A stretch of 64,000 bases of DNA from Brachybacterium alimentarium. GTDB lineage: Bacteria; Actinomycetota; Actinomycetes; Actinomycetales; Dermabacteraceae. A program made the translations under genes and the position numbers. The stretch lies in NCBI RefSeq assembly GCF_002332425.1, contig NZ_NRGS01000005.1, positions 408,114-472,113 of the forward strand, in the 5' to 3' direction. The notes under the pieces were generated by a model. The model worked only from the letters and a program-made list of their open reading frames with translations, was not told where the DNA came from and ran no database searches. Position 1 is the first letter of the stretch. Each line of letters starts with the position of its first letter. Below are positions 1 to 64,000 of this stretch, piece after piece.

Positions 1-34
1 CCACGTCCGTCCTGCGATGTGAGAACGTAAGGGC

Positions 35-763
35 ATGACGGCCATTCCGGACTCCCCTGACGCGTCCGCGCCCACCGACGCCCTCCCACTGCGCACGACC
101 ACCCTCCTGCTCGACATGGACGGGACCCTCATCGACTCCGGCCCGGCGGTCGAACGCGCCTGGAACACGCTGCTGCGCGAGCTCGGCACGGATCTCACGT
201 TCGGCGCGGCACAGCACGGCCGGCCTGCTCGCCAGGTCCTCGCCGAGCTGATGCCCGAGCTCGATGAGGAGCAGCTGGCGCGGGCGCACGACCGGATCGA
301 AGCCCTCGAGATCGCGGACGTCGACGCGATCCTCACCCTCCCGGGCACCGAGCGCCTGCTGCGGGAGCTCGACGCCGCCGCCGAGCAGCTCAACCGTCCC
401 ACCTGGACCATCGTCACCTCCTGCACCGCTGGGCTGTTCGAGGCCCGATGGGCCACCACGGGGCTCCCGGCGCCCGCGCAGAGGGTCACGGCCGATCAGG
501 TCACCCACGGGAAGCCCGATCCCGAGCCGTACCTGCTGGGCGCCGAGCGTCTTGGTGTCGCTCCCGAGCGGACGATCGTCATCGAGGACTCGGTGGGCGG
601 TCTGCACTCCGGGGCCGCAGCCGGGGCCCGCACCATCGCGGTGACCAGCACCACTCCCGCCGCCGATCTCGCTCCGCTCGCGGATGCCCTGGTCACATCC
701 CTGGATGACCTGGAGATCACTGTCGACGGCGAGGATCTGGTCCTCTCCCGCCGAGGTAGCTGA
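35..763 (+). CDS. HAD-superfamily phosphatase (subfamily IA)
   Basis: A 242-residue haloacid-dehalogenase-type hydrolase, probably acting on a small phosphorylated metabolite such as a sugar phosphate or phosphoglycolate; the substrate cannot be read from sequence. Motif I is DMDGTL at residues 27-32, where the first Asp is the nucleophile. The Ser/Thr motif II lies near residue 127 (VTSCT). The motif III lysine is K160 in GKPDPEPY, and motif IV is IEDS at 183-186 followed by a glycine-rich GLHSGAAAGA stretch typical of the IA group. A helical cap lies between motifs I and II. The start ATG follows a weak purine stretch only 34 bases into the window, so upstream context is missing. The length is normal for the family. 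It precedes asnB on the same strand with a 164-base gap, so co-transcription is uncertain. Confidence 0.85.
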   Translation: MTAIPDSPDASAPTDALPLRTTTLLLDMDGTLIDSGPAVERAWNTLLRELGTDLTFGAAQHGRPARQVLAELMPELDEEQLARAHDRIEALEIADVDAILTLPGTERLLRELDAAAEQLNRPTWTIVTSCTAGLFEARWATTGLPAPAQRVTADQVTHGKPDPEPYLLGAERLGVAPERTIVIEDSVGGLHSGAAAGARTIAVTSTTPAADLAPLADALVTSLDDLEITVDGEDLVLSRRGS

Positions 764-927
764 ACCTCACGCCGCGCCTGTCGATCAGCGCCTGATCGCG
801 TTGATAAGCTCGGGCGGCCGATCCCGTGCCGCGCGATCTCACGGGTGCCCAGAGGCTCCGGTGCCCGCGTCGACCAGACGCGTCTCCACCGTGGATCGCA
901 GCCGTCCCCCTCGAAAGGACTCGTCCC

Positions 928-3711
928 ATGTGCGGAATCTCCGGCAGCTACGGATTCGGCGCTGACACCGAGGGCATCGCCCGCCGGATGAACAGCGCCC
1001 TGGCCCATCGGGGCCCGGACGGTGAAGGGATCTTCGTCGACGGGGAGACTGGTCTCGCCCATCGTCGCCTGGCGATCATCGACGTCGCCGGCGGCGCACA
1101 GCCGATGACGAGCGCCGACGGCCGCTACACGATCGTGTACAACGGCGAGACCTACAACTACCTCGAGCTGCGCGACGAGCTCGAGGCCCTCGGCCACACC
1201 TTCCGCACCGACTCGGATACCGAGGTGCTGCTCGAGGCGCACGCCGAGTGGGGGACCGCCGCCTACGACCGGTTCAACGGCATGTTCGCCTTCGCGATCC
1301 ACGATGCGCAGACCGGGACCGTCACCATCGCCCGCGACCACTTCGGCATCAAGCCCCTGTACTACTGGATCGATGAGCACGAAGACGCTGACGCTGAGGC
1401 AGTGGGCCCCAAGGTGCTCTTCGGCTCCGAGATCCGCTCGCTGCTGGCGGCAGGCCAGTTCGAGGCCGCGCCGGACGACCGCGCCGTCTACCGCTATCTG
1501 AAGTTCCGCGTCCAGGACGACGACTCCCAGACCTTCTTCCGCGGCGTGCGGCGGCTCATGGCCGGCGAGATCCTCGAGATCCGCCCCGACGGCACCCGGG
1601 TCGCCCCCTTCACCCGCCTGCAGGAGGAGCTGCGCGAGATCGCCGCGCGCCCCAGCCGCCCCTACAGCGAGCAGGTCGTGGACGAGTACCGCGAGCGCTT
1701 CCACGAGTCGATCCGGATGCGCCTGCAGTCCGAGGTCCCCGTGGGCACCTCGCTCTCCGGCGGTCTGGACTCCTCCGCGGTCGCCGCCGTGATCGCGCGT
1801 CAGCTGCGCGAGCAGCCGCAGGACGAGAGCTTCAGCGCCGTCGGCAGCCGCCAGAACACCTTCTCGGCCGTCTTCCCGAACTCCTCGAACGACGAGGAGG
1901 CGTACGTCGACAAGCTGCTCGACGACAACGCCGGCCAGATCACCGCCCACAAGATCCACCCTCAGCCGGAGGCGTTCCTCGAGGACCTGCGCGACTTCGT
2001 GCGCACCCAGGAGGAGCCGATCATCTCCACCGGCCCGTACGCCCAGTATGCGGTGATGCGCGAGGCCAGCCAGCACGTCACCGTGCTGCTGGACGGCCAG
2101 GGCGCCGACGAGATGATGGCCGGGTACAACCCGTACTTCTACGTCTACCTGCGCCAGCTGCGTCGGCAGAAGCGGTTCAAGGATCTCGCCAGCGAGGTCG
2201 TGGGCTCGCGCGACATCCTGCGCAAGCTCGCGAAGTCGAAGTACTCCGGTCGCACCTCGGTGCCGATCGAGGCGCTCCTGAACTCCGGTTTCGTGGCCGA
2301 GCACAGCTCCGAGAAGGTCTCCTCCGTCCAGGACGACCTCAAGGAGCGTCTGCTGGAGGACACCTTCCGCCACTCCCTGCCCTCGCTGCTGCGCTACGAG
2401 GACAAGAACACGATGCGCTTCAGCATCGAGGGTCGCGTGCCGTTCGTGGACAAGGAGCTGCTGAAGTTCCTGTTCTCGCTGGACGAATCCGCGATCATCC
2501 ACGACGGCTGGAACAAGCGGATCCTGCGCGAGTCGATGGACGGGATCCTGCCCGACATGATCTCCAAGCGTCGCAACAAGATCGGCTTCACCACCCCCGA
2601 GGGGGAATGGTTCCGCACGATCGCCCCGCACCTCATGGAGATCTTCACCTCGGAGTCCTTCGCGAGCCGCCCCTACTTCGACGCCCCCAGCGTCGTGGCG
2701 CTGTTCGAGGACTACATCGAGAACCCCGGCAACCACGGCACGATGATGTTCTGGCGCCTGCTGAACGTCGAGCTGTGGATGCGCACCTTCTTCGACGACG
2801 CCGAGAACTCCTCGCGGGCGCTGAGCGATGACGCGGCCGCGCAGGAGCAGGCGGCGCTGAGCGTACCGGTGGCCCAGGTCGCCGGCACCGACGCCGACAC
2901 GAGTTCCGCGAGCGATGTCGTCGAGCCCAAGAGCGACTATGTCGCCAATCCCGGCAAGGAGCTCGACCTGGTCTCCGAGGCCGACGGCCGCACCTGGCGC
3001 CGCCTGCCGCTGCAGACCGAGCTGGTCTCCCGTGAGGACGACATCGTCTCCCTGGTCCGCGAACGCGTCGAGCGCTTCGCCGCGTCCCTGCCCGAAGGCA
3101 CCGTGCCCGTCGGTGCGCAGTGGTACTTCGTGATCAGCGAGAAGATCATCGCGATCACGCAGGGCCGGTCCTGGTTCACCTGGGAGATCAGGCCCCGCCG
3201 GTCCGCGAAGGTGCTCAGCCGCTTCGTCACCCGCACCCCGGCCGGCATCGGTCTGGGCGATCCGACCACGATGGAGCTCGCCATCCAGGAGGTCGGCCTC
3301 CCGCGCGTGGTCGCCGCCTCGGCGGCCGGTGCGGCCGGCAAGGTGATCGGCAAGCGGGGCCTGTTCTACGAGGTCGTGGGGGCGAACGTGCGCGCGATCG
3401 ACGGTCCGACGCCGTACTCGGCGTTCCCCTCGAACGTCTCCGCGAAGCTGCCCCCGAAGGACCCGGACGCGGTCTCCGCGAAGATCTCCGCGGCGATCCG
3501 CGGGGCGGACATCCCGGCAGCGCTGCGCGATGCCTTCGTGGGCACTGTCGTGATGGATGCGAACGACATCGGTCGCAACGTCCTGGGATCGGACGTCGCC
3601 ACGGAGAACGCTCGGCTCGAGGCGACGTTCGCGGACAATCCCCTCGGCCAGGGCCGCCAGCGCACGCCGCTCGCGATCCTCGTCGATCTCGGACCCGCGA
3701 CACGGCGCTGA
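928..3711 (+). CDS. asnB: AsnB-type asparagine synthetase fused to an F420-0:glutamate ligase-like domain
   Basis: A 927-residue protein, about 290 residues longer than usual actinobacterial AsnB. Residues 1 to about 627 form a glutamine-hydrolysing asparagine synthetase. Cys2 right after the initiator Met is the glutaminase nucleophile, which fixes this ATG as the start even though the frame is open upstream to 826. A YNGETYNY motif and the ATP-pyrophosphatase loop SGGLDSS at 277-283 follow. After a linker rich in Ala, Asp and Ser (about 628-675), residues 676-925 resemble the CofE-like F420-0:gamma-glutamyl ligase family. The matching parts are VISEKIIAITQGR near 735, RFVTRTPAGIGLG, GANVRAIDG, and LPPKDPD at 841-847, which corresponds to the L-P-x-D-P-D signature of that family. 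No stop or frameshift separates the two parts. The amidation role (aspartate to asparagine, or another carboxylate) is known for the family. The function of the C-terminal domain is inferred and unproven. Confidence 0.85.
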   Translation: MCGISGSYGFGADTEGIARRMNSALAHRGPDGEGIFVDGETGLAHRRLAIIDVAGGAQPMTSADGRYTIVYNGETYNYLELRDELEALGHTFRTDSDTEVLLEAHAEWGTAAYDRFNGMFAFAIHDAQTGTVTIARDHFGIKPLYYWIDEHEDADAEAVGPKVLFGSEIRSLLAAGQFEAAPDDRAVYRYLKFRVQDDDSQTFFRGVRRLMAGEILEIRPDGTRVAPFTRLQEELREIAARPSRPYSEQVVDEYRERFHESIRMRLQSEVPVGTSLSGGLDSSAVAAVIARQLREQPQDESFSAVGSRQNTFSAVFPNSSNDEEAYVDKLLDDNAGQITAHKIHPQPEAFLEDLRDFVRTQEEPIISTGPYAQYAVMREASQHVTVLLDGQGADEMMAGYNPYFYVYLRQLRRQKRFKDLASEVVGSRDILRKLAKSKYSGRTSVPIEALLNSGFVAEHSSEKVSSVQDDLKERLLEDTFRHSLPSLLRYEDKNTMRFSIEGRVPFVDKELLKFLFSLDESAIIHDGWNKRILRESMDGILPDMISKRRNKIGFTTPEGEWFRTIAPHLMEIFTSESFASRPYFDAPSVVALFEDYIENPGNHGTMMFWRLLNVELWMRTFFDDAENSSRALSDDAAAQEQAALSVPVAQVAGTDADTSSASDVVEPKSDYVANPGKELDLVSEADGRTWRRLPLQTELVSREDDIVSLVRERVERFAASLPEGTVPVGAQWYFVISEKIIAITQGRSWFTWEIRPRRSAKVLSRFVTRTPAGIGLGDPTTMELAIQEVGLPRVVAASAAGAAGKVIGKRGLFYEVVGANVRAIDGPTPYSAFPSNVSAKLPPKDPDAVSAKISAAIRGADIPAALRDAFVGTVVMDANDIGRNVLGSDVATENARLEATFADNPLGQGRQRTPLAILVDLGPATRR

Positions 3712-3729
3712 GCCGGCCGGAGCCTGCAT

Positions 3730-3735
3730 TAGGCT
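3730..3735 (+). promoter_or_regulatory. Candidate -10 box of dapA
   Basis: TAGGCT matches the actinobacterial TANNNT -10 pattern. It predicts a transcript start near 3742 and a leader of about 25 bases that keeps the Shine-Dalgarno GGGAGGAG in front of the dapA ATG. No convincing -35 is visible. Confidence 0.45.
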
Positions 3736-3766
3736 CCAGGGATCAGGACAGTTCCGGGAGGAGACC

Positions 3767-4705
3767 ATGACCAGCACCGACCTGCGCCCCGCGCGGCCCT
3801 TCGGCGCGGTGGGGACCGCTGTGGTCACCCCGTTGACCGAGGACGGCCACGGAGTGGACCTCGACGCCTCCCAGCAGCTCGCCGTGCACGTGAGCGAGCA
3901 CGGCAACGACCTCATCGTGGTCTCCGGCACCACAGGCGAGGCCCCTACGCTCACGGACGTGGAGAAGATCGAGCTCTCCCGGGCCGTACGCGATGCCGTC
4001 GGCCCCGAGGTGCGGGTGGTCGCCGGCGTGGGCACCTACGACACCGCGCATTCGATCGATCTCGCCCGCGCCCATGCGGATCTGGGCCTGGACGGGCTGC
4101 TGGTCGTCACCCCGTACTACTCCAAGCCCAGCCAGGCCGGGGTGATCGCTCACACCACCGCGATCGCCGACTCCACCGACCTGCCGGTGATGCTCTACGA
4201 CATCCCGAGCCGGACGGGCACCGCATTGTCCTACGAGACGCTGCTGCGGCTCGGTGAGCACGACCGGATCCTCGCGGTGAAGGATGCCAAGGGCGACCTG
4301 CAGCAGGCCAGCCGGATCATGGCCGAGACGGGCCTGGCGTACTACTCCGGCGAGGACGCCCTGAACCTCCCGTGGCTCACGATCGGCGCCGCCGGCCTCG
4401 TCTCCGTGGTCGGTCAGGTCGCCGGCGAGCTCGAGCGTCTCATGCTCGATGCTGTGGACCGTTCCGATCTCGCCGGTGCGCTCGACGCCCACCGTCGCCT
4501 CGTCCCGCTGGTCGACGCGATCATGGCCAAGATGCCCGGCGCCGTGGCGGCGAAGGCCGCCCTGGCCCTGCAGGGCGTGCTGCCGCACGCCGCGATGCGC
4601 GGGCCGCATGTCCCGGCGGACACCGACCAGCTGCGTGCGCTCGCGGACGCGATCGACGCGGCCGACGGCATTCCCTCGTGCGACCCCACCCGCGCCTCGG
4701 TATGA
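3767..4705 (+). CDS. dapA: 4-hydroxy-tetrahydrodipicolinate synthase
   Basis: A 312-residue aldolase-type enzyme that condenses pyruvate with aspartate semialdehyde, the first committed step of the diaminopimelate/lysine pathway. The Schiff-base lysine is K172 in AVKDAKGD. Catalytic Tyr144 lies in MLYDIPSRTG, and the GTTGEAPTL pyruvate-binding loop is near residue 50. The ATG at 3767 was chosen because GGGAGGAG lies 4-11 bases upstream and the protein then has the usual family length; the open frame upstream to 3557 overlaps asnB. The stop overlaps the start of the RNase J gene by four bases (ATGA), implying translational coupling. A dapA-rnj pair is conserved in Actinobacteria. Together with dapF at 17.1 kb it supplies the meso-diaminopimelate used by MurE in this window. 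Confidence 0.95.
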   Translation: MTSTDLRPARPFGAVGTAVVTPLTEDGHGVDLDASQQLAVHVSEHGNDLIVVSGTTGEAPTLTDVEKIELSRAVRDAVGPEVRVVAGVGTYDTAHSIDLARAHADLGLDGLLVVTPYYSKPSQAGVIAHTTAIADSTDLPVMLYDIPSRTGTALSYETLLRLGEHDRILAVKDAKGDLQQASRIMAETGLAYYSGEDALNLPWLTIGAAGLVSVVGQVAGELERLMLDAVDRSDLAGALDAHRRLVPLVDAIMAKMPGAVAAKAALALQGVLPHAAMRGPHVPADTDQLRALADAIDAADGIPSCDPTRASV

Positions 4706-6396
4706 CCACCGGGTTCTTCCAGGCGTCCGGCCCGGCCCCGGAGCCGGCCCGCGGCACGCTGAGGATCACCCCGCTGGGCGGTCTCGGCGACGTCGGGCGG
4801 AACATGACCGTGTTCGAGATCGACGGGCGCCTGCTGATCGTCGACTGCGGGGTGCTGTTCCCCGAGGACGCCCAGCCCGGCGTGGACCTGATCCTGCCGG
4901 ACTTCGACGCGATCCGTGACCGGCTCGACGACATCGAGGCGATCGTGCTCACGCACGGCCACGAGGACCACATCGGTGGCGTGCCCTACCTGCTGCGGAT
5001 GAAGAACGACATCCCGCTGGTCGGCAGCACGCTGACCCTCGCCTTCCTCACGGCGAAGCTCAGGGAGCACCGGATCACGCCGACCACGATCGCGGTGGAG
5101 GAGGGCCGTAAGGAGAGCTTCGGCCCCTTCGACTGCGAGTTCGTCGCGGTCAACCACTCGATCCCGGACGCCCTGGCGGTGCACCTCTCCACCGAGGCCG
5201 GCACGGTGCTGCACACCGGCGACTTCAAGATGGACCAGCTGCCCCTGGACGGACGCATCACGGATCTGCGCGCCTTCGCCCGCCTCGGGGAGGCCGGGGT
5301 GGACCTGTTCATGACGGACTCGACCAACGCCGAGGTGCCCGGCTTCACGGTCGGTGAGCAGGAGATCGGCCCCACGCTGGAGGCGATCTTCGCCCGGGCG
5401 ACGCAGAAGATCGTGGTCGCCTCGTTCTCCAGCCACGTCCACCGCGTGCAGCAGGTGCTCGACGCGGCCGCGGCGCACGGCCGCAAGGTGGCCTTCGTCG
5501 GCCGTTCGATGGTCCGCAACATGGGCATCGCCTCGGAGCTGGGATATCTCCGCGTGCCCGAGCGCACCCTGATCGACGCGAAGGCGATCACCACGATCCC
5601 CGATGAGCAGGTCGTGCTCATGTGCACGGGCAGCCAGGGCGAGCCGATGGCCGCACTGGGACGGATCGCCCAGGGCGACCATCGCGTCAGCGTGGGCCCC
5701 GGCGACGTCGTCATCCTCGCCTCGTCCCTCATCCCCGGCAACGAGAACGCGGTGTTCAGCGTGGTCAACGGCCTCATGGCGCTCGGCGCGGAGGTGGTCC
5801 ACAAGGGGACGGCCAAGGTCCACACCTCGGGCCACGCGAGCGCTGGTGAGCTGCTGTACTGCTACAACATCGTGCGACCGAAGAACGTCATGCCGATCCA
5901 CGGCGAGGTGCGCCATCTCCTGGCCAACGGCCGTCTCGCCGAGGCCACCGGTGTCCCGCGCGAGCGAGTCGTCCTGGCCCAGGACGGCCATGTGGTCGAT
6001 CTCCGGGACGGCGTCGCGCAGGTGGTCGGAGAGGTCCCCACCAGCTACGTGTATGTCGACGGCTTGAGCGTCGGAGAGATCTCCGAGGCGGACCTCAAGG
6101 ATCGTCGCATCCTCGGTGACGAGGGCTTCATCTCGCTGTTCGCCGTGGTCGACACGGCCACCGGCGCGCTCCTCGCGGGCCCGGAGATCCGCGCCCGCGG
6201 TGTGGCGGAGGACGCCGCCGTGTTCGAGAAGGTCCGGCCCGAGATCATCAAAGCCCTCGAGGAAGCGGTCGCCGACCCCGCGAACCGCCGCGATGCCCAT
6301 CAGCTGCAGCAGGTCATGCGACGCGTGATCGGACGCTATGTCTCCCAGCGCCTGCGCCGTCGGCCGATGATCGTCCCGCTCGTGCTCGAGGCCTGA
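4702..6396 (+). CDS. rnj: Ribonuclease J
   Basis: A 564-residue metallo-beta-lactamase/beta-CASP ribonuclease with both 5'-exonucleolytic and endonucleolytic activity in characterised homologues; it takes part in mRNA turnover and rRNA maturation in the cytoplasm. The zinc-binding HGHEDH motif is at residues 85-90, followed by IGGVPYLL. Further metal ligands lie in AVNHSIPDA and HTGDFKMD, and the beta-CASP motifs include FMTDSTNAE, FSSHVHR and the HTSGHASAGEL region. The C-terminal dimerisation domain is present and the length is typical. The start ATG overlaps the dapA stop, so the two are probably one operon. The gene is followed by a 104-base gap that carries the ftsK promoter. Confidence 0.95.
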   Translation: MTTGFFQASGPAPEPARGTLRITPLGGLGDVGRNMTVFEIDGRLLIVDCGVLFPEDAQPGVDLILPDFDAIRDRLDDIEAIVLTHGHEDHIGGVPYLLRMKNDIPLVGSTLTLAFLTAKLREHRITPTTIAVEEGRKESFGPFDCEFVAVNHSIPDALAVHLSTEAGTVLHTGDFKMDQLPLDGRITDLRAFARLGEAGVDLFMTDSTNAEVPGFTVGEQEIGPTLEAIFARATQKIVVASFSSHVHRVQQVLDAAAAHGRKVAFVGRSMVRNMGIASELGYLRVPERTLIDAKAITTIPDEQVVLMCTGSQGEPMAALGRIAQGDHRVSVGPGDVVILASSLIPGNENAVFSVVNGLMALGAEVVHKGTAKVHTSGHASAGELLYCYNIVRPKNVMPIHGEVRHLLANGRLAEATGVPRERVVLAQDGHVVDLRDGVAQVVGEVPTSYVYVDGLSVGEISEADLKDRRILGDEGFISLFAVVDTATGALLAGPEIRARGVAEDAAVFEKVRPEIIKALEEAVADPANRRDAHQLQQVMRRVIGRYVSQRLRRRPMIVPLVLEA

Positions 6397-6487
6397 CCCG
6401 TTCCACGAGCCCGCCTCGGGGCGTGAGATGGATCCGGTACGACGGGCCCGGGCGCTCCGCCTCCCGGGCCGCAGTGGCACCGGGCGG

Positions 6488-6493
6488 TACCCT
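6488..6493 (+). promoter_or_regulatory. -10 box for leaderless ftsK
   Basis: TACCCT sits seven bases before the ftsK ATG and there is no usable Shine-Dalgarno, so the transcript is predicted to begin at the A of the start codon. This is one of at least twelve such arrangements in the window. Confidence 0.55.
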
Positions 6494-6500
6494 ATGACCC

Positions 6501-9434
6501 ATGGCGACACGTACGTCTTCCCCCGCACGTGCGTCGAAAGGCTCGTCCCGGAGCTCGGCTGCAGGTACGTCCCGCACGGCCGGCGCCGCGGCGAACGACC
6601 CCTCGACGCTCCCTCTTCCGGTGCGCGCAGTGCGCACCGGCTATCTCGCGATCGCTCGCATGGTCGGCGGACTGATCCGCTCGATCGGCGTGGCCCGCTG
6701 GGAGGTGGCCCCGGACCAGCGTCGGGACGGCTATGCCCTGTTCCTCCTGCTCATCGCGGCCCTAGTGGCCGTCGTCGAGTGGTGGCAGTCGGCCGGCCCC
6801 GTCTTCGGGGCCGTGCACACCGTCGTGGCAGGCACCTTCGGCATCTCCTCGATGCTGATCCCGCTGCTCGCGGCCGGCTGGTCGATGCGCATGTTCCGCC
6901 GCCCCGACCAGGTGCGCGCCAACAGCCGGATCGCGATCGGCATCCTCGTGCTGCTCACCGCGATCTCCGCGATCGCCTCGGTCTCGGCACGCCTGCCCGC
7001 ACCGGCGGACGGCATCGACGCGCTGGCGCGCGGGGGAGGGGTGCTCGGCTACCTGGCCGCCGCACCCCTGGAGGCCCTGCTGCCGCCCGTGGCCGTCGTG
7101 GTGATCCACTCCGTGCTGATCGCCTTCGGCGTGCTCGTCCTCACCGCGACCCCGGTGGAGTCGATCCCCTCACGGGTGCGCGGGGTGTACGACGTGATGG
7201 TCGGCAACAGCGAGGAGGAGGACGAGGAGCGCGTCGCGTTCGGCCTGCGCCCGCGCCGCCGGGATCCTGAGGTCCACGAGCAGGCGACCGAGGCCCAGCC
7301 CGCCGGGCGTCCGCGGCGCCGCAGCCGGCGTGAGAAGGCCGCGGCCGAGGCAGCGGAGGACCGCGATCACGAGAGCTTCGGCTATGCCGGCGACGAGGCC
7401 TTCCAGCAGGGCGTCAGCGCCGAGGAGGCCGCGGGGGCCGGCTCGAAGAAGGGCCGTGCGTCCCGGGCGAAGCGAGCCGCGAAGGCCGATTCCACCGAGG
7501 TCTTCGACGTCGTCGAGGATGAGAACAATCGGGCCAAGACCTTCCCCGGCAAGGGGGACGCCGCCGGTGCGACCACCCCGATGCCGACGGCCGCTGCGGC
7601 GAAGGCGTCGCCCGCGAGCAAGCCCGCGCCGACCCGAGCCGTGCCGGCCAAGCAGTCCGAGGAGGCGAAGCCCGACCTCGTGCACCCGCCGATGGGTGAC
7701 CTGCCGCGCGCCGGGGAGCAGCTCGAGCTGGCCGGCGACGTCGTGTACACGCTGCCTGACTCCTCGTTCCTCCTGGAGGGCGCACCGCACAAGACGCGCT
7801 CCGAGGTGAACGACCAGGTGGTCGCTGCGCTCGAGGAGGTCTTCGAGCAGTTCAACGTCAATGCCAAGGTGGTCGACTTCTCCCGCGGGCCGACGGTCAC
7901 GCGCTACGAGGTCGAGCTCGCCCCAGGCACCAAGGTCGAGAAGGTCACGGCCCTGGACAAGAACATCTCGTATGCCGTGGCGAGCTCCGACGTGCGCATC
8001 CTCTCGCCGATCCCCGGCAAGAAGGCCATCGGGATCGAGATCCCCAACACCGATCGCGAGACCGTCGTCCTCGGCGACGTGCTGCGCAGCTCCGTCGCCC
8101 GTCGCACGGAGCATCCGCTGGTGATGGGCGTGGGCAAGGACGTCGAGGGCGGCTACGTCGTCGCGAACCTCGCCAAGATGCCGCACCTGCTCGTCGCCGG
8201 CGCCACCGGTGCCGGCAAGTCGGTCTTCGTGAACTCGATGATCACGTCGATCCTCATGCGCGCAACTCCTGAAGAGGTGCGCATGGTGCTGGTCGATCCC
8301 AAGCGCGTCGAGCTCAGCATCTACGAGGGCATCCCGCACCTGATCACCCCGATCATCACCAACCCCAAGAAGGCCGCGGAGGCCCTCGAGTGGGTGGTGA
8401 AGGAGATGGACGCCCGCTACGACGACCTCGCCGCCTTCGGGTACAAGCACGTCGACGATTTCAACAAGGCGGTGCGCGCCGGAGAGGTGCAGCTGCCCGC
8501 GGGCAGCGAGCGACGCCTCGCGCCCTACCCGTACCTCCTGGTCGTGGTCGACGAGCTCGCGGACCTGATGATGGTCGCGCCGCGGGACGTCGAGGCCTCG
8601 ATCCAGCGCATCACGCAGCTGGCACGTGCCGCCGGGATCCACCTGATCCTCGCGACGCAGCGCCCCTCGGTCGACGTGGTCACCGGCATCATCAAGGCCA
8701 ACGTGCCCAGCCGCCTCGCCTTCTCGACCTCCTCGCTGCAGGACTCGCGGGTGATCCTCGACTCCGTCGGCGCGGAGAAGCTCATCGGCCAGGGCGATGC
8801 CCTGTTCCACCCGATGGGCAAGGCCAAGCCGATGCGCGTGCAGGGCGCGTGGGTCAACGAGTCCGAGATCCACCAGGTCGTCGACCACGTCAAGACGCAG
8901 ATGAAGCCGAACTACCGCGAGGACGTCCAGGTCGTCGCGGCCAAGAAGCAGATCGACGACGACATCGGCGACGATCTCGACGTCCTGCTGCAAGCGGCCG
9001 AGCTCGTGGTCACCACGCAGTTCGGCTCGACCTCGATGCTGCAGCGCAAGCTCCGCGTGGGCTTCGCCAAGGCCGGCCGGCTCATGGATCTGCTGGAATC
9101 CCGCGAGATCGTCGGGCCCTCCGAGGGGTCCAAGGCGCGCGACGTGCTCGTCCATCCGGACGAGCTCGGCACCGCGATCGCCCTGATCCGCGGCGAGGCG
9201 CCGCCGGGCGGCGAGGCCGAGGAACCGTACGGGGCCGATCAGGCCGTCGAACTCGAGAGCGCCCCGGCGCCGGAGGCACCGGATCACTCCGAGGCAGCCG
9301 CCTCCTCGGAGAACGGGGAGGACCGCTACGGCACCGATCCGCTCGCCGACGACGGCACCGAACCCGCCACCGACTACTACGACGACGAGGACGACCAGGA
9401 CGGCGAGGATGCATGGAGCCTCACCGGCCGCTGA
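6501..9434 (+). CDS. ftsK: DNA translocase FtsK/SpoIIIE
   Basis: A 977-residue septal DNA pump that moves chromosomal DNA during division. A basic, Ser/Ala-rich cytoplasmic N-terminus is followed by four hydrophobic membrane segments between residues about 72 and 215. A low-complexity Ala/Glu/Lys linker spans about 215-400. The alpha/beta motor core contains Walker A GATGAGKS at 567-574, the Walker B-type stretch LLVVVDELADLMM, and the conserved LATQRPSVDVVTG and FSTSSLQDSRVILD segments. The gamma winged-helix domain (TSMLQRKLRVGFAKAGRLMDLLE), which reads KOPS, ends near residue 890. An acidic tail rich in Asp, Glu and Tyr closes the protein. The gene appears to be leaderless. A frame at 6428-7270 over the same DNA is a shadow. 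Its position near pgsA, clgR and recA is conserved in Actinobacteria. Confidence 0.96.
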   Translation: MATRTSSPARASKGSSRSSAAGTSRTAGAAANDPSTLPLPVRAVRTGYLAIARMVGGLIRSIGVARWEVAPDQRRDGYALFLLLIAALVAVVEWWQSAGPVFGAVHTVVAGTFGISSMLIPLLAAGWSMRMFRRPDQVRANSRIAIGILVLLTAISAIASVSARLPAPADGIDALARGGGVLGYLAAAPLEALLPPVAVVVIHSVLIAFGVLVLTATPVESIPSRVRGVYDVMVGNSEEEDEERVAFGLRPRRRDPEVHEQATEAQPAGRPRRRSRREKAAAEAAEDRDHESFGYAGDEAFQQGVSAEEAAGAGSKKGRASRAKRAAKADSTEVFDVVEDENNRAKTFPGKGDAAGATTPMPTAAAAKASPASKPAPTRAVPAKQSEEAKPDLVHPPMGDLPRAGEQLELAGDVVYTLPDSSFLLEGAPHKTRSEVNDQVVAALEEVFEQFNVNAKVVDFSRGPTVTRYEVELAPGTKVEKVTALDKNISYAVASSDVRILSPIPGKKAIGIEIPNTDRETVVLGDVLRSSVARRTEHPLVMGVGKDVEGGYVVANLAKMPHLLVAGATGAGKSVFVNSMITSILMRATPEEVRMVLVDPKRVELSIYEGIPHLITPIITNPKKAAEALEWVVKEMDARYDDLAAFGYKHVDDFNKAVRAGEVQLPAGSERRLAPYPYLLVVVDELADLMMVAPRDVEASIQRITQLARAAGIHLILATQRPSVDVVTGIIKANVPSRLAFSTSSLQDSRVILDSVGAEKLIGQGDALFHPMGKAKPMRVQGAWVNESEIHQVVDHVKTQMKPNYREDVQVVAAKKQIDDDIGDDLDVLLQAAELVVTTQFGSTSMLQRKLRVGFAKAGRLMDLLESREIVGPSEGSKARDVLVHPDELGTAIALIRGEAPPGGEAEEPYGADQAVELESAPAPEAPDHSEAAASSENGEDRYGTDPLADDGTEPATDYYDDEDDQDGEDAWSLTGR

Positions 9435-9539
9435 CCCTGACCGGTCCGCGACGGCGGCGTCACACACCACCCCGCTCCGCCCCCTCGTCCCGTCCGTTCC
9501 ACCGCACGTCCCTCATTCCGCCGGAGCTCAGGAGTCCCG

Positions 9540-10133
9540 ATGACCACACCCCGCACGGAGCCCGTCCCGCTCTGGAACATCGCCAACATCCTCACGATGG
9601 TGCGGTGTGCGATGGTCCCGGTGCTGGTGGTGCTCGCGATCATCTACCCGGACTCGATCCCGGGGCGCATCCTGGTCGCCGCCGTGTTCGTGGTCGCGAT
9701 GATCACGGACTTCCTGGACGGCCACCTCGCCCGCAGCCGGAACCTCATCACGGACTTCGGCAAGATCGTCGATCCCATCGCCGACAAGGCGATGACGGGC
9801 GCGGCACTGATCATGCTGTCGGTCTGGGAGTACGTGCCGTGGTGGATGACGATCCTGATCCTGGTGCGCGAGTTCGGCATCACGGTCATGCGTTTCACGA
9901 TCCTCAAGTACGGGGCCCTGCCGGCGAACATGGCGGGCAAGGCCAAGACGATGGTGCAGACGATCGCCATCACCTTCTGCCTGATCCCGTTCGAGCTGTG
10001 GTGGGAGCCCGCGCGCTGGATCGGCCTGGCGCTGGTGGCCCTGGCCGTCGTGCTGACCGTATGGTCCGGCCTCGTGAACCTCAAGGACGGGCTGCGGCTG
10101 CGTCGTGAGGCACTGGCCGGTGGCGCTGCATGA
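9540..10133 (+). CDS. pgsA: CDP-diacylglycerol-glycerol-3-phosphate 3-phosphatidyltransferase
   Basis: A 197-residue integral membrane CDP-alcohol phosphatidyltransferase that makes phosphatidylglycerophosphate, the precursor of phosphatidylglycerol and cardiolipin. The family signature D-x2-D-G-x2-A-R-x8-G-x3-D-x3-D is present: it starts at Asp57 in DFLDGHLAR and ends in DFGKIVDPIADK. Several hydrophobic segments follow. The Shine-Dalgarno is CAGGAG about eight bases before the ATG. The end overlaps the cinA start by four bases. The neighbourhood ftsK-pgsA-cinA-clgR-recA matches the pgsA3-type locus of mycobacteria; pgsA-family members elsewhere can make phosphatidylinositol phosphate, so the exact alcohol is inferred. 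Confidence 0.9.
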   Translation: MTTPRTEPVPLWNIANILTMVRCAMVPVLVVLAIIYPDSIPGRILVAAVFVVAMITDFLDGHLARSRNLITDFGKIVDPIADKAMTGAALIMLSVWEYVPWWMTILILVREFGITVMRFTILKYGALPANMAGKAKTMVQTIAITFCLIPFELWWEPARWIGLALVALAVVLTVWSGLVNLKDGLRLRREALAGGAA

Positions 10134-10615
10134 CCACGGGCGCCACGAGCCCGCAGCTCGTGATCTCCCGAGCCGCGCAGCGCGGGCTGATGCTCGCGAC
10201 CGCGGAATCGCTCACCGCAGGGGCCCTGGTGGCCCGCCTGGTGGACGTCCCCGGGTCCAGCGCCGCGATCGCGGGGGGAGCGGCCTGCTACTCCTTTGCG
10301 GCCAAGACCCGCGTGCTCGGGATCGACGCCGATCTGCTGGAGCGCACCGGTGCTGTGACCAGGGAGGTCGCGGCGGCCATGGCCGAGGGCGCCCTCGACC
10401 TGTACGCCGCGGACCTCGCCGTCTCCACCACCGGCGTGGCCGGCCCCGGGCCCGACGCCCGCGGAACGGCGGAAGGAACCGTCTGGCTGGGGATCGCCCG
10501 ACGGGACGGCGAGACCCTCACGCGTGAACTGCATCTCAGCGGCGACCGCCCGACGATCCGCTCCCGGACCGTCGACGCCGCGCTCTCGCTGCTCGTCGAG
10601 ATGCTCGAGTCCTGA
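10130..10615 (+). CDS. cinA: CinA C-terminal-domain nicotinamide-nucleotide amidohydrolase
   Basis: A 161-residue stand-alone CinA C-terminal (PncC-type) protein. Characterised relatives deamidate nicotinamide mononucleotide to nicotinic acid mononucleotide in NAD recycling. Diagnostic elements are [22 protein letters not shown] near residues 23-45, the [17 protein letters not shown] strand and the [14 protein letters not shown] motif. The N-terminal molybdopterin-binding-like domain of long CinA proteins is absent. The ATG overlaps the pgsA stop (ATGA), so the pair is translationally coupled. A short CinA next to clgR and recA is common in Gram-positive genomes, where it has been linked to competence. 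No competence genes are visible here. Confidence 0.9.
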
Positions 10616-10706
10616 ACGACCCCGCAGGTCAGCGCAGGGGAGCGCAGCCTTCCTCCCCACCGTCTCGTCGTGCACAGTTCCCAGGCATCCCGAGGATGGG
10701 GGCCAC

Positions 10707-10712
10707 TACACT
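10707..10712 (+). promoter_or_regulatory. Candidate -10 box of clgR
   Basis: TACACT fits the TANNNT pattern and would give a leader of about 100 bases before the clgR ATG. There is no strong -35, so this is tentative. Confidence 0.3.
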
Positions 10713-10820
10713 CTGGGGAACACTTCCGAGGGTCGGCGCGTTGTGCTTGTCGTGATGACTTCGACGCACCGCACCCCCGAGGTGTTCCACCAGTTCAACC
10801 AGAGGAAGGGAGGCAAGGCC

Positions 10821-11126
10821 ATGGTCCTGTTCCGTCAGGAGCTCGGTGATGTCCTGCGTGATGCACGACGCAACCAGGGTCGCACCCTGCGTCAGGTGTC
10901 CTCCGATGCCCGCGTGTCCCTGGGCTACCTCAGCGAGATCGAGCGCGGCCAGAAGGAGGCCTCCAGCGAGCTGCTGTCCTCCGTGACCGATGCCCTGGGC
11001 CTCCCGCTGTCGTTCGTGCTGCGTGAGGTGTCCGACCGGATCGCCGTCGCCGAGAACATCAGCATCCCCGACACCGTGCCCGAGGGCCTCGCCGAGGAGG
11101 CGAGCCCGCTGGTCGGTGCGCACTGA
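10821..11126 (+). CDS. clgR: ClgR-type XRE transcriptional regulator
   Basis: A 101-residue helix-turn-helix protein of the Cro/C1-XRE type. The N-terminus [24 protein letters not shown] and the recognition-helix segment [21 protein letters not shown] (about residues 30-50) are near-signature sequences of ClgR. In other Actinobacteria ClgR activates clp protease genes and stress functions. The ATG at 10821 is preceded by the purine-rich GAGGAAGGGAGG and gives the usual ClgR length; the frame is open upstream to 10524 but that stretch has no family similarity. Its position between cinA and recA, followed by the DUF3046 gene, is the conserved actinobacterial arrangement. No terminal degradation signal can be assigned with confidence. 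Confidence 0.9.
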
Positions 11127-11127
11127 G

Positions 11128-11352
11128 GTGAGGCGCAGCGAGTTCTCGGAGCTGGCCGACCACGTGTTCGGCCCGGTCCTCGCCCGCACCTACACCCGTG
11201 ACCTCGTGCTCGAGGGCGTCGGCGGTCTGACCGCCGAGCAGGCCCTCGAGCACGGGGTCGCCGTGCGCCAGGTCTGGACGGCCCTGTGCGACTCGATGGA
11301 CGTCCCGGAGTCCCAGCGCTGGGAAGTCCCGCCGGAGCAGCGACGCCGCTGA
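11128..11352 (+). CDS. DUF3046 family protein
   Basis: A 74-residue protein of unknown function found between clgR and recA in many Actinobacteria. The GTG at 11128, one base after the clgR stop, gives the N-terminus [15 protein letters not shown]. This matches the family pattern M-R-x-S/T-E-F followed by an aromatic/acidic helix. An in-frame GTG at 11116 would add MRTE and is the alternative. The rest is mostly helical, with [33 protein letters not shown] ending in the typical P-x-x-x-R-W/R tail. The tight spacing implies co-translation with clgR. No catalytic motif is visible and no function can be assigned. Confidence 0.8.
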
Positions 11353-11470
11353 CCGCGGTGCTCCGGCAGGAGAGCTCGGCCGGCAGAGGTCGACCCTCGC
11401 CGGTGTGGTCGTGGTGGACGCGTTCGGGGTGGTCGACGCGATCCGTCGGGCGGCTTCCCCTCTCCGTCCC

Positions 11471-11499
11471 TCGCGGGGTCGCGGGGTCGCGGGGTCGCG
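11471..11499. repeat. 8-bp tandem repeat
   Basis: Three perfect copies of TCGCGGGG followed by a partial fourth (TCGCG). It lies between DUF3046 and the recA promoters and could vary in copy number by slippage. Confidence 0.8.
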
Positions 11500-11612
11500 C
11501 ACTCCCTCGGAGGATCACTGGCTGTCTATTTCTCTCTCGGGACCCCTTAGCGTCGCGCCCCGAGGGGCCGCGCGATATCGACACGCCGCGACACGCCCCG
11601 CAGAGCCCTCGT

Positions 11613-11634
11613 TCGAACGCATGTTCGGTACAGT
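11613..11634 (+). promoter_or_regulatory. LexA (SOS) box and adjacent -10 of recA
   Basis: TCGAACGCATGTTCGG at 11613-11628 matches the actinobacterial LexA operator TCGAAC-N4-GTTCGA at 15 of 16 positions, counting the four central ones as free. It is followed directly by TACAGT (11629-11634), a TANNNT -10 box. LexA binding would cover the promoter. The predicted transcript starts near 11641, giving a 5' leader of about 160 bases before recA. Confidence 0.85.
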
Positions 11635-11724
11635 GGGGTGGAATGGTCCCCCGGCCCGACGTCCCCGTTCTCGTCCTTCCTCCCCAGTCGCGTGTCATCC
11701 ACAAGCGGCCCGGGGCGGCGACGA

Positions 11725-11747
11725 GTGTCGGAGGCCGCGCCTAGTGT
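11725..11747 (+). promoter_or_regulatory. PafBC-type (LexA-independent) recA promoter
   Basis: The mycobacterial PafBC-dependent damage promoter is TTGTCRGTG-N8-TANNNT. Here GTGTCGGAG (11725-11733) is followed by exactly eight bases and TAGTGT (11742-11747). Two of the nine upstream positions deviate. It would start transcription near 11754, about 47 bases before recA, so the two-promoter order (distal LexA, proximal LexA-independent) matches that of mycobacterial recA. Confidence 0.65.
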
Positions 11748-11800
11748 GGCCTCACTGTCATCGAGTCGGCTCGCCCGGCCCACTGGAAGGAACCAAGCAC

Positions 11801-12928
11801 ATGGCTGCACCGAAATCGTCGAAGCCCCCCGTCACGCGTTCGACGGAGAAGACCCGCGAGTCGTCGCTCGACAACGCCCTGGCCCAGATCGACCGCCAGT
11901 TCGGCAAGGGATCGATCATGCGGCTGGGCGACGACACGCGGCCTCCGGTCGAGGTCATCCCCACAGGCTCGGTCGCCCTGGATGCTGCTCTCGGCATCGG
12001 TGGGCTGCCGCGCGGCCGCATCGTCGAGGTCTACGGCCCGGAATCTTCCGGCAAGACCACGTTGGCCCTGCATGCCGTCGCCAACGCCCAGCGCAACGGC
12101 GGTATCGCCGCCTTCATCGATGCCGAGCACGCAATGGACCCGGAGTACGCCAAGAAGCTCGGCGTCGACACCGATGCCCTGCTGGTCTCCCAGCCGGACA
12201 CCGGTGAGCAGGCCCTCGAGATCACGGACATGCTGATCCGCTCCGGCGCGCTGGACGTCGTCGTGATCGACTCCGTCGCCGCGCTGGTGCCCAAGGCCGA
12301 GATCGAGGGCGAGATGGGCGACTCCCACGTCGGCCTCCAGGCGCGTCTGATGTCCCAGGCGCTGCGCAAGCTCGCTGGCGCGCTCTCCTCCTCGGGGACC
12401 ACCGCGATCTTCATCAACCAGCTGCGCGAGAAGATCGGTGTCTTCTTCGGCAGCCCCGAGACGACCACCGGCGGCAAGGCGCTGAAGTTCTACGCCTCCG
12501 TGCGCATGGACATCCGCCGCATCGAGACCCTCAAGTCCGGCACGGACTCCGTGGGCAACCGCACCCGCGTCAAGGTCGTGAAGAACAAGATGGCCCCGCC
12601 CTTCAAACAGGCCGAGTTCGACATCCTCTACGGGGAGGGCATCTCCCGCGAGGGTGGCCTGATCGACCTCGGCGTCGAGCACGGCGTGGTCCGCAAGTCC
12701 GGTGCGTGGTTCACCTACGAGGGGGACCAGCTCGGCCAGGGCAAGGAGAACTCGCGCCAGTTCCTCAAGGACAACCCGGACCTGGCGGTCGAGATCGAGG
12801 ACAAGATCCTGCGCACCCTGGGCGTCGGCAAGTACGCCCTCGAGCAGGCGGAACCGGAGGCCGGTGCCGTCGAGGCGCCTCTCGGTGAGGACGAGTTCCT
12901 CGACGACGACGTCCCGGCCACCATCTGA
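11801..12928 (+). CDS. recA: Recombinase RecA
   Basis: A 375-residue RecA that forms filaments on single-stranded DNA, performs strand exchange and triggers LexA self-cleavage. Walker A is GPESSGKT at residues 79-86. The [12 protein letters not shown] and [23 protein letters not shown] segments, and the [22 protein letters not shown] stretch spanning DNA-binding loop 2, are intact. No intein is present. The ATG at 11801 follows GGAAGG and gives the standard length; the frame is open upstream to 11405 but that region contains the promoters. The last residues are acidic (DEFLDDD) as in other RecA proteins. recX follows after three bases, making a recA-recX operon controlled by an SOS box and a PafBC-type promoter. 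Confidence 0.98.
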
Positions 12929-12931
12929 GAG

Positions 12932-13618
12932 ATGACGGGCACGCAGTCCGACGGGAGCGGCGGCGGCGACCATGAGGTCGTCGCCGCCGCTCCCGTGACG
13001 GCGGACGACGGACCGCGCACCGCCTCGGAGATCCGGGCGGACCTGTCCGGTCGCACCCGGCAGATCCTTGAGGCCACCCGTGAGGCGCCGGACCCCGAGG
13101 CCGTCGCGCGGGAGAAGGCCGTGGTGCACGAGTGCCGGTATCTGATGAGGCTGCTGTCGACGCGCCGCCGGTCGGAAGGGGAGATGCGTCAGCGGCTCGC
13201 CGAGCGGGAGGTCCCCGCGGACATCGCTCACGAGGTGATGGCGCGGATCATCCGCGCCGATCTCGTCGACGACGCCGCCTTCGCCCACGAGTGGGTGCAG
13301 CAGCGACGTTCCCTGCGCGCCCTCGGTGATGAAGCACTGCGCCGTGAGCTGAGCAGACGCCGGGTGGACGCCCCGCTGATCGATGCGGCGCTGGAGACCG
13401 GGGAGAGCGACGAAGAGGTGCGCTGCCGTGAGCTGGTGCGCTCCCGGATCGGTGTCCGGGATCGGGAGCGCCTGCGCACCGAACGGGACGGCGCCCACCG
13501 CCGTCGGCTCTCCCGCCGCCTGGACGCCCTCCTGACCCGCAAGGGTTACCCGGGGAGTCTCGCCGTCCACGTCATCGCGGGTGAGCTGCGCGAGGCCTCG
13601 CACGATCCGGAGAGCTGA
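12932..13618 (+). CDS. recX: RecA regulatory protein RecX
   Basis: A 228-residue RecX, a helical-repeat protein that binds RecA filaments and limits RecA activity. The conserved part begins around residue 65 with RYLMRLLSTRRRSEGEMRQRL, followed by the second repeat with DLVDDAAFAHEWVQQRRSLRALGDEALRREL and then a third helical unit. The first 60 residues are Gly/Ala/Asp-rich and variable, as in other actinobacterial RecX proteins. The ATG is three bases after the recA stop, so its expression should follow the two recA promoters. No unusual residue loss is apparent. Confidence 0.9.
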   Translation: MTGTQSDGSGGGDHEVVAAAPVTADDGPRTASEIRADLSGRTRQILEATREAPDPEAVAREKAVVHECRYLMRLLSTRRRSEGEMRQRLAEREVPADIAHEVMARIIRADLVDDAAFAHEWVQQRRSLRALGDEALRRELSRRRVDAPLIDAALETGESDEEVRCRELVRSRIGVRDRERLRTERDGAHRRRLSRRLDALLTRKGYPGSLAVHVIAGELREASHDPES

Positions 13619-13733
13619 CGCACGCTGACGCATGCTGACGGGGCCTGGGCCGGGGCCGGGGGCCGACGACGAGCGCCGCCAGCCTGCCTCCGTCGCGAAC
13701 GCGGCGGGGAACGGCTGTGGAGGCATCGGCCAG

Positions 13734-13739
13734 TATTCT
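13734..13739 (+). promoter_or_regulatory. -10 box of miaB
   Basis: TATTCT, ten bases before the ATG at 13750, predicts a transcript start only a few bases ahead of the start codon (near-leaderless). It also rules out the GTG at 13717 as start, which would lie upstream of the promoter. Confidence 0.5.
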
Positions 13740-13749
13740 TACGGGCACT

Positions 13750-15363
13750 ATGTCCTCCCGCATCTCCGCTCTCGATCCCATGACCACCGATACCGACGCC
13801 GCGACGTCAGCCGGCGCCCTGAGCACCCCGCGCGGCACCTATCAGGTGCGCACCTTCGGGTGCCAGATGAACGTCCACGACTCCGAGCGCCTGACCGGCC
13901 TGCTCGAAGAGTCCGGCTTCGTGGCGGCGCCGGACGATGCCGACGCCCGTCGCGGCGAGGTCGACGTCGTCGTCTTCAACACCTGTGCGGTGAGGGAGAA
14001 CGCGGACAAGAAGCTGTACGGCACTCTCGGCGCGCTGCGTCCCGCGAAGGACGCGAATCCGAGCATGCAGATCGCCGTCGGGGGCTGCCTCGCGCAGAAG
14101 GACCGTTCCACGATCGTCGACCGTGCTCCGTGGGTCGACGTCGTCTTCGGCACGCACAACATCGGTGCACTGCCGGTGATGCTGGACCGTGCTCGGCACC
14201 GCGCGGAGGCGCAGGTGGAGATCCTCGAATCGCTCGAAGTGTTCCCGTCCACGCTTCCCACACGGCGCGAGTCCTCCTACGCCGCCTGGGTCTCGATCAG
14301 CGTGGGCTGCAACAACACCTGCACCTTCTGCATCGTGCCCTCGCTGCGCGGCAAGGAGAAGGACCGCCGCCCGGGCGACATCCTCGCCGAGGTGCGTGAC
14401 GTGGTGGATACCGGCGCTCTCGAGGTGACGCTGCTGGGACAGAACGTGAACTCCTACGGTGTCGAGTTCGGCGATCGAGGAGCCTTCGCCAAGCTGCTGC
14501 GCTCCTGCGGCGACATCGAGGATCTCGAGCGCGTGCGCTTCACCTCCCCGCACCCGGCGATGTTCACCGACGACGTCATCGCAGCGATGGCCGAGACCGA
14601 CAACGTCATGCCCCAGCTGCACATGCCGCTGCAGTCGGGCTCCGATGACGTGCTGCGCCGGATGAAGCGCTCGTACCGCTCCAAGAAGTTCCTGGGCATC
14701 CTCGACAGGGTGCGAGAGCGGATCCCCGAGGCGGCCATCACCACCGACATCATCGTCGGGTTCCCCGGGGAGACGGAGGAGGACTTCCAGCGCACGCTCG
14801 ACGTGGTCGAGGCCTCTCGCTTCGCGAGCGCCTTCACCTTCCAGTACTCGATCCGCCCCGGGACACCTGCGGCGACGATGGAGGGACAGGTCCCCAATGA
14901 GGTCGTCCAGGAGCGCTACGAACGGCTCACCGCGCTGCAGGACCGCATCACCTACGAGGAGAACCAGAAGCTCGAGGGGCGCGTCGTCGAGGTCCTCGTG
15001 GCCGAGGGGGAGGGGACCCGGGACGAGACCACGCACCGCATCTCGGGCCGCTCGCGGGATCACCGCCTGGTGCACCTGGCGGTGCCGGAGGGGCTGGAGA
15101 GCGCAGACATGCCGCGTCCCGGGGACATGGTCACCGCAACCGTCACCCGGGCCGCGCCGTTCTACCTGATCGCGGACAGCGCCCGGGAGGCCGCACCCGG
15201 CGTGAGCCCGACGCGCGAGCAGTTCTCGGTGCGACGCACCCGCTCCGGAGACGCGTGGGAAGCGGGGGAGAGCGGCCTGGACGCGGGGTCGTCCTGCGGG
15301 ACCGGGGCAACTGCTCCGTCGGGCCTCGTCACCCTCGGCATGCCGAGCCTGCGCCGCCCCTGA
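13750..15363 (+). CDS. miaB: tRNA-2-methylthio-N6-isopentenyladenosine-37 synthase MiaB
   Basis: A 537-residue radical-SAM methylthiotransferase that thiomethylates isopentenyl-A37 of tRNAs reading UNN codons; it acts after MiaA, encoded 2.4 kb downstream. The N-terminal UPF0004 domain binds an auxiliary 4Fe-4S cluster through C38 (FGCQMN), C79 (NTCAVREN) and C113 (GGCLAQ). The radical-SAM cluster is C187-x3-C191-x2-C194. A TRAM RNA-binding domain follows near residues 390-460. The last 60 residues are a Gly/Ser-rich tail without family similarity. The ATG at 13750 fits the promoter; ATG 13780 is an alternative ten codons later. Transcription ends at the hairpin at 15392. Confidence 0.95.
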
Positions 15364-15391
15364 GCAGCGGACCCGACACACAACAGGACGA

Positions 15392-15432
15392 CGCAGAACG
15401 GCCGACACCCCGCAGGTGCCGGCCGTTCTGCG
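15392..15432. terminator. Bidirectional hairpin between miaB and the YbjN-like gene
   Basis: A perfect 13-bp stem (15392-15404 with 15420-15432) encloses a 15-base loop that itself can pair CACC with GGTG. It lies between two convergent genes and has no U tract, as is common for high-GC terminators. Confidence 0.75.
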
Positions 15433-15461
15433 TATCCGCAGCCGGGGCCGCGGAGTGTGCC

Positions 15462-15959
15462 TCAGACGTCGAGCTCGTCGAGCTCTGCGCCGAGGCGCTC
15501 CTCGAGGCTGTGGAAGAAGGCGATCACGGTGCTCAGACCGCACTTGATCGCGCTGTCGACCTGGGTGTCCAGAGCGCCGGCACGGAAATCCGCAGCGAGC
15601 TCGCCGTACACGCCCAGCAGGCCCTCGGACTCACGGCGCACGTAGACCTTCGGCCACACCCGGTTCATGTTCCACTCGTTGCAGAGCTTGATCATCTCGA
15701 CCTTGCGGGAGAAATCGACCGAATGGCTCCAGCGGCCGCGGGTCTGCATCACAGCCCGCTCCTCGCCGGAGACCATGAACTGGAATCGGTAGTCGTCGAA
15801 GCGTGCGCGGAGGATCTCCGGGTGCTCATCGTCCTCGACGAAGGCATATCCGAGGCGAGAGAGGCTCTCCTCGACCCTGCTCAAGGACATCGGGGCCAGG
15901 CGATCGGCCGAGTCCGGGAGTGCAGGGGACTCGTTCGGTGCAGTCACTTCCAACCTCAT
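15462..15959 (-). CDS. YbjN-domain protein
   Basis: A 165-residue cytoplasmic protein with a YbjN/type-III-chaperone-like fold. The pattern is a first helix (LSRVEESLSRLGYAF), a strand pair with RFQFMVSG, then SVDFSRKVEMIKLCNEWNMNRVWPKVYVRRE and a closing helix SAIKCGLSTVIAFFHSLEERLGAEL. This arrangement is frequent in Actinobacteria, often as paralogous pairs. The ATG at 15959 gives a short variable leader; an internal Met at MSLSRVEE is a possible alternative start. There is no signal peptide or membrane segment. The molecular role is unknown; relatives are suspected to act as chaperone-like proteins. The gene converges on miaB. Confidence 0.75.
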   Translation of the reverse strand: MRLEVTAPNESPALPDSADRLAPMSLSRVEESLSRLGYAFVEDDEHPEILRARFDDYRFQFMVSGEERAVMQTRGRWSHSVDFSRKVEMIKLCNEWNMNRVWPKVYVRRESEGLLGVYGELAADFRAGALDTQVDSAIKCGLSTVIAFFHSLEERLGAELDELDV

Positions 15960-16111
15960 GCATTGCAGTAGACGAAGACAACGGTCCGGGGTTCCGGGAC
16001 GGCCCACACTACTCCCTCGCTCACGATGTCGGCCTGCCACCAGGGGTGATCCGTCCGACCCTCGAACCAGCGCCTCACCGCCCGCCGGAGCGACCCGCAC
16101 AGCGGCGCGGG

Positions 16112-16117
16112 TAAAGT
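16112..16117 (+). promoter_or_regulatory. -10 box for leaderless miaA
   Basis: TAAAGT lies seven bases before the miaA ATG with no Shine-Dalgarno, so the mRNA should begin at the start codon. Confidence 0.55.
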
Positions 16118-16124
16118 TCCGCGC

Positions 16125-17144
16125 ATGGACGATCCGCTGCCCGAGAGCACCACCGCGCGCGAGGCGGCGGCGACGGGCGACGCGGCCGCGCCCAGCGCCC
16201 GCGCTCCCCGCGACATCCCTCTGGTCGCCGTGGTCGGAGCGACCGCCACCGGCAAGTCCGATCTCGCCATCGCCCTGGCCCGTGAGCTGGACGGCGAGGT
16301 GGTGAACGCCGATGCGCTGCAGCTCTACCGCGGCATGGATATCGGCACCGCGAAGGTGACAGCCACCGAGCGCACGGAAGTGCCGCATCATCAGTTGGAC
16401 GTGCTGGATGTGACCGAGGAGGCGAGCGTCTCGGTGTACCGGGACGAGGCCCGTACGGCCATCGCGGCCATCCGCTCCCGCGGCCGCACCCCGATCCTCG
16501 TCGGCGGATCAGGGCTGTACGTGCGAGCGGTGCTCGATCAGATCGAGTTCCCACCCACCGACCCGAGCATTCGAGCGCGTCTCGAGAGGGAGGCCGCGAC
16601 GCGCGGGCCCGCCGCTCTGCACGCCGAGCTCGCCGACTCCGACCCGGAGGCCGCGCGCACGATCGGTGCCGGAGACACGCGGCGCATCGTGCGCGCCCTC
16701 GAGGTCGGGGAGCTGACCGGGCGTCCCTTCAGCGCATTCCTGCCGCGACCCCTGTACGCCGACCCCCGCACGGTGCAGATCGGTCTGCGGCTCGAACGCC
16801 CGGTGCTGCACGACCGGATCGCCCTGCGCGTGCAGCGCATGGTCGAGCTCGGGCTGCTCGACGAGATCCGAGGGCTCCGCGAGCGGGGCCTGGACCGTGG
16901 CCTCACGGCGCGACGAGCGATCGGCTACGAGCAGGGCATCGCCGTGCTCGAGGGGAGGATGAGCTGCGCCGACGCGATCGAGGCCACGGTCGTCGGCACC
17001 CGACGCCTGGTGCGCAAGCAGGACACCTGGTTCCGACGCGATGCCCGCGTGCGGTGGCTCGACGCCTCGACGCAGGACGTGACCGGCCGCGCTCTGGACG
17101 CGCTGCGTGACGGCGGAAGCACGGGCCATGATCCGGCGGCATAG
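16125..17144 (+). CDS. miaA: tRNA dimethylallyltransferase MiaA
   Basis: A 339-residue enzyme that adds a dimethylallyl group to A37 of tRNAs reading UNN codons, making the substrate of MiaB. The P-loop is GATATGKS at residues 38-45. The family segments DGEVVNADALQLYRGMDIGTAKVT (catalytic Asp region), PHHQLDVLD, VGGSGLYVRAVLD and the C-terminal ARRAIGYEQGI are present. The first 35 residues are an Ala-rich extension before the P-loop, longer than in many homologues. The stop codon TAG overlaps the -10 box of dapF. The pairing miaA-dapF is conserved in Actinobacteria. Confidence 0.95.
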   Translation: MDDPLPESTTAREAAATGDAAAPSARAPRDIPLVAVVGATATGKSDLAIALARELDGEVVNADALQLYRGMDIGTAKVTATERTEVPHHQLDVLDVTEEASVSVYRDEARTAIAAIRSRGRTPILVGGSGLYVRAVLDQIEFPPTDPSIRARLEREAATRGPAALHAELADSDPEAARTIGAGDTRRIVRALEVGELTGRPFSAFLPRPLYADPRTVQIGLRLERPVLHDRIALRVQRMVELGLLDEIRGLRERGLDRGLTARRAIGYEQGIAVLEGRMSCADAIEATVVGTRRLVRKQDTWFRRDARVRWLDASTQDVTGRALDALRDGGSTGHDPAA

Positions 17145-17147
17145 GCT
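17142..17147 (+). promoter_or_regulatory. -10 box for leaderless dapF
   Basis: TAGGCT overlaps the miaA stop codon and lies six bases before the dapF ATG. There is no Shine-Dalgarno, so dapF is predicted to have its own leaderless transcript besides any read-through from miaA. Confidence 0.5.
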
Positions 17148-17153
17148 CACGGC

Positions 17154-18002
17154 ATGAACGACAGGATCCACTTCACCAAGGGCCACGGCACCGAGAACGA
17201 CTTCGTCATCCTCGATGACCCCGATGGTGCGCTGGAGCTCGACGCCGCCACGGTCGCCGCCCTCGCGGACCGCCGCGCCGGCATCGGCGGAGACGGCGTG
17301 ATCCGCGCAGTGCGCACGCGCCGCGCCGGCATCGAAGCACCCGCGGATGCTCCCGAATGGTTCATGGACTATCGCAACGCCGACGGCTCGATCGCCGAGA
17401 TGTGCGGCAACGGGGTGCGCGTTCTGGCCGCGCACCTGCAGCGCGCCGGTCACGTCCGCGAGGACGAGTTCGCCGTGTGGACCCGCGCTGGAGCCCGCAC
17501 CGTCGCGATCCTGCAGCGTCCCCCCTCGCACGGCGGGACGTGGTCGGTGAGGCTCGGAATGGGGGAGAGCCGCAGCACGCGGAACGCCCGCACCGTCGAG
17601 GTGGCAGGTCATATGCTCAGCGCGACCGATGTGGACATGGGCAATCCCCACACCGTCGCCTTCCTGCCCTCCGGGCTCGCCCTCGAGGAGCTCGACCTCA
17701 CCCGCCGCCCCGCGCTGGATCCTGAGCCGGTCGACGGCGCGAACATCGAGCTGGTCGTCGAGCTCGGCCAGAGGCACGTGGTGATGAGGGTGTTCGAACG
17801 CGGCGTGGGGGAGACCCGCTCCTGCGGCACGGGTGTCGCCGCCGTGGCGGTCGCCGCAGCGCTGCGCGCCGGGGACGACACCGGACAGCCGTGGACGGTG
17901 GACGTCCCCGGCGGCCGCCTGCAGGTGGGCTGGACCGCGACCGGGGAGGTCACCCTGACCGGTCCGGCACAGCTCGTGGCCGACGGCGCCACCTTGGTCT
18001 GA
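17154..18002 (+). CDS. dapF: Diaminopimelate epimerase
   Basis: A 282-residue PLP-independent epimerase converting LL- to meso-diaminopimelate, the substrate of MurE in this window and the precursor of lysine. The two catalytic cysteines are C84 in MCGNGVRVLA and C224 in RSCGTGVAAVAVA. The opening FTKGHGTENDFVILDD and the GNPHTVAF substrate-binding segment are also conserved. The length is typical. The gene is followed by a short stretch with repeated GACACCGGG motifs (18001-18046) and a convergent methyltransferase gene. Confidence 0.95.
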   Translation: MNDRIHFTKGHGTENDFVILDDPDGALELDAATVAALADRRAGIGGDGVIRAVRTRRAGIEAPADAPEWFMDYRNADGSIAEMCGNGVRVLAAHLQRAGHVREDEFAVWTRAGARTVAILQRPPSHGGTWSVRLGMGESRSTRNARTVEVAGHMLSATDVDMGNPHTVAFLPSGLALEELDLTRRPALDPEPVDGANIELVVELGQRHVVMRVFERGVGETRSCGTGVAAVAVAAALRAGDDTGQPWTVDVPGGRLQVGWTATGEVTLTGPAQLVADGATLV

Positions 18003-18050
18003 CACCGGGCCTGACACCGGGGCCGGCATCGGGCCGACACCGGGTGGAGT

Positions 18051-18665
18051 TCAGCGCGCCGGGCCCACCTCGAGCACCCGGAAGCCCTTGGCGCTGGCGA
18101 CCTTCGCGACGTCACGCTCGGGAAGCTGCTCACCGAGCCATCGCGCGAGCGGGTCCGCGCCGAGGTTCTTGCCCACCACGAGGGCGGCGGTGCCCTCCGC
18201 AGTCAGCCGCGCGGTCCATTGCAGCAGCAGCTCGTGCAGGGCGGGCTTGCCGATCCTGATCGGAGGATTCGACCAGATCGCGTCGAAGCGGAGATCCTCG
18301 GGGACCTCGTCCGGCGCCACCACGCGGAGGGAGGTGATCCCTGCGCGTTCGGCGTTCTCCGCGGTGAGCTCGCGGGCTCGTTCGCTCACGTCCACGGCCC
18401 ACACCTCGGCGGCGGGATGGGTGAGCGCGGCGGTGAGCGAGATCGGCCCCCATCCGCAGCCCAGGTCGAGGATCCGCGCGTCCGCGGGCGGCTCGGAGAT
18501 CTCATCGAGGCGGTTCAGCAGCACTGCGGTGGCCTTGTCCAGGCCGTGCCCGCTGAACACGGAGGCGCTGGAGACCAGATCGAGATCCCGACCGGCGAGG
18601 CGCACTCGCAGCGGGAAACGCCGGGCATCGGTCGCGGGGGAAGGGGTGAAGTAGTGCTCGTCCAC
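18051..18665 (-). CDS. RsmC/RlmG-like class I SAM methyltransferase
   Basis: A 204-residue methyltransferase related to the catalytic half of the rRNA guanine-N2 methyltransferases RsmC and RlmG. It begins DEHYFTPSP as in that family. SAM motif I is LDLGCGWGPIS, an acidic post-I motif lies in VWAVDVSERA, and the catalytic NPP motif is SNPPIRIGK, with a terminal VGKNLGADP. The N-terminal pseudo-domain of E. coli RsmC is missing, which is usual for short Gram-positive members. The GTG at 18665 was chosen because a TATCCT box lies six bases upstream and the family N-terminus starts there; the frame is open further to 18956. The rRNA target is inferred. It is divergent from hflX. Confidence 0.85.
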   Translation of the reverse strand: MDEHYFTPSPATDARRFPLRVRLAGRDLDLVSSASVFSGHGLDKATAVLLNRLDEISEPPADARILDLGCGWGPISLTAALTHPAAEVWAVDVSERARELTAENAERAGITSLRVVAPDEVPEDLRFDAIWSNPPIRIGKPALHELLLQWTARLTAEGTAALVVGKNLGADPLARWLGEQLPERDVAKVASAKGFRVLEVGPAR

Positions 18666-18671
18666 CCCAGA

Positions 18672-18677
18672 AGGATA
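18672..18677 (-). promoter_or_regulatory. -10 box for leaderless RsmC-like gene
   Basis: On the minus strand TATCCT is followed by six bases and then the GTG start codon. No Shine-Dalgarno is present. Confidence 0.5.
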
Positions 18678-18857
18678 CGGACCCGGAGCGTGCCGGCGGA
18701 CGGTGAGCCCCACCGGCCCGTCCGCCCGGGCACGTCCGCCGCGGCTCGTCGGCCCGATCACTCCGGTATCCGCCCACCGCAAAATCCCTCGACCCCGGAG
18801 GATCGGCGTGGGACTCTGGTGGAACAGATCGTCCCCTACCTGAGGAGTACCCCGACC

Positions 18858-20441
18858 GTGCCCATCGCTTTCCATCCCGAACCCGCCTCCGACGCCGATG
18901 TCGACGGGACCACCACCGGGGGGACCGTTGGCGCGCCGCACACCGAGGGGACGCACGAAGACCCGTCGGCCGGATCTCCCGCGGACCCGAGCCCGGCGGC
19001 CCGTCGCCGTGACCCGCTGACCGAGCGGATCCTCTCCCGCAGCAGCGCCGCCGCCCAGGACGCCCCCGGCCAGAGCAGCGACGGCGAGCAGTACGACCTC
19101 GCCGACCGCCAGGCGCTGCGGCGCGTGGCAGGAATGTCCACCGAGCTCGAGGACGTCTCCGAGGTCGAGTACCGCCAGCTCCGACTGGAGCGAGTGGTGC
19201 TCGCAGGCCTCTACACCTCGGGCAATGCCGCTGAGGCGGAGACGAGCCTACTCGAACTCGCCGCTCTCGCCGAGACCGCGGGTTCGGAGGTGCTCGACGG
19301 CCTCCTCCAGCGCCGTGCGCATCCCGACCCCGCCACGTTCTTCGGCAAGGGCAAGGCGGCGGAGCTCGCAGGGATCATCGCCGAGAACGGCGCCGACACT
19401 GTGATCGCGGACGGCGAGCTGGGCCCCGGGCAGCGACGCGCGCTCGAGGACATCGTCAAGGTCAAGGTCATCGACCGCACCGCGCTGATCCTCGACATCT
19501 TCGCCCAGCACGCCAAGTCCCGCGAGGGCAAGGCACAGGTCGAGCTCGCGCAGCTCGAGTACCTGCTGCCCCGGCTGCGCGGCTGGGGCGAGTCGATGTC
19601 CCGGCAGGCGGGCGGGCGCATCGCCGCGGGCGGTGCCGGAATGGGATCGCGCGGACCCGGCGAGACCAAGATCGAGCTGGATCGTCGGCGCATCCGTGAC
19701 CGCATGTCCAAGCTGCGCCGGGAGATCAAGGCGATGGCCCCGGGACGCGTCGCCCAGCGCGCCGACCGGCGGCGCAACCAGGTCCCCGCGGTCGCGATCG
19801 CGGGCTACACGAACGCCGGCAAGTCCTCGCTGCTGAATCGGCTCACCGGAGCCGGCGTCCTGGTCGAGAACGCCTTGTTCGCGACGCTGGACCCGACGGT
19901 CCGGCGCTCCACCACGCCCGACGGGCGGGAGTTCACCTACGCCGACACCGTCGGCTTCGTGCGGCATCTGCCCACCCAGCTGGTCGAGGCATTCCGGTCG
20001 ACTCTCGAGGAGGTGGGCGATTCCGACCTGCTGCTGCATGTCGTCGACGCCTCCCATCCCGACCCCGAGGGCCAGATCCGTGCAGTGCGCACCGTGCTCG
20101 GCGAGATCGAAGGCTTCGATGTGCCCGAGGTCGTCGTGCTGAACAAGGCAGACCTCGCCGAACCCGAGACGATCGCCCGCCTGCGCAGCCAGGTCGAGAA
20201 CTCCGTCGTGGTCTCCGCACGCACCGGGGCGGGCATGGACGAGCTGAGGGACCTGATCGCCGATCGCCTGCCGCGCCCGGCGGTCGAGGTCGACGTGCTG
20301 GTCCCGTACTCGCGAGGGGATCTCATCGCGCGTGCTCACACGACGGGCGAGGTGCTCGCGGAGGAGCACGTCATGGAGGGCACCAAGCTCCATGCCCGGG
20401 TGGATGAGGCGCTCGCCGCAGAGCTCCACGGCGCGGCCTGA
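18858..20441 (+). CDS. hflX: Ribosome-associated GTPase HflX
   Basis: A 527-residue GTPase that in other bacteria splits stalled 70S or 100S ribosomes, notably under heat or antibiotic stress. The first 90 residues are an acidic/Ser-rich extension. The HflX-specific domain contains FFGKGKAAELAG and the RTALILDIFAQHAKSREGKAQVELAQLEYLLPRL helix. A Gly-rich PGETKIELDRRRI linker precedes the GTPase domain, which has G1 GYTNAGKS at 316-323, G3 DTVGF and G4 NKADL. The GTG at 18858 is placed about ten bases after GAGGAG. The frame continues upstream to 18219 but overlaps the divergent methyltransferase gene, so that part is rejected. GTG versus a later Met remains slightly uncertain. Confidence 0.93.
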   Translation: MPIAFHPEPASDADVDGTTTGGTVGAPHTEGTHEDPSAGSPADPSPAARRRDPLTERILSRSSAAAQDAPGQSSDGEQYDLADRQALRRVAGMSTELEDVSEVEYRQLRLERVVLAGLYTSGNAAEAETSLLELAALAETAGSEVLDGLLQRRAHPDPATFFGKGKAAELAGIIAENGADTVIADGELGPGQRRALEDIVKVKVIDRTALILDIFAQHAKSREGKAQVELAQLEYLLPRLRGWGESMSRQAGGRIAAGGAGMGSRGPGETKIELDRRRIRDRMSKLRREIKAMAPGRVAQRADRRRNQVPAVAIAGYTNAGKSSLLNRLTGAGVLVENALFATLDPTVRRSTTPDGREFTYADTVGFVRHLPTQLVEAFRSTLEEVGDSDLLLHVVDASHPDPEGQIRAVRTVLGEIEGFDVPEVVVLNKADLAEPETIARLRSQVENSVVVSARTGAGMDELRDLIADRLPRPAVEVDVLVPYSRGDLIARAHTTGEVLAEEHVMEGTKLHARVDEALAAELHGAA

Positions 20442-20464
20442 GAGGTCCTCGGATCCAGCGCGGA

Positions 20465-20470
20465 TACGCT
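20465..20470 (+). promoter_or_regulatory. -10 box for leaderless dinG
   Basis: TACGCT lies six bases before the ATG of the helicase gene. The nearby GGAG is only two bases from the ATG, too close to act as Shine-Dalgarno. Confidence 0.5.
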
Positions 20471-20476
20471 GGAGCG

Positions 20477-22507
20477 ATGACCACCGCCACCGATCACGAG
20501 GCCGCCCCAGGGGCCGCCGGCATCCAGCTGTCGACCCTCATGGATGCGGCGGTCTCGGCGATCGGCGGCGCCGTGCGGCCCGGCCAGCAGGCCATGGCGG
20601 AGGCGGTCGACACCGCCATGACCGCGAACCGTCATCTGCTCGTCCAGGCGGGCACAGGCACCGGCAAATCGCTTGCGTACCTGGTGCCCGCGCTGCGCCA
20701 TGCGCTGGTCAGCGGCCGCCCGGTCGTGGTGTCCACCGCGACCATCGCCCTGCAGACCCAGATCGTGCGCAAGGACCTGCCGCGTCTCGTGGAGGCGCTG
20801 GCCCCGCATCTGCCACGCACGCCCACCTTCGCCCTGCTCAAGGGCCGTGCGAACTATCTCTGTCGACACAAGATCGACGGCGGGTACCCGATGGACATCG
20901 ACCCTGGCGCGCTCTTCTCGGAGGCGTCCACAGATCCGGCCCGCACCGGCAGCGAACGGCTCGGGGACCAGGTCAAGCGGCTGCGGGAATGGGCCGAGGA
21001 GACCGACAGCGGAGACCGCGACTCGCTCGAGGACCCGGTCTCGGATCGCGCCTGGCGCCAGGTCTCGGTGACCGGGTCGCAGTGCATCGGAAGCTCCTGT
21101 CCGATGCTGGAGTCCTGCTTCGCCGAGCGCAGCCGCGAACTGGCCCGCGAGGTGGACCTCGTGGTCACGAACCACGCACTGATGGCGATCGACTCCTTCG
21201 ATTCCCTGGGAATCATCCCTGACCACGACGTGGTCGTCTTCGACGAGGCCCACGATCTCTCCGGGCGCGTCACCAGCGCCGTCACCGAATCCCTGAACCC
21301 CGGGATGCTCCGAGGGACGGTGAGGGATCTGCGCGGCCTCGGCGTCGCTGCCACCGCCCTGGACGATGCCGCCGAGGAGCTGCGCGAGGCGCTCGAGCTC
21401 GCCCCCGACGGCCGCGTGATCGGTGCCTTGCCGGAGCGCCTCGGCGACGCCGTCCAGCAGCTGCGGGTCGAGGCCCGCACGGCGCACTCCGATGCGAAGG
21501 ACGCCGGGGACGACGCCACCGTCGGCACCGCCGGATCGCGCAAAGCGGTCCGCGCGAACCTGCAGGAGATCATCGAGGTGTGCGAGCGTCTCGGCGCTCC
21601 GGCCGATGAGGATGTCGTCTCGGTCTCGCATTCCCAGGCCACGGGACGCTCGAGCATCCAGGTGGCGCCGCTCAGTGTCGCTGGCGCGATGCGCGGAGCG
21701 ATTCTGGAGAGCCGTACCGCCGTGCTGACCTCGGCGACTCTTGCTCTCGGCGGCCGTTTCGAGCCGGCAGCGGGCGAGGTGGGCCTCGCGCGGGCAGATC
21801 GCATGGGCCCGGAGTCCACGCCGCCGCGCGAGGACAGGAGCGCCTGGGCGGGCCTCGACGTGGGCAGCCCTTTCGCCTACCGGAGCCAGGGGATCCTGTA
21901 CACGGCCCGGCACCTTCCCCAGCCCGGCCGCGAGGGCCCGTCGACGGCCATGCTCGACCATCTCACCGAACTGGTCGAGGCCTCGCACGGCGGGGCGCTG
22001 TGCCTGTTCTCCTCGCGTCGGGGCGCCGAGCTCGCGGCCGAGCATGTGCGGGCCCGCCTGGACCTCACCATCGAGGTGCAGGGTGAGGACTCGATGGCGA
22101 ACCTGGTGCGGAAGTTCCGCGACGACGAGGATGCTTCTCTGTTCGGCACGCTCACACTGTGGCAGGGGGTGGATGTCTCCGGACCCTCGCTGCGACTGGT
22201 CACCATTGACCGGATCCCGTTCCCGCGCCCGGACGATCCGCTGGTCTCCGCGCGCCAGGAGCGGATCGCCCAGAAGGGCGGCAACGGCTTCATGGGCATC
22301 TCGGCCCAGCACGCCGCACTGCTGCTCGCTCAGGGGGCGGGGCGCCTGATCCGCTCCCATGAGGACCGCGGCATGGTGGCCGTGCTGGATCCGCGGCTCG
22401 CGACGGCGCGGTACGGCAGCTTCCTGCGGGAGGCGATGCCGCCGCTGTGGCCGACGTCGGATCCCGAGATCGCTCTCGGCGCGCTGCGGAGGCTCTCGAC
22501 CTCCTGA
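20477..22507 (+). CDS. dinG: DinG/XPD-type ATP-dependent DNA helicase
   Basis: A 676-residue superfamily 2 helicase with an iron-sulfur domain, of the type that unwinds DNA 5'-3' and removes R-loops or other structures. Walker A is GTGTGKS at 59-65 and the DEAH box is at 256-259. The four presumptive 4Fe-4S cysteines are C129, C203, C208 and C214, spaced as in XPD/DinG. The C-terminal helicase motifs include CLFSSRRGAE, TLWQGVDVSGPSLR and QGAGRLIRSHEDRG. The exonuclease domain of some DinG proteins is absent. It converges on lexA. There is no LexA box at its own promoter, so SOS control is not supported here. Confidence 0.92.
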   Translation: MTTATDHEAAPGAAGIQLSTLMDAAVSAIGGAVRPGQQAMAEAVDTAMTANRHLLVQAGTGTGKSLAYLVPALRHALVSGRPVVVSTATIALQTQIVRKDLPRLVEALAPHLPRTPTFALLKGRANYLCRHKIDGGYPMDIDPGALFSEASTDPARTGSERLGDQVKRLREWAEETDSGDRDSLEDPVSDRAWRQVSVTGSQCIGSSCPMLESCFAERSRELAREVDLVVTNHALMAIDSFDSLGIIPDHDVVVFDEAHDLSGRVTSAVTESLNPGMLRGTVRDLRGLGVAATALDDAAEELREALELAPDGRVIGALPERLGDAVQQLRVEARTAHSDAKDAGDDATVGTAGSRKAVRANLQEIIEVCERLGAPADEDVVSVSHSQATGRSSIQVAPLSVAGAMRGAILESRTAVLTSATLALGGRFEPAAGEVGLARADRMGPESTPPREDRSAWAGLDVGSPFAYRSQGILYTARHLPQPGREGPSTAMLDHLTELVEASHGGALCLFSSRRGAELAAEHVRARLDLTIEVQGEDSMANLVRKFRDDEDASLFGTLTLWQGVDVSGPSLRLVTIDRIPFPRPDDPLVSARQERIAQKGGNGFMGISAQHAALLLAQGAGRLIRSHEDRGMVAVLDPRLATARYGSFLREAMPPLWPTSDPEIALGALRRLSTS

Positions 22508-22546
22508 GCTCGGCCGGTGGGCGCCGTCGCCCCGGGCTGCGCCGGA

Positions 22547-23242
22547 TCAGACCGAGCGCAGCACCGCGACGATCTTGCCGAGGATCTCGGCATGATCTCC
22601 CAGGATCGGGGCGAAGGCCGGGTTGTGAGGCATCAGCCAGACATGGTCGTCCCGCTGGACGAAGGTCTTCACCGTCGCCTCGCCGTCGATCATGGCCGCG
22701 ACGATCTCGCCCTTCTGGGCTTCCTTCTGGCTGCGCACGACGACCCAGTCGCCGTCGCAGATGGCGGCGTCGATCATCGAGTCGCCGACCACCTGCAGGA
22801 GGAAGAGGTCCCCGTCGCCCACCAGGCGCGAGGGCAGGGTGAAGACGTCCTCGATCTGCTCCTCGGCGGTGATCGGCACGCCCGCGGCGATGCGGCCGAG
22901 CAGCGGGACGGTCACCGAGTTCGGGCTGATGTCGGGCTCGGCGGGTGCCTCCGGGGCGCCGTCGTCTCCCGGCATGACGATCTCCATGGCACGGGGGCGC
23001 TTCGGGTCCCGGCGCAGGAAGCCCTTGCGTTCGAGCGCCTGCAGCTGATGGGAGACCGACGAGGACGAGGTCAGGCCCACAGCATCGCCGATCTCGCGCA
23101 TCGTGGGCGGATAGCCGTGCGCGGCGATCGCGGAATTGATGGTCTCCAGGACCAGGTGCTGACGACGGGTGAGGCCGGTGGTCGCGGAGTCGACCGGCGC
23201 GTCGCCGCGGGAGCGTATCGGCTTGGGCGTGCTCGGCGTCAT
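22547..23242 (-). CDS. lexA: SOS repressor LexA
   Basis: A 231-residue LexA. The N-terminal winged helix-turn-helix (about residues 25-85) contains [22 protein letters not shown]. The self-cleavage site is A120-G121 in GRIAAGVP, and the catalytic dyad is S155 in VVGDSM and K192 in ATVKTF. The ATG at 23242 has AGGAGG upstream; the open frame to 23329 covers the promoter. LexA represses recA and the adjacent LysM gene, whose boxes are visible here. Its own -10 (TACGCT on the minus strand, 23301-23306) has a LexA box across its -35 region, so it is autoregulated. The order lexA/LysM/nrdR is that of M. tuberculosis Rv2720-Rv2718c. Confidence 0.97.
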
Positions 23243-23300
23243 CGTGGAGGCCTCCTGGCTTCGTCTGTCGGACCCTCGAGGTTCCGTAGTGATGTCACCC

Positions 23301-23341
23301 AGCGTAGGGCGGCACGCACCGGATGCCAAACATGTGTTCGA
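23301..23341 (-). promoter_or_regulatory. lexA promoter with LexA box 1
   Basis: On the plus strand CCAAACATGTGTTCGA (23326-23341) is a LexA operator with a perfect right half and a degenerate left half. It sits 20 bases upstream of the minus-strand -10 TACGCT (23306 to 23301), so binding covers the -35 region of lexA. Confidence 0.75.
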
Positions 23342-23349
23342 GATCGGCC

Positions 23350-23379
23350 TTGCGTGTCGCGTGACCGTCGGGCTACAGT
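23350..23379 (+). promoter_or_regulatory. Promoter of the LysM gene
   Basis: TTGCGT (23350-23355), an 18-base spacer and TACAGT (23374-23379) form a plausible -35/-10 pair. The transcript would start near 23386, just upstream of LexA box 2. Confidence 0.55.
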
Positions 23380-23394
23380 CGCACAGACATTCGA

Positions 23395-23410
23395 TCGAAC
23401 AGGAGTTCGG
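23395..23410 (+). promoter_or_regulatory. LexA box 2, overlapping the Shine-Dalgarno of the LysM gene
   Basis: TCGAACAGGAGTTCGG is a near-perfect actinobacterial SOS box. Its centre AGGAG (23401-23405) is also the Shine-Dalgarno of the gene starting at 23413. LexA here would block just downstream of the transcript start. Confidence 0.85.
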
Positions 23411-23412
23411 AT

Positions 23413-23808
23413 ATGCATACGGAAACGGCCACGGTCCTTCCCTTCTCGCAGCATCGTGACGAGCGCGCCGCGCAGTCTGATCGAGCGGGCGTTCGACTCA
23501 AGGCCACCCGGCGGGGCCGGGTCGTCCTCACGGCTCTGGCGTTCCTGCTCGGACTGCTCGTCGCCGCCGCGCTGCTGCTGATGTTCGAGGTGCCCTCCGC
23601 ACTGGCGGGCGGGGGAGCCGAGGAGCCCGTGACCCTCACCGTCGAAGCGGGCGACACCCTGTGGGGCTATGCCGACGAGTTCGCCCCCGACGGCATGAGC
23701 GAGCAGGAGTTCGTCTCCGAGGTGCGCAGCCTCAACCACCTCACGACGCCGCGGGTCACCGCCGGCCAGCTGATCGAGCTCCCGGCCCTCGAGGGCGCAT
23801 CGCACTGA
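23413..23808 (+). CDS. SOS-controlled LysM membrane protein, likely cell-division suppressor (YneA/ChiZ type)
   Basis: A 131-residue protein with a basic cytoplasmic N-terminus (about 1-36), one membrane segment (about 37-57, [22 protein letters not shown]) and an external LysM domain (about 72-122) containing [17 protein letters not shown] and ending [12 protein letters not shown]. It sits divergently from lexA and just before nrdR, with LexA boxes on both sides of its promoter. The same place is held by ChiZ (Rv2719c) in mycobacteria and DivS in corynebacteria, which halt division after DNA damage, and YneA of Bacillus has the same TM-LysM layout. The division-inhibitor role is therefore inferred from layout, position and regulation; no hydrolase motif is visible. 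Confidence 0.8.
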
Positions 23809-23824
23809 TTCGCGAGCGGGCCGC

Positions 23825-23830
23825 TATCCT
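23825..23830 (+). promoter_or_regulatory. -10 box for leaderless nrdR
   Basis: TATCCT is followed by six bases and the ATG at 23837. This decides between that ATG and an in-frame GTG at 23831. Confidence 0.55.
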
Positions 23831-23836
23831 GTGCGG

Positions 23837-24295
23837 ATGCACTGCCCGTTCTGCCGCCATCCTGACTCCCGGGTCGTGGATTCGCGTACGTCCGACGACG
23901 GCGCGACCATCCGGCGCCGTCGTCAGTGCCCGAACTGCTCCCGGCGCTTCTCGACGTCCGAGACGGCCTCCCTCTCGGTGCACAAGCGCTCCGGTGTGAG
24001 TGAGCCGTTCAGTCGGGCGAAGGTGATCTCCGGTGTGCGCAAGGCCTGCCAGGGACGCCCGGTCACCGATGACCAGCTCGCGATGCTCGCCCAGCGCGTC
24101 GAGGAGGACATCCGTTCGAGCGGCCAGGCCGAGATCGATGCTCATCAGGTGGGTCTGTCGATCCTGCACCCGCTCCAGGAGCTCGACCTCGTGGCCTACC
24201 TCCGCTTCGCGAGCGTCTACCAGGATTTCGAATCGCTCGACGACTTCGAGGCCGCGATCGTGCGGCTGCGCTCGGAGTCGGCCGGCACCGCCTGA
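23837..24295 (+). CDS. nrdR: Ribonucleotide reductase repressor NrdR
   Basis: A 152-residue zinc-ribbon/ATP-cone repressor that binds NrdR boxes upstream of ribonucleotide reductase genes when dATP is high. The zinc ribbon uses C3, C6, C31 and C34 (MHCPFC ... QCPNC), followed by RRFSTSE. The ATP cone covers about residues 49-139 ([24 protein letters not shown]). Starting at the ATG, the protein opens with the canonical M-x-C-P-x-C and lies exactly one leaderless spacing after a -10 box. No NrdR box was noticed within the window, so its targets lie elsewhere. The gene converges on the HelD gene. Confidence 0.95.
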
Positions 24296-24371
24296 GGCCT
24301 GCCGCGAGGACGCCGGCACGGGCCTCGTCGCCGGGTTCGGAGGCGATCGCGGAGCCGGTTTGCGACGATTC

Positions 24372-24380
24372 TGTGGATAA
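24372..24380 (+). promoter_or_regulatory. Consensus DnaA box
   Basis: TGTGGATAA is the reverse complement of the canonical DnaA box TTATCCACA, with no mismatch. It lies in the short non-coding gap between nrdR and the HelD gene. Its occupation is not known. Confidence 0.45.
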
Positions 24381-24442
24381 AGTTCAGGACCGCTCGTCGG
24401 TGTGCATAAGATGTCCCTCGTGCACTCACGCAGTGCACACCA

Positions 24443-24480
24443 GATCGGCGGTCGCGGAGGGGAAGCCGCGGCCGCCGATC
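24443..24480. terminator. Bidirectional hairpin between nrdR and helD
   Basis: A 15-bp stem (24443-24457 with 24466-24480, one G-T wobble position) with an 8-base loop ends seven bases before the HelD stop codon, between convergent genes. Confidence 0.75.
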
Positions 24481-24486
24481 GCCGTC

Positions 24487-26733
24487 TCAGGCGGGTTCGA
24501 TCCCCGCCGGCAGGTCCCGTGCGTGCACCACGCCGAGGTGGCGCGTCGCCCGGGTCATCGCCACGTAGAGATCCCCGGCACCATGCGCCTCCACCAGCTC
24601 CGCAGGCTCCACGATGACGACCCCGTCGAACTCGAGCCCCTTCGCGTCCTGTGCGGTCATGACGGCGATCGAGTCGTCCACCCCGGAGGATCCCGCTCCC
24701 ACCGTCGGCAGGTCCGAGCGTGAGCGCAGCCGGCCGAGCACGTCGGCGATCCGCTCCTGCGCGACGATGACGGCGAGGCGCCCCACGCCCTCGTGATGCA
24801 CCGCGGCCACGGCCTCGGCGGTGCGAAGAGCGAGGTCGCTCGGGGAGGAGCGCTCGATCCGCGGATCCCGGTCCCCCTCCCGCACCGAGCTGACCTCGGT
24901 CACGGGCAGCTGGTGCGCCTGCGCCATCGCCACGGCCCGGTCCATGATCCGGCTGGGCGTGCGGTAGTTGACGGTGAGGTGCTCGACCTGGAGACGATCC
25001 TGGATGTAGGGGCTCAGCGCCTGCGTCCACGAATGCGTGCCCCCGGCCGACGAGGTCTGCGCGACGTCGCCCACGACCGTGAAGGACTTGGTGGGGGCCC
25101 TTCGCATGAGTGCTCGCCAGCTCATGGGGGAATGCTCCTGTGCCTCATCGACCACGACATGGCCATAGGTCCAGCTGCGCTCGGAGGAGGCGCGCTCGGC
25201 GAGGGTGCGGCCATCTCGGATCTGGCTGACCTGGTCGGCGAGGTCCTCGGCACGGATCATCCCCGAGGTGTCGACGTTCTCGATGACCTTGCGTGCATAG
25301 TCGACGTCCGCCTCTCGGCGGGTCGCCGCCTCGCGGGCGCGGGCCTCCGCGGGCGCTGAGTCCTCGCCGAGGAGCTCGGCGGCCTCGTCCAGCAGCGGGA
25401 TGTCCTCGACGGTCCAGGGTGCGTCCTTGTCACGGACCAGCAGGTGCACGCGGTCCGCGAGCGCGGCCGGGGCGGCGGCCCGGAGTCGATCAGGCCGGGA
25501 CATCAGGATGCGCAGGAACCCCTGCGGGGCGTAGGGCAGCCAGGCGAGATTCAGCTGCCGCTTGATCTCCGCGTTGTTGCGCAGGTCCGAGAGCAGATCG
25601 GGCCGGTCCTCGGGGATGATGGTCTGCCCTTCGGCGAGGAGCGCCTTCTCGTAGGCCTCCACGAGCCGCTCCAGCGCCGCGCGCACGAACACGGTGCGAG
25701 CGGTGTTGTGGGGCTTGTGGCTGGCGCGGGCGTCCCGGCGCGCAGCTCTGAGCATCGAGCGCGTCAGGGTCAGCGGAGTCCCGTCGATGCGCAGGCGGAT
25801 GTCTTCCTGCGGCAGCACCTGCCGCTGCGCCACGGCACGGGAGATCAGCTCCGCCATCGCGACGTCGCCCTTCAGGCTCGCCACCTCGTCCCCGTCATGC
25901 AGGAAGGTCTCGATGCGAGGGAACAGCTCTCCCGGGGTCAGCATGACCACACCGGATTCGCCGAGGCTCGGCAGGACGCGCTCGATGTATCGCAGGAATC
26001 CCGGGGTCGGAGCCATGATCAGCACCCCCGTGTGCTCGAGGCGGCGACGATGCGTGTAGAGCAGGTAGGCGGCGCGGTGCAGCGCGACCGCGGTCTTGCC
26101 GGTGCCCGGGCCGCCCTGGACGACCAGCACGCCGCGGTTCTCGGAGCGGATGATGCGGTCCTGCTCGGACTGGATCGTCGCGACGATGTCGCCCATTCGG
26201 CCCGTGCGCTGGCCGGAGACGGCCGCGAGCAGCGCACCCTCGCCCTGCAGCACCACGTCCTCGCCGGCGGTCTCGAGCACGGACTGGTCCAGGACGTCGT
26301 CCTCGAGCCCGACCACGGCGCGCCCACGACTGATGAGATGGCGCCGCAGCCGCACGTCCAGTCGCTGGGTGCTGGTCGCCTGGTAGAACGCTGCTGCCGC
26401 GGGGGCTCTCCAGTCCACCAGCAGCTGCTCGCGATCCGCCGTGAACAATCCGATCCGGCCGATGTAGTGGCGGGCGGTGTCGTCCATGTCCAGGCGGCCG
26501 AACACCACGCTGCGGGCGACCGAGCGCAGCAGCGCCAGGCGGTCCTCGTACAGCGCCATGAACGAGTCGCGTTCGGACCTGTTCTGATGTGTCGAAGCGT
26601 GCTGCGAGCCCTGGATGTCGTCCAGATTGCTCTGCACCTGGATGATCAGCTCGTCGAGCCGCGCGTAGAGGCGGTCTGCGTACGCCTGCTCACGTGCGAT
26701 CTCCCGGGCGATCTGTCCCTCGGCGTCGTCCAC
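24487..26733 (-). CDS. helD: HelD-type RNA polymerase recycling ATPase
   Basis: A 748-residue UvrD/Rep-like superfamily 1 ATPase of the HelD/HelR group. Such proteins pry stalled RNA polymerase from DNA, and actinobacterial HelR members also displace rifamycins. The N-terminal coiled arm (about 1-60, EIAREQAYADRLYARLDELI) is the HelD-specific part that reaches into the secondary channel. Walker A is GGPGTGKT with the lysine at 213, Walker B/DEAQ is in VVVDEAQEHSPM, and the C-terminal motifs are MTAQDAKGLEFDGVV and YVAMTRATRHLGVV. The GTG at 26733 has GGGAG upstream and yields the normal length; the open frame extends to 27831 across the divergent PAC2 gene and is rejected beyond the GTG. No rifamycin-associated palindrome was seen upstream. 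Confidence 0.9.
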   Translation of the reverse strand: MDDAEGQIAREIAREQAYADRLYARLDELIIQVQSNLDDIQGSQHASTHQNRSERDSFMALYEDRLALLRSVARSVVFGRLDMDDTARHYIGRIGLFTADREQLLVDWRAPAAAAFYQATSTQRLDVRLRRHLISRGRAVVGLEDDVLDQSVLETAGEDVVLQGEGALLAAVSGQRTGRMGDIVATIQSEQDRIIRSENRGVLVVQGGPGTGKTAVALHRAAYLLYTHRRRLEHTGVLIMAPTPGFLRYIERVLPSLGESGVVMLTPGELFPRIETFLHDGDEVASLKGDVAMAELISRAVAQRQVLPQEDIRLRIDGTPLTLTRSMLRAARRDARASHKPHNTARTVFVRAALERLVEAYEKALLAEGQTIIPEDRPDLLSDLRNNAEIKRQLNLAWLPYAPQGFLRILMSRPDRLRAAAPAALADRVHLLVRDKDAPWTVEDIPLLDEAAELLGEDSAPAEARAREAATRREADVDYARKVIENVDTSGMIRAEDLADQVSQIRDGRTLAERASSERSWTYGHVVVDEAQEHSPMSWRALMRRAPTKSFTVVGDVAQTSSAGGTHSWTQALSPYIQDRLQVEHLTVNYRTPSRIMDRAVAMAQAHQLPVTEVSSVREGDRDPRIERSSPSDLALRTAEAVAAVHHEGVGRLAVIVAQERIADVLGRLRSRSDLPTVGAGSSGVDDSIAVMTAQDAKGLEFDGVVIVEPAELVEAHGAGDLYVAMTRATRHLGVVHARDLPAGIEPA

Positions 26734-26807
26734 GGACCTGCTCCCTCTGACGATGGATCCTCTCGCCGCACCTCTGGGAATGGACCCAGGATCGGCAGAG
26801 CACAGTG

Positions 26808-26823
26808 GTCCATTATGGTGGAC
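26808..26823. promoter_or_regulatory. Inverted repeat in the helD/PAC2 divergent region
   Basis: GTCCA, six bases, TGGAC forms a short palindrome. The centre contains TATGGT, a possible -10 for the plus strand, and CATAAT, a possible -10 for the minus strand, so the palindrome could be an operator shared by both genes. This is speculative. Confidence 0.3.
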
Positions 26824-26886
26824 AGGCCTGGAGACGCGTGCCATCGCGCGAGTGACGTCCAACCGGCTGCGAGGGAGGAGACGCTG

Positions 26887-27867
26887 ATGCGTGATCCGCG
26901 TGATCTGTACCGCTTCGAATCCGCGGACGTCCTGGCGGCGGTCCCGCGCACCGGGCTGACCCTCGTGCACGCCCTGCCCGGACTGGTCGATGCCGGCAAC
27001 GCCTGCCGCATCGCGTCGACCTATCTGCGGGACGAACTGCGGCACCTGCGCCTGGTCAGCTTCGACATGGACGAGCTGTTGGACTATCGCGGGTCGCGCC
27101 CGCAGGCCGTCTTCGACGGGACCTCCTACGCGAGCGTCGACATCCCCGAGCTCACGCTCTCGCTCATGTACGACGAGTCGGACCGGCCGTTCCTCTTCCT
27201 CGACGGACCCGAGCCCGACCTCCAATGGCGCCGGCTCGCGGAGGCGCTCATCGACCTCGTCGAGTTCTTCGACGTCGAACGGGTGGTCGGGATGCAGGCC
27301 GTGCCGATGGCGGTGCCGCACACCCGACCGATCGGACTGTTCGCACATGCGAACGATCCCGATCTGCTCGGCCGACCGAATACGCGCCCGACGCCGGCTC
27401 CGGGCACGACGCTCGGATCGGACGAGGACGAGGACTCCGCGGAGATCGTGGTGCCCGCCGCTTTCGGTGCGCTGCTCGAGCTCCAGCTCGGCCGCGCCGA
27501 TCACGCGTCGATGGGCTACGCGGCGCAGATCCCTCACTACCTGACCCGGACCGACTTCCCGGCCGGGGCCCTCGCGCTCCTGCGCCGGGTCAGCGAGGCG
27601 GCGGGTCTGGACCTGCCGCTGGTGCATCTCGGCGATCTCACGGATGCGGCCACCGTCGCGCTGCAGGGCACCATCGCGCAGAACGCCGAGGTCGGCCAGA
27701 TCGTCAGCGCGCTCGAGGAGCAGTACGACTCGATGAACGAGGGAGCGGACGATTCCCCGCTGACGACCACGATGGATCTGCCCACCGCCGAGGAGCTGGG
27801 TGAGCACTTCGAGCGCTTCCTCGCCGATCACGACGGCGAGGGGCCCGGGGATGCGCCGCAGCTCTGA
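26887..27867 (+). CDS. PAC2 family protein
   Basis: A 326-residue protein of the PAC2 family, named after the eukaryotic proteasome assembly chaperone 2 and also found in most Actinobacteria. Family features are LVHALPGLVDAGNACRIASTYL near residues 24-45, the LVSFDMDELLDYRGSRP segment, LFLDGPEPDLQWRRLAEALIDLVEFFDVERVVGMQAVPMAVPHTRP, and a C-terminal helical part. The ATG follows the strong Shine-Dalgarno GAGGGAGGAG with six bases spacing. It is divergent from helD. Bacterial function is unknown; there are no proteasome genes in this window, so a link with protein degradation is only suggested by the family name. Confidence 0.85.
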   Translation: MRDPRDLYRFESADVLAAVPRTGLTLVHALPGLVDAGNACRIASTYLRDELRHLRLVSFDMDELLDYRGSRPQAVFDGTSYASVDIPELTLSLMYDESDRPFLFLDGPEPDLQWRRLAEALIDLVEFFDVERVVGMQAVPMAVPHTRPIGLFAHANDPDLLGRPNTRPTPAPGTTLGSDEDEDSAEIVVPAAFGALLELQLGRADHASMGYAAQIPHYLTRTDFPAGALALLRRVSEAAGLDLPLVHLGDLTDAATVALQGTIAQNAEVGQIVSALEEQYDSMNEGADDSPLTTTMDLPTAEELGEHFERFLADHDGEGPGDAPQL

Positions 27868-28176
27868 GCGACGTGGGCCGCTGGGGCTCGACGCGCGTCG
27901 CCATCAGGCGCTCTCGACGCGACCCTGCCGTGATCCGCGTCATGTCGTTACCTGTTCGTGACCGCCCGTCCGTCATCGCAGTGTGAACGAGGACACTGCT
28001 ATGACAGAATGGCGGTGTTGCGTAGTTGCAGGTCCGGTTGGACGGTCCGTCCCAGGTGCCTCGGCAGCTGGAAGACGGAATGCACGTCACGCCAACCGCT
28101 CCGGCGGGGACAGCTTCACGCGGCAGCGCGATCGCTTTTCCGCGATCGTTGATGGACGACACAGAAGGTGACAGGT
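27868..28176 (+). other. Long upstream region and leader of the cold-shock gene
   Basis: This gap of 309 bases precedes the cold-shock gene. A short open frame near 28001 (Trp/Arg/Cys-rich) has no codon bias or homology and is probably not a gene. A stable hairpin lies near the end and is listed separately. No clear promoter could be assigned. A long structured leader is typical of csp genes. Confidence 0.4.
28129..28148 (+). promoter_or_regulatory. Leader hairpin before the cold-shock gene
   Basis: CGATCGC pairs with GCGATCG across a TTTTCC loop, ending 28 bases before the start codon and just upstream of the Shine-Dalgarno AAGG. It could act in temperature-dependent translation as in other csp mRNAs, but this is inferred. 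Confidence 0.4.
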
Positions 28177-28380
28177 ATGGCACAGGGCTCGGTCAAGTGG
28201 TTCAACGCCGAAAAGGGCTTCGGATTCATCGAGATCGACGGAGGCGGCGCTGACGTCTTCGTGCATCACAGCAAGATCGACATGGACGGCTACCGCGCCC
28301 TCGACGAGGGTCAGCGCGTGGAGTTCGAGGTCACGCAGGGAGACAAGGGCCCGCAGGCCGAGCAGGTTCGTCCCCTCTGA
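28177..28380 (+). CDS. Cold-shock protein (CspA family)
   Basis: A 67-residue single-domain nucleic-acid chaperone that binds single-stranded RNA and DNA. The two RNA-binding motifs are KGFGFIEI (residues 13-20) and VFVHHS (residues 28-33), and the domain starts with [13 protein letters not shown]. The length is typical of bacterial Csp proteins. The ATG was chosen by the family start MAQGSVKWF and the AAGG about seven bases upstream; a longer frame starting at 28168 is not needed. It is monocistronic, with a long leader upstream and a strong hairpin terminator directly downstream. Confidence 0.95.
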
Positions 28381-28400
28381 TCGACGACTTCGTCAATCTC

Positions 28401-28438
28401 ACGGACCGGTCAGGAGCGTCAGCTCCTGGCCGGTCCGT
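28401..28438 (+). terminator. Hairpin terminator of the cold-shock gene
   Basis: A 17-bp stem (28401-28417 with 28422-28438, one G-T pair) with the four-base loop GTCA starts 20 bases after the csp stop. It may also terminate the convergent spermidine-synthase-like gene. Confidence 0.8.
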
Positions 28439-28531
28439 CGTCGTACGGGGAGGTGTCGACCGACGCGATGCCGGTGGGACGGTGCGGGAGGCTGTCGGAG
28501 CTGGAGCTGGAGGTTGTCGCCGTTGCCGAGC

Positions 28532-29380
28532 TCAGCCGCCGAGCACTCGTCCTGCCCTCGCGAGCGCCTGGACCTGCGTGCTCCGGGCGAGGCGCACGGA
28601 GACGGCATCCGAGCGCAGGTCGCGGTCGATGCCCTCGGGCAGCGGACGGTCCGAGGCCAGGAGCACGCAGTTGCCCCGTCGTTTGCCGGACAGGTGGGCA
28701 GGCTCGGCGATCACGCCGACGTGCGCGAAGACCGCACTGAGCGTCGCGACTTCGTCAGCCATGAGTCCGGTTCCGGGAGGGGCCGCGCAGTTGGCGAGGT
28801 AGAGGCCCCCAGGCTTCAGCACCCGGGCCGCATGCTCGGCGGCCGACCGCGTGATCAGTTCCGGCGGCGTCAGCGACCCCGAGAACACATCGCGCACCAG
28901 GACGTCGAACCGATCGTCGCGCCAGGAGACCAGGGCGCTGAGAGCGTCCTCGATCCGCAGCCGAAGCTGAGGGGACCGAGGCAGATCGAACCAGCCGCGC
29001 ACTGAATCGGCCAGGAGCTCATCGAGCTCGACCACGATCTGCCGGGAACGGGGGCGCCGGGCAGCGATCGCCCGGGGCAGCGAACAGCCCCCACCGCCCA
29101 GATGCGCGAGCTGCGCGCCGGATCCCGTGTCCCGGGGCGTCGCATCGGCATCGATGCCGAGATGCTGATCGATCGCGATCAGCATCCATCGCATGTACTC
29201 GAAGACGAGATGCTCCGGATCCGGATGCAGGTGCGAGGACGGCACCCCGTTGACGTCGAGCAGCACGGAACCGTCGTTCTCCAGGGTGAGACGTGCGGTA
29301 CCGGTGGAGATCGGGATGTGGACGTCGAGCGGACCGAGGTGCTCGAAAGGGGCGTGGCGCGCACGCTCGCGGCGGGACAT
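28532..29380 (-). CDS. Spermidine-synthase-like Rossmann-fold protein
   Basis: A 282-residue cytoplasmic protein with the class I methyltransferase/spermidine-synthase fold. Motif I is LAHLGGGGCSLPRAIAAR, the acidic post-I region is IVVELDELL, and the region equivalent to the aminopropyltransferase acidic loop reads LVRDVFSGSLTP. The canonical GGGDGG and the D-x-x-D catalytic pair of true spermidine synthases are altered, so polyamine synthesis is doubtful. Homologues of this type are common in Actinobacteria and annotated as fused MFS/spermidine synthase-like or methyltransferase-like. There are no membrane segments here. It appears leaderless, with TAGAGT six bases before its ATG. Confidence 0.75.
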   Translation of the reverse strand: MSRRERARHAPFEHLGPLDVHIPISTGTARLTLENDGSVLLDVNGVPSSHLHPDPEHLVFEYMRWMLIAIDQHLGIDADATPRDTGSGAQLAHLGGGGCSLPRAIAARRPRSRQIVVELDELLADSVRGWFDLPRSPQLRLRIEDALSALVSWRDDRFDVLVRDVFSGSLTPPELITRSAAEHAARVLKPGGLYLANCAAPPGTGLMADEVATLSAVFAHVGVIAEPAHLSGKRRGNCVLLASDRPLPEGIDRDLRSDAVSVRLARSTQVQALARAGRVLGG

Positions 29381-29386
29381 CCGCCC

Positions 29387-29392
29387 ACTCTA
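29387..29392 (-). promoter_or_regulatory. -10 box for leaderless spermidine-synthase-like gene
   Basis: On the minus strand TAGAGT is followed by six bases and the ATG at 29380, with no Shine-Dalgarno. Confidence 0.5.
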
Positions 29393-29617
29393 GGAGACGG
29401 CACGCTCCCTCCGCGCCCGATGACCGCCCTCTGCGGCCGGGGCACCTACCTGGGCGTCCGTCGACACGGACCCGAGTCGGCCACCGTTCCTCCCCAGGCC
29501 CCACTCGTCCACCACGGCCACCGCGGCCCGTCGTCTGTCAGTGCCGGGTCCTACGGTTCATGAACCAGGCAGGGAGGACCCGAGGCCCGCCGCGGAGATC
29601 GGACAGGAGGAGCAGCG

Positions 29618-30100
29618 ATGAACACCACCACATCCCGCCACCGGGGGAGCGCCGCCTCGCTGCCCGCTGACGCCCGCAGCATCCGCCTGCGTCTGGCGCA
29701 TCTGGATCAGGACCAGGCCGATCTCGAGCGCGCCCGCCAACTGCTCCAGCTCGGCCGAGCCTCCCTCGAGGACGACCCCCGTGAGGCGTTCGAGCTGGTG
29801 CACCGCGCCGCCCTGCGCGGCGCGGGCATCCTGGTGGCCCGCGCGAACCGCGATCGCCGTCGGAAGCTGCCGCTGAACGTGTGGACCGCATTGGAAAGGC
29901 TCGACGAGGAGGACGCACGTCGCGCACTCGAGCTCGCGCCGTTCGTGACGGAGCGCGGGAGGTTGGACCGTGACAGCACGGCGCAGCCCGATCCGCACCT
30001 GCTGCAGCACCACATCGAGCAGACCGCGCAGCACCTCCAGAGCGTCTCCGAGAGGGTGCTCAGCGACCTGCCAGATTCCATGACTGCGCTGGCGGGCTGA
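29618..30100 (+). CDS. SAV_6107-type HEPN protein
   Basis: A 160-residue all-helical protein resembling the actinobacterial SAV_6107 HEPN family. The core begins ERARQLLQLGRASLEDDPREAFELVHRAALRGAGILVARANRDRRRKLPLNVWTALERL (about residues 37-95), followed by a helix-rich tail. HEPN domains often act as RNases with an Rx4-6H motif; no clear Rx4-6H is visible here, so catalysis is unproven. Its ATG follows a strong Shine-Dalgarno (GGAGGAG, about seven bases). SAV_6107-type genes are often found beside dinB, as here, where dinB starts 213 bases downstream, but no functional link is known. Confidence 0.7.
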   Translation: MNTTTSRHRGSAASLPADARSIRLRLAHLDQDQADLERARQLLQLGRASLEDDPREAFELVHRAALRGAGILVARANRDRRRKLPLNVWTALERLDEEDARRALELAPFVTERGRLDRDSTAQPDPHLLQHHIEQTAQHLQSVSERVLSDLPDSMTALAG

Positions 30101-30282
30101 TTCCGAGAATTCCGCGGATTCCGGAGGCTCCGCGGATTTCGAGGGTTCCGACGGCCCGACACCCGAGCTCCCCGCCGGGCGAGCCCGCCCGCACGACCCT
30201 TGCCTCGGATGCCGCGGAGTCCGGCCACGAACAGTTCTCATGGGCCCGGCGGTGCAGCCCGAGGGCCTGCGGAGGGGCCGAG

Positions 30283-30288
30283 TACAGT
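30283..30288 (+). promoter_or_regulatory. Candidate -10 box of dinB
   Basis: TACAGT predicts a start near 30295 and a leader of about 19 bases containing AGGAGGT before the GTG. No LexA box is present. Confidence 0.45.
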
Positions 30289-30313
30289 GCGGCTCGGAGC
30301 AGAAGGAGGTCCC

Positions 30314-31549
30314 GTGGGAGCCGACGGCGGGTCGCAGGAGCAGGTGGAGATCCCCGGGATCCTCCATCTGGACATGGACGCCTTCTTCGCCTCGGTGGAG
30401 ATCCGTGACGACCCGAGCCTGCGAGGACTTCCCGTCGTCGTCGGCGGCGCCGGCGCACGCGGAGTCGTGGCCGCCGCCAGCTATCCGGCCCGGACGCGCG
30501 GCATCCGCTCGGCGATGCCGATGGCGACTGCCCGGCGTCTCGCCCCGGATCTCCTCATCGTCCCCCCGCGCGGTGACCACTACCGGATGATCTCGGCGCA
30601 GGTGATGACGATCCTGAACTCCGTCGTCGCGGACGTCGAACAGCTCAGCATCGACGAGGCCTTCCTCGACGTCCGCGGGGCCCGTCGGCTCTTCGGGGAA
30701 CCGGAGCAGATCGCCGCTCTGCTGCGCCGGCGAATCCGCGACGAGCTTGGACTTCCCAGCTCAGTGGGGGGATCGGTCTCTCGCGCCGTGGCCAAGATCG
30801 CCTCCGCGCACGCGAAGCCCGACGGGCAGCTGATCGTCCCGGCGGCCGGCACCGCGGAGTTCCTGGCTCCGCTGCCCGTCTCCGCTGTGTCCGGGATCGG
30901 CCCCAAGGCCGTCGCCGCGCTGGAGAAGATCGGGGTGCACCGGATCGGGGAGATCCGTGACATCCCGCCGAATGCGCTGGCGCGGGTGCTCGGTCCTCGT
31001 GCTCCGGAGATCCGTCGGCTCGCTGAGGGCAGCGATCGCACAGGGCTGGGACGTCAGGTGCGCGAGAGGTCGCTGGGGACCGAGCGCACCTGGGACGAGG
31101 ACCTCACGGACGGCGACGAGGTGCGTCGCCGAATCACGATGATGGCCGACGACGTCGCTCGGCAGCTGCGCCAGGAGGGGACCGTCGCACGCACTGTCGT
31201 GCTCAAGCTGCGCAGCCCTGACGGCACCACCATCACTCGTTCCTCGACGCTGGACCAGCCCACCGCGAGCGGGGAGCGTCTGCGGGAGCACGTGGTCGCA
31301 CTGTGGGAGCGCGAGCGGCATCGGCTGCGACGGATCCGTCTCGCCGGAGTGCGCGTCACCCATCTCGAGTCCTCGGGCACCGCGCCGGTCCAGCACGAGC
31401 TGGCTTCGCGCTCGACGCTGTGGAGGGATCTGGAGACGGCGATGGACCAGGCGACGAGTCGTTTCGGCGCCGCGAGCCTCAGCCGCGGCTCCACCCTGGG
31501 CCCGGCGTCCGACGGGGCCCAGCGCACGGAAGACCCTGATGGTCGCTGA
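30314..31549 (+). CDS. dinB: DNA polymerase IV (Y family)
   Basis: A 411-residue translesion polymerase. The metal-binding catalytic residues are D20 in LDMDAFFASVE and D114-E115 in SIDEAFLD. The finger and palm signature VVGGAGARGVVAAASYPART, the helix-hairpin-helix VSGIGPKAVAALEKIG and a little-finger domain (KLRSPDGTTITRSSTL) follow. GTG 30314 was chosen because the perfect Shine-Dalgarno AGGAGGT lies 5 to 10 bases upstream and the enzyme has normal length; the frame is open upstream to 30200. The C-terminus lacks an evident beta-clamp motif of the QL(S/D)LF type. No SOS box lies upstream, so damage control through LexA is unsupported. Confidence 0.93.
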   Translation: MGADGGSQEQVEIPGILHLDMDAFFASVEIRDDPSLRGLPVVVGGAGARGVVAAASYPARTRGIRSAMPMATARRLAPDLLIVPPRGDHYRMISAQVMTILNSVVADVEQLSIDEAFLDVRGARRLFGEPEQIAALLRRRIRDELGLPSSVGGSVSRAVAKIASAHAKPDGQLIVPAAGTAEFLAPLPVSAVSGIGPKAVAALEKIGVHRIGEIRDIPPNALARVLGPRAPEIRRLAEGSDRTGLGRQVRERSLGTERTWDEDLTDGDEVRRRITMMADDVARQLRQEGTVARTVVLKLRSPDGTTITRSSTLDQPTASGERLREHVVALWERERHRLRRIRLAGVRVTHLESSGTAPVQHELASRSTLWRDLETAMDQATSRFGAASLSRGSTLGPASDGAQRTEDPDGR

Positions 31550-31715
31550 CCGCCACGATCGCCGCTGAGCATCGCGGGGGTCCCCGCGTGAGACGGGGTG
31601 AGACAGAGCGTGGAGAGCCGCCGTCGCACGGTCGGGGCATCGTGTCCGGTGCGCTGCGCGGGGCGTTCGACGTGATGCTCTCCCCGGAGTGTTCCCATTC
31701 CCCAGGAACTGGCTC

Positions 31716-31721
31716 TAAACT
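31716..31721 (+). promoter_or_regulatory. Candidate -10 box of the DUF3040 gene
   Basis: TAAACT gives a start near 31728 and an 80-base leader. No clear -35. Confidence 0.4.
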
Positions 31722-31808
31722 GGGTGAACCGCCGATGAGGGCAACGGAACTCGATCGGTGGTCGGGCGCCGGTAGGGCGCGTGAGGACCGGGGACAAGGA
31801 GCGGGACC

Positions 31809-32207
31809 ATGCCGCTGTCTGAACACGAGCAGAAGATGCTCGACGAGATGGAACGTCAGCTGTTCGCCGACGATCCGCACCTCGCACGAGCTTTCGCGCC
31901 GACGAAGAACTCGCGGCGCAGTGGTCGTCGGGTCATCATCGGCCTCGGGGGAGTCCTCGTGTGCCTTGGTGTCCTCGTGCTGGCCGTCTCGCTGCCGGCC
32001 GTCTGGCTGGGGGTCATCGCCTTCCTGGGGATGCTCGCCGGCGCGGTGTACGCAGTGACCACTCCGAACTCCTCCTCGCAGGAGGGGCCGGACGACGGCG
32101 GCGGGGGCACGGGTCCCAGTGCGCCGCGCGACGACAACGGCGGGACGTTCATGCGCAAGCTCGAGCAGCGCTGGGAGAAGCGCTCCGGGGACGACCCCCG
32201 GCGCTGA
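31809..32207 (+). CDS. DUF3040 membrane protein
   Basis: A 132-residue membrane protein of unknown function, common in Actinobacteria just upstream of the mraZ-led division cluster. The N-terminus MPLSEHEQKMLDEMERQLFADDPHLARAF is the family hallmark. Two hydrophobic segments (about residues 42-62 and 64-84) span the membrane. A Gly/Asp/Ser-rich linker and a basic terminal helix follow. The ATG has GGAGCGGG upstream. A hairpin terminator 39 bases after the stop suggests a single-gene transcript separated from mraZ. The role is unknown; the location suggests division or envelope involvement, which is inference. Confidence 0.85.
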   Translation: MPLSEHEQKMLDEMERQLFADDPHLARAFAPTKNSRRSGRRVIIGLGGVLVCLGVLVLAVSLPAVWLGVIAFLGMLAGAVYAVTTPNSSSQEGPDDGGGGTGPSAPRDDNGGTFMRKLEQRWEKRSGDDPRR

Positions 32208-32245
32208 CGCGACGCGGCAGCCTCCCTCTCCCGCCTACGAACACC

Positions 32246-32274
32246 GAAGCCCCGGCTCAGAGAGCCGGGGCTTC
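32246..32274 (+). terminator. Terminator hairpin of the DUF3040 gene
   Basis: A perfect 13-bp stem (32246-32258 with 32262-32274) with a three-base loop (AGA), 39 bases after the DUF3040 stop. Confidence 0.85.
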
Positions 32275-32350
32275 TGCATGTCGTCCTGCTCCTCGTGGAC
32301 GTCGCTTCCGTCGGCCCTGGGCGCAGCGGCCCTCGGGCCCCGGCGGCCGC

Positions 32351-32418
32351 GCCCGGTGATCCCCAGTCGCCTTCGCCGACTCGGGCCCGGTGATCCCCAG
32401 TCGCCTTCGCCGACTCGG
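32351..32418. repeat. 34-bp tandem repeat, two copies plus partial third
   Basis: Two exact 34-bp copies (32351-32384 and 32385-32418), beginning GCCCGGTGATCCCCAG and ending CGACTCGG. A partial third copy (CCCGGTG) follows at 32419. It lies in the non-coding DNA before mraZ. Confidence 0.9.
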
Positions 32419-32816
32419 CCCGGTGCCCTCTGTGCCCTCCGGGGCCGTGTTCCGACCATGCGGTCAGGCCCCGACTTCTCCGAGGATCGCACGACGACGT
32501 CCTCGCAGGAGCTCCGGCAGGCCCGTCACGGCGGCCCGGGCTGTCGTGATCCGCTCCATTCCCCACTTCGCTCCACGCGGGCCCTCCCTTTCGCTCCACT
32601 TGCACTCCGGCAGCACCTCGCCTGAGCAGCAAGGGGCTCTGACCTGCTCACATGCTGTCTGGTCATCGATGGTGCGCAGCGGGAACAGCCCTGTCGGAGC
32701 GCTGTGCAGAGGCCGGATCGACGCGCCGCACGCAGATTCCCTCCACCTCCCTCCCCGCCGTTGACCTGCAGTGACGTACGGCATGCGGGGCAGATCGGGG
32801 GAATCAGTAGTGAAAG

Positions 32817-32852
32817 GTGGGGAGTAGTGGGGTAAAGTGGGGCGCGTTGGGA
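32817..32852 (+). promoter_or_regulatory. MraZ operator (direct repeats) with embedded -10
   Basis: GTGGGG occurs at 32817, 32827 and 32837 with exact 10-base spacing, and a fourth degenerate copy (TTGGGA) follows at 32847. Such repeats match the MraZ-binding repeats (GTGG[AT]G-like) described in E. coli. The -10 TAAAGT (32833-32838) lies among them, giving a start near 32845 and self-repression by MraZ. Confidence 0.75.
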
Positions 32853-32899
32853 GGAGATGGTTTCCAGTCGCGAGTCTCGGCGAGTGAAGGAGGGCCTGG

Positions 32900-33331
32900 A
32901 TGTTCCTCGGCACCTTCACGCCCAAGCTCGACGACAAGGGGCGCCTGATCTTCCCGGCGAAGTTCCGTGACGAGCTCGCTTCGGGACTGGTCATGACTCG
33001 TGGGCAGGAGCACTGCATCGCCGTGTATCCGCTCGCCGAGTTCCGCCAGAAGCTCGAGGAGGCCCGTCGGGCGCCCACCACCGATCGGCGCACACGCGAC
33101 TACCTGCGCGTGCTGCTCTCCGGCGCGGAGGACGTCATCCCGGACAAGCAGGGCCGCATCACCATTCCGGGCCATCTGCGTGGATACGCGGATCTGGACC
33201 GGGAGTGCGCCGTCATCGGCGCACTGGACCGGCTCGAGATCTGGTCGCTCCCGGCTTGGGAGACCTATCTCGAACAGAAGGAGGAGGGCTTCGCCGAGAC
33301 CTCCGAGGAGGTGGTCCCGGGCCTGTTCTGA
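32900..33331 (+). CDS. mraZ: Division/cell-wall cluster regulator MraZ
   Basis: A 143-residue DNA-binding protein with two SpoVT/AbrB-like halves that represses the dcw operon in E. coli. The first half starts [26 protein letters not shown] and the second contains [20 protein letters not shown] with the D-x-x-G-R-I pattern in both. The length matches the family. The ATG follows GAAGGAGGG. The direct-repeat operator lies 48 to 83 bases upstream, so it probably controls its own transcript and the downstream cluster. A large hairpin region separates it from rsmH. Confidence 0.95.
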
Positions 33332-33349
33332 GCTCGGCTCGACGGATCT

Positions 33350-33435
33350 CCGTCCTGTGAGACCTCTCGTCGTTCCCGCCCCGATGCAACTTCCCCGGTG
33401 GCGGGTCGGGAACGACGAGGAATCTGGCAGGACGG
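33350..33435 (+). other. Nested hairpin between mraZ and rsmH
   Basis: An outer 8-bp stem (33350-33357 with 33428-33435) encloses a perfect 13-bp stem (33366-33378 with 33407-33419) and a 28-base terminal loop that can pair further. It could be an attenuator, a processing site or a terminator. No downstream U tract is present. Confidence 0.6.
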
Positions 33436-33526
33436 CACCGCGACCAGAAGGCGGAGCCGGCAGGACCCCACCGATCGGGACGACCGATCAGAACGAACAG
33501 CACACGAACCACCCAGGGGAGGCGAC

Positions 33527-34522
33527 ATGGATCCGACGCAGCACGACCGGCCGGCAGAGGATCGGCATGTGCCCGTCCTCCTCGGCACCTCCGTCGAGCT
33601 GCTCGCCCCGGCACTCCAGGAGCCGGGATCGATCTACGTCGACGCGACACTCGGCATGGGGGGTCACGCCACCGCCGTGCTGCGTGCCGCACCTCAGGCT
33701 CGCCTGGTCGGCATCGACCGCGACAGCGCTGCGCTCGAGCTGGCACGGGAGCGCCTGGACCGCGAGGGCGTCGGCGATCGCGTCACTCTGGTCCACGCGA
33801 CCTACGACGAGATCCCCGAGGTGCTCGAGGAGCTCGGCCTGCCCGGCGCGCACGGCGTGATGATGGACCTCGGTCTGTCGAGCTTCCAGATCGACACCGC
33901 CGACCGCGGCTTCTCCTACTCCGTGGACGCCCCGTTGGACATGCGCATGGACACCGCCTCGGGCGGGCCCACCGCCGCGGACCTTCTGCGGGACCTGCCG
34001 GAGGCGGAGATCTCCCGCATCCTCCACGACCTCGGTGACGAGCGCTTCGCCCGTCGGATCGCCCGCCGCATCGTCGCGCAGCGCGAGACCGTCCCGCTGA
34101 CCCGCAGCGGCGAGCTCGTTGCGCTGCTGGACTCGGCGATCCCGAACTCCTCGAAGGCGAGCGGCGGGCATCCCGCCAAGCGGACCTTCCAGGCTCTGCG
34201 GATCGCCGTCAACGAGGAGCTCGAGATCCTCGCCTCCGCGATCGAGTCGGCCCTCGACTGCCTGCACGTGGGCGGCCGCATCGTCGTGGAGTCCTACCAC
34301 TCCGGCGAGGACCGTCTGGTCAAGACCGCGTTCGCCCGCCGCACCAGATCCTCGGCGCCTCCGGGACTGCCGGTCGAGCTCGAGGAGCACAAGCCGACGT
34401 TCTCCCCGATCGTCCGCGGCGCCCTGCAGGCCGACGAGGCAGAGCGGGGCACCAACACCCGCGCCGCCTCGGTCCGCCTGCGCGCCCTGACCCGTACCCG
34501 ACTCGCCGAGAGAGCTCACTGA
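33527..34522 (+). CDS. rsmH: 16S rRNA (cytosine-1402-N4)-methyltransferase
   Basis: A 331-residue SAM methyltransferase that N4-methylates C1402 of 16S rRNA in the ribosomal P site. Diagnostic elements are RHVPVLLGTSVELLAP at the N-terminus, YVDATLGMGGH (SAM motif I), the MMDLGLSSFQIDTADRGFSY catalytic segment, KRTFQALRIAVNEEL and the C-terminal SYHSGEDRLVK. The ATG is preceded by GGGGAGG; the frame is open upstream into the hairpin region and is rejected there. It lies in the dcw order mraZ-rsmH-ftsL-ftsI, with the ftsL start one base after its stop. Confidence 0.96.
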   Translation: MDPTQHDRPAEDRHVPVLLGTSVELLAPALQEPGSIYVDATLGMGGHATAVLRAAPQARLVGIDRDSAALELARERLDREGVGDRVTLVHATYDEIPEVLEELGLPGAHGVMMDLGLSSFQIDTADRGFSYSVDAPLDMRMDTASGGPTAADLLRDLPEAEISRILHDLGDERFARRIARRIVAQRETVPLTRSGELVALLDSAIPNSSKASGGHPAKRTFQALRIAVNEELEILASAIESALDCLHVGGRIVVESYHSGEDRLVKTAFARRTRSSAPPGLPVELEEHKPTFSPIVRGALQADEAERGTNTRAASVRLRALTRTRLAERAH

Positions 34523-34523
34523 G

Positions 34524-35042
34524 ATGGCCAGCACGTCCGCCGTTCACGCCCCCGCGGTCCGTCCGGTCCGCGGGCCGCGCACCGCACCCACCGCCCGGCC
34601 GCGGCTGACCGTCGTCGCGGCGCCGAAGACCAGCGGCAGCTCGATGCCGTTCACGATCCTGTGCACGCTCATCGTGACCGCGACCCTCGCAGCGCTGCTG
34701 TACCTGAACATCCAGATGTCCGACACGAGCTACGAGATCACTCGTCTCCAGAGCCAGTCGCAGCGTCTGACCGAGGAGAAGCAGGCGCTGGTCGAGACCG
34801 ACGAGCGTCTGGGCACGCCGCAGGAGCTCGAGCGCCAGGCGCGCGAGATCGGGATGGTTCCCGTCACTGATCCGGCATATATCGACCTCGACACGGGCGA
34901 GGTCATCGGAGAGACGTCTCCGACAGCGCAGACTGAGGTCAATCCGGAGCTGGCAGACGTGCCCGCAGAGGTCGCCGTCCCGCCGGCTCAGATCTACGAC
35001 CAGCCCACGACCTACCACGGCATGGGCAACGAGGGAGTCTGA
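34524..35042 (+). CDS. ftsL: FtsL-like cell division protein
   Basis: A 172-residue single-pass membrane protein in the FtsL slot of the dcw cluster. A basic Pro/Arg/Ala-rich cytoplasmic N-terminus (about 1-40) precedes one membrane segment (about 43-65, FTILCTLIVTATLAALLYL). A short coiled coil follows (YEITRLQSQSQRLTEEKQALVETDERL), then a Glu/Gln tail. FtsL forms a complex with FtsB/DivIC and FtsQ that activates septal FtsW-FtsI. Sequence conservation is weak, so identification rests on layout and on position between rsmH and ftsI. Confidence 0.85.
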   Translation: MASTSAVHAPAVRPVRGPRTAPTARPRLTVVAAPKTSGSSMPFTILCTLIVTATLAALLYLNIQMSDTSYEITRLQSQSQRLTEEKQALVETDERLGTPQELERQAREIGMVPVTDPAYIDLDTGEVIGETSPTAQTEVNPELADVPAEVAVPPAQIYDQPTTYHGMGNEGV

Positions 35043-35044
35043 CC

Positions 35045-36853
35045 ATGGCCCGGTCACGCTCGACCCGTACCACCGGCAGCCGCCGACCGCGCACCGGCGC
35101 ACCGATGCTCCGCGTCCCTCGCGCTCGGGTCGGTGCACCCGCGGTCCGCCACCGCCTCCTGATCTGCATGATCATGGTGGGGGTGCTGCTGCTGTCCGGG
35201 CGCCTGATCTGGGTGCAGGGTCTCGACGCGAGCGCCCGTGCCCAGGAGGCCGTCGCCCAGCGCACGGTCACTCGAGACATTCCAGCGCTGCGCGGCGACA
35301 TCCTGGATCGCAACAGCACCACGATGGCCCACTCGGTGGAGCGCTATGACCTGTGGGTCAACCAGCTCCAGGTGGACCAGTACCGCAAGGGGTCGAAGGA
35401 CGCCGAGGTCACGGGGATCGACGCCGCCGCGCAGGAGCTGGCCCCGGTGCTCGGACTGTCCGTCAGCGACACCGAGAAGGCCCTCACCGGTGACCGCGGC
35501 TTCGTCTACCTGCAGAAGAACGTGGAGCCGAAGGTGCGCGACGCCGCGCTCGCGCTGAAGATCCCCGGGATCGGCGCCGATCGCGTCGCCGACCGCATCT
35601 ACCCGGCCGGCTCGGTCGGCGGGAACATCCTCGGCTTCGTCGGGGCGGACGGCTCCGCGCTGGCCGGCACCGAGCTCTCCTTCGACGACGAGCTCAGCGG
35701 CACCGACGGCGAGACCAGCTACGAGCGCGGTGCGGGCGGTCAGATCATCCCCACCGGCAAGCAGCAGACCACTCCTGCCGTCGACGGCAGCGACCTGGTG
35801 CTGACCGTCGATCGTGACCTGCAGTGGAAGGCGCAGCAGATCGTCGCGGGCGCCGTCGACAAGTGGGGAGCGGAAGGCGGCAGCGCCGTCGTGCTCAAGC
35901 CGAGCACCGGCGAGGTGCTCGCGATGGCGGAATACCCGTCCTACGACCCCAACGAGATCAAGCAGGACGGCAGCGAGTTCCTCGGGAACCGGTCGATCTC
36001 CAACGTGTTCGAGCCGGGCTCCACCGGCAAGCTGTTCACCATGGCGACCGCGCTCGAGGAGGGCACCGCGACCCCCGAGTCGGAGTACGAGATCCCCTAC
36101 GAGATGTACTTCGACGGGGAGCGGATCAAGGACTCCCACCACCATCCCGATCAGAAGCTCACGCTCGCGGGCGTGCTGAAGAACAGCTCCAACGTCGGCA
36201 CGGTGCAGGTCTCCGAGCAGCTCAGCCCGGAGGTCCGCTACGACTATCTGCGAGCCTTCGGCCTCGGCGAGCCCACGGGAGTCCAGCTGCCCGCGGAGTC
36301 GGCCGGCGTCGTGCACCCCGCCGAGGACTGGACCGGCCGTACCCGGTACACCACGGCCTTCGGCCAGGGATACAGCGTGAACGCCCTGCAGATGGTCTCC
36401 GCGGTGGGCACGTTCGCCAACGACGGTGTGAGGGTCCAGCCCTCGCTGATCTCCGGGGTGAAGGGCTCCGACGGCACGCTGCGTCCCCTCGGCCAGCCCG
36501 AGAGCACCCGCGTCGTCTCCAGCGAGACCGCGGCGACGATGCGTGCTCTCATGGACAACGACGTCGATGAGGATTCCAGCGCCGCGGTCACCGGCTACGC
36601 GACCGCCGGCAAGACCGGCACGGCCCAGGCGGCGGAGGGCGGCAAGGAGACCTACACGGCATCCTTCATCGGCTTCGCTCCGGCGGACGACCCGGATCTC
36701 GTGGTCGGGGTGTTCGTGTACGGACTCGACACCTTCATCTCCGGCAGCCGTGCTGCGGCACCGGCCTTCTCGGAGCTGACGACCTTCGCCCTGCAGAACC
36801 AGGGCATCGCCCCGACCGGCGTGGCCGGTCGTGAACTCGAGAACGAATGGTGA
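35045..36853 (+). CDS. ftsI: Septal peptidoglycan transpeptidase (class B PBP)
   Basis: A 602-residue penicillin-binding protein that crosslinks septal peptidoglycan together with FtsW. A basic N-terminus and one membrane anchor (about 37-57) are followed by the dimerisation/pedestal region (about 75-250) and the transpeptidase domain. Active-site motifs are S326-T-G-K329 (SxxK), S381-S382-N383 (SxN) and K523-T-G525 (KTG). A full-length PASTA tail is absent. The ATG lies two bases after the ftsL stop. The end overlaps the murE start by seven bases. Confidence 0.95.
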   Translation: MARSRSTRTTGSRRPRTGAPMLRVPRARVGAPAVRHRLLICMIMVGVLLLSGRLIWVQGLDASARAQEAVAQRTVTRDIPALRGDILDRNSTTMAHSVERYDLWVNQLQVDQYRKGSKDAEVTGIDAAAQELAPVLGLSVSDTEKALTGDRGFVYLQKNVEPKVRDAALALKIPGIGADRVADRIYPAGSVGGNILGFVGADGSALAGTELSFDDELSGTDGETSYERGAGGQIIPTGKQQTTPAVDGSDLVLTVDRDLQWKAQQIVAGAVDKWGAEGGSAVVLKPSTGEVLAMAEYPSYDPNEIKQDGSEFLGNRSISNVFEPGSTGKLFTMATALEEGTATPESEYEIPYEMYFDGERIKDSHHHPDQKLTLAGVLKNSSNVGTVQVSEQLSPEVRYDYLRAFGLGEPTGVQLPAESAGVVHPAEDWTGRTRYTTAFGQGYSVNALQMVSAVGTFANDGVRVQPSLISGVKGSDGTLRPLGQPESTRVVSSETAATMRALMDNDVDEDSSAAVTGYATAGKTGTAQAAEGGKETYTASFIGFAPADDPDLVVGVFVYGLDTFISGSRAAAPAFSELTTFALQNQGIAPTGVAGRELENEW

Positions 36854-38433
36854 ACAACGCGGTGATCGCTACGAGCACACCCACTCCGGAGCCGGCACGT
36901 CCGCGCCACCCCCTCGGCATGGGGGCGGTGGAGCTCGCCGCCGCCCTCGGGGCCCCCGCGCCGGCCGAGGACGTGCGACTGACCGGGGTCACCCTCGACT
37001 CCCGCAGCGTCCGGCCAGGGGACCTCTGGAGCGCGCTGCCCGGCGCGAATGCGCACGGTGCGCAGTTCGCCGAGCAGGCGCGTTCGCTCGGTGCGGTCCT
37101 CGCACTCACGGACAGCGCGGGGGAGAGGGCCTGCCTCGATGCCGGCCTGCCCGTGCTCGTGGTCGAGGACCCCCGTGGCGCGACCGCGACCGCGGCCGCG
37201 CTCGTCCTGGGCCGTCCGGCCGAGCGCCTGCGCACGATCGGCGTGACCGGCACCAACGGGAAGACCTCCGTGACGACCGTGCTCACCCGCGTGCTCGATG
37301 AGCTGGCCGTGCCTGCCGGGGTCGTCGGCACCAGTGGCACCGCCTACCGTGACGCCGCCGGCGCCGCCCACGGGATCGGCACCGTGCGCACCACTCCGGA
37401 GTCGCCCGAGCTGCACGGGATCCTCGCCCGCATGGTCGAGGACGGCGTGCAGGTCGCGTCGATGGAGATCTCCAGCCACGCGCTCGTGCTGCATCGGGCC
37501 GACGAGGTCGTCGTCGACGTCGCCTGCTTCACGAACCTCAGCCAGGACCACCTCGACTTCCACGGCACGATGGAGGCCTACTACGAGGCGAAGCGCGAGC
37601 TGTTCACCCCCGCCCATTCCGTTCGCGGCATCGTCTGCGTGGATGACGAATGGGGCCGACGCCTGGCCCGTGAGGCGAGCGTGCCGGTGACGACCTACTC
37701 GACGCTGCCCGGGATCGAGGCCGACCATCGCGCCCGCGACATCCGGGCGGAGGAGTACGGCAGCACGTTCACGGTGGACGGACCGGCGGGGCCCCGCTCC
37801 CTGCACGCCGCGCTGCCGGGCCGCCACTACGTCGCCAACACCCTCGCCGCGGAACTGCTCCTGGCAGCCATCGGGCGCACCGGCCCCGAGGTCGCCCGCG
37901 TGCTCGGTGCGGCCGGCACCGTGCCGGGCAGGATGGAGCTCGTCGCGAGCTCGCCGGTGCGCGGGGTCGTGGACTTCTCGCACACCGCCGACGCCCTCGA
38001 GCAGGCGCTCGTGACCCTGCGCGCGGTGCCCGGGACCCGTCGCCTGCTGGTGGTGATGGGCGCCGGAGGCGACCGTGACCGCTCGAAGCGATCGGCGATG
38101 GGCGAAGTCGTCGCACGCCTCGCGGACGTGGTCATCATCACGGATGACAACCCTCGTACGGAGGATCCCGCCGAGATCCGCCGCGCCGTGCGCTCGGGCA
38201 TCCCGGAGACGACGAACGCGCAGGTCCACGAGGTGGATGGGCGCGGCGCGGCGATCGAGCTGGCCGCTTCCCTCGCTGACGTGTCCGACACCATCCTCGT
38301 TGCCGGCAAGGGCGCCGAGACCGGACAGCAGATCGGCGGTATCGTCCATCCGTTCGATGACCGCCTCCGGCTGCGCGATGCGCTGACCGGCCGCGGACCC
38401 GCGGGCGCCGACGACACGGACGGAGAACGCTGA
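36847..38433 (+). CDS. murE: UDP-MurNAc-tripeptide ligase, meso-diaminopimelate type
   Basis: A 528-residue ATP-dependent Mur ligase that adds the third residue to UDP-MurNAc-L-Ala-D-Glu. The P-loop is GTNGKT at residues 135-140. The Mur motif FTNLSQDHLDFHGTMEAYY and the DNPR motif at 434-437 are present. DNPR marks meso-diaminopimelate users rather than L-lysine users, which agrees with dapA and dapF in the window. The usual VDYAHTPDAL segment reads VDFSHTADAL. The ATG at 36847 overlaps the ftsI stop. A second in-frame start at MGAVELA is possible because the first 25 residues are unconserved. Confidence 0.95.
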   Translation: MVNNAVIATSTPTPEPARPRHPLGMGAVELAAALGAPAPAEDVRLTGVTLDSRSVRPGDLWSALPGANAHGAQFAEQARSLGAVLALTDSAGERACLDAGLPVLVVEDPRGATATAAALVLGRPAERLRTIGVTGTNGKTSVTTVLTRVLDELAVPAGVVGTSGTAYRDAAGAAHGIGTVRTTPESPELHGILARMVEDGVQVASMEISSHALVLHRADEVVVDVACFTNLSQDHLDFHGTMEAYYEAKRELFTPAHSVRGIVCVDDEWGRRLAREASVPVTTYSTLPGIEADHRARDIRAEEYGSTFTVDGPAGPRSLHAALPGRHYVANTLAAELLLAAIGRTGPEVARVLGAAGTVPGRMELVASSPVRGVVDFSHTADALEQALVTLRAVPGTRRLLVVMGAGGDRDRSKRSAMGEVVARLADVVIITDDNPRTEDPAEIRRAVRSGIPETTNAQVHEVDGRGAAIELAASLADVSDTILVAGKGAETGQQIGGIVHPFDDRLRLRDALTGRGPAGADDTDGER

Positions 38434-38435
38434 CC

Positions 38436-39914
38436 ATGCTGCAGACCACGGCTGGGGAGATCGCTGGACTGACCGGCGGCCGACTCGTGGGTGGGGCGAC
38501 CGGTGACGAGCTCGTCACCGGGACGGCTCGGATCGACTCCCGGAGGGTGGAGAGCGGCGACCTCTTCGCCGCCTTCGTCGGGGAGCACACCGACGGTCAC
38601 GAGTACGTCGCCTCCGCGCAGGGGTCCGGGGCTCCCCTCGCCCTCGTCTCGCGCGATCTCGGCCGTCCGGCGGTCCTCGTCGACGACGTGCGCACCGCCC
38701 TGTGGGACCTCGCCCGGGCACAGCTGGCCCGCGCCCGGCGGGAGAACCCGGAGCTCACGGTGTTCGCGATCACGGGCAGTGCCGGCAAGACCGGCGCCAA
38801 GGACCTGCTCGGCACCATCCTGCGAGCCCAGGGCGAGACCATCGCCCCCGTCGGCTCCCTGAACAACGAGCTCGGTCTGCCGCTGACCGTGCTGCGCCTG
38901 GTCGCCACCACCCGCTTCCTCGTCCTCGAGATGGGCGCACGGGGGGTCGGCCACATCGCCCAGCTCACCGACGTCGCCCGTCCCGATGTCGCCCTCGTGC
39001 TGAACGTGGGCAGCGCCCACCTCGGCGAGTTCGGGAGCGTCGAGGCGATCGCGCAGGCGAAGGGGGAGCTGGTCGACGCGCTCACCTCCGATGGCCGCGC
39101 GATCCTGAACGCCGAGGACCGCCTCGTGCTCGGCATGGCCGACCGCAGCGCCGCCCCCGTGCTCAGCTGGGGAATCACCACCGGCGACCTGCGCGGCGAG
39201 GATCTAGCCCTGGACGACGACGCCCGCGTGAGCTTCACCCTGGCCGTGCCCGAGGGCGTGACCACGCTGCGCGGCGGGGCCGTTCCGGCCGGTCGCTTCC
39301 CGGTGCGGCCCGACCTGCTCGGCGAGCATCAGGCTGCCAATGCCCTGGCAGCCCTGGCGGCCGCCGTCAGCGCGGGCGTCGACCCGGCTGCTGCGGCGCA
39401 CGCCCTCGAGGGCGCGAAGCTCGCCTCCGGACAGCGCATGGAGGCGCTGCGCGCCGGCGGTGCGCTCGTCATCAACGACGCCTACAACGCCAACCCCGAC
39501 TCGATGCGCCAGGCGCTGAAGACCCTCGCGCATCTCGGCCGGGGCCATCGCACCATCGCGGTGCTCGGCGAGATGCTGGAGATGGGGCCCGACACCGTGC
39601 GGCTGCACGACGAGATCGGTCGCCTCGTGGTGCGGTTGAACATCAGCCAGCTCTACGTGGTCGGCGACGGGGCGGCACCCATCCACCACGGTGCGAGCCT
39701 CGAGGGCAGCTTCGGCGGGGAGTCGGAATATCTCGACACGGTCGACGACGCGCTCGCTGTGCTAGAACGGACCGTGGTGCCCGGTGACGTCGTGCTGCTG
39801 AAGTCCTCGCGCGACTCCGGCCTCCGGCAGATCGCCGGCCCACTGATCGAGCACCTGGACCGTCCGGATGCTGCTCGCCCCGAGCACCCGCCCCACGGAG
39901 GAGACGACGCATGA
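38436..39914 (+). CDS. murF: UDP-MurNAc-tripeptide D-alanyl-D-alanine ligase
   Basis: A 492-residue Mur ligase that attaches D-Ala-D-Ala to the UDP-MurNAc tripeptide, completing the pentapeptide. The N-terminus contains [27 protein letters not shown], the P-loop is [11 protein letters not shown], and the family motifs [34 protein letters not shown] and [11 protein letters not shown] are present. The ATG lies two bases after the murE stop and the gene ends with a four-base overlap into mraY, so it belongs to the same operon. Confidence 0.96.
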
Positions 39915-41011
39915 TCGCGATCATCATCGCGGGAGCCGCCGCCTTCCTGCTGTCCATCGTCGGCACCCCGCTGTTCATCAAGCTGCTGGTGCGCAAGAGC
40001 TACGGGCAGTTCATCCGGGACGACGGCCCCACCTCGCACGCCACCAAGCGCGGCACGCCCACCATGGGCGGCGTCGCGATCATCCTGGCGACCGTGCTCG
40101 GCTACGGGCTCTCCCACCTCTTCCTGCTGACGTCTCCCAGCATCTCGGTCCTGCTGGTGCTGTTCCTCATGGTCGGTCTCGGGGTGGTCGGGTTCCTCGA
40201 CGACTACCTGAAGATCTCGCAGCAGCGCAGCCTGGGTCTGCGCCCGCGCGCGAAGCTGCTGGGACAGTTCCTGGTCGCCACGGCCTTCGCCGTGCTCGCC
40301 CTGCTGTTCCCGGACGGCAGCGGCAGTGCTCCGGCCTCCACGAAGATCTCCTTCGTGCGCGACATCCCGTGGCTGGACCTCGCGTTCGGCGGCACCATCG
40401 TCGGTTTCGTCCTCTTCGCGATCTGGGCCAACTTCCTGGTCGCCGCCTGGTCCAACGGCGTGAACCTCACCGACGGCCTCGACGGCCTCGCCAGCGGCGC
40501 GACCATCATCTTCACCGCCACCTACCTGGTGATCGCCTTCTGGCAGTGGCGCCAGGTGTGCAACGTGGACCTCGACGCCGGCGGCCTGGTGCACTGCTAC
40601 GACACCCGCGACCCGCTGGATGCGGCCGTGCTGTGCGCGGCGATCATCGGTGCCTGCGTCGGCTTCCTGTGGTGGAACACCTCGCCCGCGAAGATCTTCA
40701 TGGGCGATACCGGTTCCCTCGCCCTCGGCGGCGCGATCGCCGGACTGACCATCGTCACCCGCACCGAAGTGCTCGGCGCGATCATCGGCGGCCTGTTCGT
40801 GGTCATCTCGCTGTCGGTGATCATCCAGGTGGGGAGCTTCAAGCTCACCGGCAAGCGCGTGTTCCGGATGGCACCGCTGCAGCACCACTTCGAGCTCAAG
40901 GGCTGGAACGAGGTCACCATCGTGGTGCGCTTCTGGATCGTCGCCGGCGTGCTCGCCGGCCTCGGCCTGGGCGTGTTCTACCTCGATGCGCTGCCGAGGC
41001 TCACCTCATGA
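39911..41011 (+). CDS. mraY: Phospho-N-acetylmuramoyl-pentapeptide transferase
   Basis: A 366-residue integral membrane enzyme that transfers phospho-MurNAc-pentapeptide to undecaprenyl phosphate, giving lipid I. About ten hydrophobic segments are visible. Signature stretches are [21 protein letters not shown], the catalytic Asp pair in [23 protein letters not shown], and the [11 protein letters not shown] segment near the C-terminus. The ATG overlaps the murF stop by four bases (ATGA) and its own end overlaps murD likewise. Confidence 0.97.
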
Positions 41012-42528
41012 CCGCCTCCGCCCCCCGGGGCCCGGGCCGCATCGACGTCGAGCACCTGCCCTGGCCGGGGCTGGACGTCTCGGGACTTCGCATCCTGGTC
41101 GCCGGGTTCGGCGTCTCCGGCTATGCCGTCGCCGATCAGACCATGCAGCGCGGTGCCCGCGTCCTCGTGGTCGACGGCTCCGACACCCCGGAGATCCGCG
41201 AGCGCACCACCGTCCTCGAGGTCCTCGGGGTCGAGGTGCGCCTGGGCGAGGAGCACACCCTCTCCCTGCCCGCAGACCGAGAGATCGACCTGGTGATCAC
41301 CTCCCCGGGCTGGCGCCCGGATCAGCCGCTCCTGGCCGCCGCCGCGCAGGCCGGGATCCCGGTGTGGAGCGAGGTGGAGCTCGCGCGCCGCATGCAGGCC
41401 TCCGACGGCCCCCAGTGGCTCGCCGTCACCGGGACAAACGGCAAGACCACCGCCGTCACCATGCTCGAATCGATCCTCCAGCATGCCGGCCTGCGGGCTG
41501 TCGCCTGCGGGAACGTGGGTCTGCCCGTGATCGAGGCGGCCTTGGACCCCGAGGGCTTCGACGTGCTCGCCCTCGAGCTCTCCAGCTTCCAGCTGCACTG
41601 GACCGAGCACCTGGACTGCGAGGCCGCGGCCGTGCTGAACATCAGCGCCGACCATCTGGACTGGCACGGCGGCGCCGCACAGTACGCCCGCGCCAAGGGC
41701 CGCATCTTCGAGGGTGTCCACCGCGCCTGCATCTACAACGTCGCCGACGAGGCCACCCGGCGTCTGGTCGAGGAGGCGGACGTCGTCGAGGGCGCCCGCG
41801 CCGTCGGCATCTCCCTGGTCGCTCCGGCACTCTCGGAGGTCGGAGTCATCGACGGCCTGCTCGCGGACCGCGCGTTCCTCGACGAGCGCCGCACGGCCGC
41901 CGCCGAGCTCGCGAGCCTCGAGGACCTCGCCCACCTGGGGCCGCACGGCGCGGGCCCGCACATCGTGCTCGACGCCCTCGCCGCCGCTGCGCTCGCCCGG
42001 GCCCACGGGGTCCCGGCGCACGCTGTGCGCGACGGACTGCGGGCCTACCGCCTGGGGGCCCACCGCGCCCAGCAGCTCGCTACCGTCGACGGGGTCTCCT
42101 ACGTCGACGACACCAAGGCCACCAACCCGGCCGCCGCCGCCGCCTCCCTGCGCACCGCAGAGCGGATCGTCTGGATCGCCGGCGGGCTCACCAAGGGAGC
42201 CGACATCAGCCAGCTGGTCGAGGCCAGTCACGACCGGCTGGTCGGCGTGGTCCTGCTGGGCGAGGACCCCGAACCCTTCACCTCCGCGTTGGACCGACAC
42301 GCCCCCGAGGTCCCCGTCCGCCGCATCGATCCGGGTGACACTGTGGACGTCGCCGGACGTTCCCGACTCATGGAGCAGGCGGTGCAGGCCGCACGATCCC
42401 TCGCCACGGCAGGGGATGTGGTGCTGCTGGCACCGGCAGCCGCCTCCATGGACCAGTTCCGTGACTACGCGGAACGGGGGGATCTGTTCGCGGCGGCCGT
42501 CAGCCGACTGCCAGGAGCGCACACATGA
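41008..42528 (+). CDS. murD: UDP-MurNAc-L-alanine:D-glutamate ligase
   Basis: A 506-residue Mur ligase that adds D-glutamate to UDP-MurNAc-L-alanine. The Rossmann start is [23 protein letters not shown], the P-loop is GTNGKT at 142-147, and other landmarks are [45 protein letters not shown] and the C-terminal [22 protein letters not shown]. The ATG at 41008 overlaps the mraY stop and gives the standard length; the frame is open upstream into mraY and is rejected. The protein has a 20-residue N-terminal leader before the Rossmann fold. Confidence 0.97.
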
Positions 42529-43973
42529 CGATCGAGGACACCCGCCGGGGCCCCCGTCGGTCCACCGATGTCGTCCGCCCTGAAGATGACCAGCCTCTCG
42601 GCAACATCGGCTCCCGAGTGCGCGACGGCGTCGGCTCCTGGCTCAGATCGCCGGCCCTGGACTTCTATGCGCTCGTCGTGATCGGAGCCCTGCTCGTCAG
42701 CCTGGGTCTGGTCATGGTGCTGTCCTCCTCAGCGGTGCTGAACATCTCCCGCGGCAACTCCGGCTACGCCGGCCTGTTCCGCCAGGGCACGTTCGCCGTC
42801 ATGGGTCTGGTGCTGCTCGTCGTCGCGGCGGTGATGCCGCCAGGCTTCTACCGGCGTGCGGCCTGGCCCCTGCTCGGCCTCGGCGTCGCGCTCCAGTGCC
42901 TGGTGTTCGTCCCCGGCCTGGGCGTGGCGGCGGACGGCAACCAGAACTGGGTCCGCATCGCCGGGCAGACCCTCCAGCCCTCGGAGTTCCTCAAACTGGC
43001 GCTCGCCGTCTGGCTGGGAGCCCTGCTGGCCACCAAGAGGCCGCTCCTGCACAAGCCGGGGCACCTGCTCTTCCCCCTGATCCCCGGAGCGCTCCTCGCC
43101 CTCGGTCTGGTGATGCTGGGGCACGACCTCGGCACCATGATGATCATGGCCATGCTCGTCGCCGGAGCCGTGTGGGTCGCCGGCGTCCCCCGGCGCTGGT
43201 TCATGATCGCGGGCACCGCGGGCCTCCTCGGCATCATCGGGCTCACGGTGAGCAGCGCGAACCGCATGGCCCGCATCGGCAACTGGTTCCACGGGATCTG
43301 CGAGGGCGACTCCTGCTACCAGGCCGATCAGGGCCTCATGGGTCTCGCGGAAGGCGGATGGTGGGGAGTGGGCCTCGGCGAGTCGCGCCAGAAGTGGGGG
43401 CGCCTGCCCGCTGCGGAGGACGACTACATCTTCGCCATCATCGGTGAGGAGCTCGGGCTCATCGGCACCCTCGGCGTCCTCGCCCTCTTCGGCCTGCTGG
43501 CGCTGATAATGTTCCGCATGATCACCCGGATCGACGATCACTTCATGCAGATCACCATCGCCGGCATCAGCGCCTGGCTGCTGGGTCAGGCCTTCGTGAA
43601 CATGATGGTCGTGACCGGCCTGCTGCCGGTGATCGGCGTGCCCCTGCCCTTCATCTCCTCGGGCGGCTCCGCCCTGCTCGCGTCGATGGCCGCGCTCGGC
43701 GTGCTGATGTCGTTCGCGCGCCGGGAGCCCGGCGCCCCGGAGGCCATCACCGCGAGGATGGCCTCGGTGCGTCGTTCGATCAGCGTGCATCCCGCCCCGC
43801 GCGATGCGACATCGAGCTCCGGCTCGGGGCGGTCGCGCCCGAGCAGCTCCCGGGCCTCCCGCGGGGCCGACGCGTCCCGCAGCTCCGGCGCCTCCACCCG
43901 ATCGGGCACGACCCGCACCTCCCGCACGTCGCGCCGCGCCGCCGAGCGCCCCACATCCCGAAGGACCCGATGA
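42525..43973 (+). CDS. ftsW: Septal peptidoglycan glycosyltransferase FtsW
   Basis: A 482-residue SEDS-family glycosyltransferase that polymerises lipid II at the septum with FtsI. About ten membrane segments lie between residues 46 and 405. The SEDS landmarks are NWVRIAGQTLQPSEFLKLALAVWLG and ENYIFAIIGEE-like AEDDYIFAIIGEELGLIG, with PVIGVPLPFISSGGSAL near the end. The last 70 residues form a Ser/Arg/Thr-rich cytoplasmic tail (starting near SVRRSISVHPAPRD), unusual in length and composition. The gene overlaps murD at its start and murG at its end by four bases. Confidence 0.95.
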   Translation: MTIEDTRRGPRRSTDVVRPEDDQPLGNIGSRVRDGVGSWLRSPALDFYALVVIGALLVSLGLVMVLSSSAVLNISRGNSGYAGLFRQGTFAVMGLVLLVVAAVMPPGFYRRAAWPLLGLGVALQCLVFVPGLGVAADGNQNWVRIAGQTLQPSEFLKLALAVWLGALLATKRPLLHKPGHLLFPLIPGALLALGLVMLGHDLGTMMIMAMLVAGAVWVAGVPRRWFMIAGTAGLLGIIGLTVSSANRMARIGNWFHGICEGDSCYQADQGLMGLAEGGWWGVGLGESRQKWGRLPAAEDDYIFAIIGEELGLIGTLGVLALFGLLALIMFRMITRIDDHFMQITIAGISAWLLGQAFVNMMVVTGLLPVIGVPLPFISSGGSALLASMAALGVLMSFARREPGAPEAITARMASVRRSISVHPAPRDATSSSGSGRSRPSSSRASRGADASRSSGASTRSGTTRTSRTSRRAAERPTSRRTR

Positions 43974-45061
43974 CCACCACGACGCCGCCCCGCATCCTCC
44001 TGGCCGGAGGCGGCAGCGCCGGGCACGTCTCGCCGCTGCTGGCCACCGCTGCGCAGATCGTGCAGCGCACCCCCGACGCCGAGGTGCTCGTGCTCGGCAC
44101 TCCCGACGGGCTCGAGGCCGATCTCGTCCCGGCCGCCGGCTTCGAGCTGCTCACGATCGACAAGGTCCCCTTCCCCCGTCGCCCCGACGGGGCGGCACTG
44201 CGCTTCCCGGTCCGATTCGTCGGCACCCTCCGCGAGGTGCGCGGGATCCTGCGCGAGCGGGAGATCGACGTGGTCGCCGGCTTCGGCGGATATGTCTGCC
44301 CTCCCGCCTATCTCGCGGCGTTCTCCGCCCGCCTCCCCGTGGTGGTCCACGAGGCGAACCGCCGGCCGGGAATGGCCAACAGGCTCGGGGCGCGACGCGC
44401 GGCCGCCGTGCTCACCGCCTTCGACGGCTCGACCCTGCCGGGTGCGCGACGCATCGGAATGCCCATGCGCGACGGCATCGCGCACCTGGACCGTGCGGCG
44501 CGCCGTGCCGACGCCATCGCCGGCTTCGGACTCGATCCCGAGCGTCCGGTGCTGCTGGCCACGGGCGGCTCGCTGGGTGCGCTGCGACTGAACACCGCGG
44601 TGACCGAGGCGGCGGCGAGCTTCACTGCGGCGGACGTGCAGATCCTGCACGTGACCGGTCGCGGCAAGTCCGAGGGGATCACGGAGATCCCCGGATACCG
44701 TGTGGTGGAGTACGTGAGCGCGATGGAGGACGCCTACGCCGCCGCGGACCTGGCCCTGACCCGCTCCGGCGCCGGCACCGTCAGCGAGCTCACCGCCGTG
44801 GGCTTGCCCGCGGTGCTCGTCCCGCTGCCGATCGGGAACGGCGAGCAGGCGCTGAACGGGCAGGAGGTCGTCGCCGCGGGCGGTGCGCAGATGGTGCCCG
44901 ACGCCGAGCTCGACGCCGCCCATCTCCGGGGCCAGGTGCTCCCGCTGCTCCAGGACCCGACGCGCCTGGGCGCGATGGCCGATGCCGCGCGGGCCTTCGG
45001 CATCGCCGATGCCGCCGAGGTGCTGGCCGACGTCGTGACCGGCGTCGCACGCCGAGCCTGA
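43970..45061 (+). CDS. murG: UDP-GlcNAc:lipid I glycosyltransferase
   Basis: A 363-residue peripheral membrane GT-B glycosyltransferase that converts lipid I to lipid II. Landmarks are ILLAGGGSAGHVSPLLATA at the N-terminus, VVAGFGGYVCPPAYLAA, VVHEANRRPGMANRLGAR, LLATGGSLGALRLN and the UDP-GlcNAc-binding TRSGAGTVSELTAVGLPAVLVPLPIG. The family Q(E/N)xN substitution GEQALNGQ is also present. The ATG overlaps the ftsW stop by four bases. The 35-base gap to murC contains a leaderless promoter. Confidence 0.97.
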   Translation: MTTTTPPRILLAGGGSAGHVSPLLATAAQIVQRTPDAEVLVLGTPDGLEADLVPAAGFELLTIDKVPFPRRPDGAALRFPVRFVGTLREVRGILREREIDVVAGFGGYVCPPAYLAAFSARLPVVVHEANRRPGMANRLGARRAAAVLTAFDGSTLPGARRIGMPMRDGIAHLDRAARRADAIAGFGLDPERPVLLATGGSLGALRLNTAVTEAAASFTAADVQILHVTGRGKSEGITEIPGYRVVEYVSAMEDAYAAADLALTRSGAGTVSELTAVGLPAVLVPLPIGNGEQALNGQEVVAAGGAQMVPDAELDAAHLRGQVLPLLQDPTRLGAMADAARAFGIADAAEVLADVVTGVARRA

Positions 45062-45084
45062 CCCGGCTGTCCCGGCGACCCGAC

Positions 45085-45090
45085 TACGGT
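45085..45090 (+). promoter_or_regulatory. Internal -10 box for leaderless murC
   Basis: TACGGT is six bases before the murC ATG, inside the dcw run. It would give murC-ftsQ an extra promoter besides read-through. Confidence 0.5.
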
Positions 45091-45096
45091 GACACC

Positions 45097-46644
45097 ATGA
45101 CCTCAGCCGCCGCCTCGAACGGCCCCTCGCACCAGCCCGCCCCCCGCACGATCCTGCACCCCGGCACGGTCATCACCCAGGCCGGCTGGCCGTCGGGCGG
45201 CCCGGTGCGCTCGGTGCACGTCGTGCGCATCGGCGGCGCAGGCATGTCCGCGGTCGCCCGCCTCGCGCTCGAGGCGGGCCTGGCCGTGAGCGGCTCGGAT
45301 TCCCAGGACGGCCAGTTCATCGCCCCGCTGCGCGCGGCCGGCGCCCGCATCGGCATCGGCTTCGACGCGACGCTGCTGGCCGATGATGTCGACGTGGTCG
45401 TCGTCTCCACGGCGGTGCGAGCAGACAATCCGGAGGTGATCGCCGCCCGCGAGCGCGGCGTCCCCGTCGTCCACCGCGCAGCGGCCCTGGCCGGCCTGCT
45501 CGCGGGGCGGGAGCTGGTGGCCGTGGCCGGCACCCACGGCAAGACCTCGACCACCGGCATGGCCGTCATGGCGCTGCGGGGTGCGGGACTCGATCCGGCG
45601 TGGGCGCTCGGAGCGGCCGTCCCGGATCTCGGCCGCAATGCGGGCTTCCGCGCTGACCCCACCCCCTCGGCCGGGCATGAGACGGAGGCGGCCGACCGCG
45701 CGGCGGCGGCGGTGATCGAGGCCGACGAGTCCGACGGCTCCTTCCTCGCCTTCGCCCCGACCTCCCTCGTGGTCACGAACCTCGAGCCCGATCACCTCGA
45801 TTTCCACGGGGACGAGCGGACCCTCACCGCCGGGTTCGATGCGCTGATCGGACAGATCGTCCCCGACGGCCATCTCGTGGTGTGCCGCGACGATCCCGGG
45901 GCCCGCGCCCTGGGGGAGCGCGCCGCGCAGCACGGCGTCCTCGTGACCACCTACGGTGCCGAGGCCGGCGCCGACTGGCGCGTGCTCGTCGAGGAGGGGT
46001 CCGCCGGCGGCACCCGGCTCGAGATCGGGACTCCGCACGGCCGGCTCTCCACGACGCTCTCGGTGGCGGGGCACCACAACGTGCTCAACGCGCTCGGCGC
46101 CCTGGCCGCAGCCTCCGCTGCCGTGCCTGACGCCGAGCTCTCCGCGCTCGCCGCGGGGCTGTCGGTGTTCACGGGCGCCTCTCGCCGCTTCGACGTCGCC
46201 GGCACCGTGAGCGGTGTGACGGTGGTCGACGACTACGCCCATCACCCGCGCGAAGTCTCTGCGACGATCGCCGCCGCCCGGGGCATCGTCGAGAGCCAGG
46301 GCCAGGGGGGACGCGTCCTCGTGGTCTTCCAGCCGCACCTGTTCTCCCGCACGCGCAGCTTCGCCTCCGAGTTCGCCTCGGCGCTCTCCGCCGCCGATCT
46401 CGCCTGGGTGCTGCCCGTGTACGCCGCCCGGGAGGATCCGGACCCGAGCGTGGACGCCCGGACCATCACCGGCCAGCTGCCGGGCGGCAGCGTCCAGCCC
46501 CTCGACGCGGACGATTCCGTGTCCGTCCGCGTGTCCGAGCAGGCCCGCGACGGGGATATGGTGCTCATGCTCGGTGCCGGGGACATCGTGGAGACCACTC
46601 CCGCCGTGCTCACCGCGCTCGGCACTGCAGCGGGGCAGGCCTGA
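45097..46644 (+). CDS. murC: UDP-N-acetylmuramate:L-alanine ligase
   Basis: A 515-residue Mur ligase that adds L-alanine to UDP-MurNAc, the first peptide step. Landmarks are VHVVRIGGAGMSAVARLAL, the P-loop GTHGKT with Lys149, VIEADESDGSFL, NLEPDHLDFHG, DDYAHHPREVSATI and FQPHLFSRTRSF. A 35-residue N-terminal extension precedes the Rossmann fold. The ATG at 45097 follows the internal leaderless promoter; the frame is open upstream into murG and is rejected. Its stop overlaps the ftsQ start by one base. Confidence 0.97.
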   Translation: MTSAAASNGPSHQPAPRTILHPGTVITQAGWPSGGPVRSVHVVRIGGAGMSAVARLALEAGLAVSGSDSQDGQFIAPLRAAGARIGIGFDATLLADDVDVVVVSTAVRADNPEVIAARERGVPVVHRAAALAGLLAGRELVAVAGTHGKTSTTGMAVMALRGAGLDPAWALGAAVPDLGRNAGFRADPTPSAGHETEAADRAAAAVIEADESDGSFLAFAPTSLVVTNLEPDHLDFHGDERTLTAGFDALIGQIVPDGHLVVCRDDPGARALGERAAQHGVLVTTYGAEAGADWRVLVEEGSAGGTRLEIGTPHGRLSTTLSVAGHHNVLNALGALAAASAAVPDAELSALAAGLSVFTGASRRFDVAGTVSGVTVVDDYAHHPREVSATIAAARGIVESQGQGGRVLVVFQPHLFSRTRSFASEFASALSAADLAWVLPVYAAREDPDPSVDARTITGQLPGGSVQPLDADDSVSVRVSEQARDGDMVLMLGAGDIVETTPAVLTALGTAAGQA

Positions 46645-47816
46645 TGGCACGCCGCCCGACCACGCCGAGGCCTCGCACCGCCTCCCGCCGGCTCGCCCCG
46701 GGGGACGCGCGCCCGCCGATGCCGCCGCGCACCGCTCCGGCCGACGGGTCGGCGCGGTCCGCACCGTCCGCACCGACCGCTCGGTCGGGCGCGCCTGCGA
46801 GGCGTCCTGCGTCCGCGCGCTCAGCAGCGTCGCCGGGTGCTGCGTCCGCAGATGCTGCGGCGTCCGCGGGCACTGCGGCGTCCGCCCCGTCCGCCGCCTC
46901 GCCCGCGAGCCCGGGGGCGACTCCCCGGAACCCCCGTCCCGCCTCGAGGATCGGCTCCACTGTCGTGTCGGCCCCCTCGTCCTCGCCGTCCGCCCCCGCA
47001 CGACCCGGGCGCGCTGTCGGACGGCCGTCCACGACGACCGCCCCCACGGGGGAGGACACCGCGCCGGGCGGCGGCCGCGTGGTCCACGCCGCAGGTCGTT
47101 TCCGCGAGCTCGTGGCGGGGCGACCCTGGCGGCGACGCCGACGCCTGATACTCGCGGTCGCGGCGGGCGTCGTGGCGGTCCTGGTGGCGCTCGCCGTCAC
47201 CGCGATCTTCCTGCCGGCGCTGCAGCTCCGGGAGATCTCGGTCTCCGGTCTCGGCTACGTCGACGAGGACGAGGTGCGCGGCGCCGTCTCCTCGGATGTC
47301 GGGGACAGCATGGTGCTGCTGCCCACCGCGGACATCGCCGAACGCGTCTCCGACGTCCCCGGGGTCCACGACGTCCAGGTGGAGCGCAACTGGCCCGATG
47401 GCGTCGAGGTGACGGTCACCGAATCGACTCCGGTCGGTCTGCTCACCACCACCGACGGCTCCACCGTCGTGATCGGTGCGGAGGGCGAGGAGCTCCCCGA
47501 GGCCGCGGCGGAGGGGGAGACCCTCGTGCCGCTGACCGTCGAGCCCGGCGCGATCGATCCGGAGGGAGCAGCGACGGCCATGCGCGAGGTCCTGGCGAAC
47601 ATCCCCGACTCGCTGCGCGGTTCCGTGAAGGAGGCGACGGCCTCGAGCGCGAGCGACGTGAACCTCGTGCTCACGCTCGAGGACGGCGGCACCAAGTCCG
47701 TGGTCTGGGGAGACTCGGCCGATGCCGAGCTCAAGGCGGAGGTGGTCGAGGCGCTGCTCGACCAGCCCGGCTCCGAGATCGACGTCTCCTCACCGGTGGC
47801 TCCCGTCACGCGGTGA
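46644..47816 (+). CDS. ftsQ: Cell division protein FtsQ
   Basis: A 390-residue single-pass membrane protein that links FtsL/FtsB to the divisome. The first 165 residues are a cytoplasmic Ala/Pro/Ser/Arg-rich low-complexity region, far longer than in E. coli FtsQ. The membrane segment lies near residues 168-192 (ILAVAAGVVAVLVALAVTAIFL). The POTRA domain (about 195-265, LREISVSGLGYVDEDEVRGAV ... VPGVHDVQVERNWPDGVEVTV) and the FtsQ beta domain follow. The ATG overlaps the murC stop. The gap to ftsZ carries a separate promoter. Confidence 0.93.
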   Translation: MARRPTTPRPRTASRRLAPGDARPPMPPRTAPADGSARSAPSAPTARSGAPARRPASARSAASPGAASADAAASAGTAASAPSAASPASPGATPRNPRPASRIGSTVVSAPSSSPSAPARPGRAVGRPSTTTAPTGEDTAPGGGRVVHAAGRFRELVAGRPWRRRRRLILAVAAGVVAVLVALAVTAIFLPALQLREISVSGLGYVDEDEVRGAVSSDVGDSMVLLPTADIAERVSDVPGVHDVQVERNWPDGVEVTVTESTPVGLLTTTDGSTVVIGAEGEELPEAAAEGETLVPLTVEPGAIDPEGAATAMREVLANIPDSLRGSVKEATASSASDVNLVLTLEDGGTKSVVWGDSADAELKAEVVEALLDQPGSEIDVSSPVAPVTR

Positions 47817-47902
47817 CACGCCGGTGAACCCACCGGTGACGTGGGCGGCAGCACGGATCATCCTCCTTTCCGCGCTCCGAGGCCGACACGCGCCCTCGGT
47901 GT

Positions 47903-47931
47903 TTGCGTAGGGATGCCCACGTCCCTAGCGT
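47903..47931 (+). promoter_or_regulatory. ftsZ promoter
   Basis: TTGCGT (47903-47908), a 17-base spacer and TAGCGT (47926-47931) form the best -35/-10 pair in the window. The start is near 47938, giving a leader of about 118 bases to the GTG of ftsZ. Confidence 0.6.
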
Positions 47932-48055
47932 CAAAGGAAAGAAGGGGAGCCCCGAAGTCTGAACCTCGAGACGAGGTTGAGGGTTTCGGCAGTCGGCGAC
48001 CAGGCGCGACGCAGGCCCCTTTCGCAGGAGAACGACAAGAGCAAGGACCCCAAAC

Positions 48056-49405
48056 GTGGCCGGAACCCAGATCTCCCTAGCAGTCATCAAGGTCGTCGGC
48101 GTCGGCGGCGGAGGTGTCAATGCTGTCAACCGCATGATCGAGTCCGGACTCAAGGGCGTCGAGTTCATCGCGATCAACACCGATGCCCAGGCGCTGCTGA
48201 TGTCCGACGCCGACGTCAAGCTCGACGTCGGCAAGGAGATCACCCGTGGTCTCGGCGCCGGCGCCGACCCCGAGGTCGGCAAGCGCGCCACCGAGGATCA
48301 CGCCGAGGAGATCGAGGAGGTCCTCCGCGGGGCCGACATGGTCTTCGTGACGGCCGGCGAGGGCGGCGGCACCGGCACCGGTGGCGCACCCGTCGTCGCC
48401 AAGATCGCTCGCAGCCTCGGCGCGCTGACCATCGGCGTGGTCACCCGTCCCTTCACCTTCGAGGGCCGGCGCCGCTCGACCCAGGCCGAGTCCGGCATCG
48501 CCTCGCTGCAGGCCGAGGTCGACACCCTCATCGTGATCCCGAACGATCGCCTGCTGTCCATCGCGGACAAGCAGGTCTCGATGCTCGACGCCTTCAAGAG
48601 CGCCGACCAGGTGCTCCTGTCCGGTGTGCAGGGCATCACGGATCTGATCACCACACCAGGCCTGATCAACCTCGACTTCGCGGACGTCAAGTCCGTGATG
48701 CAGGGCGCCGGCAGCGCCCTGATGGGCATCGGGTCGGCGCGCGGGGAGGACCGCGCCCTCCAGGCGGCGGAGCTCGCCGTCTCCAGCCCGCTGCTCGAGG
48801 CCTCGATCGACGGCGCCTACGGCGTGCTGCTGTCCATCCAGGGCGGCAGCGACCTCGGCCTGTACGAGGTCTCCGAGGCGGCCCGTCTGGTCCAGGAGGC
48901 CGCGCACCCCGACGCGAACATCATCTTCGGCTCCGTCATCGACGACGCCCTGGGCGACGAGGTCCGCGTGACCGTCATCGCCGCCGGCTTCGAGAACGGC
49001 GGCCCCGCGCCTCGCCAGGAGGTCGCGCCGCAGCAGCGACCTGCTCCGCGCCAGGAGCAGTCGACCCCCGCGCCGCGGCCGGCAGCGGTCGAGCCGCGTC
49101 CCGCCGCGACCGGTGCGCAGCGTCAGGCCTCCGCCGGCGGTGCCGGTGCGGGTGCCCCCGGCGCTCCCGGTGCCTGGGGCCTGCCGCAGCAGACCTTCTC
49201 GCCGTCCCGCCCGGGATCGGGCGAGCCCGAGACCGAGGTCCTGGACTCCGCGGACGTGGAGGACGAGCACACCGGGCCCCAGCAGTCGCAGGTCCCGCCG
49301 CAGCAGGCGCCCCGCGCCCCGGAGCCGGAGCCGGTGCGCCCCCCGCGCATCGAGGAGCCGCCGTCGGACGATGACGACCTCGATCTGCCGTCCTTCCTGA
49401 AGTGA
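48056..49405 (+). CDS. ftsZ: Cell division GTPase FtsZ
   Basis: A 449-residue tubulin-like GTPase that forms the division ring. The nucleotide-binding start is [17 protein letters not shown]. The tubulin signature GGGTGTG is at 103-109, and the T7 loop contains [21 protein letters not shown] variable Pro/Gln/Ala-rich linker (about 320-435) leads to the conserved C-terminal peptide [10 protein letters not shown] that binds SepF and others. The GTG start has AAGGA about nine bases upstream. The stop overlaps the GTG of pgeF. Confidence 0.97.
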
Positions 49406-50136
49406 CGTCTGCCTCCCTGGCGCGGGCCCCGCGGCTTCGCGGGGCCCGCGCCCTGTTCACGGGTCGCGCGGGAGGAGCGGGGACGGGCGACTTCGCCTCG
49501 CTGAACCTCGCGCGGCACGTGGGTGACGACGACGCGGTCGTCGAGCGCAACCGGGAGCTCGTCGGGGAGCGGATCGGCGCCCCGCTGGTGTTCGTGGACC
49601 AGGTGCACTCCGCGACGGTGCATGTCCTGCCCGCGCAGGGCCCGGTGCCCGTGGTCACCGCCGATGCGACCGTGACCCGGCGCACGGATACCGCCCTCGC
49701 GATCATGGTCGCGGACTGCCTGCCGGTGCTGCTGTCCGACCCGTCCGCAGGCGTGATCGCCGCGGCCCATGCGGGCCGGGCCGGGCTCCTCGGCGGGGTG
49801 CTCGAGAGGACCCTGGAGGCGATGGGCGACCTCGGCGCGACGCCGGAGGGCACCACCGCGGCGATCGGGCCCTCGATCTGCGGGCAGTGCTACGAGGTGC
49901 CGGGCTCGATGCGAGAGGACGCCGCCGCCGTGCTGCCCGCCACGAGATCGAGCACCCGGTGGGGGACACTCTCCCTGGACCTGCGCGCCGGTGCCGTCGA
50001 CCTGCTCGCACGGGCCGGCGTCCCTGCGGAGGCGATCGACGCCGAGCATCCCTGCACTCTCGAGGACGAGGCCTACTTCTCCTACCGTCGCCAGGCCCGC
50101 ACGGGCCGCTTCGCGGGAGTGATCCGGCGCCTCTGA
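49402..50136 (+). CDS. pgeF: Multicopper-oxidase-fold (YfiH/PgeF) purine or peptidoglycan-editing protein
   Basis: A 244-residue YfiH-family protein. Family members have been reported as polyphenol oxidases, as purine nucleoside phosphorylase/adenosine deaminase-like enzymes, and as PgeF, which removes mis-incorporated serine from peptidoglycan precursors. Metal-binding residues are visible in [11 protein letters not shown] (His), [11 protein letters not shown] (Cys) and [13 protein letters not shown] (His), and SICGQCYEV is the fourth family segment. The GTG overlaps the ftsZ stop. The location after ftsZ and before sepF is conserved in Gram-positive bacteria and favours the cell-wall editing role, but activity is not settled. 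Confidence 0.85.
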
Positions 50137-50196
50137 GCGGGCACGACACGGTGGCGACACGCCGACGACATCCCGTACCCGTGGAAATCCCTGCGG

Positions 50197-50202
50197 TACT
50201 TT
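50197..50202 (+). promoter_or_regulatory. Candidate -10 box of sepF
   Basis: TACTTT fits TANNNT and gives a start near 50209, about 73 bases before the sepF ATG. The -35 is not evident. Confidence 0.35.
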
Positions 50203-50281
50203 CGAACCCAAGGACTCTCGCGCACTCCCCGTGCTTCCCCGGAGTCCAGGTCAGCGTGAACAACAATCTGGGAGATCCGCG

Positions 50282-50770
50282 ATGGGTAACTGGCGCAACG
50301 CCATGGTCGCGCTCGGCCTCGCCAACGAGGTCGACGACGAATTCTACGAGGACGAGCGGTACCGTCAGGACGAGGTCGCCGCTCCGACTCGCCGCACGGA
50401 GCGAGGCCCTGAGCCCGCACCCGAACGGGAGGCACAGGTGACTCCGATCCGCCAGCGCTCGAACGTCGTGGCCATGGCCCCAGCAGTGGAGGAGTCGATG
50501 CACCGCATCACCACGATCCATCCGCGTTCCTACAACGACGCGAAGGCCATCGGCGAGTCGTTCCGCGACGGGATCCCCGTCATCGTGAACCTCTCCGACA
50601 TGCAGGACGGCGATGCCAAGCGCATGGTCGACTTCTGTGCCGGCCTCGTCTTCGGTCTGCGCGGCAGCATCGAGCGCGTCACGTCCAAGGTCTTCCTCCT
50701 CTCGCCGGAGTTCGTCCAGGTCGACGGAGACACCTCTGCCGACGAGGGCAGCTTCTACAACCAGAGCTGA
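50282..50770 (+). CDS. sepF: Cell division protein SepF
   Basis: A 162-residue FtsZ membrane anchor. The amphipathic N-terminal helix starts [17 protein letters not shown], followed by an acidic/charged linker and the DUF552 core (about 80-150, [73 protein letters not shown]). ATG 50282 was chosen because it provides the amphipathic helix and lies after GGGAG; the open frame to 50231 is upstream of this. It is essential for Z-ring attachment in Actinobacteria lacking FtsA, none of which is visible here. Confidence 0.95.
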
Positions 50771-50776
50771 CCCTCC

Positions 50777-51067
50777 ATGCAGCTCGTCGCCGGAGTGCTG
50801 TACCTCGCACTTCTGCTGTACATGATCGTGCTCATCGGGCGTCTGGTCCTGGAGTGGATCCAGTCCTACGCGCGTGAGTACCGCCCCAGCGGGATCGTGC
50901 TGGTGCTGTTCGAGGTCGTCTACACGCTGACCGACCCGCCCGTGAAAGGGCTGCGGCGCCTGATCCCACCGCTGCGCCTGGGCGCGATCGTCCTCGATCT
51001 GAGCCTCATGATCCTGCTCGTCGCGGGCTGGATCCTGCTCTCCGTGCTGTCCTCCCTCGCGAGCTGA
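50777..51067 (+). CDS. YggT family membrane protein
   Basis: A 96-residue protein with two YggT membrane segments (about residues 5-28 and 68-92). The central DPPVKGLRRLIPPLRLGAIVLDLS motif is the family hallmark. The gene lies six bases after the sepF stop and before divIVA, the usual place in Gram-positive genomes. A role in envelope or osmotic functions is suggested for the family but unproven. It is likely cotranscribed with sepF. Confidence 0.9.
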   Translation: MQLVAGVLYLALLLYMIVLIGRLVLEWIQSYAREYRPSGIVLVLFEVVYTLTDPPVKGLRRLIPPLRLGAIVLDLSLMILLVAGWILLSVLSSLAS

Positions 51068-51129
51068 CCGCGCATCTGACTTCGCGATGGCCGGTGCGGC
51101 CGGCCGTCATGAGCGGTCCCAACATCCGC

Positions 51130-51135
51130 TAGGCT
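51130..51135 (+). promoter_or_regulatory. Candidate -10 box of divIVA
   Basis: TAGGCT predicts a start near 51142 and a leader of about 48 bases with AGAAGGTGA before the ATG of divIVA. Confidence 0.4.
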
Positions 51136-51189
51136 GTCGGCACCGCGCCCCACGCGCACCACGACCCCAGACTGACGAGAAGGTGACCC

Positions 51190-51894
51190 ATGGCTCTGAT
51201 GCCCGATGACCTGCTGTCCAAGCGGTTCACCCCGGTTCGGTTCTCCGAGGGCTATGACATGGACGAGGTGGACAACTACCTCGATAACGACATCCTGCCG
51301 CGCCTCCAAGAGCTGATCGACGAGAACAATCGACTGACCAAGGAGCTCGAGGAGGCGCACCATCGCATCGCCGAGCTCGACTCCGCCCCGGCCGCCGAGG
51401 CGCCCGTCGCCGCGGAGGGCTCCGCGACCGACGACCTCGTCGAGGAGACCCCGGCCACCGCCGCCGCCGTGCCCGCGGCACAGGACCCCGAGGCGACGAG
51501 CCCGCAGACCGCTGTCGAGGACGTTCCCGCCGAGGAGACCGCTGCGGAGACCGCAGCCCCCGTCCAGCAGGCCCCGGATCAGTCCGCGGCCGGCATCATC
51601 GCCCTGGCGAACCGTCTGCACGACGAGTACGTCAAGAACGGCGAGGACGAGCGCGATCGCCTCATCTCCGAGGCGAACGAGGAGCACACGCGCATCATCG
51701 GCGAGGCCGAGGAGAAGTCCCGGACCACGCTGGCCGATCTCGAGACCAAGAAGGCCGAGCTCGAGAAGACGCTCGAGGGCCTGCGGACCTTCGAGCGCGA
51801 TTACCGCAACCGGCTGCGCAACTACCTGGAGAACCAGCTCCGCGATCTCGACACCAGCGAGACGCAGGACAAGCAGGCGAACTTCGGTCTGTGA
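51190..51894 (+). CDS. divIVA: Polar growth/septum organiser DivIVA (Wag31)
   Basis: A 234-residue coiled-coil protein that gathers at cell poles and septa and directs peripheral wall growth in Actinobacteria. The lipid-binding N-terminus is MALMPDDLLSKRFTPVRFSEGYDMDEVDNYLD with the conserved membrane-interacting Phe/Arg region. A first coiled coil (about 35-65) is separated by a long Ala/Glu/Pro/Val-rich linker from a second coiled coil (about 135-220, ANRLHDEYVKNGEDERDRLISEANEEHTRIIGEAEEKSRTTLADLETKKAELEKTLEGL). The stop overlaps the GTG of lspA. Confidence 0.94.
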   Translation: MALMPDDLLSKRFTPVRFSEGYDMDEVDNYLDNDILPRLQELIDENNRLTKELEEAHHRIAELDSAPAAEAPVAAEGSATDDLVEETPATAAAVPAAQDPEATSPQTAVEDVPAEETAAETAAPVQQAPDQSAAGIIALANRLHDEYVKNGEDERDRLISEANEEHTRIIGEAEEKSRTTLADLETKKAELEKTLEGLRTFERDYRNRLRNYLENQLRDLDTSETQDKQANFGL

Positions 51895-52544
51895 GCCACG
51901 CTGACACCACGCCGACGAGCGCCGGGCCCTCGGGGTCCGGCGCTCGTCGCCGTCTGCCCCGAGGCGGTGTGCTCGGCGGCATGCTCCTGGTGGGAGGCGC
52001 CCTCGCGGTCGCCGACCAGCTCACGAAGAACTGGGCCGAGGCGAACCTCCACGAGCTCGTGCCGCAGCCGTTCCTCGGAGAGTTCCTGCAGCTGACCCTG
52101 CTGTACAACTCCGGGGCGGCCTGGGGGATGGGCTCGGGGATCACCCCGGTCGTCACCTGCCTGCAGGTGGCGATCGTCATCGGTGTGATCGTCTTCGCCG
52201 TGCGTGCCGTGCGCTCACCCTGGTACACGCTCGCCCTCGGACTGGTCCTCGGTGGCGCCCTGGGCAACATCCACGATCGCCTGCTGCGGCCGCCCGGCCC
52301 GTTCCACGGGGAGGTCGTGGACTTCCTCGAGCTGCCGCACTGGCCCGTGTTCAACGTGGCGGACATGGCCGTCGTGGGCGGGGCGCTCCTCATCGTGCTG
52401 CTCGGCGTGATCGGCCACGCCGCTGATCCGGCCGAGGTGGATGCAGAAGCAGAAGCAGAAGCAGAAGCGCGGGCGCAGGGCGAGAGCCCCACGGACTCCG
52501 TGGCGTCGCCCGACGACCCCGAGTCGCCGAAGGGGACCCGGTGA
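51891..52544 (+). CDS. lspA: Prolipoprotein signal peptidase LspA
   Basis: A 217-residue membrane aspartyl protease that removes signal peptides from prolipoproteins. Four membrane segments are visible. The catalytic Asp pair is D144 in VVDFLELP and D158 in FNVADMAVV; the loop between them is short. LYNSGAAWGMG and GALGNIHDRLL are further family motifs. The C-terminal tail (about 180-217) is cytoplasmic and starts with four Ala-Glu repeats encoded by a perfect GCAGAA repeat. The GTG overlaps the divIVA stop and the end overlaps the next gene. Confidence 0.93.
   Translation: MSHADTTPTSAGPSGSGARRRLPRGGVLGGMLLVGGALAVADQLTKNWAEANLHELVPQPFLGEFLQLTLLYNSGAAWGMGSGITPVVTCLQVAIVIGVIVFAVRAVRSPWYTLALGLVLGGALGNIHDRLLRPPGPFHGEVVDFLELPHWPVFNVADMAVVGGALLIVLLGVIGHAADPAEVDAEAEAEAEARAQGESPTDSVASPDDPESPKGTR
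52443..52466. repeat. Hexanucleotide repeat within lspA
   Basis: Four perfect copies of GCAGAA encode Ala-Glu repeats in the lspA tail. Slippage would change tail length without shifting the frame. Confidence 0.85.
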
Positions 52545-53467
52545 GCTCTTCCCGCACCCTGATGGTCCCCGACGGCCTGGCCGGTGAGCGGGTGGACGTC
52601 GGCATCTCCCGGATGCTCGGCCTCTCGCGCACCCGTGCCGCCGATCTCGTGAGCGCCGGTCATGTCCTCATCGAGGGCCAGGCCCCTGCCCGCTCCACGC
52701 GGCTCGAACCCGGCGCGATGATCTTCGTGGAGCTGCCCGACGAGAAGCCCACCGCCTCGGTGCGCCCCCAGATCGCCGAGGGGATGAGCCTCGTCCACCA
52801 GGACGACGACATCGTGGTGATCGACAAGCCCGTGGGCGTGGCCGCTCATCCCAGCACCGGATGGTCCGGCCCCACCGTGCTCGGTCACCTGGCCGCAGCC
52901 GGAGTGAGCATCCGCACCTCCGGCGATCCCGACCGGCAGGGGATCGTCAGCCGGCTCGATGTCGGCACCAGCGGACTGATGGTGGTGGCGCGCACGGAGC
53001 GTGCCTACACGACCCTCAAGGACGCTTTCCGAGCGCGGGAGGTCGGCAAGGTCTACCACGCCGTCTGCCAGGGCGCCCCGGACCAGCCCGAGGGCACCAT
53101 CGAAGCCCCCATCGGGCGGTCCCCGCACCACGACTACAAGTTCGCTGTGCGCCGGGACGGCAAGCATTCGGTGACCCACTACTCGACGCTGGAGGCGCTG
53201 CACGGCGCGACGCTCCTGCGGATCCAGCTCGAGACCGGACGCACCCACCAGATCCGCGTGCACATGTCGGCCCTCCACCACCCGCTGGTGGGCGATCCGC
53301 TCTACGGCGCCGATCCCACTCTCGCTGAGAAGGTGGGGCTGATCCGGCAGTGGCTGCACGCGATGGAGCTCACCTTCCTCCATCCCGCCACCGGGGATCC
53401 CGTCACCTACACGTCGCAGTACCCGCGTGATCTGCAGGACTCTCTCGACTCCCTGCGCACGGTCTGA
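52541..53467 (+). CDS. rluD: RluD-type 23S rRNA pseudouridine synthase
   Basis: A 308-residue RluA/RluD-family enzyme that isomerises uridines in 23S rRNA. An S4 RNA-binding domain occupies about residues 15-75 (RVDVGISRMLGLSRTRAADLVSAGHVLIEG). The catalytic Asp is D140 in SRLDVGTSGLMVVA. Other landmarks are IDKPVGVAAHPSTGW and LETGRTHQIRVHMSALHHPLVGDPLYG. The GTG overlaps the lspA stop. The lspA-rluD pair is common in bacteria. The exact rRNA sites (1911/1915/1917 in E. coli) are inferred from the family. Confidence 0.93.
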   Translation: MSSSRTLMVPDGLAGERVDVGISRMLGLSRTRAADLVSAGHVLIEGQAPARSTRLEPGAMIFVELPDEKPTASVRPQIAEGMSLVHQDDDIVVIDKPVGVAAHPSTGWSGPTVLGHLAAAGVSIRTSGDPDRQGIVSRLDVGTSGLMVVARTERAYTTLKDAFRAREVGKVYHAVCQGAPDQPEGTIEAPIGRSPHHDYKFAVRRDGKHSVTHYSTLEALHGATLLRIQLETGRTHQIRVHMSALHHPLVGDPLYGADPTLAEKVGLIRQWLHAMELTFLHPATGDPVTYTSQYPRDLQDSLDSLRTV

Positions 53468-53511
53468 TCCCGGCCCGCCGGAGGCGCGGGCGGGACTGCG
53501 TCGCGAACGAC

Positions 53512-53517
53512 TACGGT
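53512..53517 (+). promoter_or_regulatory. -10 box for the leaderless gene at 53524
   Basis: TACGGT lies six bases before the ATG with no Shine-Dalgarno. Confidence 0.5.
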
Positions 53518-53523
53518 CGTGTC

Positions 53524-54306
53524 ATGAGCGACGAGCAGATCCCCAGCGCGCAGATCCCCAGCCCGCAGGACCCCGGTGCGCAGAATCCCAGTGCGCTGAG
53601 CCCTGCTCGCGATGCCGCCCTGGACCGTCAGGATTTTCCCTACCTCCGTGTCGCCCGACGCCTGGGCATCGACCCGGCCGACGCCGAGCTGGTGCTGCGC
53701 GATGACGGCGCGGCCCGTGACGCCATCGCCCGCAGCGTGCAGGAGTATCTCGCAGCCGACGACGAGCTGCGCGCCGGTCGAGCCCCCACGACCGCGATGG
53801 GGAGGGACCCCGACTTCCCGACCGGCGTGGGCATGGCGCTGGTCGGCGCCGCAGTGCTGTGGGAGGCCCGCGATCTGGTGCCCCGGGTCGCCCTGCGGGT
53901 CGCCAAGGATCACTACGAGGACGGCGCCGACGAGCTGGCCGGCAGCTACATCGCCCTGGTGCAGGAGTCCGTGGACCCCGGCGAGGACTCCCGCGACGAT
54001 GCCGTGGCCTGGGCGGCGCAGTCGCTGCTGGTCGCGGTGCTCCAGCGGTCCGGGCCTCCCGCTCAGGCGGACGAGATCGCGCGCGACCTCGCCGCCCATG
54101 CGATCCCGATCGACCTGTGGCGTGATGACGACCCGTCCCTGCCGGACGACTCGATGGCCTGGCACGGAGGCGCCTTCGTGGGCGGGATCCCGCCCCGGCG
54201 CGACGAGCGCTCGCTGAGCTACGAGGACGTCCACGACTACCTGGACATGCTGCTGGCGGAGACCCGCCGCCAGCACGAGGCGGAGGCCGAGGGGGACGAC
54301 CGCTGA
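53524..54306 (+). CDS. Protein of unknown function with imperfect N-terminal repeat
   Basis: A 260-residue acidic cytoplasmic protein that I do not recognise. The first 27 residues are built from a degenerate 15-bp DNA repeat giving Ile-Pro-Ser-Ala-Gln-like units (IPSAQIPSPQDPGAQNPSA). The rest is mostly helical, with LDRQDFPYLRVARRLGIDPADAELVLRDDGAARDAIARSVQEYLAADDELRAG, then MALVGAAVLWEARDLVPRVALRVAKDHYEDGADELAGSYIALVQESVDPG and a C-terminal helix. There is no membrane segment, metal motif or known catalytic signature. It appears to have its own leaderless promoter and stands between rluD and a MetE-like gene. Codon use resembles its neighbours. Confidence 0.65.
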   Translation: MSDEQIPSAQIPSPQDPGAQNPSALSPARDAALDRQDFPYLRVARRLGIDPADAELVLRDDGAARDAIARSVQEYLAADDELRAGRAPTTAMGRDPDFPTGVGMALVGAAVLWEARDLVPRVALRVAKDHYEDGADELAGSYIALVQESVDPGEDSRDDAVAWAAQSLLVAVLQRSGPPAQADEIARDLAAHAIPIDLWRDDDPSLPDDSMAWHGGAFVGGIPPRRDERSLSYEDVHDYLDMLLAETRRQHEAEAEGDDR

Positions 54307-54336
54307 CCGGTCGGCCGGTGCGAGGCGGGCCTGTCG

Positions 54337-54342
54337 TACGCT
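54337..54342 (+). promoter_or_regulatory. -10 box for the leaderless gene at 54349
   Basis: TACGCT lies six bases before the ATG with no Shine-Dalgarno. Confidence 0.5.
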
Positions 54343-54348
54343 GAGCGC

Positions 54349-55401
54349 ATGACTCAGCCCCAGGGTGCCCTGCTCACCGGCAGCGTGAACTACGACGACG
54401 CCGAGACGACGATGCGCACGGTCGCCGAGATCCTCGGCGCGCACGTGTCGCGGATCCCCGACGGAGAGGTCGGGAAGCGATTCCACTGGATCATGTTCCA
54501 GCCCGACGTGCTCGCACAGGCCGACGGCATCGAACGGGTGGGGGACGAGCCGATCCCGTTCCCCGCCGGCATCGACGCCCGCCCCCTGCGCCTGGCCGAG
54601 GGCATCGACGCCCGCAGCATCACGCTCCCGGCGCTCGGGTACGGAGCCGCTGCGGCGGAGTCCTACGCGATCTTCACCCGGCTCCGCGAGGAGGGCGTGG
54701 TCCCCGCCGGGGTGCGCTTCCAGATCTCCCTGCCCACACCGGTCGCCGTGATCTCCTCATTCTTCAGCGGCGAGGACAGAGCGGCCATCGAACCCGTCTA
54801 CACCGAGGCGATGCTCGAGGAGCTCGACGACGTCCTCGAGGCGATCCCGCACGAGGACCTCGCGATCCAATGGGACGTGGCCAGCGAGATGGGGATTCTC
54901 GAGGGCGCCTCCGGCTACGGGGCCCTCATGGACCACTGGTGGGCCGGGGACGTGCTCGAGGGCGTCATCTCGCGCCTGGCCGCCCTGGTCGATGCCGTCC
55001 CGACCGGCGTCGAGGTCGGGATGCACCTCTGCTACGGCGACGCGGGGGAGAAGCACTTCGTCGAGCCGACCGACACCGCGACCCTCGTGCGGGTCGCGGA
55101 TGCCGTGCTCGATGCGAGCGGCCGCGAGCTGTCCTGGCTGCACCTGCCGGTGCCGATCGACCGTGATGACCACGCGTACTTCGCACCGCTCGCCGAGCTC
55201 ACCGAGGTCCCCGAGCTCTACCTCGGCCTGATCCATCGTGAGGACGGCGCCGAGGGCGCGCAGCGTCGCATCGCCGCGGCCTCCGAGGTGGTCCGTCAGG
55301 GCTACGGCGTCGCCACCGAGTGCGGCATCGGTCGTGCGCCCCATGGCAGCACGGAGGCGATCCTGCGCACGCACGCCGAGGTCGCCGCACCCCGCCGCTG
55401 A
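54349..55401 (+). CDS. UROD/MetE-like TIM-barrel protein
   Basis: A 350-residue protein of the UROD/MetE-like superfamily, whose members include cobalamin-independent methionine synthase and uroporphyrinogen decarboxylase. The N-terminus GALLTGSVNYDDAETTMRTVAEILGAHVSRIPDGEVGKRFHWI is characteristic of a poorly studied subgroup. A partial zinc site is visible: H226-x-C228 in MHLCYGD and C325 in TECGIGR, which could correspond to the MetE HxC...C ligands. The MetE glutamate ligand is not evident. The length equals one TIM barrel, i.e. half of full MetE. The methyl donor and acceptor are unknown. It has its own leaderless promoter. Confidence 0.6.
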   Translation: MTQPQGALLTGSVNYDDAETTMRTVAEILGAHVSRIPDGEVGKRFHWIMFQPDVLAQADGIERVGDEPIPFPAGIDARPLRLAEGIDARSITLPALGYGAAAAESYAIFTRLREEGVVPAGVRFQISLPTPVAVISSFFSGEDRAAIEPVYTEAMLEELDDVLEAIPHEDLAIQWDVASEMGILEGASGYGALMDHWWAGDVLEGVISRLAALVDAVPTGVEVGMHLCYGDAGEKHFVEPTDTATLVRVADAVLDASGRELSWLHLPVPIDRDDHAYFAPLAELTEVPELYLGLIHREDGAEGAQRRIAAASEVVRQGYGVATECGIGRAPHGSTEAILRTHAEVAAPRR

Positions 55402-55410
55402 CTCCGCAGC

Positions 55411-55540
55411 ACCTGCCTGCACCGGCTGGCACCGGCTGGCACCGGTCGGCACCCACCTGCACCGGCTGGCGCTGGCCTGCCCCCGCCTGCACCGGCCTGC
55501 ACCGGCCTGCACCGGCCGGCACCCGTCAGCACCGGGCCGG
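55411..55540. repeat. 10-bp-period tandem repeat upstream of dnaE
   Basis: About thirteen consecutive decamers resembling ACCGGCCTGC or ACCGGCTGGC fill the start of the gap between the MetE-like gene and dnaE. Several are exact copies; others differ by one to three bases. The exact 10-base period is clear throughout. Confidence 0.9.
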
Positions 55541-55651
55541 TGCTCCGGGGCATGCCGGTCCCGCGGTCCCCGCCCGTCGAGCCGACGCGCCGGGACGCGC
55601 CGGGTGACCTCCCCGACGCTGGCGGATGGCATGTCTGCCGCCGGGACTGGC

Positions 55652-55657
55652 TAGTCT
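55652..55657 (+). promoter_or_regulatory. -10 box for leaderless dnaE
   Basis: TAGTCT is seven bases before the ATG at 55665. It decides against the upstream in-frame ATG at 55626-55631, which would lie before the promoter. Confidence 0.5.
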
Positions 55658-55664
55658 GGACGGC

Positions 55665-58600
55665 ATGGCTCCCGCGGACTCCGAAGACTTTGTGCACCTC
55701 CACGTCCACACGGACTACTCGCTCCTGGACGGGGCCGCGAAGATCGACAAACTGGTCGACGAGACCGTGCGACAAGGGCAGAAGGCCGTGGCGATCACCG
55801 ACCACGGCTACCTCTTCGGCGCCTACGAGTTCTACCGGACCGCCAAGGCCGCGGGCATCAAGCCGATCATCGGCATCGAGGCCTATGTGACGCCGGGGAC
55901 CAGCCGCCACGACCGCACCCGCGTGCAGTGGGGCACCCGCGAGCAGCAGCTGGCCGGCGACGACGTCTCCGCCCGTGGCGCGTACACCCACATGACCCTG
56001 CTGTCGCGCTCCACCGAGGGCATGCACAACCTGTTCCGGCTCGGCTCGGCCGCCTCGCTCGAGGGGCAGATGGGCAAGTGGCCCCGCATGGACCGCGAGA
56101 TCCTCTCGCAGTACTCCGAGGGTCTGATCGCGACCTCCGGGTGCCCGTCGGGCGAGGTGCAGACCCGCCTGCGACTGGGCCAGTTCGACGAGGCCGTGAA
56201 GGCCGCCGGCGAGTTCCAGGACATGTTCGGCAAGGAGAACTACTTCATCGAGCTCATGGACCATGGGCTCGACATCGAGAAGCGCGTGACCAAGGACCTC
56301 ATCGAGGTCTCCCGGGCCGTCGGCGCGCCGCTGGTCGCCACCAACGACCTCCACTACGTCACCGAGCAGGATGCGACCATCCAGGACGTCCTGCTGTGCA
56401 TCAACTCCGGCTCGCGCCTGAACGACCCCGACCGCTTCAAGTTCGGCGGCTCCGGCTACTTCCTGAAGTCCGCGCAGCAGATGCGCGAGCTCTTCCGCGA
56501 GTTCCCCGAGGCCTGCGACAACACCCTGCGCATCGCCGAGATGAGCGAGGTCGAGTTCCGCACCACCGACGAGGGCGCGAACTACATGCCCAACTTCCCG
56601 ACGCCTCCGGGGGAGGACGAGGAGTCCTGGTTCGTCAAGGAGGTTCAGCGCGGCCTGCAGTACCGCTATCCCGCCGGGATCCCCGACGATGTCCAGAAGC
56701 GGGCCGACTACGAGGTCGGCGTCATCCTGCAGATGGGCTTCCCGGGCTACTTCCTGGTCGTGTCGGACTACATCAAGTGGGCCAAGGAGCAGGACATCCG
56801 CGTGGGGCCGGGCCGTGGCTCCGGTGCCGGTTCGATGGTCGCCTATGCCATGCGCATCACCGATCTCGATCCTCTCGAGCACGGTCTGCTGTTCGAGCGG
56901 TTCCTGAACCCGGACCGCGTGTCCATGCCCGACTTCGACGTCGACTTCGATGATCGCCGCCGCGGCGAGGTCATCGAGTACGTCGAGCGCAAGTACGGCG
57001 ACGACCGCATCGCGCAGGTCATCACCTACGGCGTCATGAAGACCAAGAACTCCCTCAAGGACGCCTCCCGCGTCCTGGACTACCCCTATGCCATGGGCGA
57101 CCGCCTCTCCAAGGCGCTCCCGCCGACGGTGATGGGCAAGGACATCTCCATCAAGGGGATCTTCGACCCCGAGGACAAGCGCTACGCGGAGGCGGGGGAG
57201 TTCCGTCGGATCCACGACGAGGACCCCGACGTCCAGAAGGTCGTCGAGATCGCCAAGGGCGTCGAGGGCCTCACCCGAGGCTGGGGCGTGCACGCCTGCG
57301 CCGTGATCATGTCCAGCCACCCGCTGGTCGACATCGTGCCGATGATGCGCCGCCCCTCGGACGGTCAGATCATCACCCAGTTCGAGTACCCGACGCTGGA
57401 GACCCTCGGCCTGCTGAAGATGGACTTCCTGGGGCTGAGGAACCTCACCGTGCTCTCGGACGCGGTGGCGAACATGGAGCGCAACGGCAAGACCCCTCCG
57501 GATCTTGAGATGCTGCCCTTCGACGACGAGAAGACCTATGAGCTCCTCCAGCGCGGCGACACCCTCGGCGTGTTCCAGCTGGACGGCTCGGGCATGCGCA
57601 CTCTGCTGCGGCAGATGAAGCCCGACCAGTTCGGGGACATCACCGCCGTCTCGGCGCTGTACCGACCCGGCCCGATGGGCATGAACTCCCACACCAACTA
57701 CGCGCTGCGCAAGAACGGGCTGCAGGAGATCACGCCGATCCATCCCGAGCTCGAGGAGCCGCTCTCGGAGATCCTCGGCGAGACCTACGGCGTGCTGGTC
57801 TACCAGGAGCAGGTCATGCAGACGGCGCAGAAGGTCGCCGGCTACAGCCTGGGCCAGGCGGACATCCTGCGGCGCGCCATGGGCAAGAAGAAGAAGGCGG
57901 AGCTGGACAAGCAGTTCGCGTCCTTCGAGGCCGGCATGAAGGACAACGGCTACTCCGCGGGCGCCGTGACGGCGCTGTGGGAGACGCTGATGCCCTTCGC
58001 GGACTACGCCTTCAACAAATCGCACTCCGCCGCCTACGGCGTGGTCTCCTACTGGACCGGCTACCTCAAGGCGAACCATCCCACCGAGTACATGGCCGCG
58101 CTGCTGACCTCCACCCAGGAGAACCGCGACCGTCTGGGCCTCTATCTCGGCGACTGCCGCCACCGCGGCATCACCGTGCTCCCGCCCGACGTCAACGAGT
58201 CGGATCTGTACTTCTCGGCCGTCGGCGACGACATCCGCTTCGGGCTCTCGGCGATCCGCAACGTCGGCGCGCACGTGGTCGAGGAGATCATCAAGACCCG
58301 CGAGGAGAAGGGGGCCTTCACCTCCTTCACGGACTTCCTGGACAAGGTCCCGCTGTCGGTGTGCAACAAGCGCACCATCGAGTCGCTCATCAAGGGCGGC
58401 GCCTTCGACTCCATCGGCGCCAACCGTCGCTCCCTGGTGCTGATCCACGAGGACGCCGTCGACTCCGTCGTGGACGTCAAGCGCAAGGAGGCCCAGGGAC
58501 AGTACGACCTGTTCGGAGACGTGTTCGGCGCTGCCGGGGGAGACGACGTCGCCTCCGGCTCCGCGGCGACCATCGTGATCCCCGATCTGCCCGAATGGGA

Positions 58601-59231
58601 TCGCAAGGAGAAGCTCGCCTTCGAGCGCAACATGCTGGGGCTGTACGTCTCGGACCACCCGCTGTACGGCCTCGAGCACGTCATCGCACAGAACTCCTCG
58701 ACCTCGATCAGCGCCCTGGCCGACGACGGTGCGATCCAGGACGGCACCATGGTCACCATCGCCGGTCTCATCACGAGCCTGCAGCGCAAGACCACCAAGA
58801 AGGGCGACATGTGGGCGATCGCCACCGTGGAGGACCTCGAGGGCTCGATCGACTGCCTCATGTTCCCCTCGACGTACCAGACCGTCGCCACGGAGCTGGC
58901 CGAGGATCTCATCGTCTCGATGAAGGGGCGGGTGGACATCTCCAAGGGCATGCCCGAGCTGCGCGTCATGGAGATGACGATCCCGGAGACCGGAGGCGGT
59001 CCCGACGGTCCGGTCGTGATCGCGCTGCCGGCGATGCGCGCGACCACCAAGGTCGCCGAGAAGCTGCGGGAGGTGCTCGAGGACAACCCCGGGTCGAGCG
59101 AGGTGCGCCTGCGACTCCAGGAGCCCGGCCGCAGCACGCTCATGCAGCTGGACAAGCGCCTCTCCGTGAACCCGTCGGCCGCTCTGTACGCCTCGCTCAA
59201 GACGCTGCTCGGACCCAGCTGCCTGCAGTGA
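55665..59231 (+). CDS. dnaE: DNA polymerase III alpha subunit
   Basis: A 1188-residue replicative polymerase (DnaE1 type). The PHP domain starts at VHLHVHTDYSLLDGA (about residue 10), where actinobacterial members hold a metal-dependent proofreading exonuclease. The polymerase catalytic aspartates are in PDFDVDFDDRRRGE (D423, D425, D427), with GPGRGSGAGSMVAYAM upstream and the finger region downstream. A helix-hairpin-helix segment and an OB-fold (TIAGLITSLQRKTTKKGDMWAIATVEDLEGSIDCLMFP, about 1030-1070) complete the protein. The ATG at 55665 gives the conserved start and fits the leaderless promoter. The EEP gene follows after one base. Confidence 0.96.
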   Translation: MAPADSEDFVHLHVHTDYSLLDGAAKIDKLVDETVRQGQKAVAITDHGYLFGAYEFYRTAKAAGIKPIIGIEAYVTPGTSRHDRTRVQWGTREQQLAGDDVSARGAYTHMTLLSRSTEGMHNLFRLGSAASLEGQMGKWPRMDREILSQYSEGLIATSGCPSGEVQTRLRLGQFDEAVKAAGEFQDMFGKENYFIELMDHGLDIEKRVTKDLIEVSRAVGAPLVATNDLHYVTEQDATIQDVLLCINSGSRLNDPDRFKFGGSGYFLKSAQQMRELFREFPEACDNTLRIAEMSEVEFRTTDEGANYMPNFPTPPGEDEESWFVKEVQRGLQYRYPAGIPDDVQKRADYEVGVILQMGFPGYFLVVSDYIKWAKEQDIRVGPGRGSGAGSMVAYAMRITDLDPLEHGLLFERFLNPDRVSMPDFDVDFDDRRRGEVIEYVERKYGDDRIAQVITYGVMKTKNSLKDASRVLDYPYAMGDRLSKALPPTVMGKDISIKGIFDPEDKRYAEAGEFRRIHDEDPDVQKVVEIAKGVEGLTRGWGVHACAVIMSSHPLVDIVPMMRRPSDGQIITQFEYPTLETLGLLKMDFLGLRNLTVLSDAVANMERNGKTPPDLEMLPFDDEKTYELLQRGDTLGVFQLDGSGMRTLLRQMKPDQFGDITAVSALYRPGPMGMNSHTNYALRKNGLQEITPIHPELEEPLSEILGETYGVLVYQEQVMQTAQKVAGYSLGQADILRRAMGKKKKAELDKQFASFEAGMKDNGYSAGAVTALWETLMPFADYAFNKSHSAAYGVVSYWTGYLKANHPTEYMAALLTSTQENRDRLGLYLGDCRHRGITVLPPDVNESDLYFSAVGDDIRFGLSAIRNVGAHVVEEIIKTREEKGAFTSFTDFLDKVPLSVCNKRTIESLIKGGAFDSIGANRRSLVLIHEDAVDSVVDVKRKEAQGQYDLFGDVFGAAGGDDVASGSAATIVIPDLPEWDRKEKLAFERNMLGLYVSDHPLYGLEHVIAQNSSTSISALADDGAIQDGTMVTIAGLITSLQRKTTKKGDMWAIATVEDLEGSIDCLMFPSTYQTVATELAEDLIVSMKGRVDISKGMPELRVMEMTIPETGGGPDGPVVIALPAMRATTKVAEKLREVLEDNPGSSEVRLRLQEPGRSTLMQLDKRLSVNPSAALYASLKTLLGPSCLQ

Positions 59232-59232
59232 C

Positions 59233-60066
59233 GTGAGCGCTCAGCTGCGGGTCGCGACCTACAACATCCACCACGGGGCCGACGGCCGCGACCGGCTCGA
59301 TCTGGCACGCATCGCCGAGACGCTCGCCGGGCTGAGGGCCGACGTCATCGGCCTGCAGGAGGTGGACGTGGCCTTCGGGGCGCGCTCCGCGTTCGAGGAC
59401 CAGGCCGCGGGCCTGGCGGAGATGCTCGGGCTGCGCGGATGCTTCGGCGCCGCGATCGACCACGCGGCGGACGACGGGCCGGCTCGTGGTGAGCAACACC
59501 GACGGCAGTACGGGCTCGCGCTGCTGACCCCGCACGAGATCACCGCGCACCGGATGCGGCAGCTGCCCGGCCACCCTGCCCTGGGGCCGCTGCGCGAGCC
59601 GCGCGGGCTGCTGTCCGCGACCGTGCATCCGGCGGGCCAGGAACCCCTGCAGGTGCACGTCACCCACCTCGATCACGAGCATCGCGGCCACCGCACCGCC
59701 CAGGTGCTGCGGATCCTCGAGCACACCTCGGCGCTGGACGGGCCGGCCCTGCTGCTCGGGGATCTGAACGCCGATCCCTCCGCCGCAGAGCTCGGCCCCC
59801 TGTCCGCAGGCGGATGGCGGGAGGCCGCCGTGGACCTGCGCGGGGCGATGCCGCGCTCGCCGGTCACCGCGAAGTTCGCCGCAGCGCTCCCGTTCGGACG
59901 CTCCCCGGGGCGCGCGACCTTCCCTTCGCGGCTGCCCCTGCTGCGGATCGATTCGATCTGGTCGCGCGGCGCGCTCGAGGCGACCGGTCTCGAGGTGGGG
60001 GCCAGTCACGCCTCGGATCATCGGCCCCTGCTCGCGACCTTCCAGCGGCTCCGGGCCGGTTCCTGA
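59233..60066 (+). CDS. Endonuclease/exonuclease/phosphatase family protein
   Basis: A 277-residue EEP-fold metal-dependent phosphodiesterase or phosphatase. Active-site landmarks are VATYNIHHGADGRDRL, VIGLQEVDVAF, THLDHEHRGHRTAQ, LLGDLNADPSA and ASDHRPLLATF. Substrates in the family include DNA, lipids, nucleotides and inositol phosphates, and sequence alone does not decide. There is no signal peptide, so it is probably cytoplasmic. The GTG lies one base after the dnaE stop, so it is very likely in the dnaE operon. This start gives the family N-terminus (RVATYNIHHG). Confidence 0.85.
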   Translation: MSAQLRVATYNIHHGADGRDRLDLARIAETLAGLRADVIGLQEVDVAFGARSAFEDQAAGLAEMLGLRGCFGAAIDHAADDGPARGEQHRRQYGLALLTPHEITAHRMRQLPGHPALGPLREPRGLLSATVHPAGQEPLQVHVTHLDHEHRGHRTAQVLRILEHTSALDGPALLLGDLNADPSAAELGPLSAGGWREAAVDLRGAMPRSPVTAKFAAALPFGRSPGRATFPSRLPLLRIDSIWSRGALEATGLEVGASHASDHRPLLATFQRLRAGS

Positions 60067-60076
60067 GCAGTCCCAC

Positions 60077-60082
60077 TATCGT
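60077..60082 (+). promoter_or_regulatory. -10 box for the leaderless acyl-CoA dehydrogenase gene
   Basis: TATCGT lies six bases before the ATG at 60089 with no Shine-Dalgarno. Confidence 0.55.
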
Positions 60083-60088
60083 GGGGAC

Positions 60089-61363
60089 ATGACTGCTGCT
60101 GATGCCGTCGCGGACCCCGCGATCTTCCTCTCCGATGCCCTGCTGAGCACCTTCCGGGACCGTGCGGCGAGACATGACCGCGAGAACACCTTCCCCACGG
60201 ACGATCTCGCGGATCTCCGCGCCGCCGGATACCTGCGCCTGCTGGTGCCGACCGAGCTGGGAGGCCTCGGGGCGAGCCTGCTGCAGGCGAGCCGGATCCA
60301 ACGACGCCTCGCCCAGGCCGCGCCGGCGACTGCGCTGTCGATGAACATGCACCTCGTGGTCACCGGCGCCGCACTGCACGCCCACCGCCTCGGCGTGGAG
60401 AGCGTGTGCTCGATCCTCGGGGACGCCGCCGAGGGCAGGCTGTTCGCCTTCGGGATCTCAGAGGCGGGCAACGACGCCATGCTCTTCGACTCCGGCACCA
60501 GCGCCGACACGGAAGCCGACGGCGGGTACCGCCTCACCGGCACCAAGATCTTCACCTCCCTGGCGCCGGTCTGGGACCGCCTGGTCGTGCACGGACTCGT
60601 CCAGGATCCCGCCGACGGCTCGGGCGACGGTGCTGCGGACGGCTCTGCCGCCGGCCCCGTCCCGGAGGACCCCCGCCTGGTGTTCGGCGTGCTGGAGCGC
60701 ACCGACGACGTCGAGACCCTGGACGACTGGGACACCCACGGCATGCGTCCCTCGCAGTCCTGCACCACCCGTCTGCACGGCGCACGGATCGCGCCGGAAC
60801 GGGTGCTGACGCACACGCCCGTCGGCCCGAATCCCGACCCCTTCGTGATGGGGATCTTCGGCACCTTCGAGCTGCTGATCGCCTCCGTCTACACCGGGAT
60901 CGCCGAACGGGCGGTCGCCGTCGGCGCAGGGATCGCCACCACCCGCCGCAGTGTCACCAAGGGCATCGCCCACGCCGACGACCCCGACATCCGGTGGCGC
61001 CTGGCCGATGCCGCGATCGGGCTCGACGGCGCCGTGCTGCAGATCGAGAAGGTGCTCGCGGACCTCGACGCCCTCGGGACGGGGGAGAGCGGCGCAGGGA
61101 TCACCGATCACGGGCCGCGATGGTTCCTGCACTTCTCCGGGGTGAAGTCCCGGGCGACCGAGGCCGCGATCGCCGCCGTGGACCAGGTGCTGCGCGCCAG
61201 CGGCGGGTCCCAGTACTTCCGCCGCAGCGAGCTGGAACGACTCTCCCGGGATGTGCGCGCCGGGATGTACCACCCCTCAGACGAGGAGTCCGTGCACGCC
61301 TCGTACGCGAAGGCGCTGCTCGGTGAGATCGGACAGAGCGGCGAGACCGCAGAGACGGCGTAG
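60089..61363 (+). CDS. Acyl-CoA dehydrogenase family flavoprotein
   Basis: A 424-residue protein with the acyl-CoA dehydrogenase fold. The N-terminal helical domain includes DLRAAGYLRLLVPTELGGLGASLLQASRIQRRLA, the FAD-binding middle domain contains FAFGISEAGNDAMLFDSGT and GYRLTGTKIFTSLAPVWDRLVVHG, and the C-terminal helical domain carries SRATEAAIAAVDQVLRASGGSQYFRRSELERLSRDVRAGMYHP. The pattern resembles DszC/monooxygenase-like members as much as true dehydrogenases; the catalytic Glu cannot be placed with confidence. The substrate is unknown. It has its own leaderless promoter and is followed by a strong bidirectional hairpin before the convergent flotillin. Confidence 0.85.
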   Translation: MTAADAVADPAIFLSDALLSTFRDRAARHDRENTFPTDDLADLRAAGYLRLLVPTELGGLGASLLQASRIQRRLAQAAPATALSMNMHLVVTGAALHAHRLGVESVCSILGDAAEGRLFAFGISEAGNDAMLFDSGTSADTEADGGYRLTGTKIFTSLAPVWDRLVVHGLVQDPADGSGDGAADGSAAGPVPEDPRLVFGVLERTDDVETLDDWDTHGMRPSQSCTTRLHGARIAPERVLTHTPVGPNPDPFVMGIFGTFELLIASVYTGIAERAVAVGAGIATTRRSVTKGIAHADDPDIRWRLADAAIGLDGAVLQIEKVLADLDALGTGESGAGITDHGPRWFLHFSGVKSRATEAAIAAVDQVLRASGGSQYFRRSELERLSRDVRAGMYHPSDEESVHASYAKALLGEIGQSGETAETA

Positions 61364-61416
61364 AGCGGGGCCCGGGGACGGCCACGCCTGCGCCCCCATC
61401 CCCTCCAGCAGCATGC

Positions 61417-61458
61417 AGAACGCCCCGGCCCTCCCTGCGGGGAGGACCGGGGCGTTCT
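61417..61458. terminator. Bidirectional terminator between the acyl-CoA dehydrogenase and flotillin genes
   Basis: A 12-bp stem (61417-61428 with 61447-61458) continues after one mismatch into a 6-bp inner stem with the four-base loop TGCG. The outer end reads AGAACG/CGTTCT, giving short A and U flanks on both strands. Confidence 0.85.
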
Positions 61459-61476
61459 TGTGGTGACGGGCCGGAC

Positions 61477-63036
61477 TCAGGCGTCGTCACTGCTGTCGTC
61501 GGCCGAGGAGCTGTCCGCGGACGAGCTCTCGGCGGCGGACGGCGTCAGCTCGGCCTGCTCGCGCACCTCGCGGCCGCCATCGGCGGCACGCTTGAGGGTG
61601 TCCTGGAAATCGACACCAGTGGTGGACTTGACCATGTCGAGCACCTGGGCGAGGCCGACCGAGATGTTCTGGCCGATCTTCGCCTCGCCGTCGGTGGAGA
61701 ACACCGACAGGTTGGAGATGTTCGAGTAGGGCGCCGCCAGCTCGTTGGCGACCGTCGGCAGCACCTCGAGCACCTGGTTGAGCACCGCGGCGTCGTTGAA
61801 CTGCTTGTAGGCCTCGGCGCGGGCGCGGGTGGTCTCCGCCTCGGCGTCGCCCTTGGCACGGATCGCCGACCCCTCGGCCTCACCCTTGGCACGCAGGGCA
61901 TCGGCCTCGGCCTGACCCTCGAGGCGGACTGCCTCGGCGTCCTTCGAGCGGCGCTGCAGCTCGATCTCGGCCTCGGCCCGACCACGGGCCTCGATGGCAT
62001 GCGCCTCGGCGTCCGCGGTGACCTTGCGGGACTCGGCGCGGTTGCGCTCGTCCTGCAGCTGGGCCTCCGACTCGGCGATGTGCGCGTACTTCTTGGAGTC
62101 CGCATCCTGCTGCTCGGCGTAGCGCTTGGCCTCGGCCGGCTTGTGAACCTCGGCGATCAGCTGCTTCTCGCGCAGGTCGTTGTTGCGGACCGCGATGAGC
62201 TCTTCCTGCTCGATGATCCGCTGCTGCTGAGCGGCACGGGCGAGCGGGCCGGAGGCGTCCGCGACGGCCTGACGGGCGTCGGTCTCCTCCTTGATCTCCG
62301 CATTGCGGATGTCGAAGGCCTGCTTCGACTCCGCCTCCTGCTGGAGGTTCATGTTCGTCGCCTGCGTGGACTCACGGTTGGCGTCCGACTCGGCGATCGC
62401 GGCGCGCTTGGCCACCAGCGCGGCCTCGGGGCGGCCCCAGTCGCGCAGGTAGGAGCCGTCGTCCTCGATCGCGGAGATCTGGAAGGTGTCGATGACCAGA
62501 CCCTGGTTGTTCATCGAGTGCTCGGCCTCGGCCTGGACCTGGCTCGCGAACGACGCACGGTCGCGGATGATCTGCTCGACGCTCAGCGTGCCGACCACCG
62601 CGCGTAGCGTGCCCGAGAGGATCTCCTGCGTGTAATGGTCGATCTGCTGCTGCTGATCGAGGAAGCGCTGCGAGGCCTTGCGGACGTCGTCGATGTTGCC
62701 GCCCACCTTGACCTGCGCCACACCGCGCAGCCGCAGGAAGATGCCGTTCATCGAGTAGCCCTCGACCTCGACCGGGATCTGGCGCGAGCTCAGGCTCAGC
62801 ACGAAGGCCCGGTCCACGATCGGTCGCACGATGGCGCGGCCGCCGATGATCACGCGGGCGCTGCCGGATTCGAGGTCGATGTCCCCGGTCGGGCTGGTCT
62901 TCGCATTGCGACCGGTGATGATGAGCGCCTCGTTGGGCGCGGCGATCCGGTAGCTGCGCATCAGGATGAGCAGCAGGATCAGCAGGACGACGACGACGGC
63001 GGCGACGCCGATCGCCAGCGGTATCAGTGCTTCCAT
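61477..63036 (-). CDS. Flotillin-like SPFH protein
   Basis: A 519-residue membrane scaffold protein. The N-terminus is one membrane segment (about 5-27, IPLAIGVAAVVVVLLILLLILM), followed by an SPFH/PHB domain (about 30-200, with VDRAFVLSLSSRQIPVEVEGYSMNGIFLRLRGVAQVKVGG). A long Glu/Ala/Arg coiled coil (about 215-430) has the EAEA-type repeats typical of flotillins, and a terminal Ser/Asp tail ends the protein. Flotillins organise membrane microdomains. The ATG 63036 has GAGGGGA upstream; the open frame beyond to 63327 overlaps the MFS promoter. No NfeD partner gene is adjacent. Confidence 0.93.
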   Translation of the reverse strand: MEALIPLAIGVAAVVVVLLILLLILMRSYRIAAPNEALIITGRNAKTSPTGDIDLESGSARVIIGGRAIVRPIVDRAFVLSLSSRQIPVEVEGYSMNGIFLRLRGVAQVKVGGNIDDVRKASQRFLDQQQQIDHYTQEILSGTLRAVVGTLSVEQIIRDRASFASQVQAEAEHSMNNQGLVIDTFQISAIEDDGSYLRDWGRPEAALVAKRAAIAESDANRESTQATNMNLQQEAESKQAFDIRNAEIKEETDARQAVADASGPLARAAQQQRIIEQEELIAVRNNDLREKQLIAEVHKPAEAKRYAEQQDADSKKYAHIAESEAQLQDERNRAESRKVTADAEAHAIEARGRAEAEIELQRRSKDAEAVRLEGQAEADALRAKGEAEGSAIRAKGDAEAETTRARAEAYKQFNDAAVLNQVLEVLPTVANELAAPYSNISNLSVFSTDGEAKIGQNISVGLAQVLDMVKSTTGVDFQDTLKRAADGGREVREQAELTPSAAESSSADSSSADDSSDDA

Positions 63037-63221
63037 GGGTTCCCCTCGAACTTCTGTGGAATGTTGCACCAGTCTCCCATCGCGCAGCCTGACGTGACAC
63101 CGGAGTCCAGAACCGAGGCCCCGCTGTGACCCGGAGCGCACGGGACCGGCCCGGAACGCCGGGGGAGACGGTCGGCATCTCACGATGTGTCCGTCCTGTC
63201 CGCATGCCGGAATGACGGGAC

Positions 63222-63227
63222 TAGGGT
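63222..63227 (+). promoter_or_regulatory. -10 box of the MFS transporter gene
   Basis: TAGGGT is eight bases before the GTG start, slightly longer than the other leaderless spacings here. No Shine-Dalgarno is visible. Confidence 0.4.
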
Positions 63228-63235
63228 CGGCCGAC

Positions 63236-64000
63236 GTGAGTACAGCACCAGCCCCCACCACGTCGGCCCCGGCCGCAGCCCCCGCGAACACCCGCGGTCG
63301 CGTCATCACCGCCTCGATGGTCGGCACGACGATCGAGTTCTTCGACTTCTACGCCTATGCGACAGCGGCCTCCCTGGTCTTCCCGGCACTGTTCTTCCCG
63401 ACGCAGACGCCGGCGAACCAGCTGCTGAGCTCGTTCGCGATCTTCGGCGTCGCCTTCGTCGCCCGCCCGCTGGGCTCGCTCATCTTCGGCCACTTCGGTG
63501 ACCGGGTGGGCCGTAAGACCACCCTGGTCGCGAGCCTGCTGGTGATGGGCATCGCGACCTTCCTCATCGGCGTGCTGCCCACCGCCTCGACCCCCGGCTT
63601 CACGGTGCTGGCGCCCGCGATCCTGGTGCTGCTGCGCTTCTGCCAGGGCATCGGTCTGGGCGGCGAATGGTCCGGTGCGGCCCTGCTCGCCACCGAGAAC
63701 GCCCCTCCCGGCAAGCGAGCCCTCTACGGCACGTTCCCGCAGCTCGGCGCGCCCATCGGGTTCATCCTGTCGAACCTGCTGTTCGTGGTCCTCAGCGTGC
63801 AGCTGACCGACGCGCAGTTCATGTCGTGGGGGTGGCGTCTGCCGTTCCTGCTCTCCTCGATCCTGGTGATCGTGGGCCTGTGGGTGCGCCTGAAGCTGAT
63901 GGAGAGCCCTGCCTTCCAGAAGGTGATCGACGAGCAGCGCGTGGCCGCAGTCCCGATCGCCCGCGTGTTCCGCACGGCGTGGAAGCCGCTGATCCTCGCC
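63236..64000 (+). CDS. MFS metabolite:H+ symporter (partial)
   Basis: The first 255 residues of a major-facilitator transporter that continues past the window edge. The frame starts with GTG and stays open to the last base. After a Pro/Ala/Thr-rich N-terminus, the first membrane helix region contains TTIEFFDFYAYATAASLVFPALFFP, the MFS loop-2/3 motif is GHFGDRVGRK, and the signature LLRFCQGIGLGGEWSGAALLATENAP belongs to the metabolite:H+ symporter (ShiA/ProP/citrate) subfamily. The substrate cannot be deduced. Six helices appear to be covered. It is divergent from the flotillin gene with a 199-base gap. Confidence 0.88.
   Translation, partial: MSTAPAPTTSAPAAAPANTRGRVITASMVGTTIEFFDFYAYATAASLVFPALFFPTQTPANQLLSSFAIFGVAFVARPLGSLIFGHFGDRVGRKTTLVASLLVMGIATFLIGVLPTASTPGFTVLAPAILVLLRFCQGIGLGGEWSGAALLATENAPPGKRALYGTFPQLGAPIGFILSNLLFVVLSVQLTDAQFMSWGWRLPFLLSSILVIVGLWVRLKLMESPAFQKVIDEQRVAAVPIARVFRTAWKPLILA

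Follow-up and report, generated by a model that had tools for sequence, protein, structure and literature searches.

The C-terminal domain (C domain) of a protein of Brachybacterium alimentarium, in which it is fused to an asparagine synthetase (AsnB)-like half, is the selected core of the fusion: it is conserved among relatives, in several of which the active-site motifs of the AsnB half have been lost in place. The sequences make it most likely an NTP-dependent amide ligase with an optional AsnB partner, and we give even chances to the more specific proposal that it is an NTP- and metal-dependent amide ligase of CofE fold whose substrate has shifted from F420 to a different carboxylate, with the AsnB half as its old partner. 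The gene lies in the window, the whole stretch of 64,000 nucleotides analysed here, and its parts are listed in the table. An earlier note on this DNA had described an uninterrupted frame from AsnB into the C domain, which is borne out with Cys2 and SGGLDSS both in place, and the three C-terminal motifs quoted there (VISEKIIAITQGR, GANVRAIDG and LPPKDPD) are all found in the translation. The identical fusion recurs in many independent assemblies, and therefore a join of two genes by sequencing error or frameshift is ruled out. Within the AsnB half, the glutaminase matches cover aa 30-173 and the Asn_synthase match aa 253-619. An open frame of 1179 codons runs antisense to the fusion gene (window 496-4035, - strand), probably as a by-product of high GC content. 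A defence-system reading was dropped, the whole protein giving no PADLOC match at E 0.1.

Table. Features of the fusion gene, in window positions
Feature	Position	Strand	Basis or remark
Whole fusion gene	928..3711	+	927 aa plus stop; single unbroken frame, ATG 928 to stop 3709-3711
Shine-Dalgarno-like GAAAGGA, 8 bases ahead of ATG 928	913..919	+	Direct reading; role putative
AsnB-like half, about aa 1-625	928..2802	+	PF13522, PF13537, PF00733, TIGR01536
Cys2	931..933	+	Seen in translation and motif alignment; presumably the glutaminase nucleophile of AsnB enzymes
PP-loop SGGLDSS	1756..1776	+	Seen in translation and motif alignment; taken to be the AsnB PP-loop
Variable linker, aa 626-675	2803..2952	+	Alignment and linker search
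C domain, CofE fold (predicted), aa 676-927	2953..3708	+	PF01996, profile comparison, predicted structure
Asp877 (domain residue 202)	3556..3558	+	Aligned with CofE D150 in T-D-T-N

The earlier assignment of the C domain to CofE holds at the level of fold and superfamily. Against the Pfam family PF01996 the window domain scores 18.9-23.7 bits depending on the segment (E 1.1e-3 to 3.8e-5; curated cut-off 25), and PF01996 is matched at E 1 or better (best 4.6e-11) by 54 of the 55 family members aligned, among them that of the window; one relative, L209, does exceed the cut-off (37.8 bits). Profile-profile comparison of the C-domain family with CofE/FbiB sequences gives a probability of 90% and E 1.4e-6 over 160 columns, and the predicted structure of the C domain matches CofE far above the next unrelated entry, so that by prediction it shares the fold of CofE/FbiB (PF01996, TIGR01916; PDB 2phn, 7uld). 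On the other hand, the window protein gives no match to TIGR01916 at E 1; hhalign of the C-domain alignment (A2; 54 of the best 80 relatives' loci plus the window) with the single CofE sequence of its own genome covers only 21 columns (probability 0.9%); and neither phmmer nor profile searches of PDB sequences return a CofE, the sole return of the profile search being an unrelated minibinder (E 0.81). Because the window domain misses the Pfam and NCBIfam thresholds for CofE, the argument for ligase chemistry is drawn from the fold and a few conserved residues. Among the positions inspected, E63, R72, G100, F138, D150, D202, N204, N229, T238 and P239 (domain numbering) are identical in 84 of 84 aligned domains. 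In the profile alignment D202 falls on D150 of the CofE TDTN motif, and the counterpart of CofE D109 is N145 by profile or D150 by eye (domain numbering). We take CofE D109 and D150 to be metal ligands. A search of the main text of PMC10861534 did not turn up these two labels.

The C domain departs from CofE/FbiB where F420 is bound. According to the available text of PMC10861534, R234 and a domain-swapped hairpin of CofE contact F420. The profile alignment stops at CofE residue 221, and therefore R234 has no counterpart in the C domain; about 28 CofE residues after TDTN are also unmatched, and we take this segment to be the F420-contacting hairpin region. C domains carry a conserved GIGLGxPxTMxLAI block (A2 consensus) without a CofE counterpart in the profile alignment. 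The F420 gene cofH is also scarce in the carriers: it is above cut-off in 1 of 38 carrier genomes, two more score 249-255 bits, and the remainder 33.3 bits or less, so that convincing cofH is missing from 35 of 38, including the window's genome (no match) and all 28 Patescibacteria carriers tested. That the C domain is a divergent second CofE which lengthens or edits F420 tails would agree with its predicted fold, with the cofH-like matches of at least 249 bits in three carriers (G547, G083, G069) and with the canonical CofE also present in the window's genome, but the rarity of cofH and the end of the alignment before R234 make it very improbable. The C domain is thus not a typical F420-0 ligase, and a true F420 ligase was rejected as the main reading; from these sequence comparisons the window enzyme is probably not an F420 enzyme, and the earlier note ties the pair too closely to F420-type chemistry. 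Names assigned automatically, for example 'coenzyme F420-0:L-glutamate ligase' or plain 'asparagine synthase', would be likely to mislead when applied to the fusion family. The canonical CofE of the window's genome, its other PF01996 match, lies on another contig (TIGR01916 188.4 bits, cut-off 180.65), at G000:C3:94143-94733 (L001 946-2190, - strand) beside a WhiB-like gene (by eye), apparently as an orphan F420 gene; the genome also has a CofD-family match.

The functions described for the CofE fold in the literature examined concern F420 and, in a few bacteria, folate. The available texts describe a COG1478 member, the CofE relative CT611 of Chlamydia, which can replace FolC in E. coli (PMC1971073), and another which is needed for folate in Lactobacillus reuteri (PMC5061717); FolC2 is, like the C domain, a CofE relative, with a job outside F420. 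A FolC2-like folate gamma-glutamyl ligase with AsnB as an incidental partner would suit these precedents, the lack of FolC over cut-off in 22 of 28 Patescibacteria carriers and a weak TIGR04132 match of one Patescibacteria member (E 4.6e-4, 19.7 of 350 bits). However, the window protein has no TIGR04132 match at E 1, no folate gene was recognised by eye adjoining the gene in the loci printed, and FolC is above cut-off in all 10 actinobacterial carriers tested (6 of 28 in Patescibacteria), so that the folate roles in Chlamydia and L. reuteri leave the actinobacteria unexplained. Replacement of FolC is therefore disfavoured, a folate ligase seems improbable, and the role of the C domain is probably not folate. 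The preferred amide ligase would act on something else: the family is kept in Patescibacteria genomes of about 0.5-1.5 Mb, 28 of 28 tested having no convincing cofH, which implies a further product.

The AsnB half of the window protein is a complete member of its family, scoring 419.2 bits against TIGR01536 (cut-off 267.1) with Cys2, YNGE, PP-loop and GADE motifs all intact, and the fusion is the only AsnB match over this cut-off in the window's genome. An Asp and an Arg that bind aspartate would distinguish asparagine synthetases from the mDAP-amidating subtype; the positions matching E. coli D320 and R325, by our own reading of the residues meant, carry Glu and Ser, and the other AsnBs compared also lack the Arg. 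While the window half keeps the motifs of AsnB/LtsA-type glutamine amidotransferases, fused-type AsnBs have the loop EEPxISTGPYAQY (slightly altered in L213 and L215) in place of the (D/E)EPxADxSAxPT of four other AsnBs (a set compared without LtsA), and they form a separate subclade that has decayed in several lineages. The N-acetylglutaminylglutamine amide pathway also pairs an AsnB-like amidotransferase with an amide ligase, although that ligase is not known to be CofE-like, and the window protein stays under the TIGR03104 cut-off (304.8 against 570.1 bits).

Fused AsnBs, those in operons with a C-domain gene and that of a second fusion (L144) form one branch (SH-aLRT 99) which excludes 13 of 15 separate AsnBs of carrier genomes, in a tree of 17 of the 33 rows of AsnB alignment A3, nine of the 15 separate-AsnB loci (two of these nine giving no row) and eight further loci. 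The same branch is found in a wider, earlier AsnB tree (SH-aLRT 95), from which ten partly or wholly decayed halves were omitted and which contains 11 of the 15 separate AsnBs retrieved, several of them on very long branches; the long-branch rows fall outside. Six loci were left out of the later tree, of which L216, L219, L222, L223 and L224 are outside the partner branch in the earlier one; the sixth, L227, is inside it and ends near a contig end, being probably the missing half of a fusion. All trees, including that of the C domain, come from quick searches with SH-aLRT only and midpoint roots. The two separate AsnBs inside the branch belong to Microlunatus speluncae, in which the fused half is decayed, and to Actinopolymorpha rutila, which has the C domain without a fused AsnB. 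Unlinked AsnBs of the partner subclade, L221 (G534) and L229 (G541), thus persist in genomes where the AsnB half of the C-domain gene is decayed or absent. A second AsnB-like match adjoins the fusion gene in L067 (6221-8080) and L093 (3218-4342); the second copy of L067 sits outside the partner subclade on a long branch of the earlier tree.

The most surprising feature of the fusion is the death of the AsnB half in place. Among fusions with frames of at least 600 codons, 72 of the best 80 loci (out of at least 531 relatives), neither Cys2 nor an intact PP-loop remains in ten (L037, L043, L063, L068, L070, L075, L079, L084, L087, L099), Cys2 remains beside an altered PP-loop in two (L057, L058), the stretch with Cys2 is cut or split off in three (L097, L102, L111), and both motifs are kept in 57; nine of these 57 (eight of Terrabacter type, and L105) no longer have the Asn of YNGE in the glutaminase. 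Mapped on the C-domain tree, decay takes seven changes, at least six of them forced by starred branches. Decayed sequences of Fodinicola and of MAGs sit there beside those of Actinopolymorpha with the C domain alone, which fits decay followed by loss. Nei-Gojobori dN/dS values, from nine chosen pairs with dS of 1.3-1.8 in two, separate the two halves of one protein: for the AsnB half the three intact control pairs give 0.16, 0.24 and 0.18, the three pairs that include a decayed Brachybacterium 1.02, 1.15 and 0.90, and the three pairs of other, Dermabacter-type decayed forms 0.25, 0.62 and 0.40, against 0.05-0.30 for the C half of the same nine pairs. Constraint on the AsnB half is thus largely gone in two Brachybacterium species and merely relaxed in the Dermabacter-type forms, and the C half is kept.

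Since the decayed half is not neutral outside Brachybacterium, it may still have a structural role there. As a more general proposal, the main role of the AsnB half might be to regulate or stabilise the C domain as a scaffold or pseudoenzyme: ahead of the C domain, decayed halves retain long open frames (at least 460 codons), the three Dermabacter-type pairs are still constrained, and of the 15 invariant columns in the AsnB alignment eight fall within the last ~100 residues, which adjoin the C domain. It is nevertheless doubtful, since 57 of 72 fusions keep Cys2 and PP-loop, the decayed halves of the two Brachybacterium species look near neutral, and forms with the C domain alone exist. Carriers often have no other AsnB that reaches the threshold: AsnB over cut-off is missing (apart from the fusion) in five of eight decayed genomes examined and present in three, and it is missing in three of five named genomes with the C domain alone, in all eight genomes of family f19 and in 12 of 16 Patescibacteria with the C domain alone (four have one). 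Conserved fusion, operon pairs and the dedicated AsnB subclade strengthen the proposal of a linked pair. The further idea that both activities work sequentially on one substrate is weakened, because the AsnB active-site motifs are lost in ten of 72 fusions and the many genomes with the C domain alone often have no AsnB over cut-off; it was too simple to treat both activities as always needed.

Relatives are found in 16 of 149 genomes of the window's order (12 fused, 4 with the C domain alone), in 16 of 394 genomes of the class, and in 26 of 379 genomes of a Patescibacteria sample, two of them weak; of the 26 Patescibacteria matches, 20 are in open frames 213-293 aa long and two in frames that reach about 890 aa. 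Among named genomes at least 531 relatives were confirmed, of which the best 80 were kept; these come from Brachybacterium, Dermabacter, Intrasporangiaceae, Dermacoccaceae, Actinomycetaceae, Actinopolymorpha, Saccharibacteria, Roizmanbacteria and others. Close relatives mostly have the fused form: in 74 of the best 80 an AsnB-like sequence shares the frame of the C domain, five have the C domain alone and one (L066) is cut by a contig end. Where Patescibacteria have a separate C-domain gene, AsnB is the most recurrent operon partner: in four of 20 loci (L198, L207 with a split AsnB, L213, L215) it immediately precedes the C-domain gene in the same orientation, with an overlap or a gap of no more than 14 bp; Wzy_C genes also touch the C-domain gene in two. 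L213 has the order LemA - HtpX-like - AsnB - C domain - gatC - gatA (names by eye), as around the fused Roizmanbacteria genes. In the C-domain tree the second fusion, L144, does not group with the main set of fused sequences; its gene lies beside histidine-biosynthesis-like genes (by eye). The family offers a natural series of operon, fusion, in-frame enzyme death and C domain alone.

Sequences of Saccharibacteria and some other Patescibacteria stand among actinobacterial ones in both the C-domain and AsnB trees, for example beside Brachybacterium and Helcobacillus, which suggests transfer between Actinomycetota and Patescibacteria. A mobile gene was rejected: a search of 72,556 plasmid records gave no match to the C domain, and no relative is encoded in any of the 43 candidate stretches from viral contigs. 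The AsnB half matches 493 plasmid records, each with less than 60% identity at its best place.

CofE works through an acyl phosphate and subsequent attack by an amino acid (PMC10861534, available text). By analogy, the C domain would phosphorylate a carboxylate, which an amino acid would then attack, and so join the two. AsnB was probably a neighbouring gene first and fused later; its half might supply asparagine locally, or amidate the substrate or the product of the ligase. The AsnB step would be one that a cell can lose; that it was lost repeatedly, and often where no other AsnB passes the cut-off, fits either an amidation that is optional or a supply replaceable from other sources. It is slightly less than an even bet that such a two-enzyme system, an AsnB-type amidotransferase with a non-F420 CofE-fold ligase, so far undescribed, makes an amide-linked metabolite or wall part common to Actinomycetota and Patescibacteria, exchanged between the phyla, and that its amidotransferase half has died in place several times within a still-selected polypeptide. 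A targeted literature search found no paper on the fusion or the family, which is weak evidence with subscription journals mostly outside its scope.

For the acceptor, an envelope or peptidoglycan-type molecule is the leading guess. The D-Asp ligase and AsnH pair of lactic acid bacteria is a model for a specific form of the preferred reading, a peptidoglycan cross-bridge pair in which the C domain would add a dicarboxylic amino acid to a wall precursor and AsnB would amidate it. In the available texts, Dermabacteraceae are described with A4gamma peptidoglycan (PMC6090031), which makes a wall acceptor testable, and AsnB homologues amidate mDAP (PMC8554201). Envelope genes appear near the C-domain gene: two loci have Wzy_C, one checked locus each has VanW, GT4, MurJ or a sugar-transfer ATP-grasp gene, L027 and L030 have an ATP-grasp neighbour of similar sequence (by eye), and 2 of 20 loci show what looks like the start of mraZ (by eye). 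These scattered loci, counted without a background frequency, hint at an envelope link. No general conserved neighbourhood was seen among the loci printed, where neighbours, named mostly by eye, include lexA-, guaA-, gatC-, rpoD-, mraZ- or ribosomal-protein-like genes. With neighbours that vary from locus to locus (again without background frequency) the cross-bridge pair, though possible, is unlikely. The wall types of the carrier groups also differ widely, which speaks against it.

Some lone C-domain genes have neighbours of their own. In f19 genomes (L027, L028, L030, L145) the gene shares four bases with the end of an RpoD-like gene (by eye), and in L027, L030 and L145 it faces a gene of sugar-transfer ATP-grasp type (PF14397, confirmed for L145 only). 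Family f38 (L138, L141, L142, L143) is a distant branch of lone C domains with three copies in genome G274; the C-domain gene of L138, L141 and L143 overlaps a MurJ-like gene that runs towards it (confirmed as MurJ in L141). In Patescibacteria, the C domain of L209 (6076-7488; PF01996 37.8 bits) is fused to an adenylate kinase (PF00406) just downstream of a SecY-like gene (by eye).
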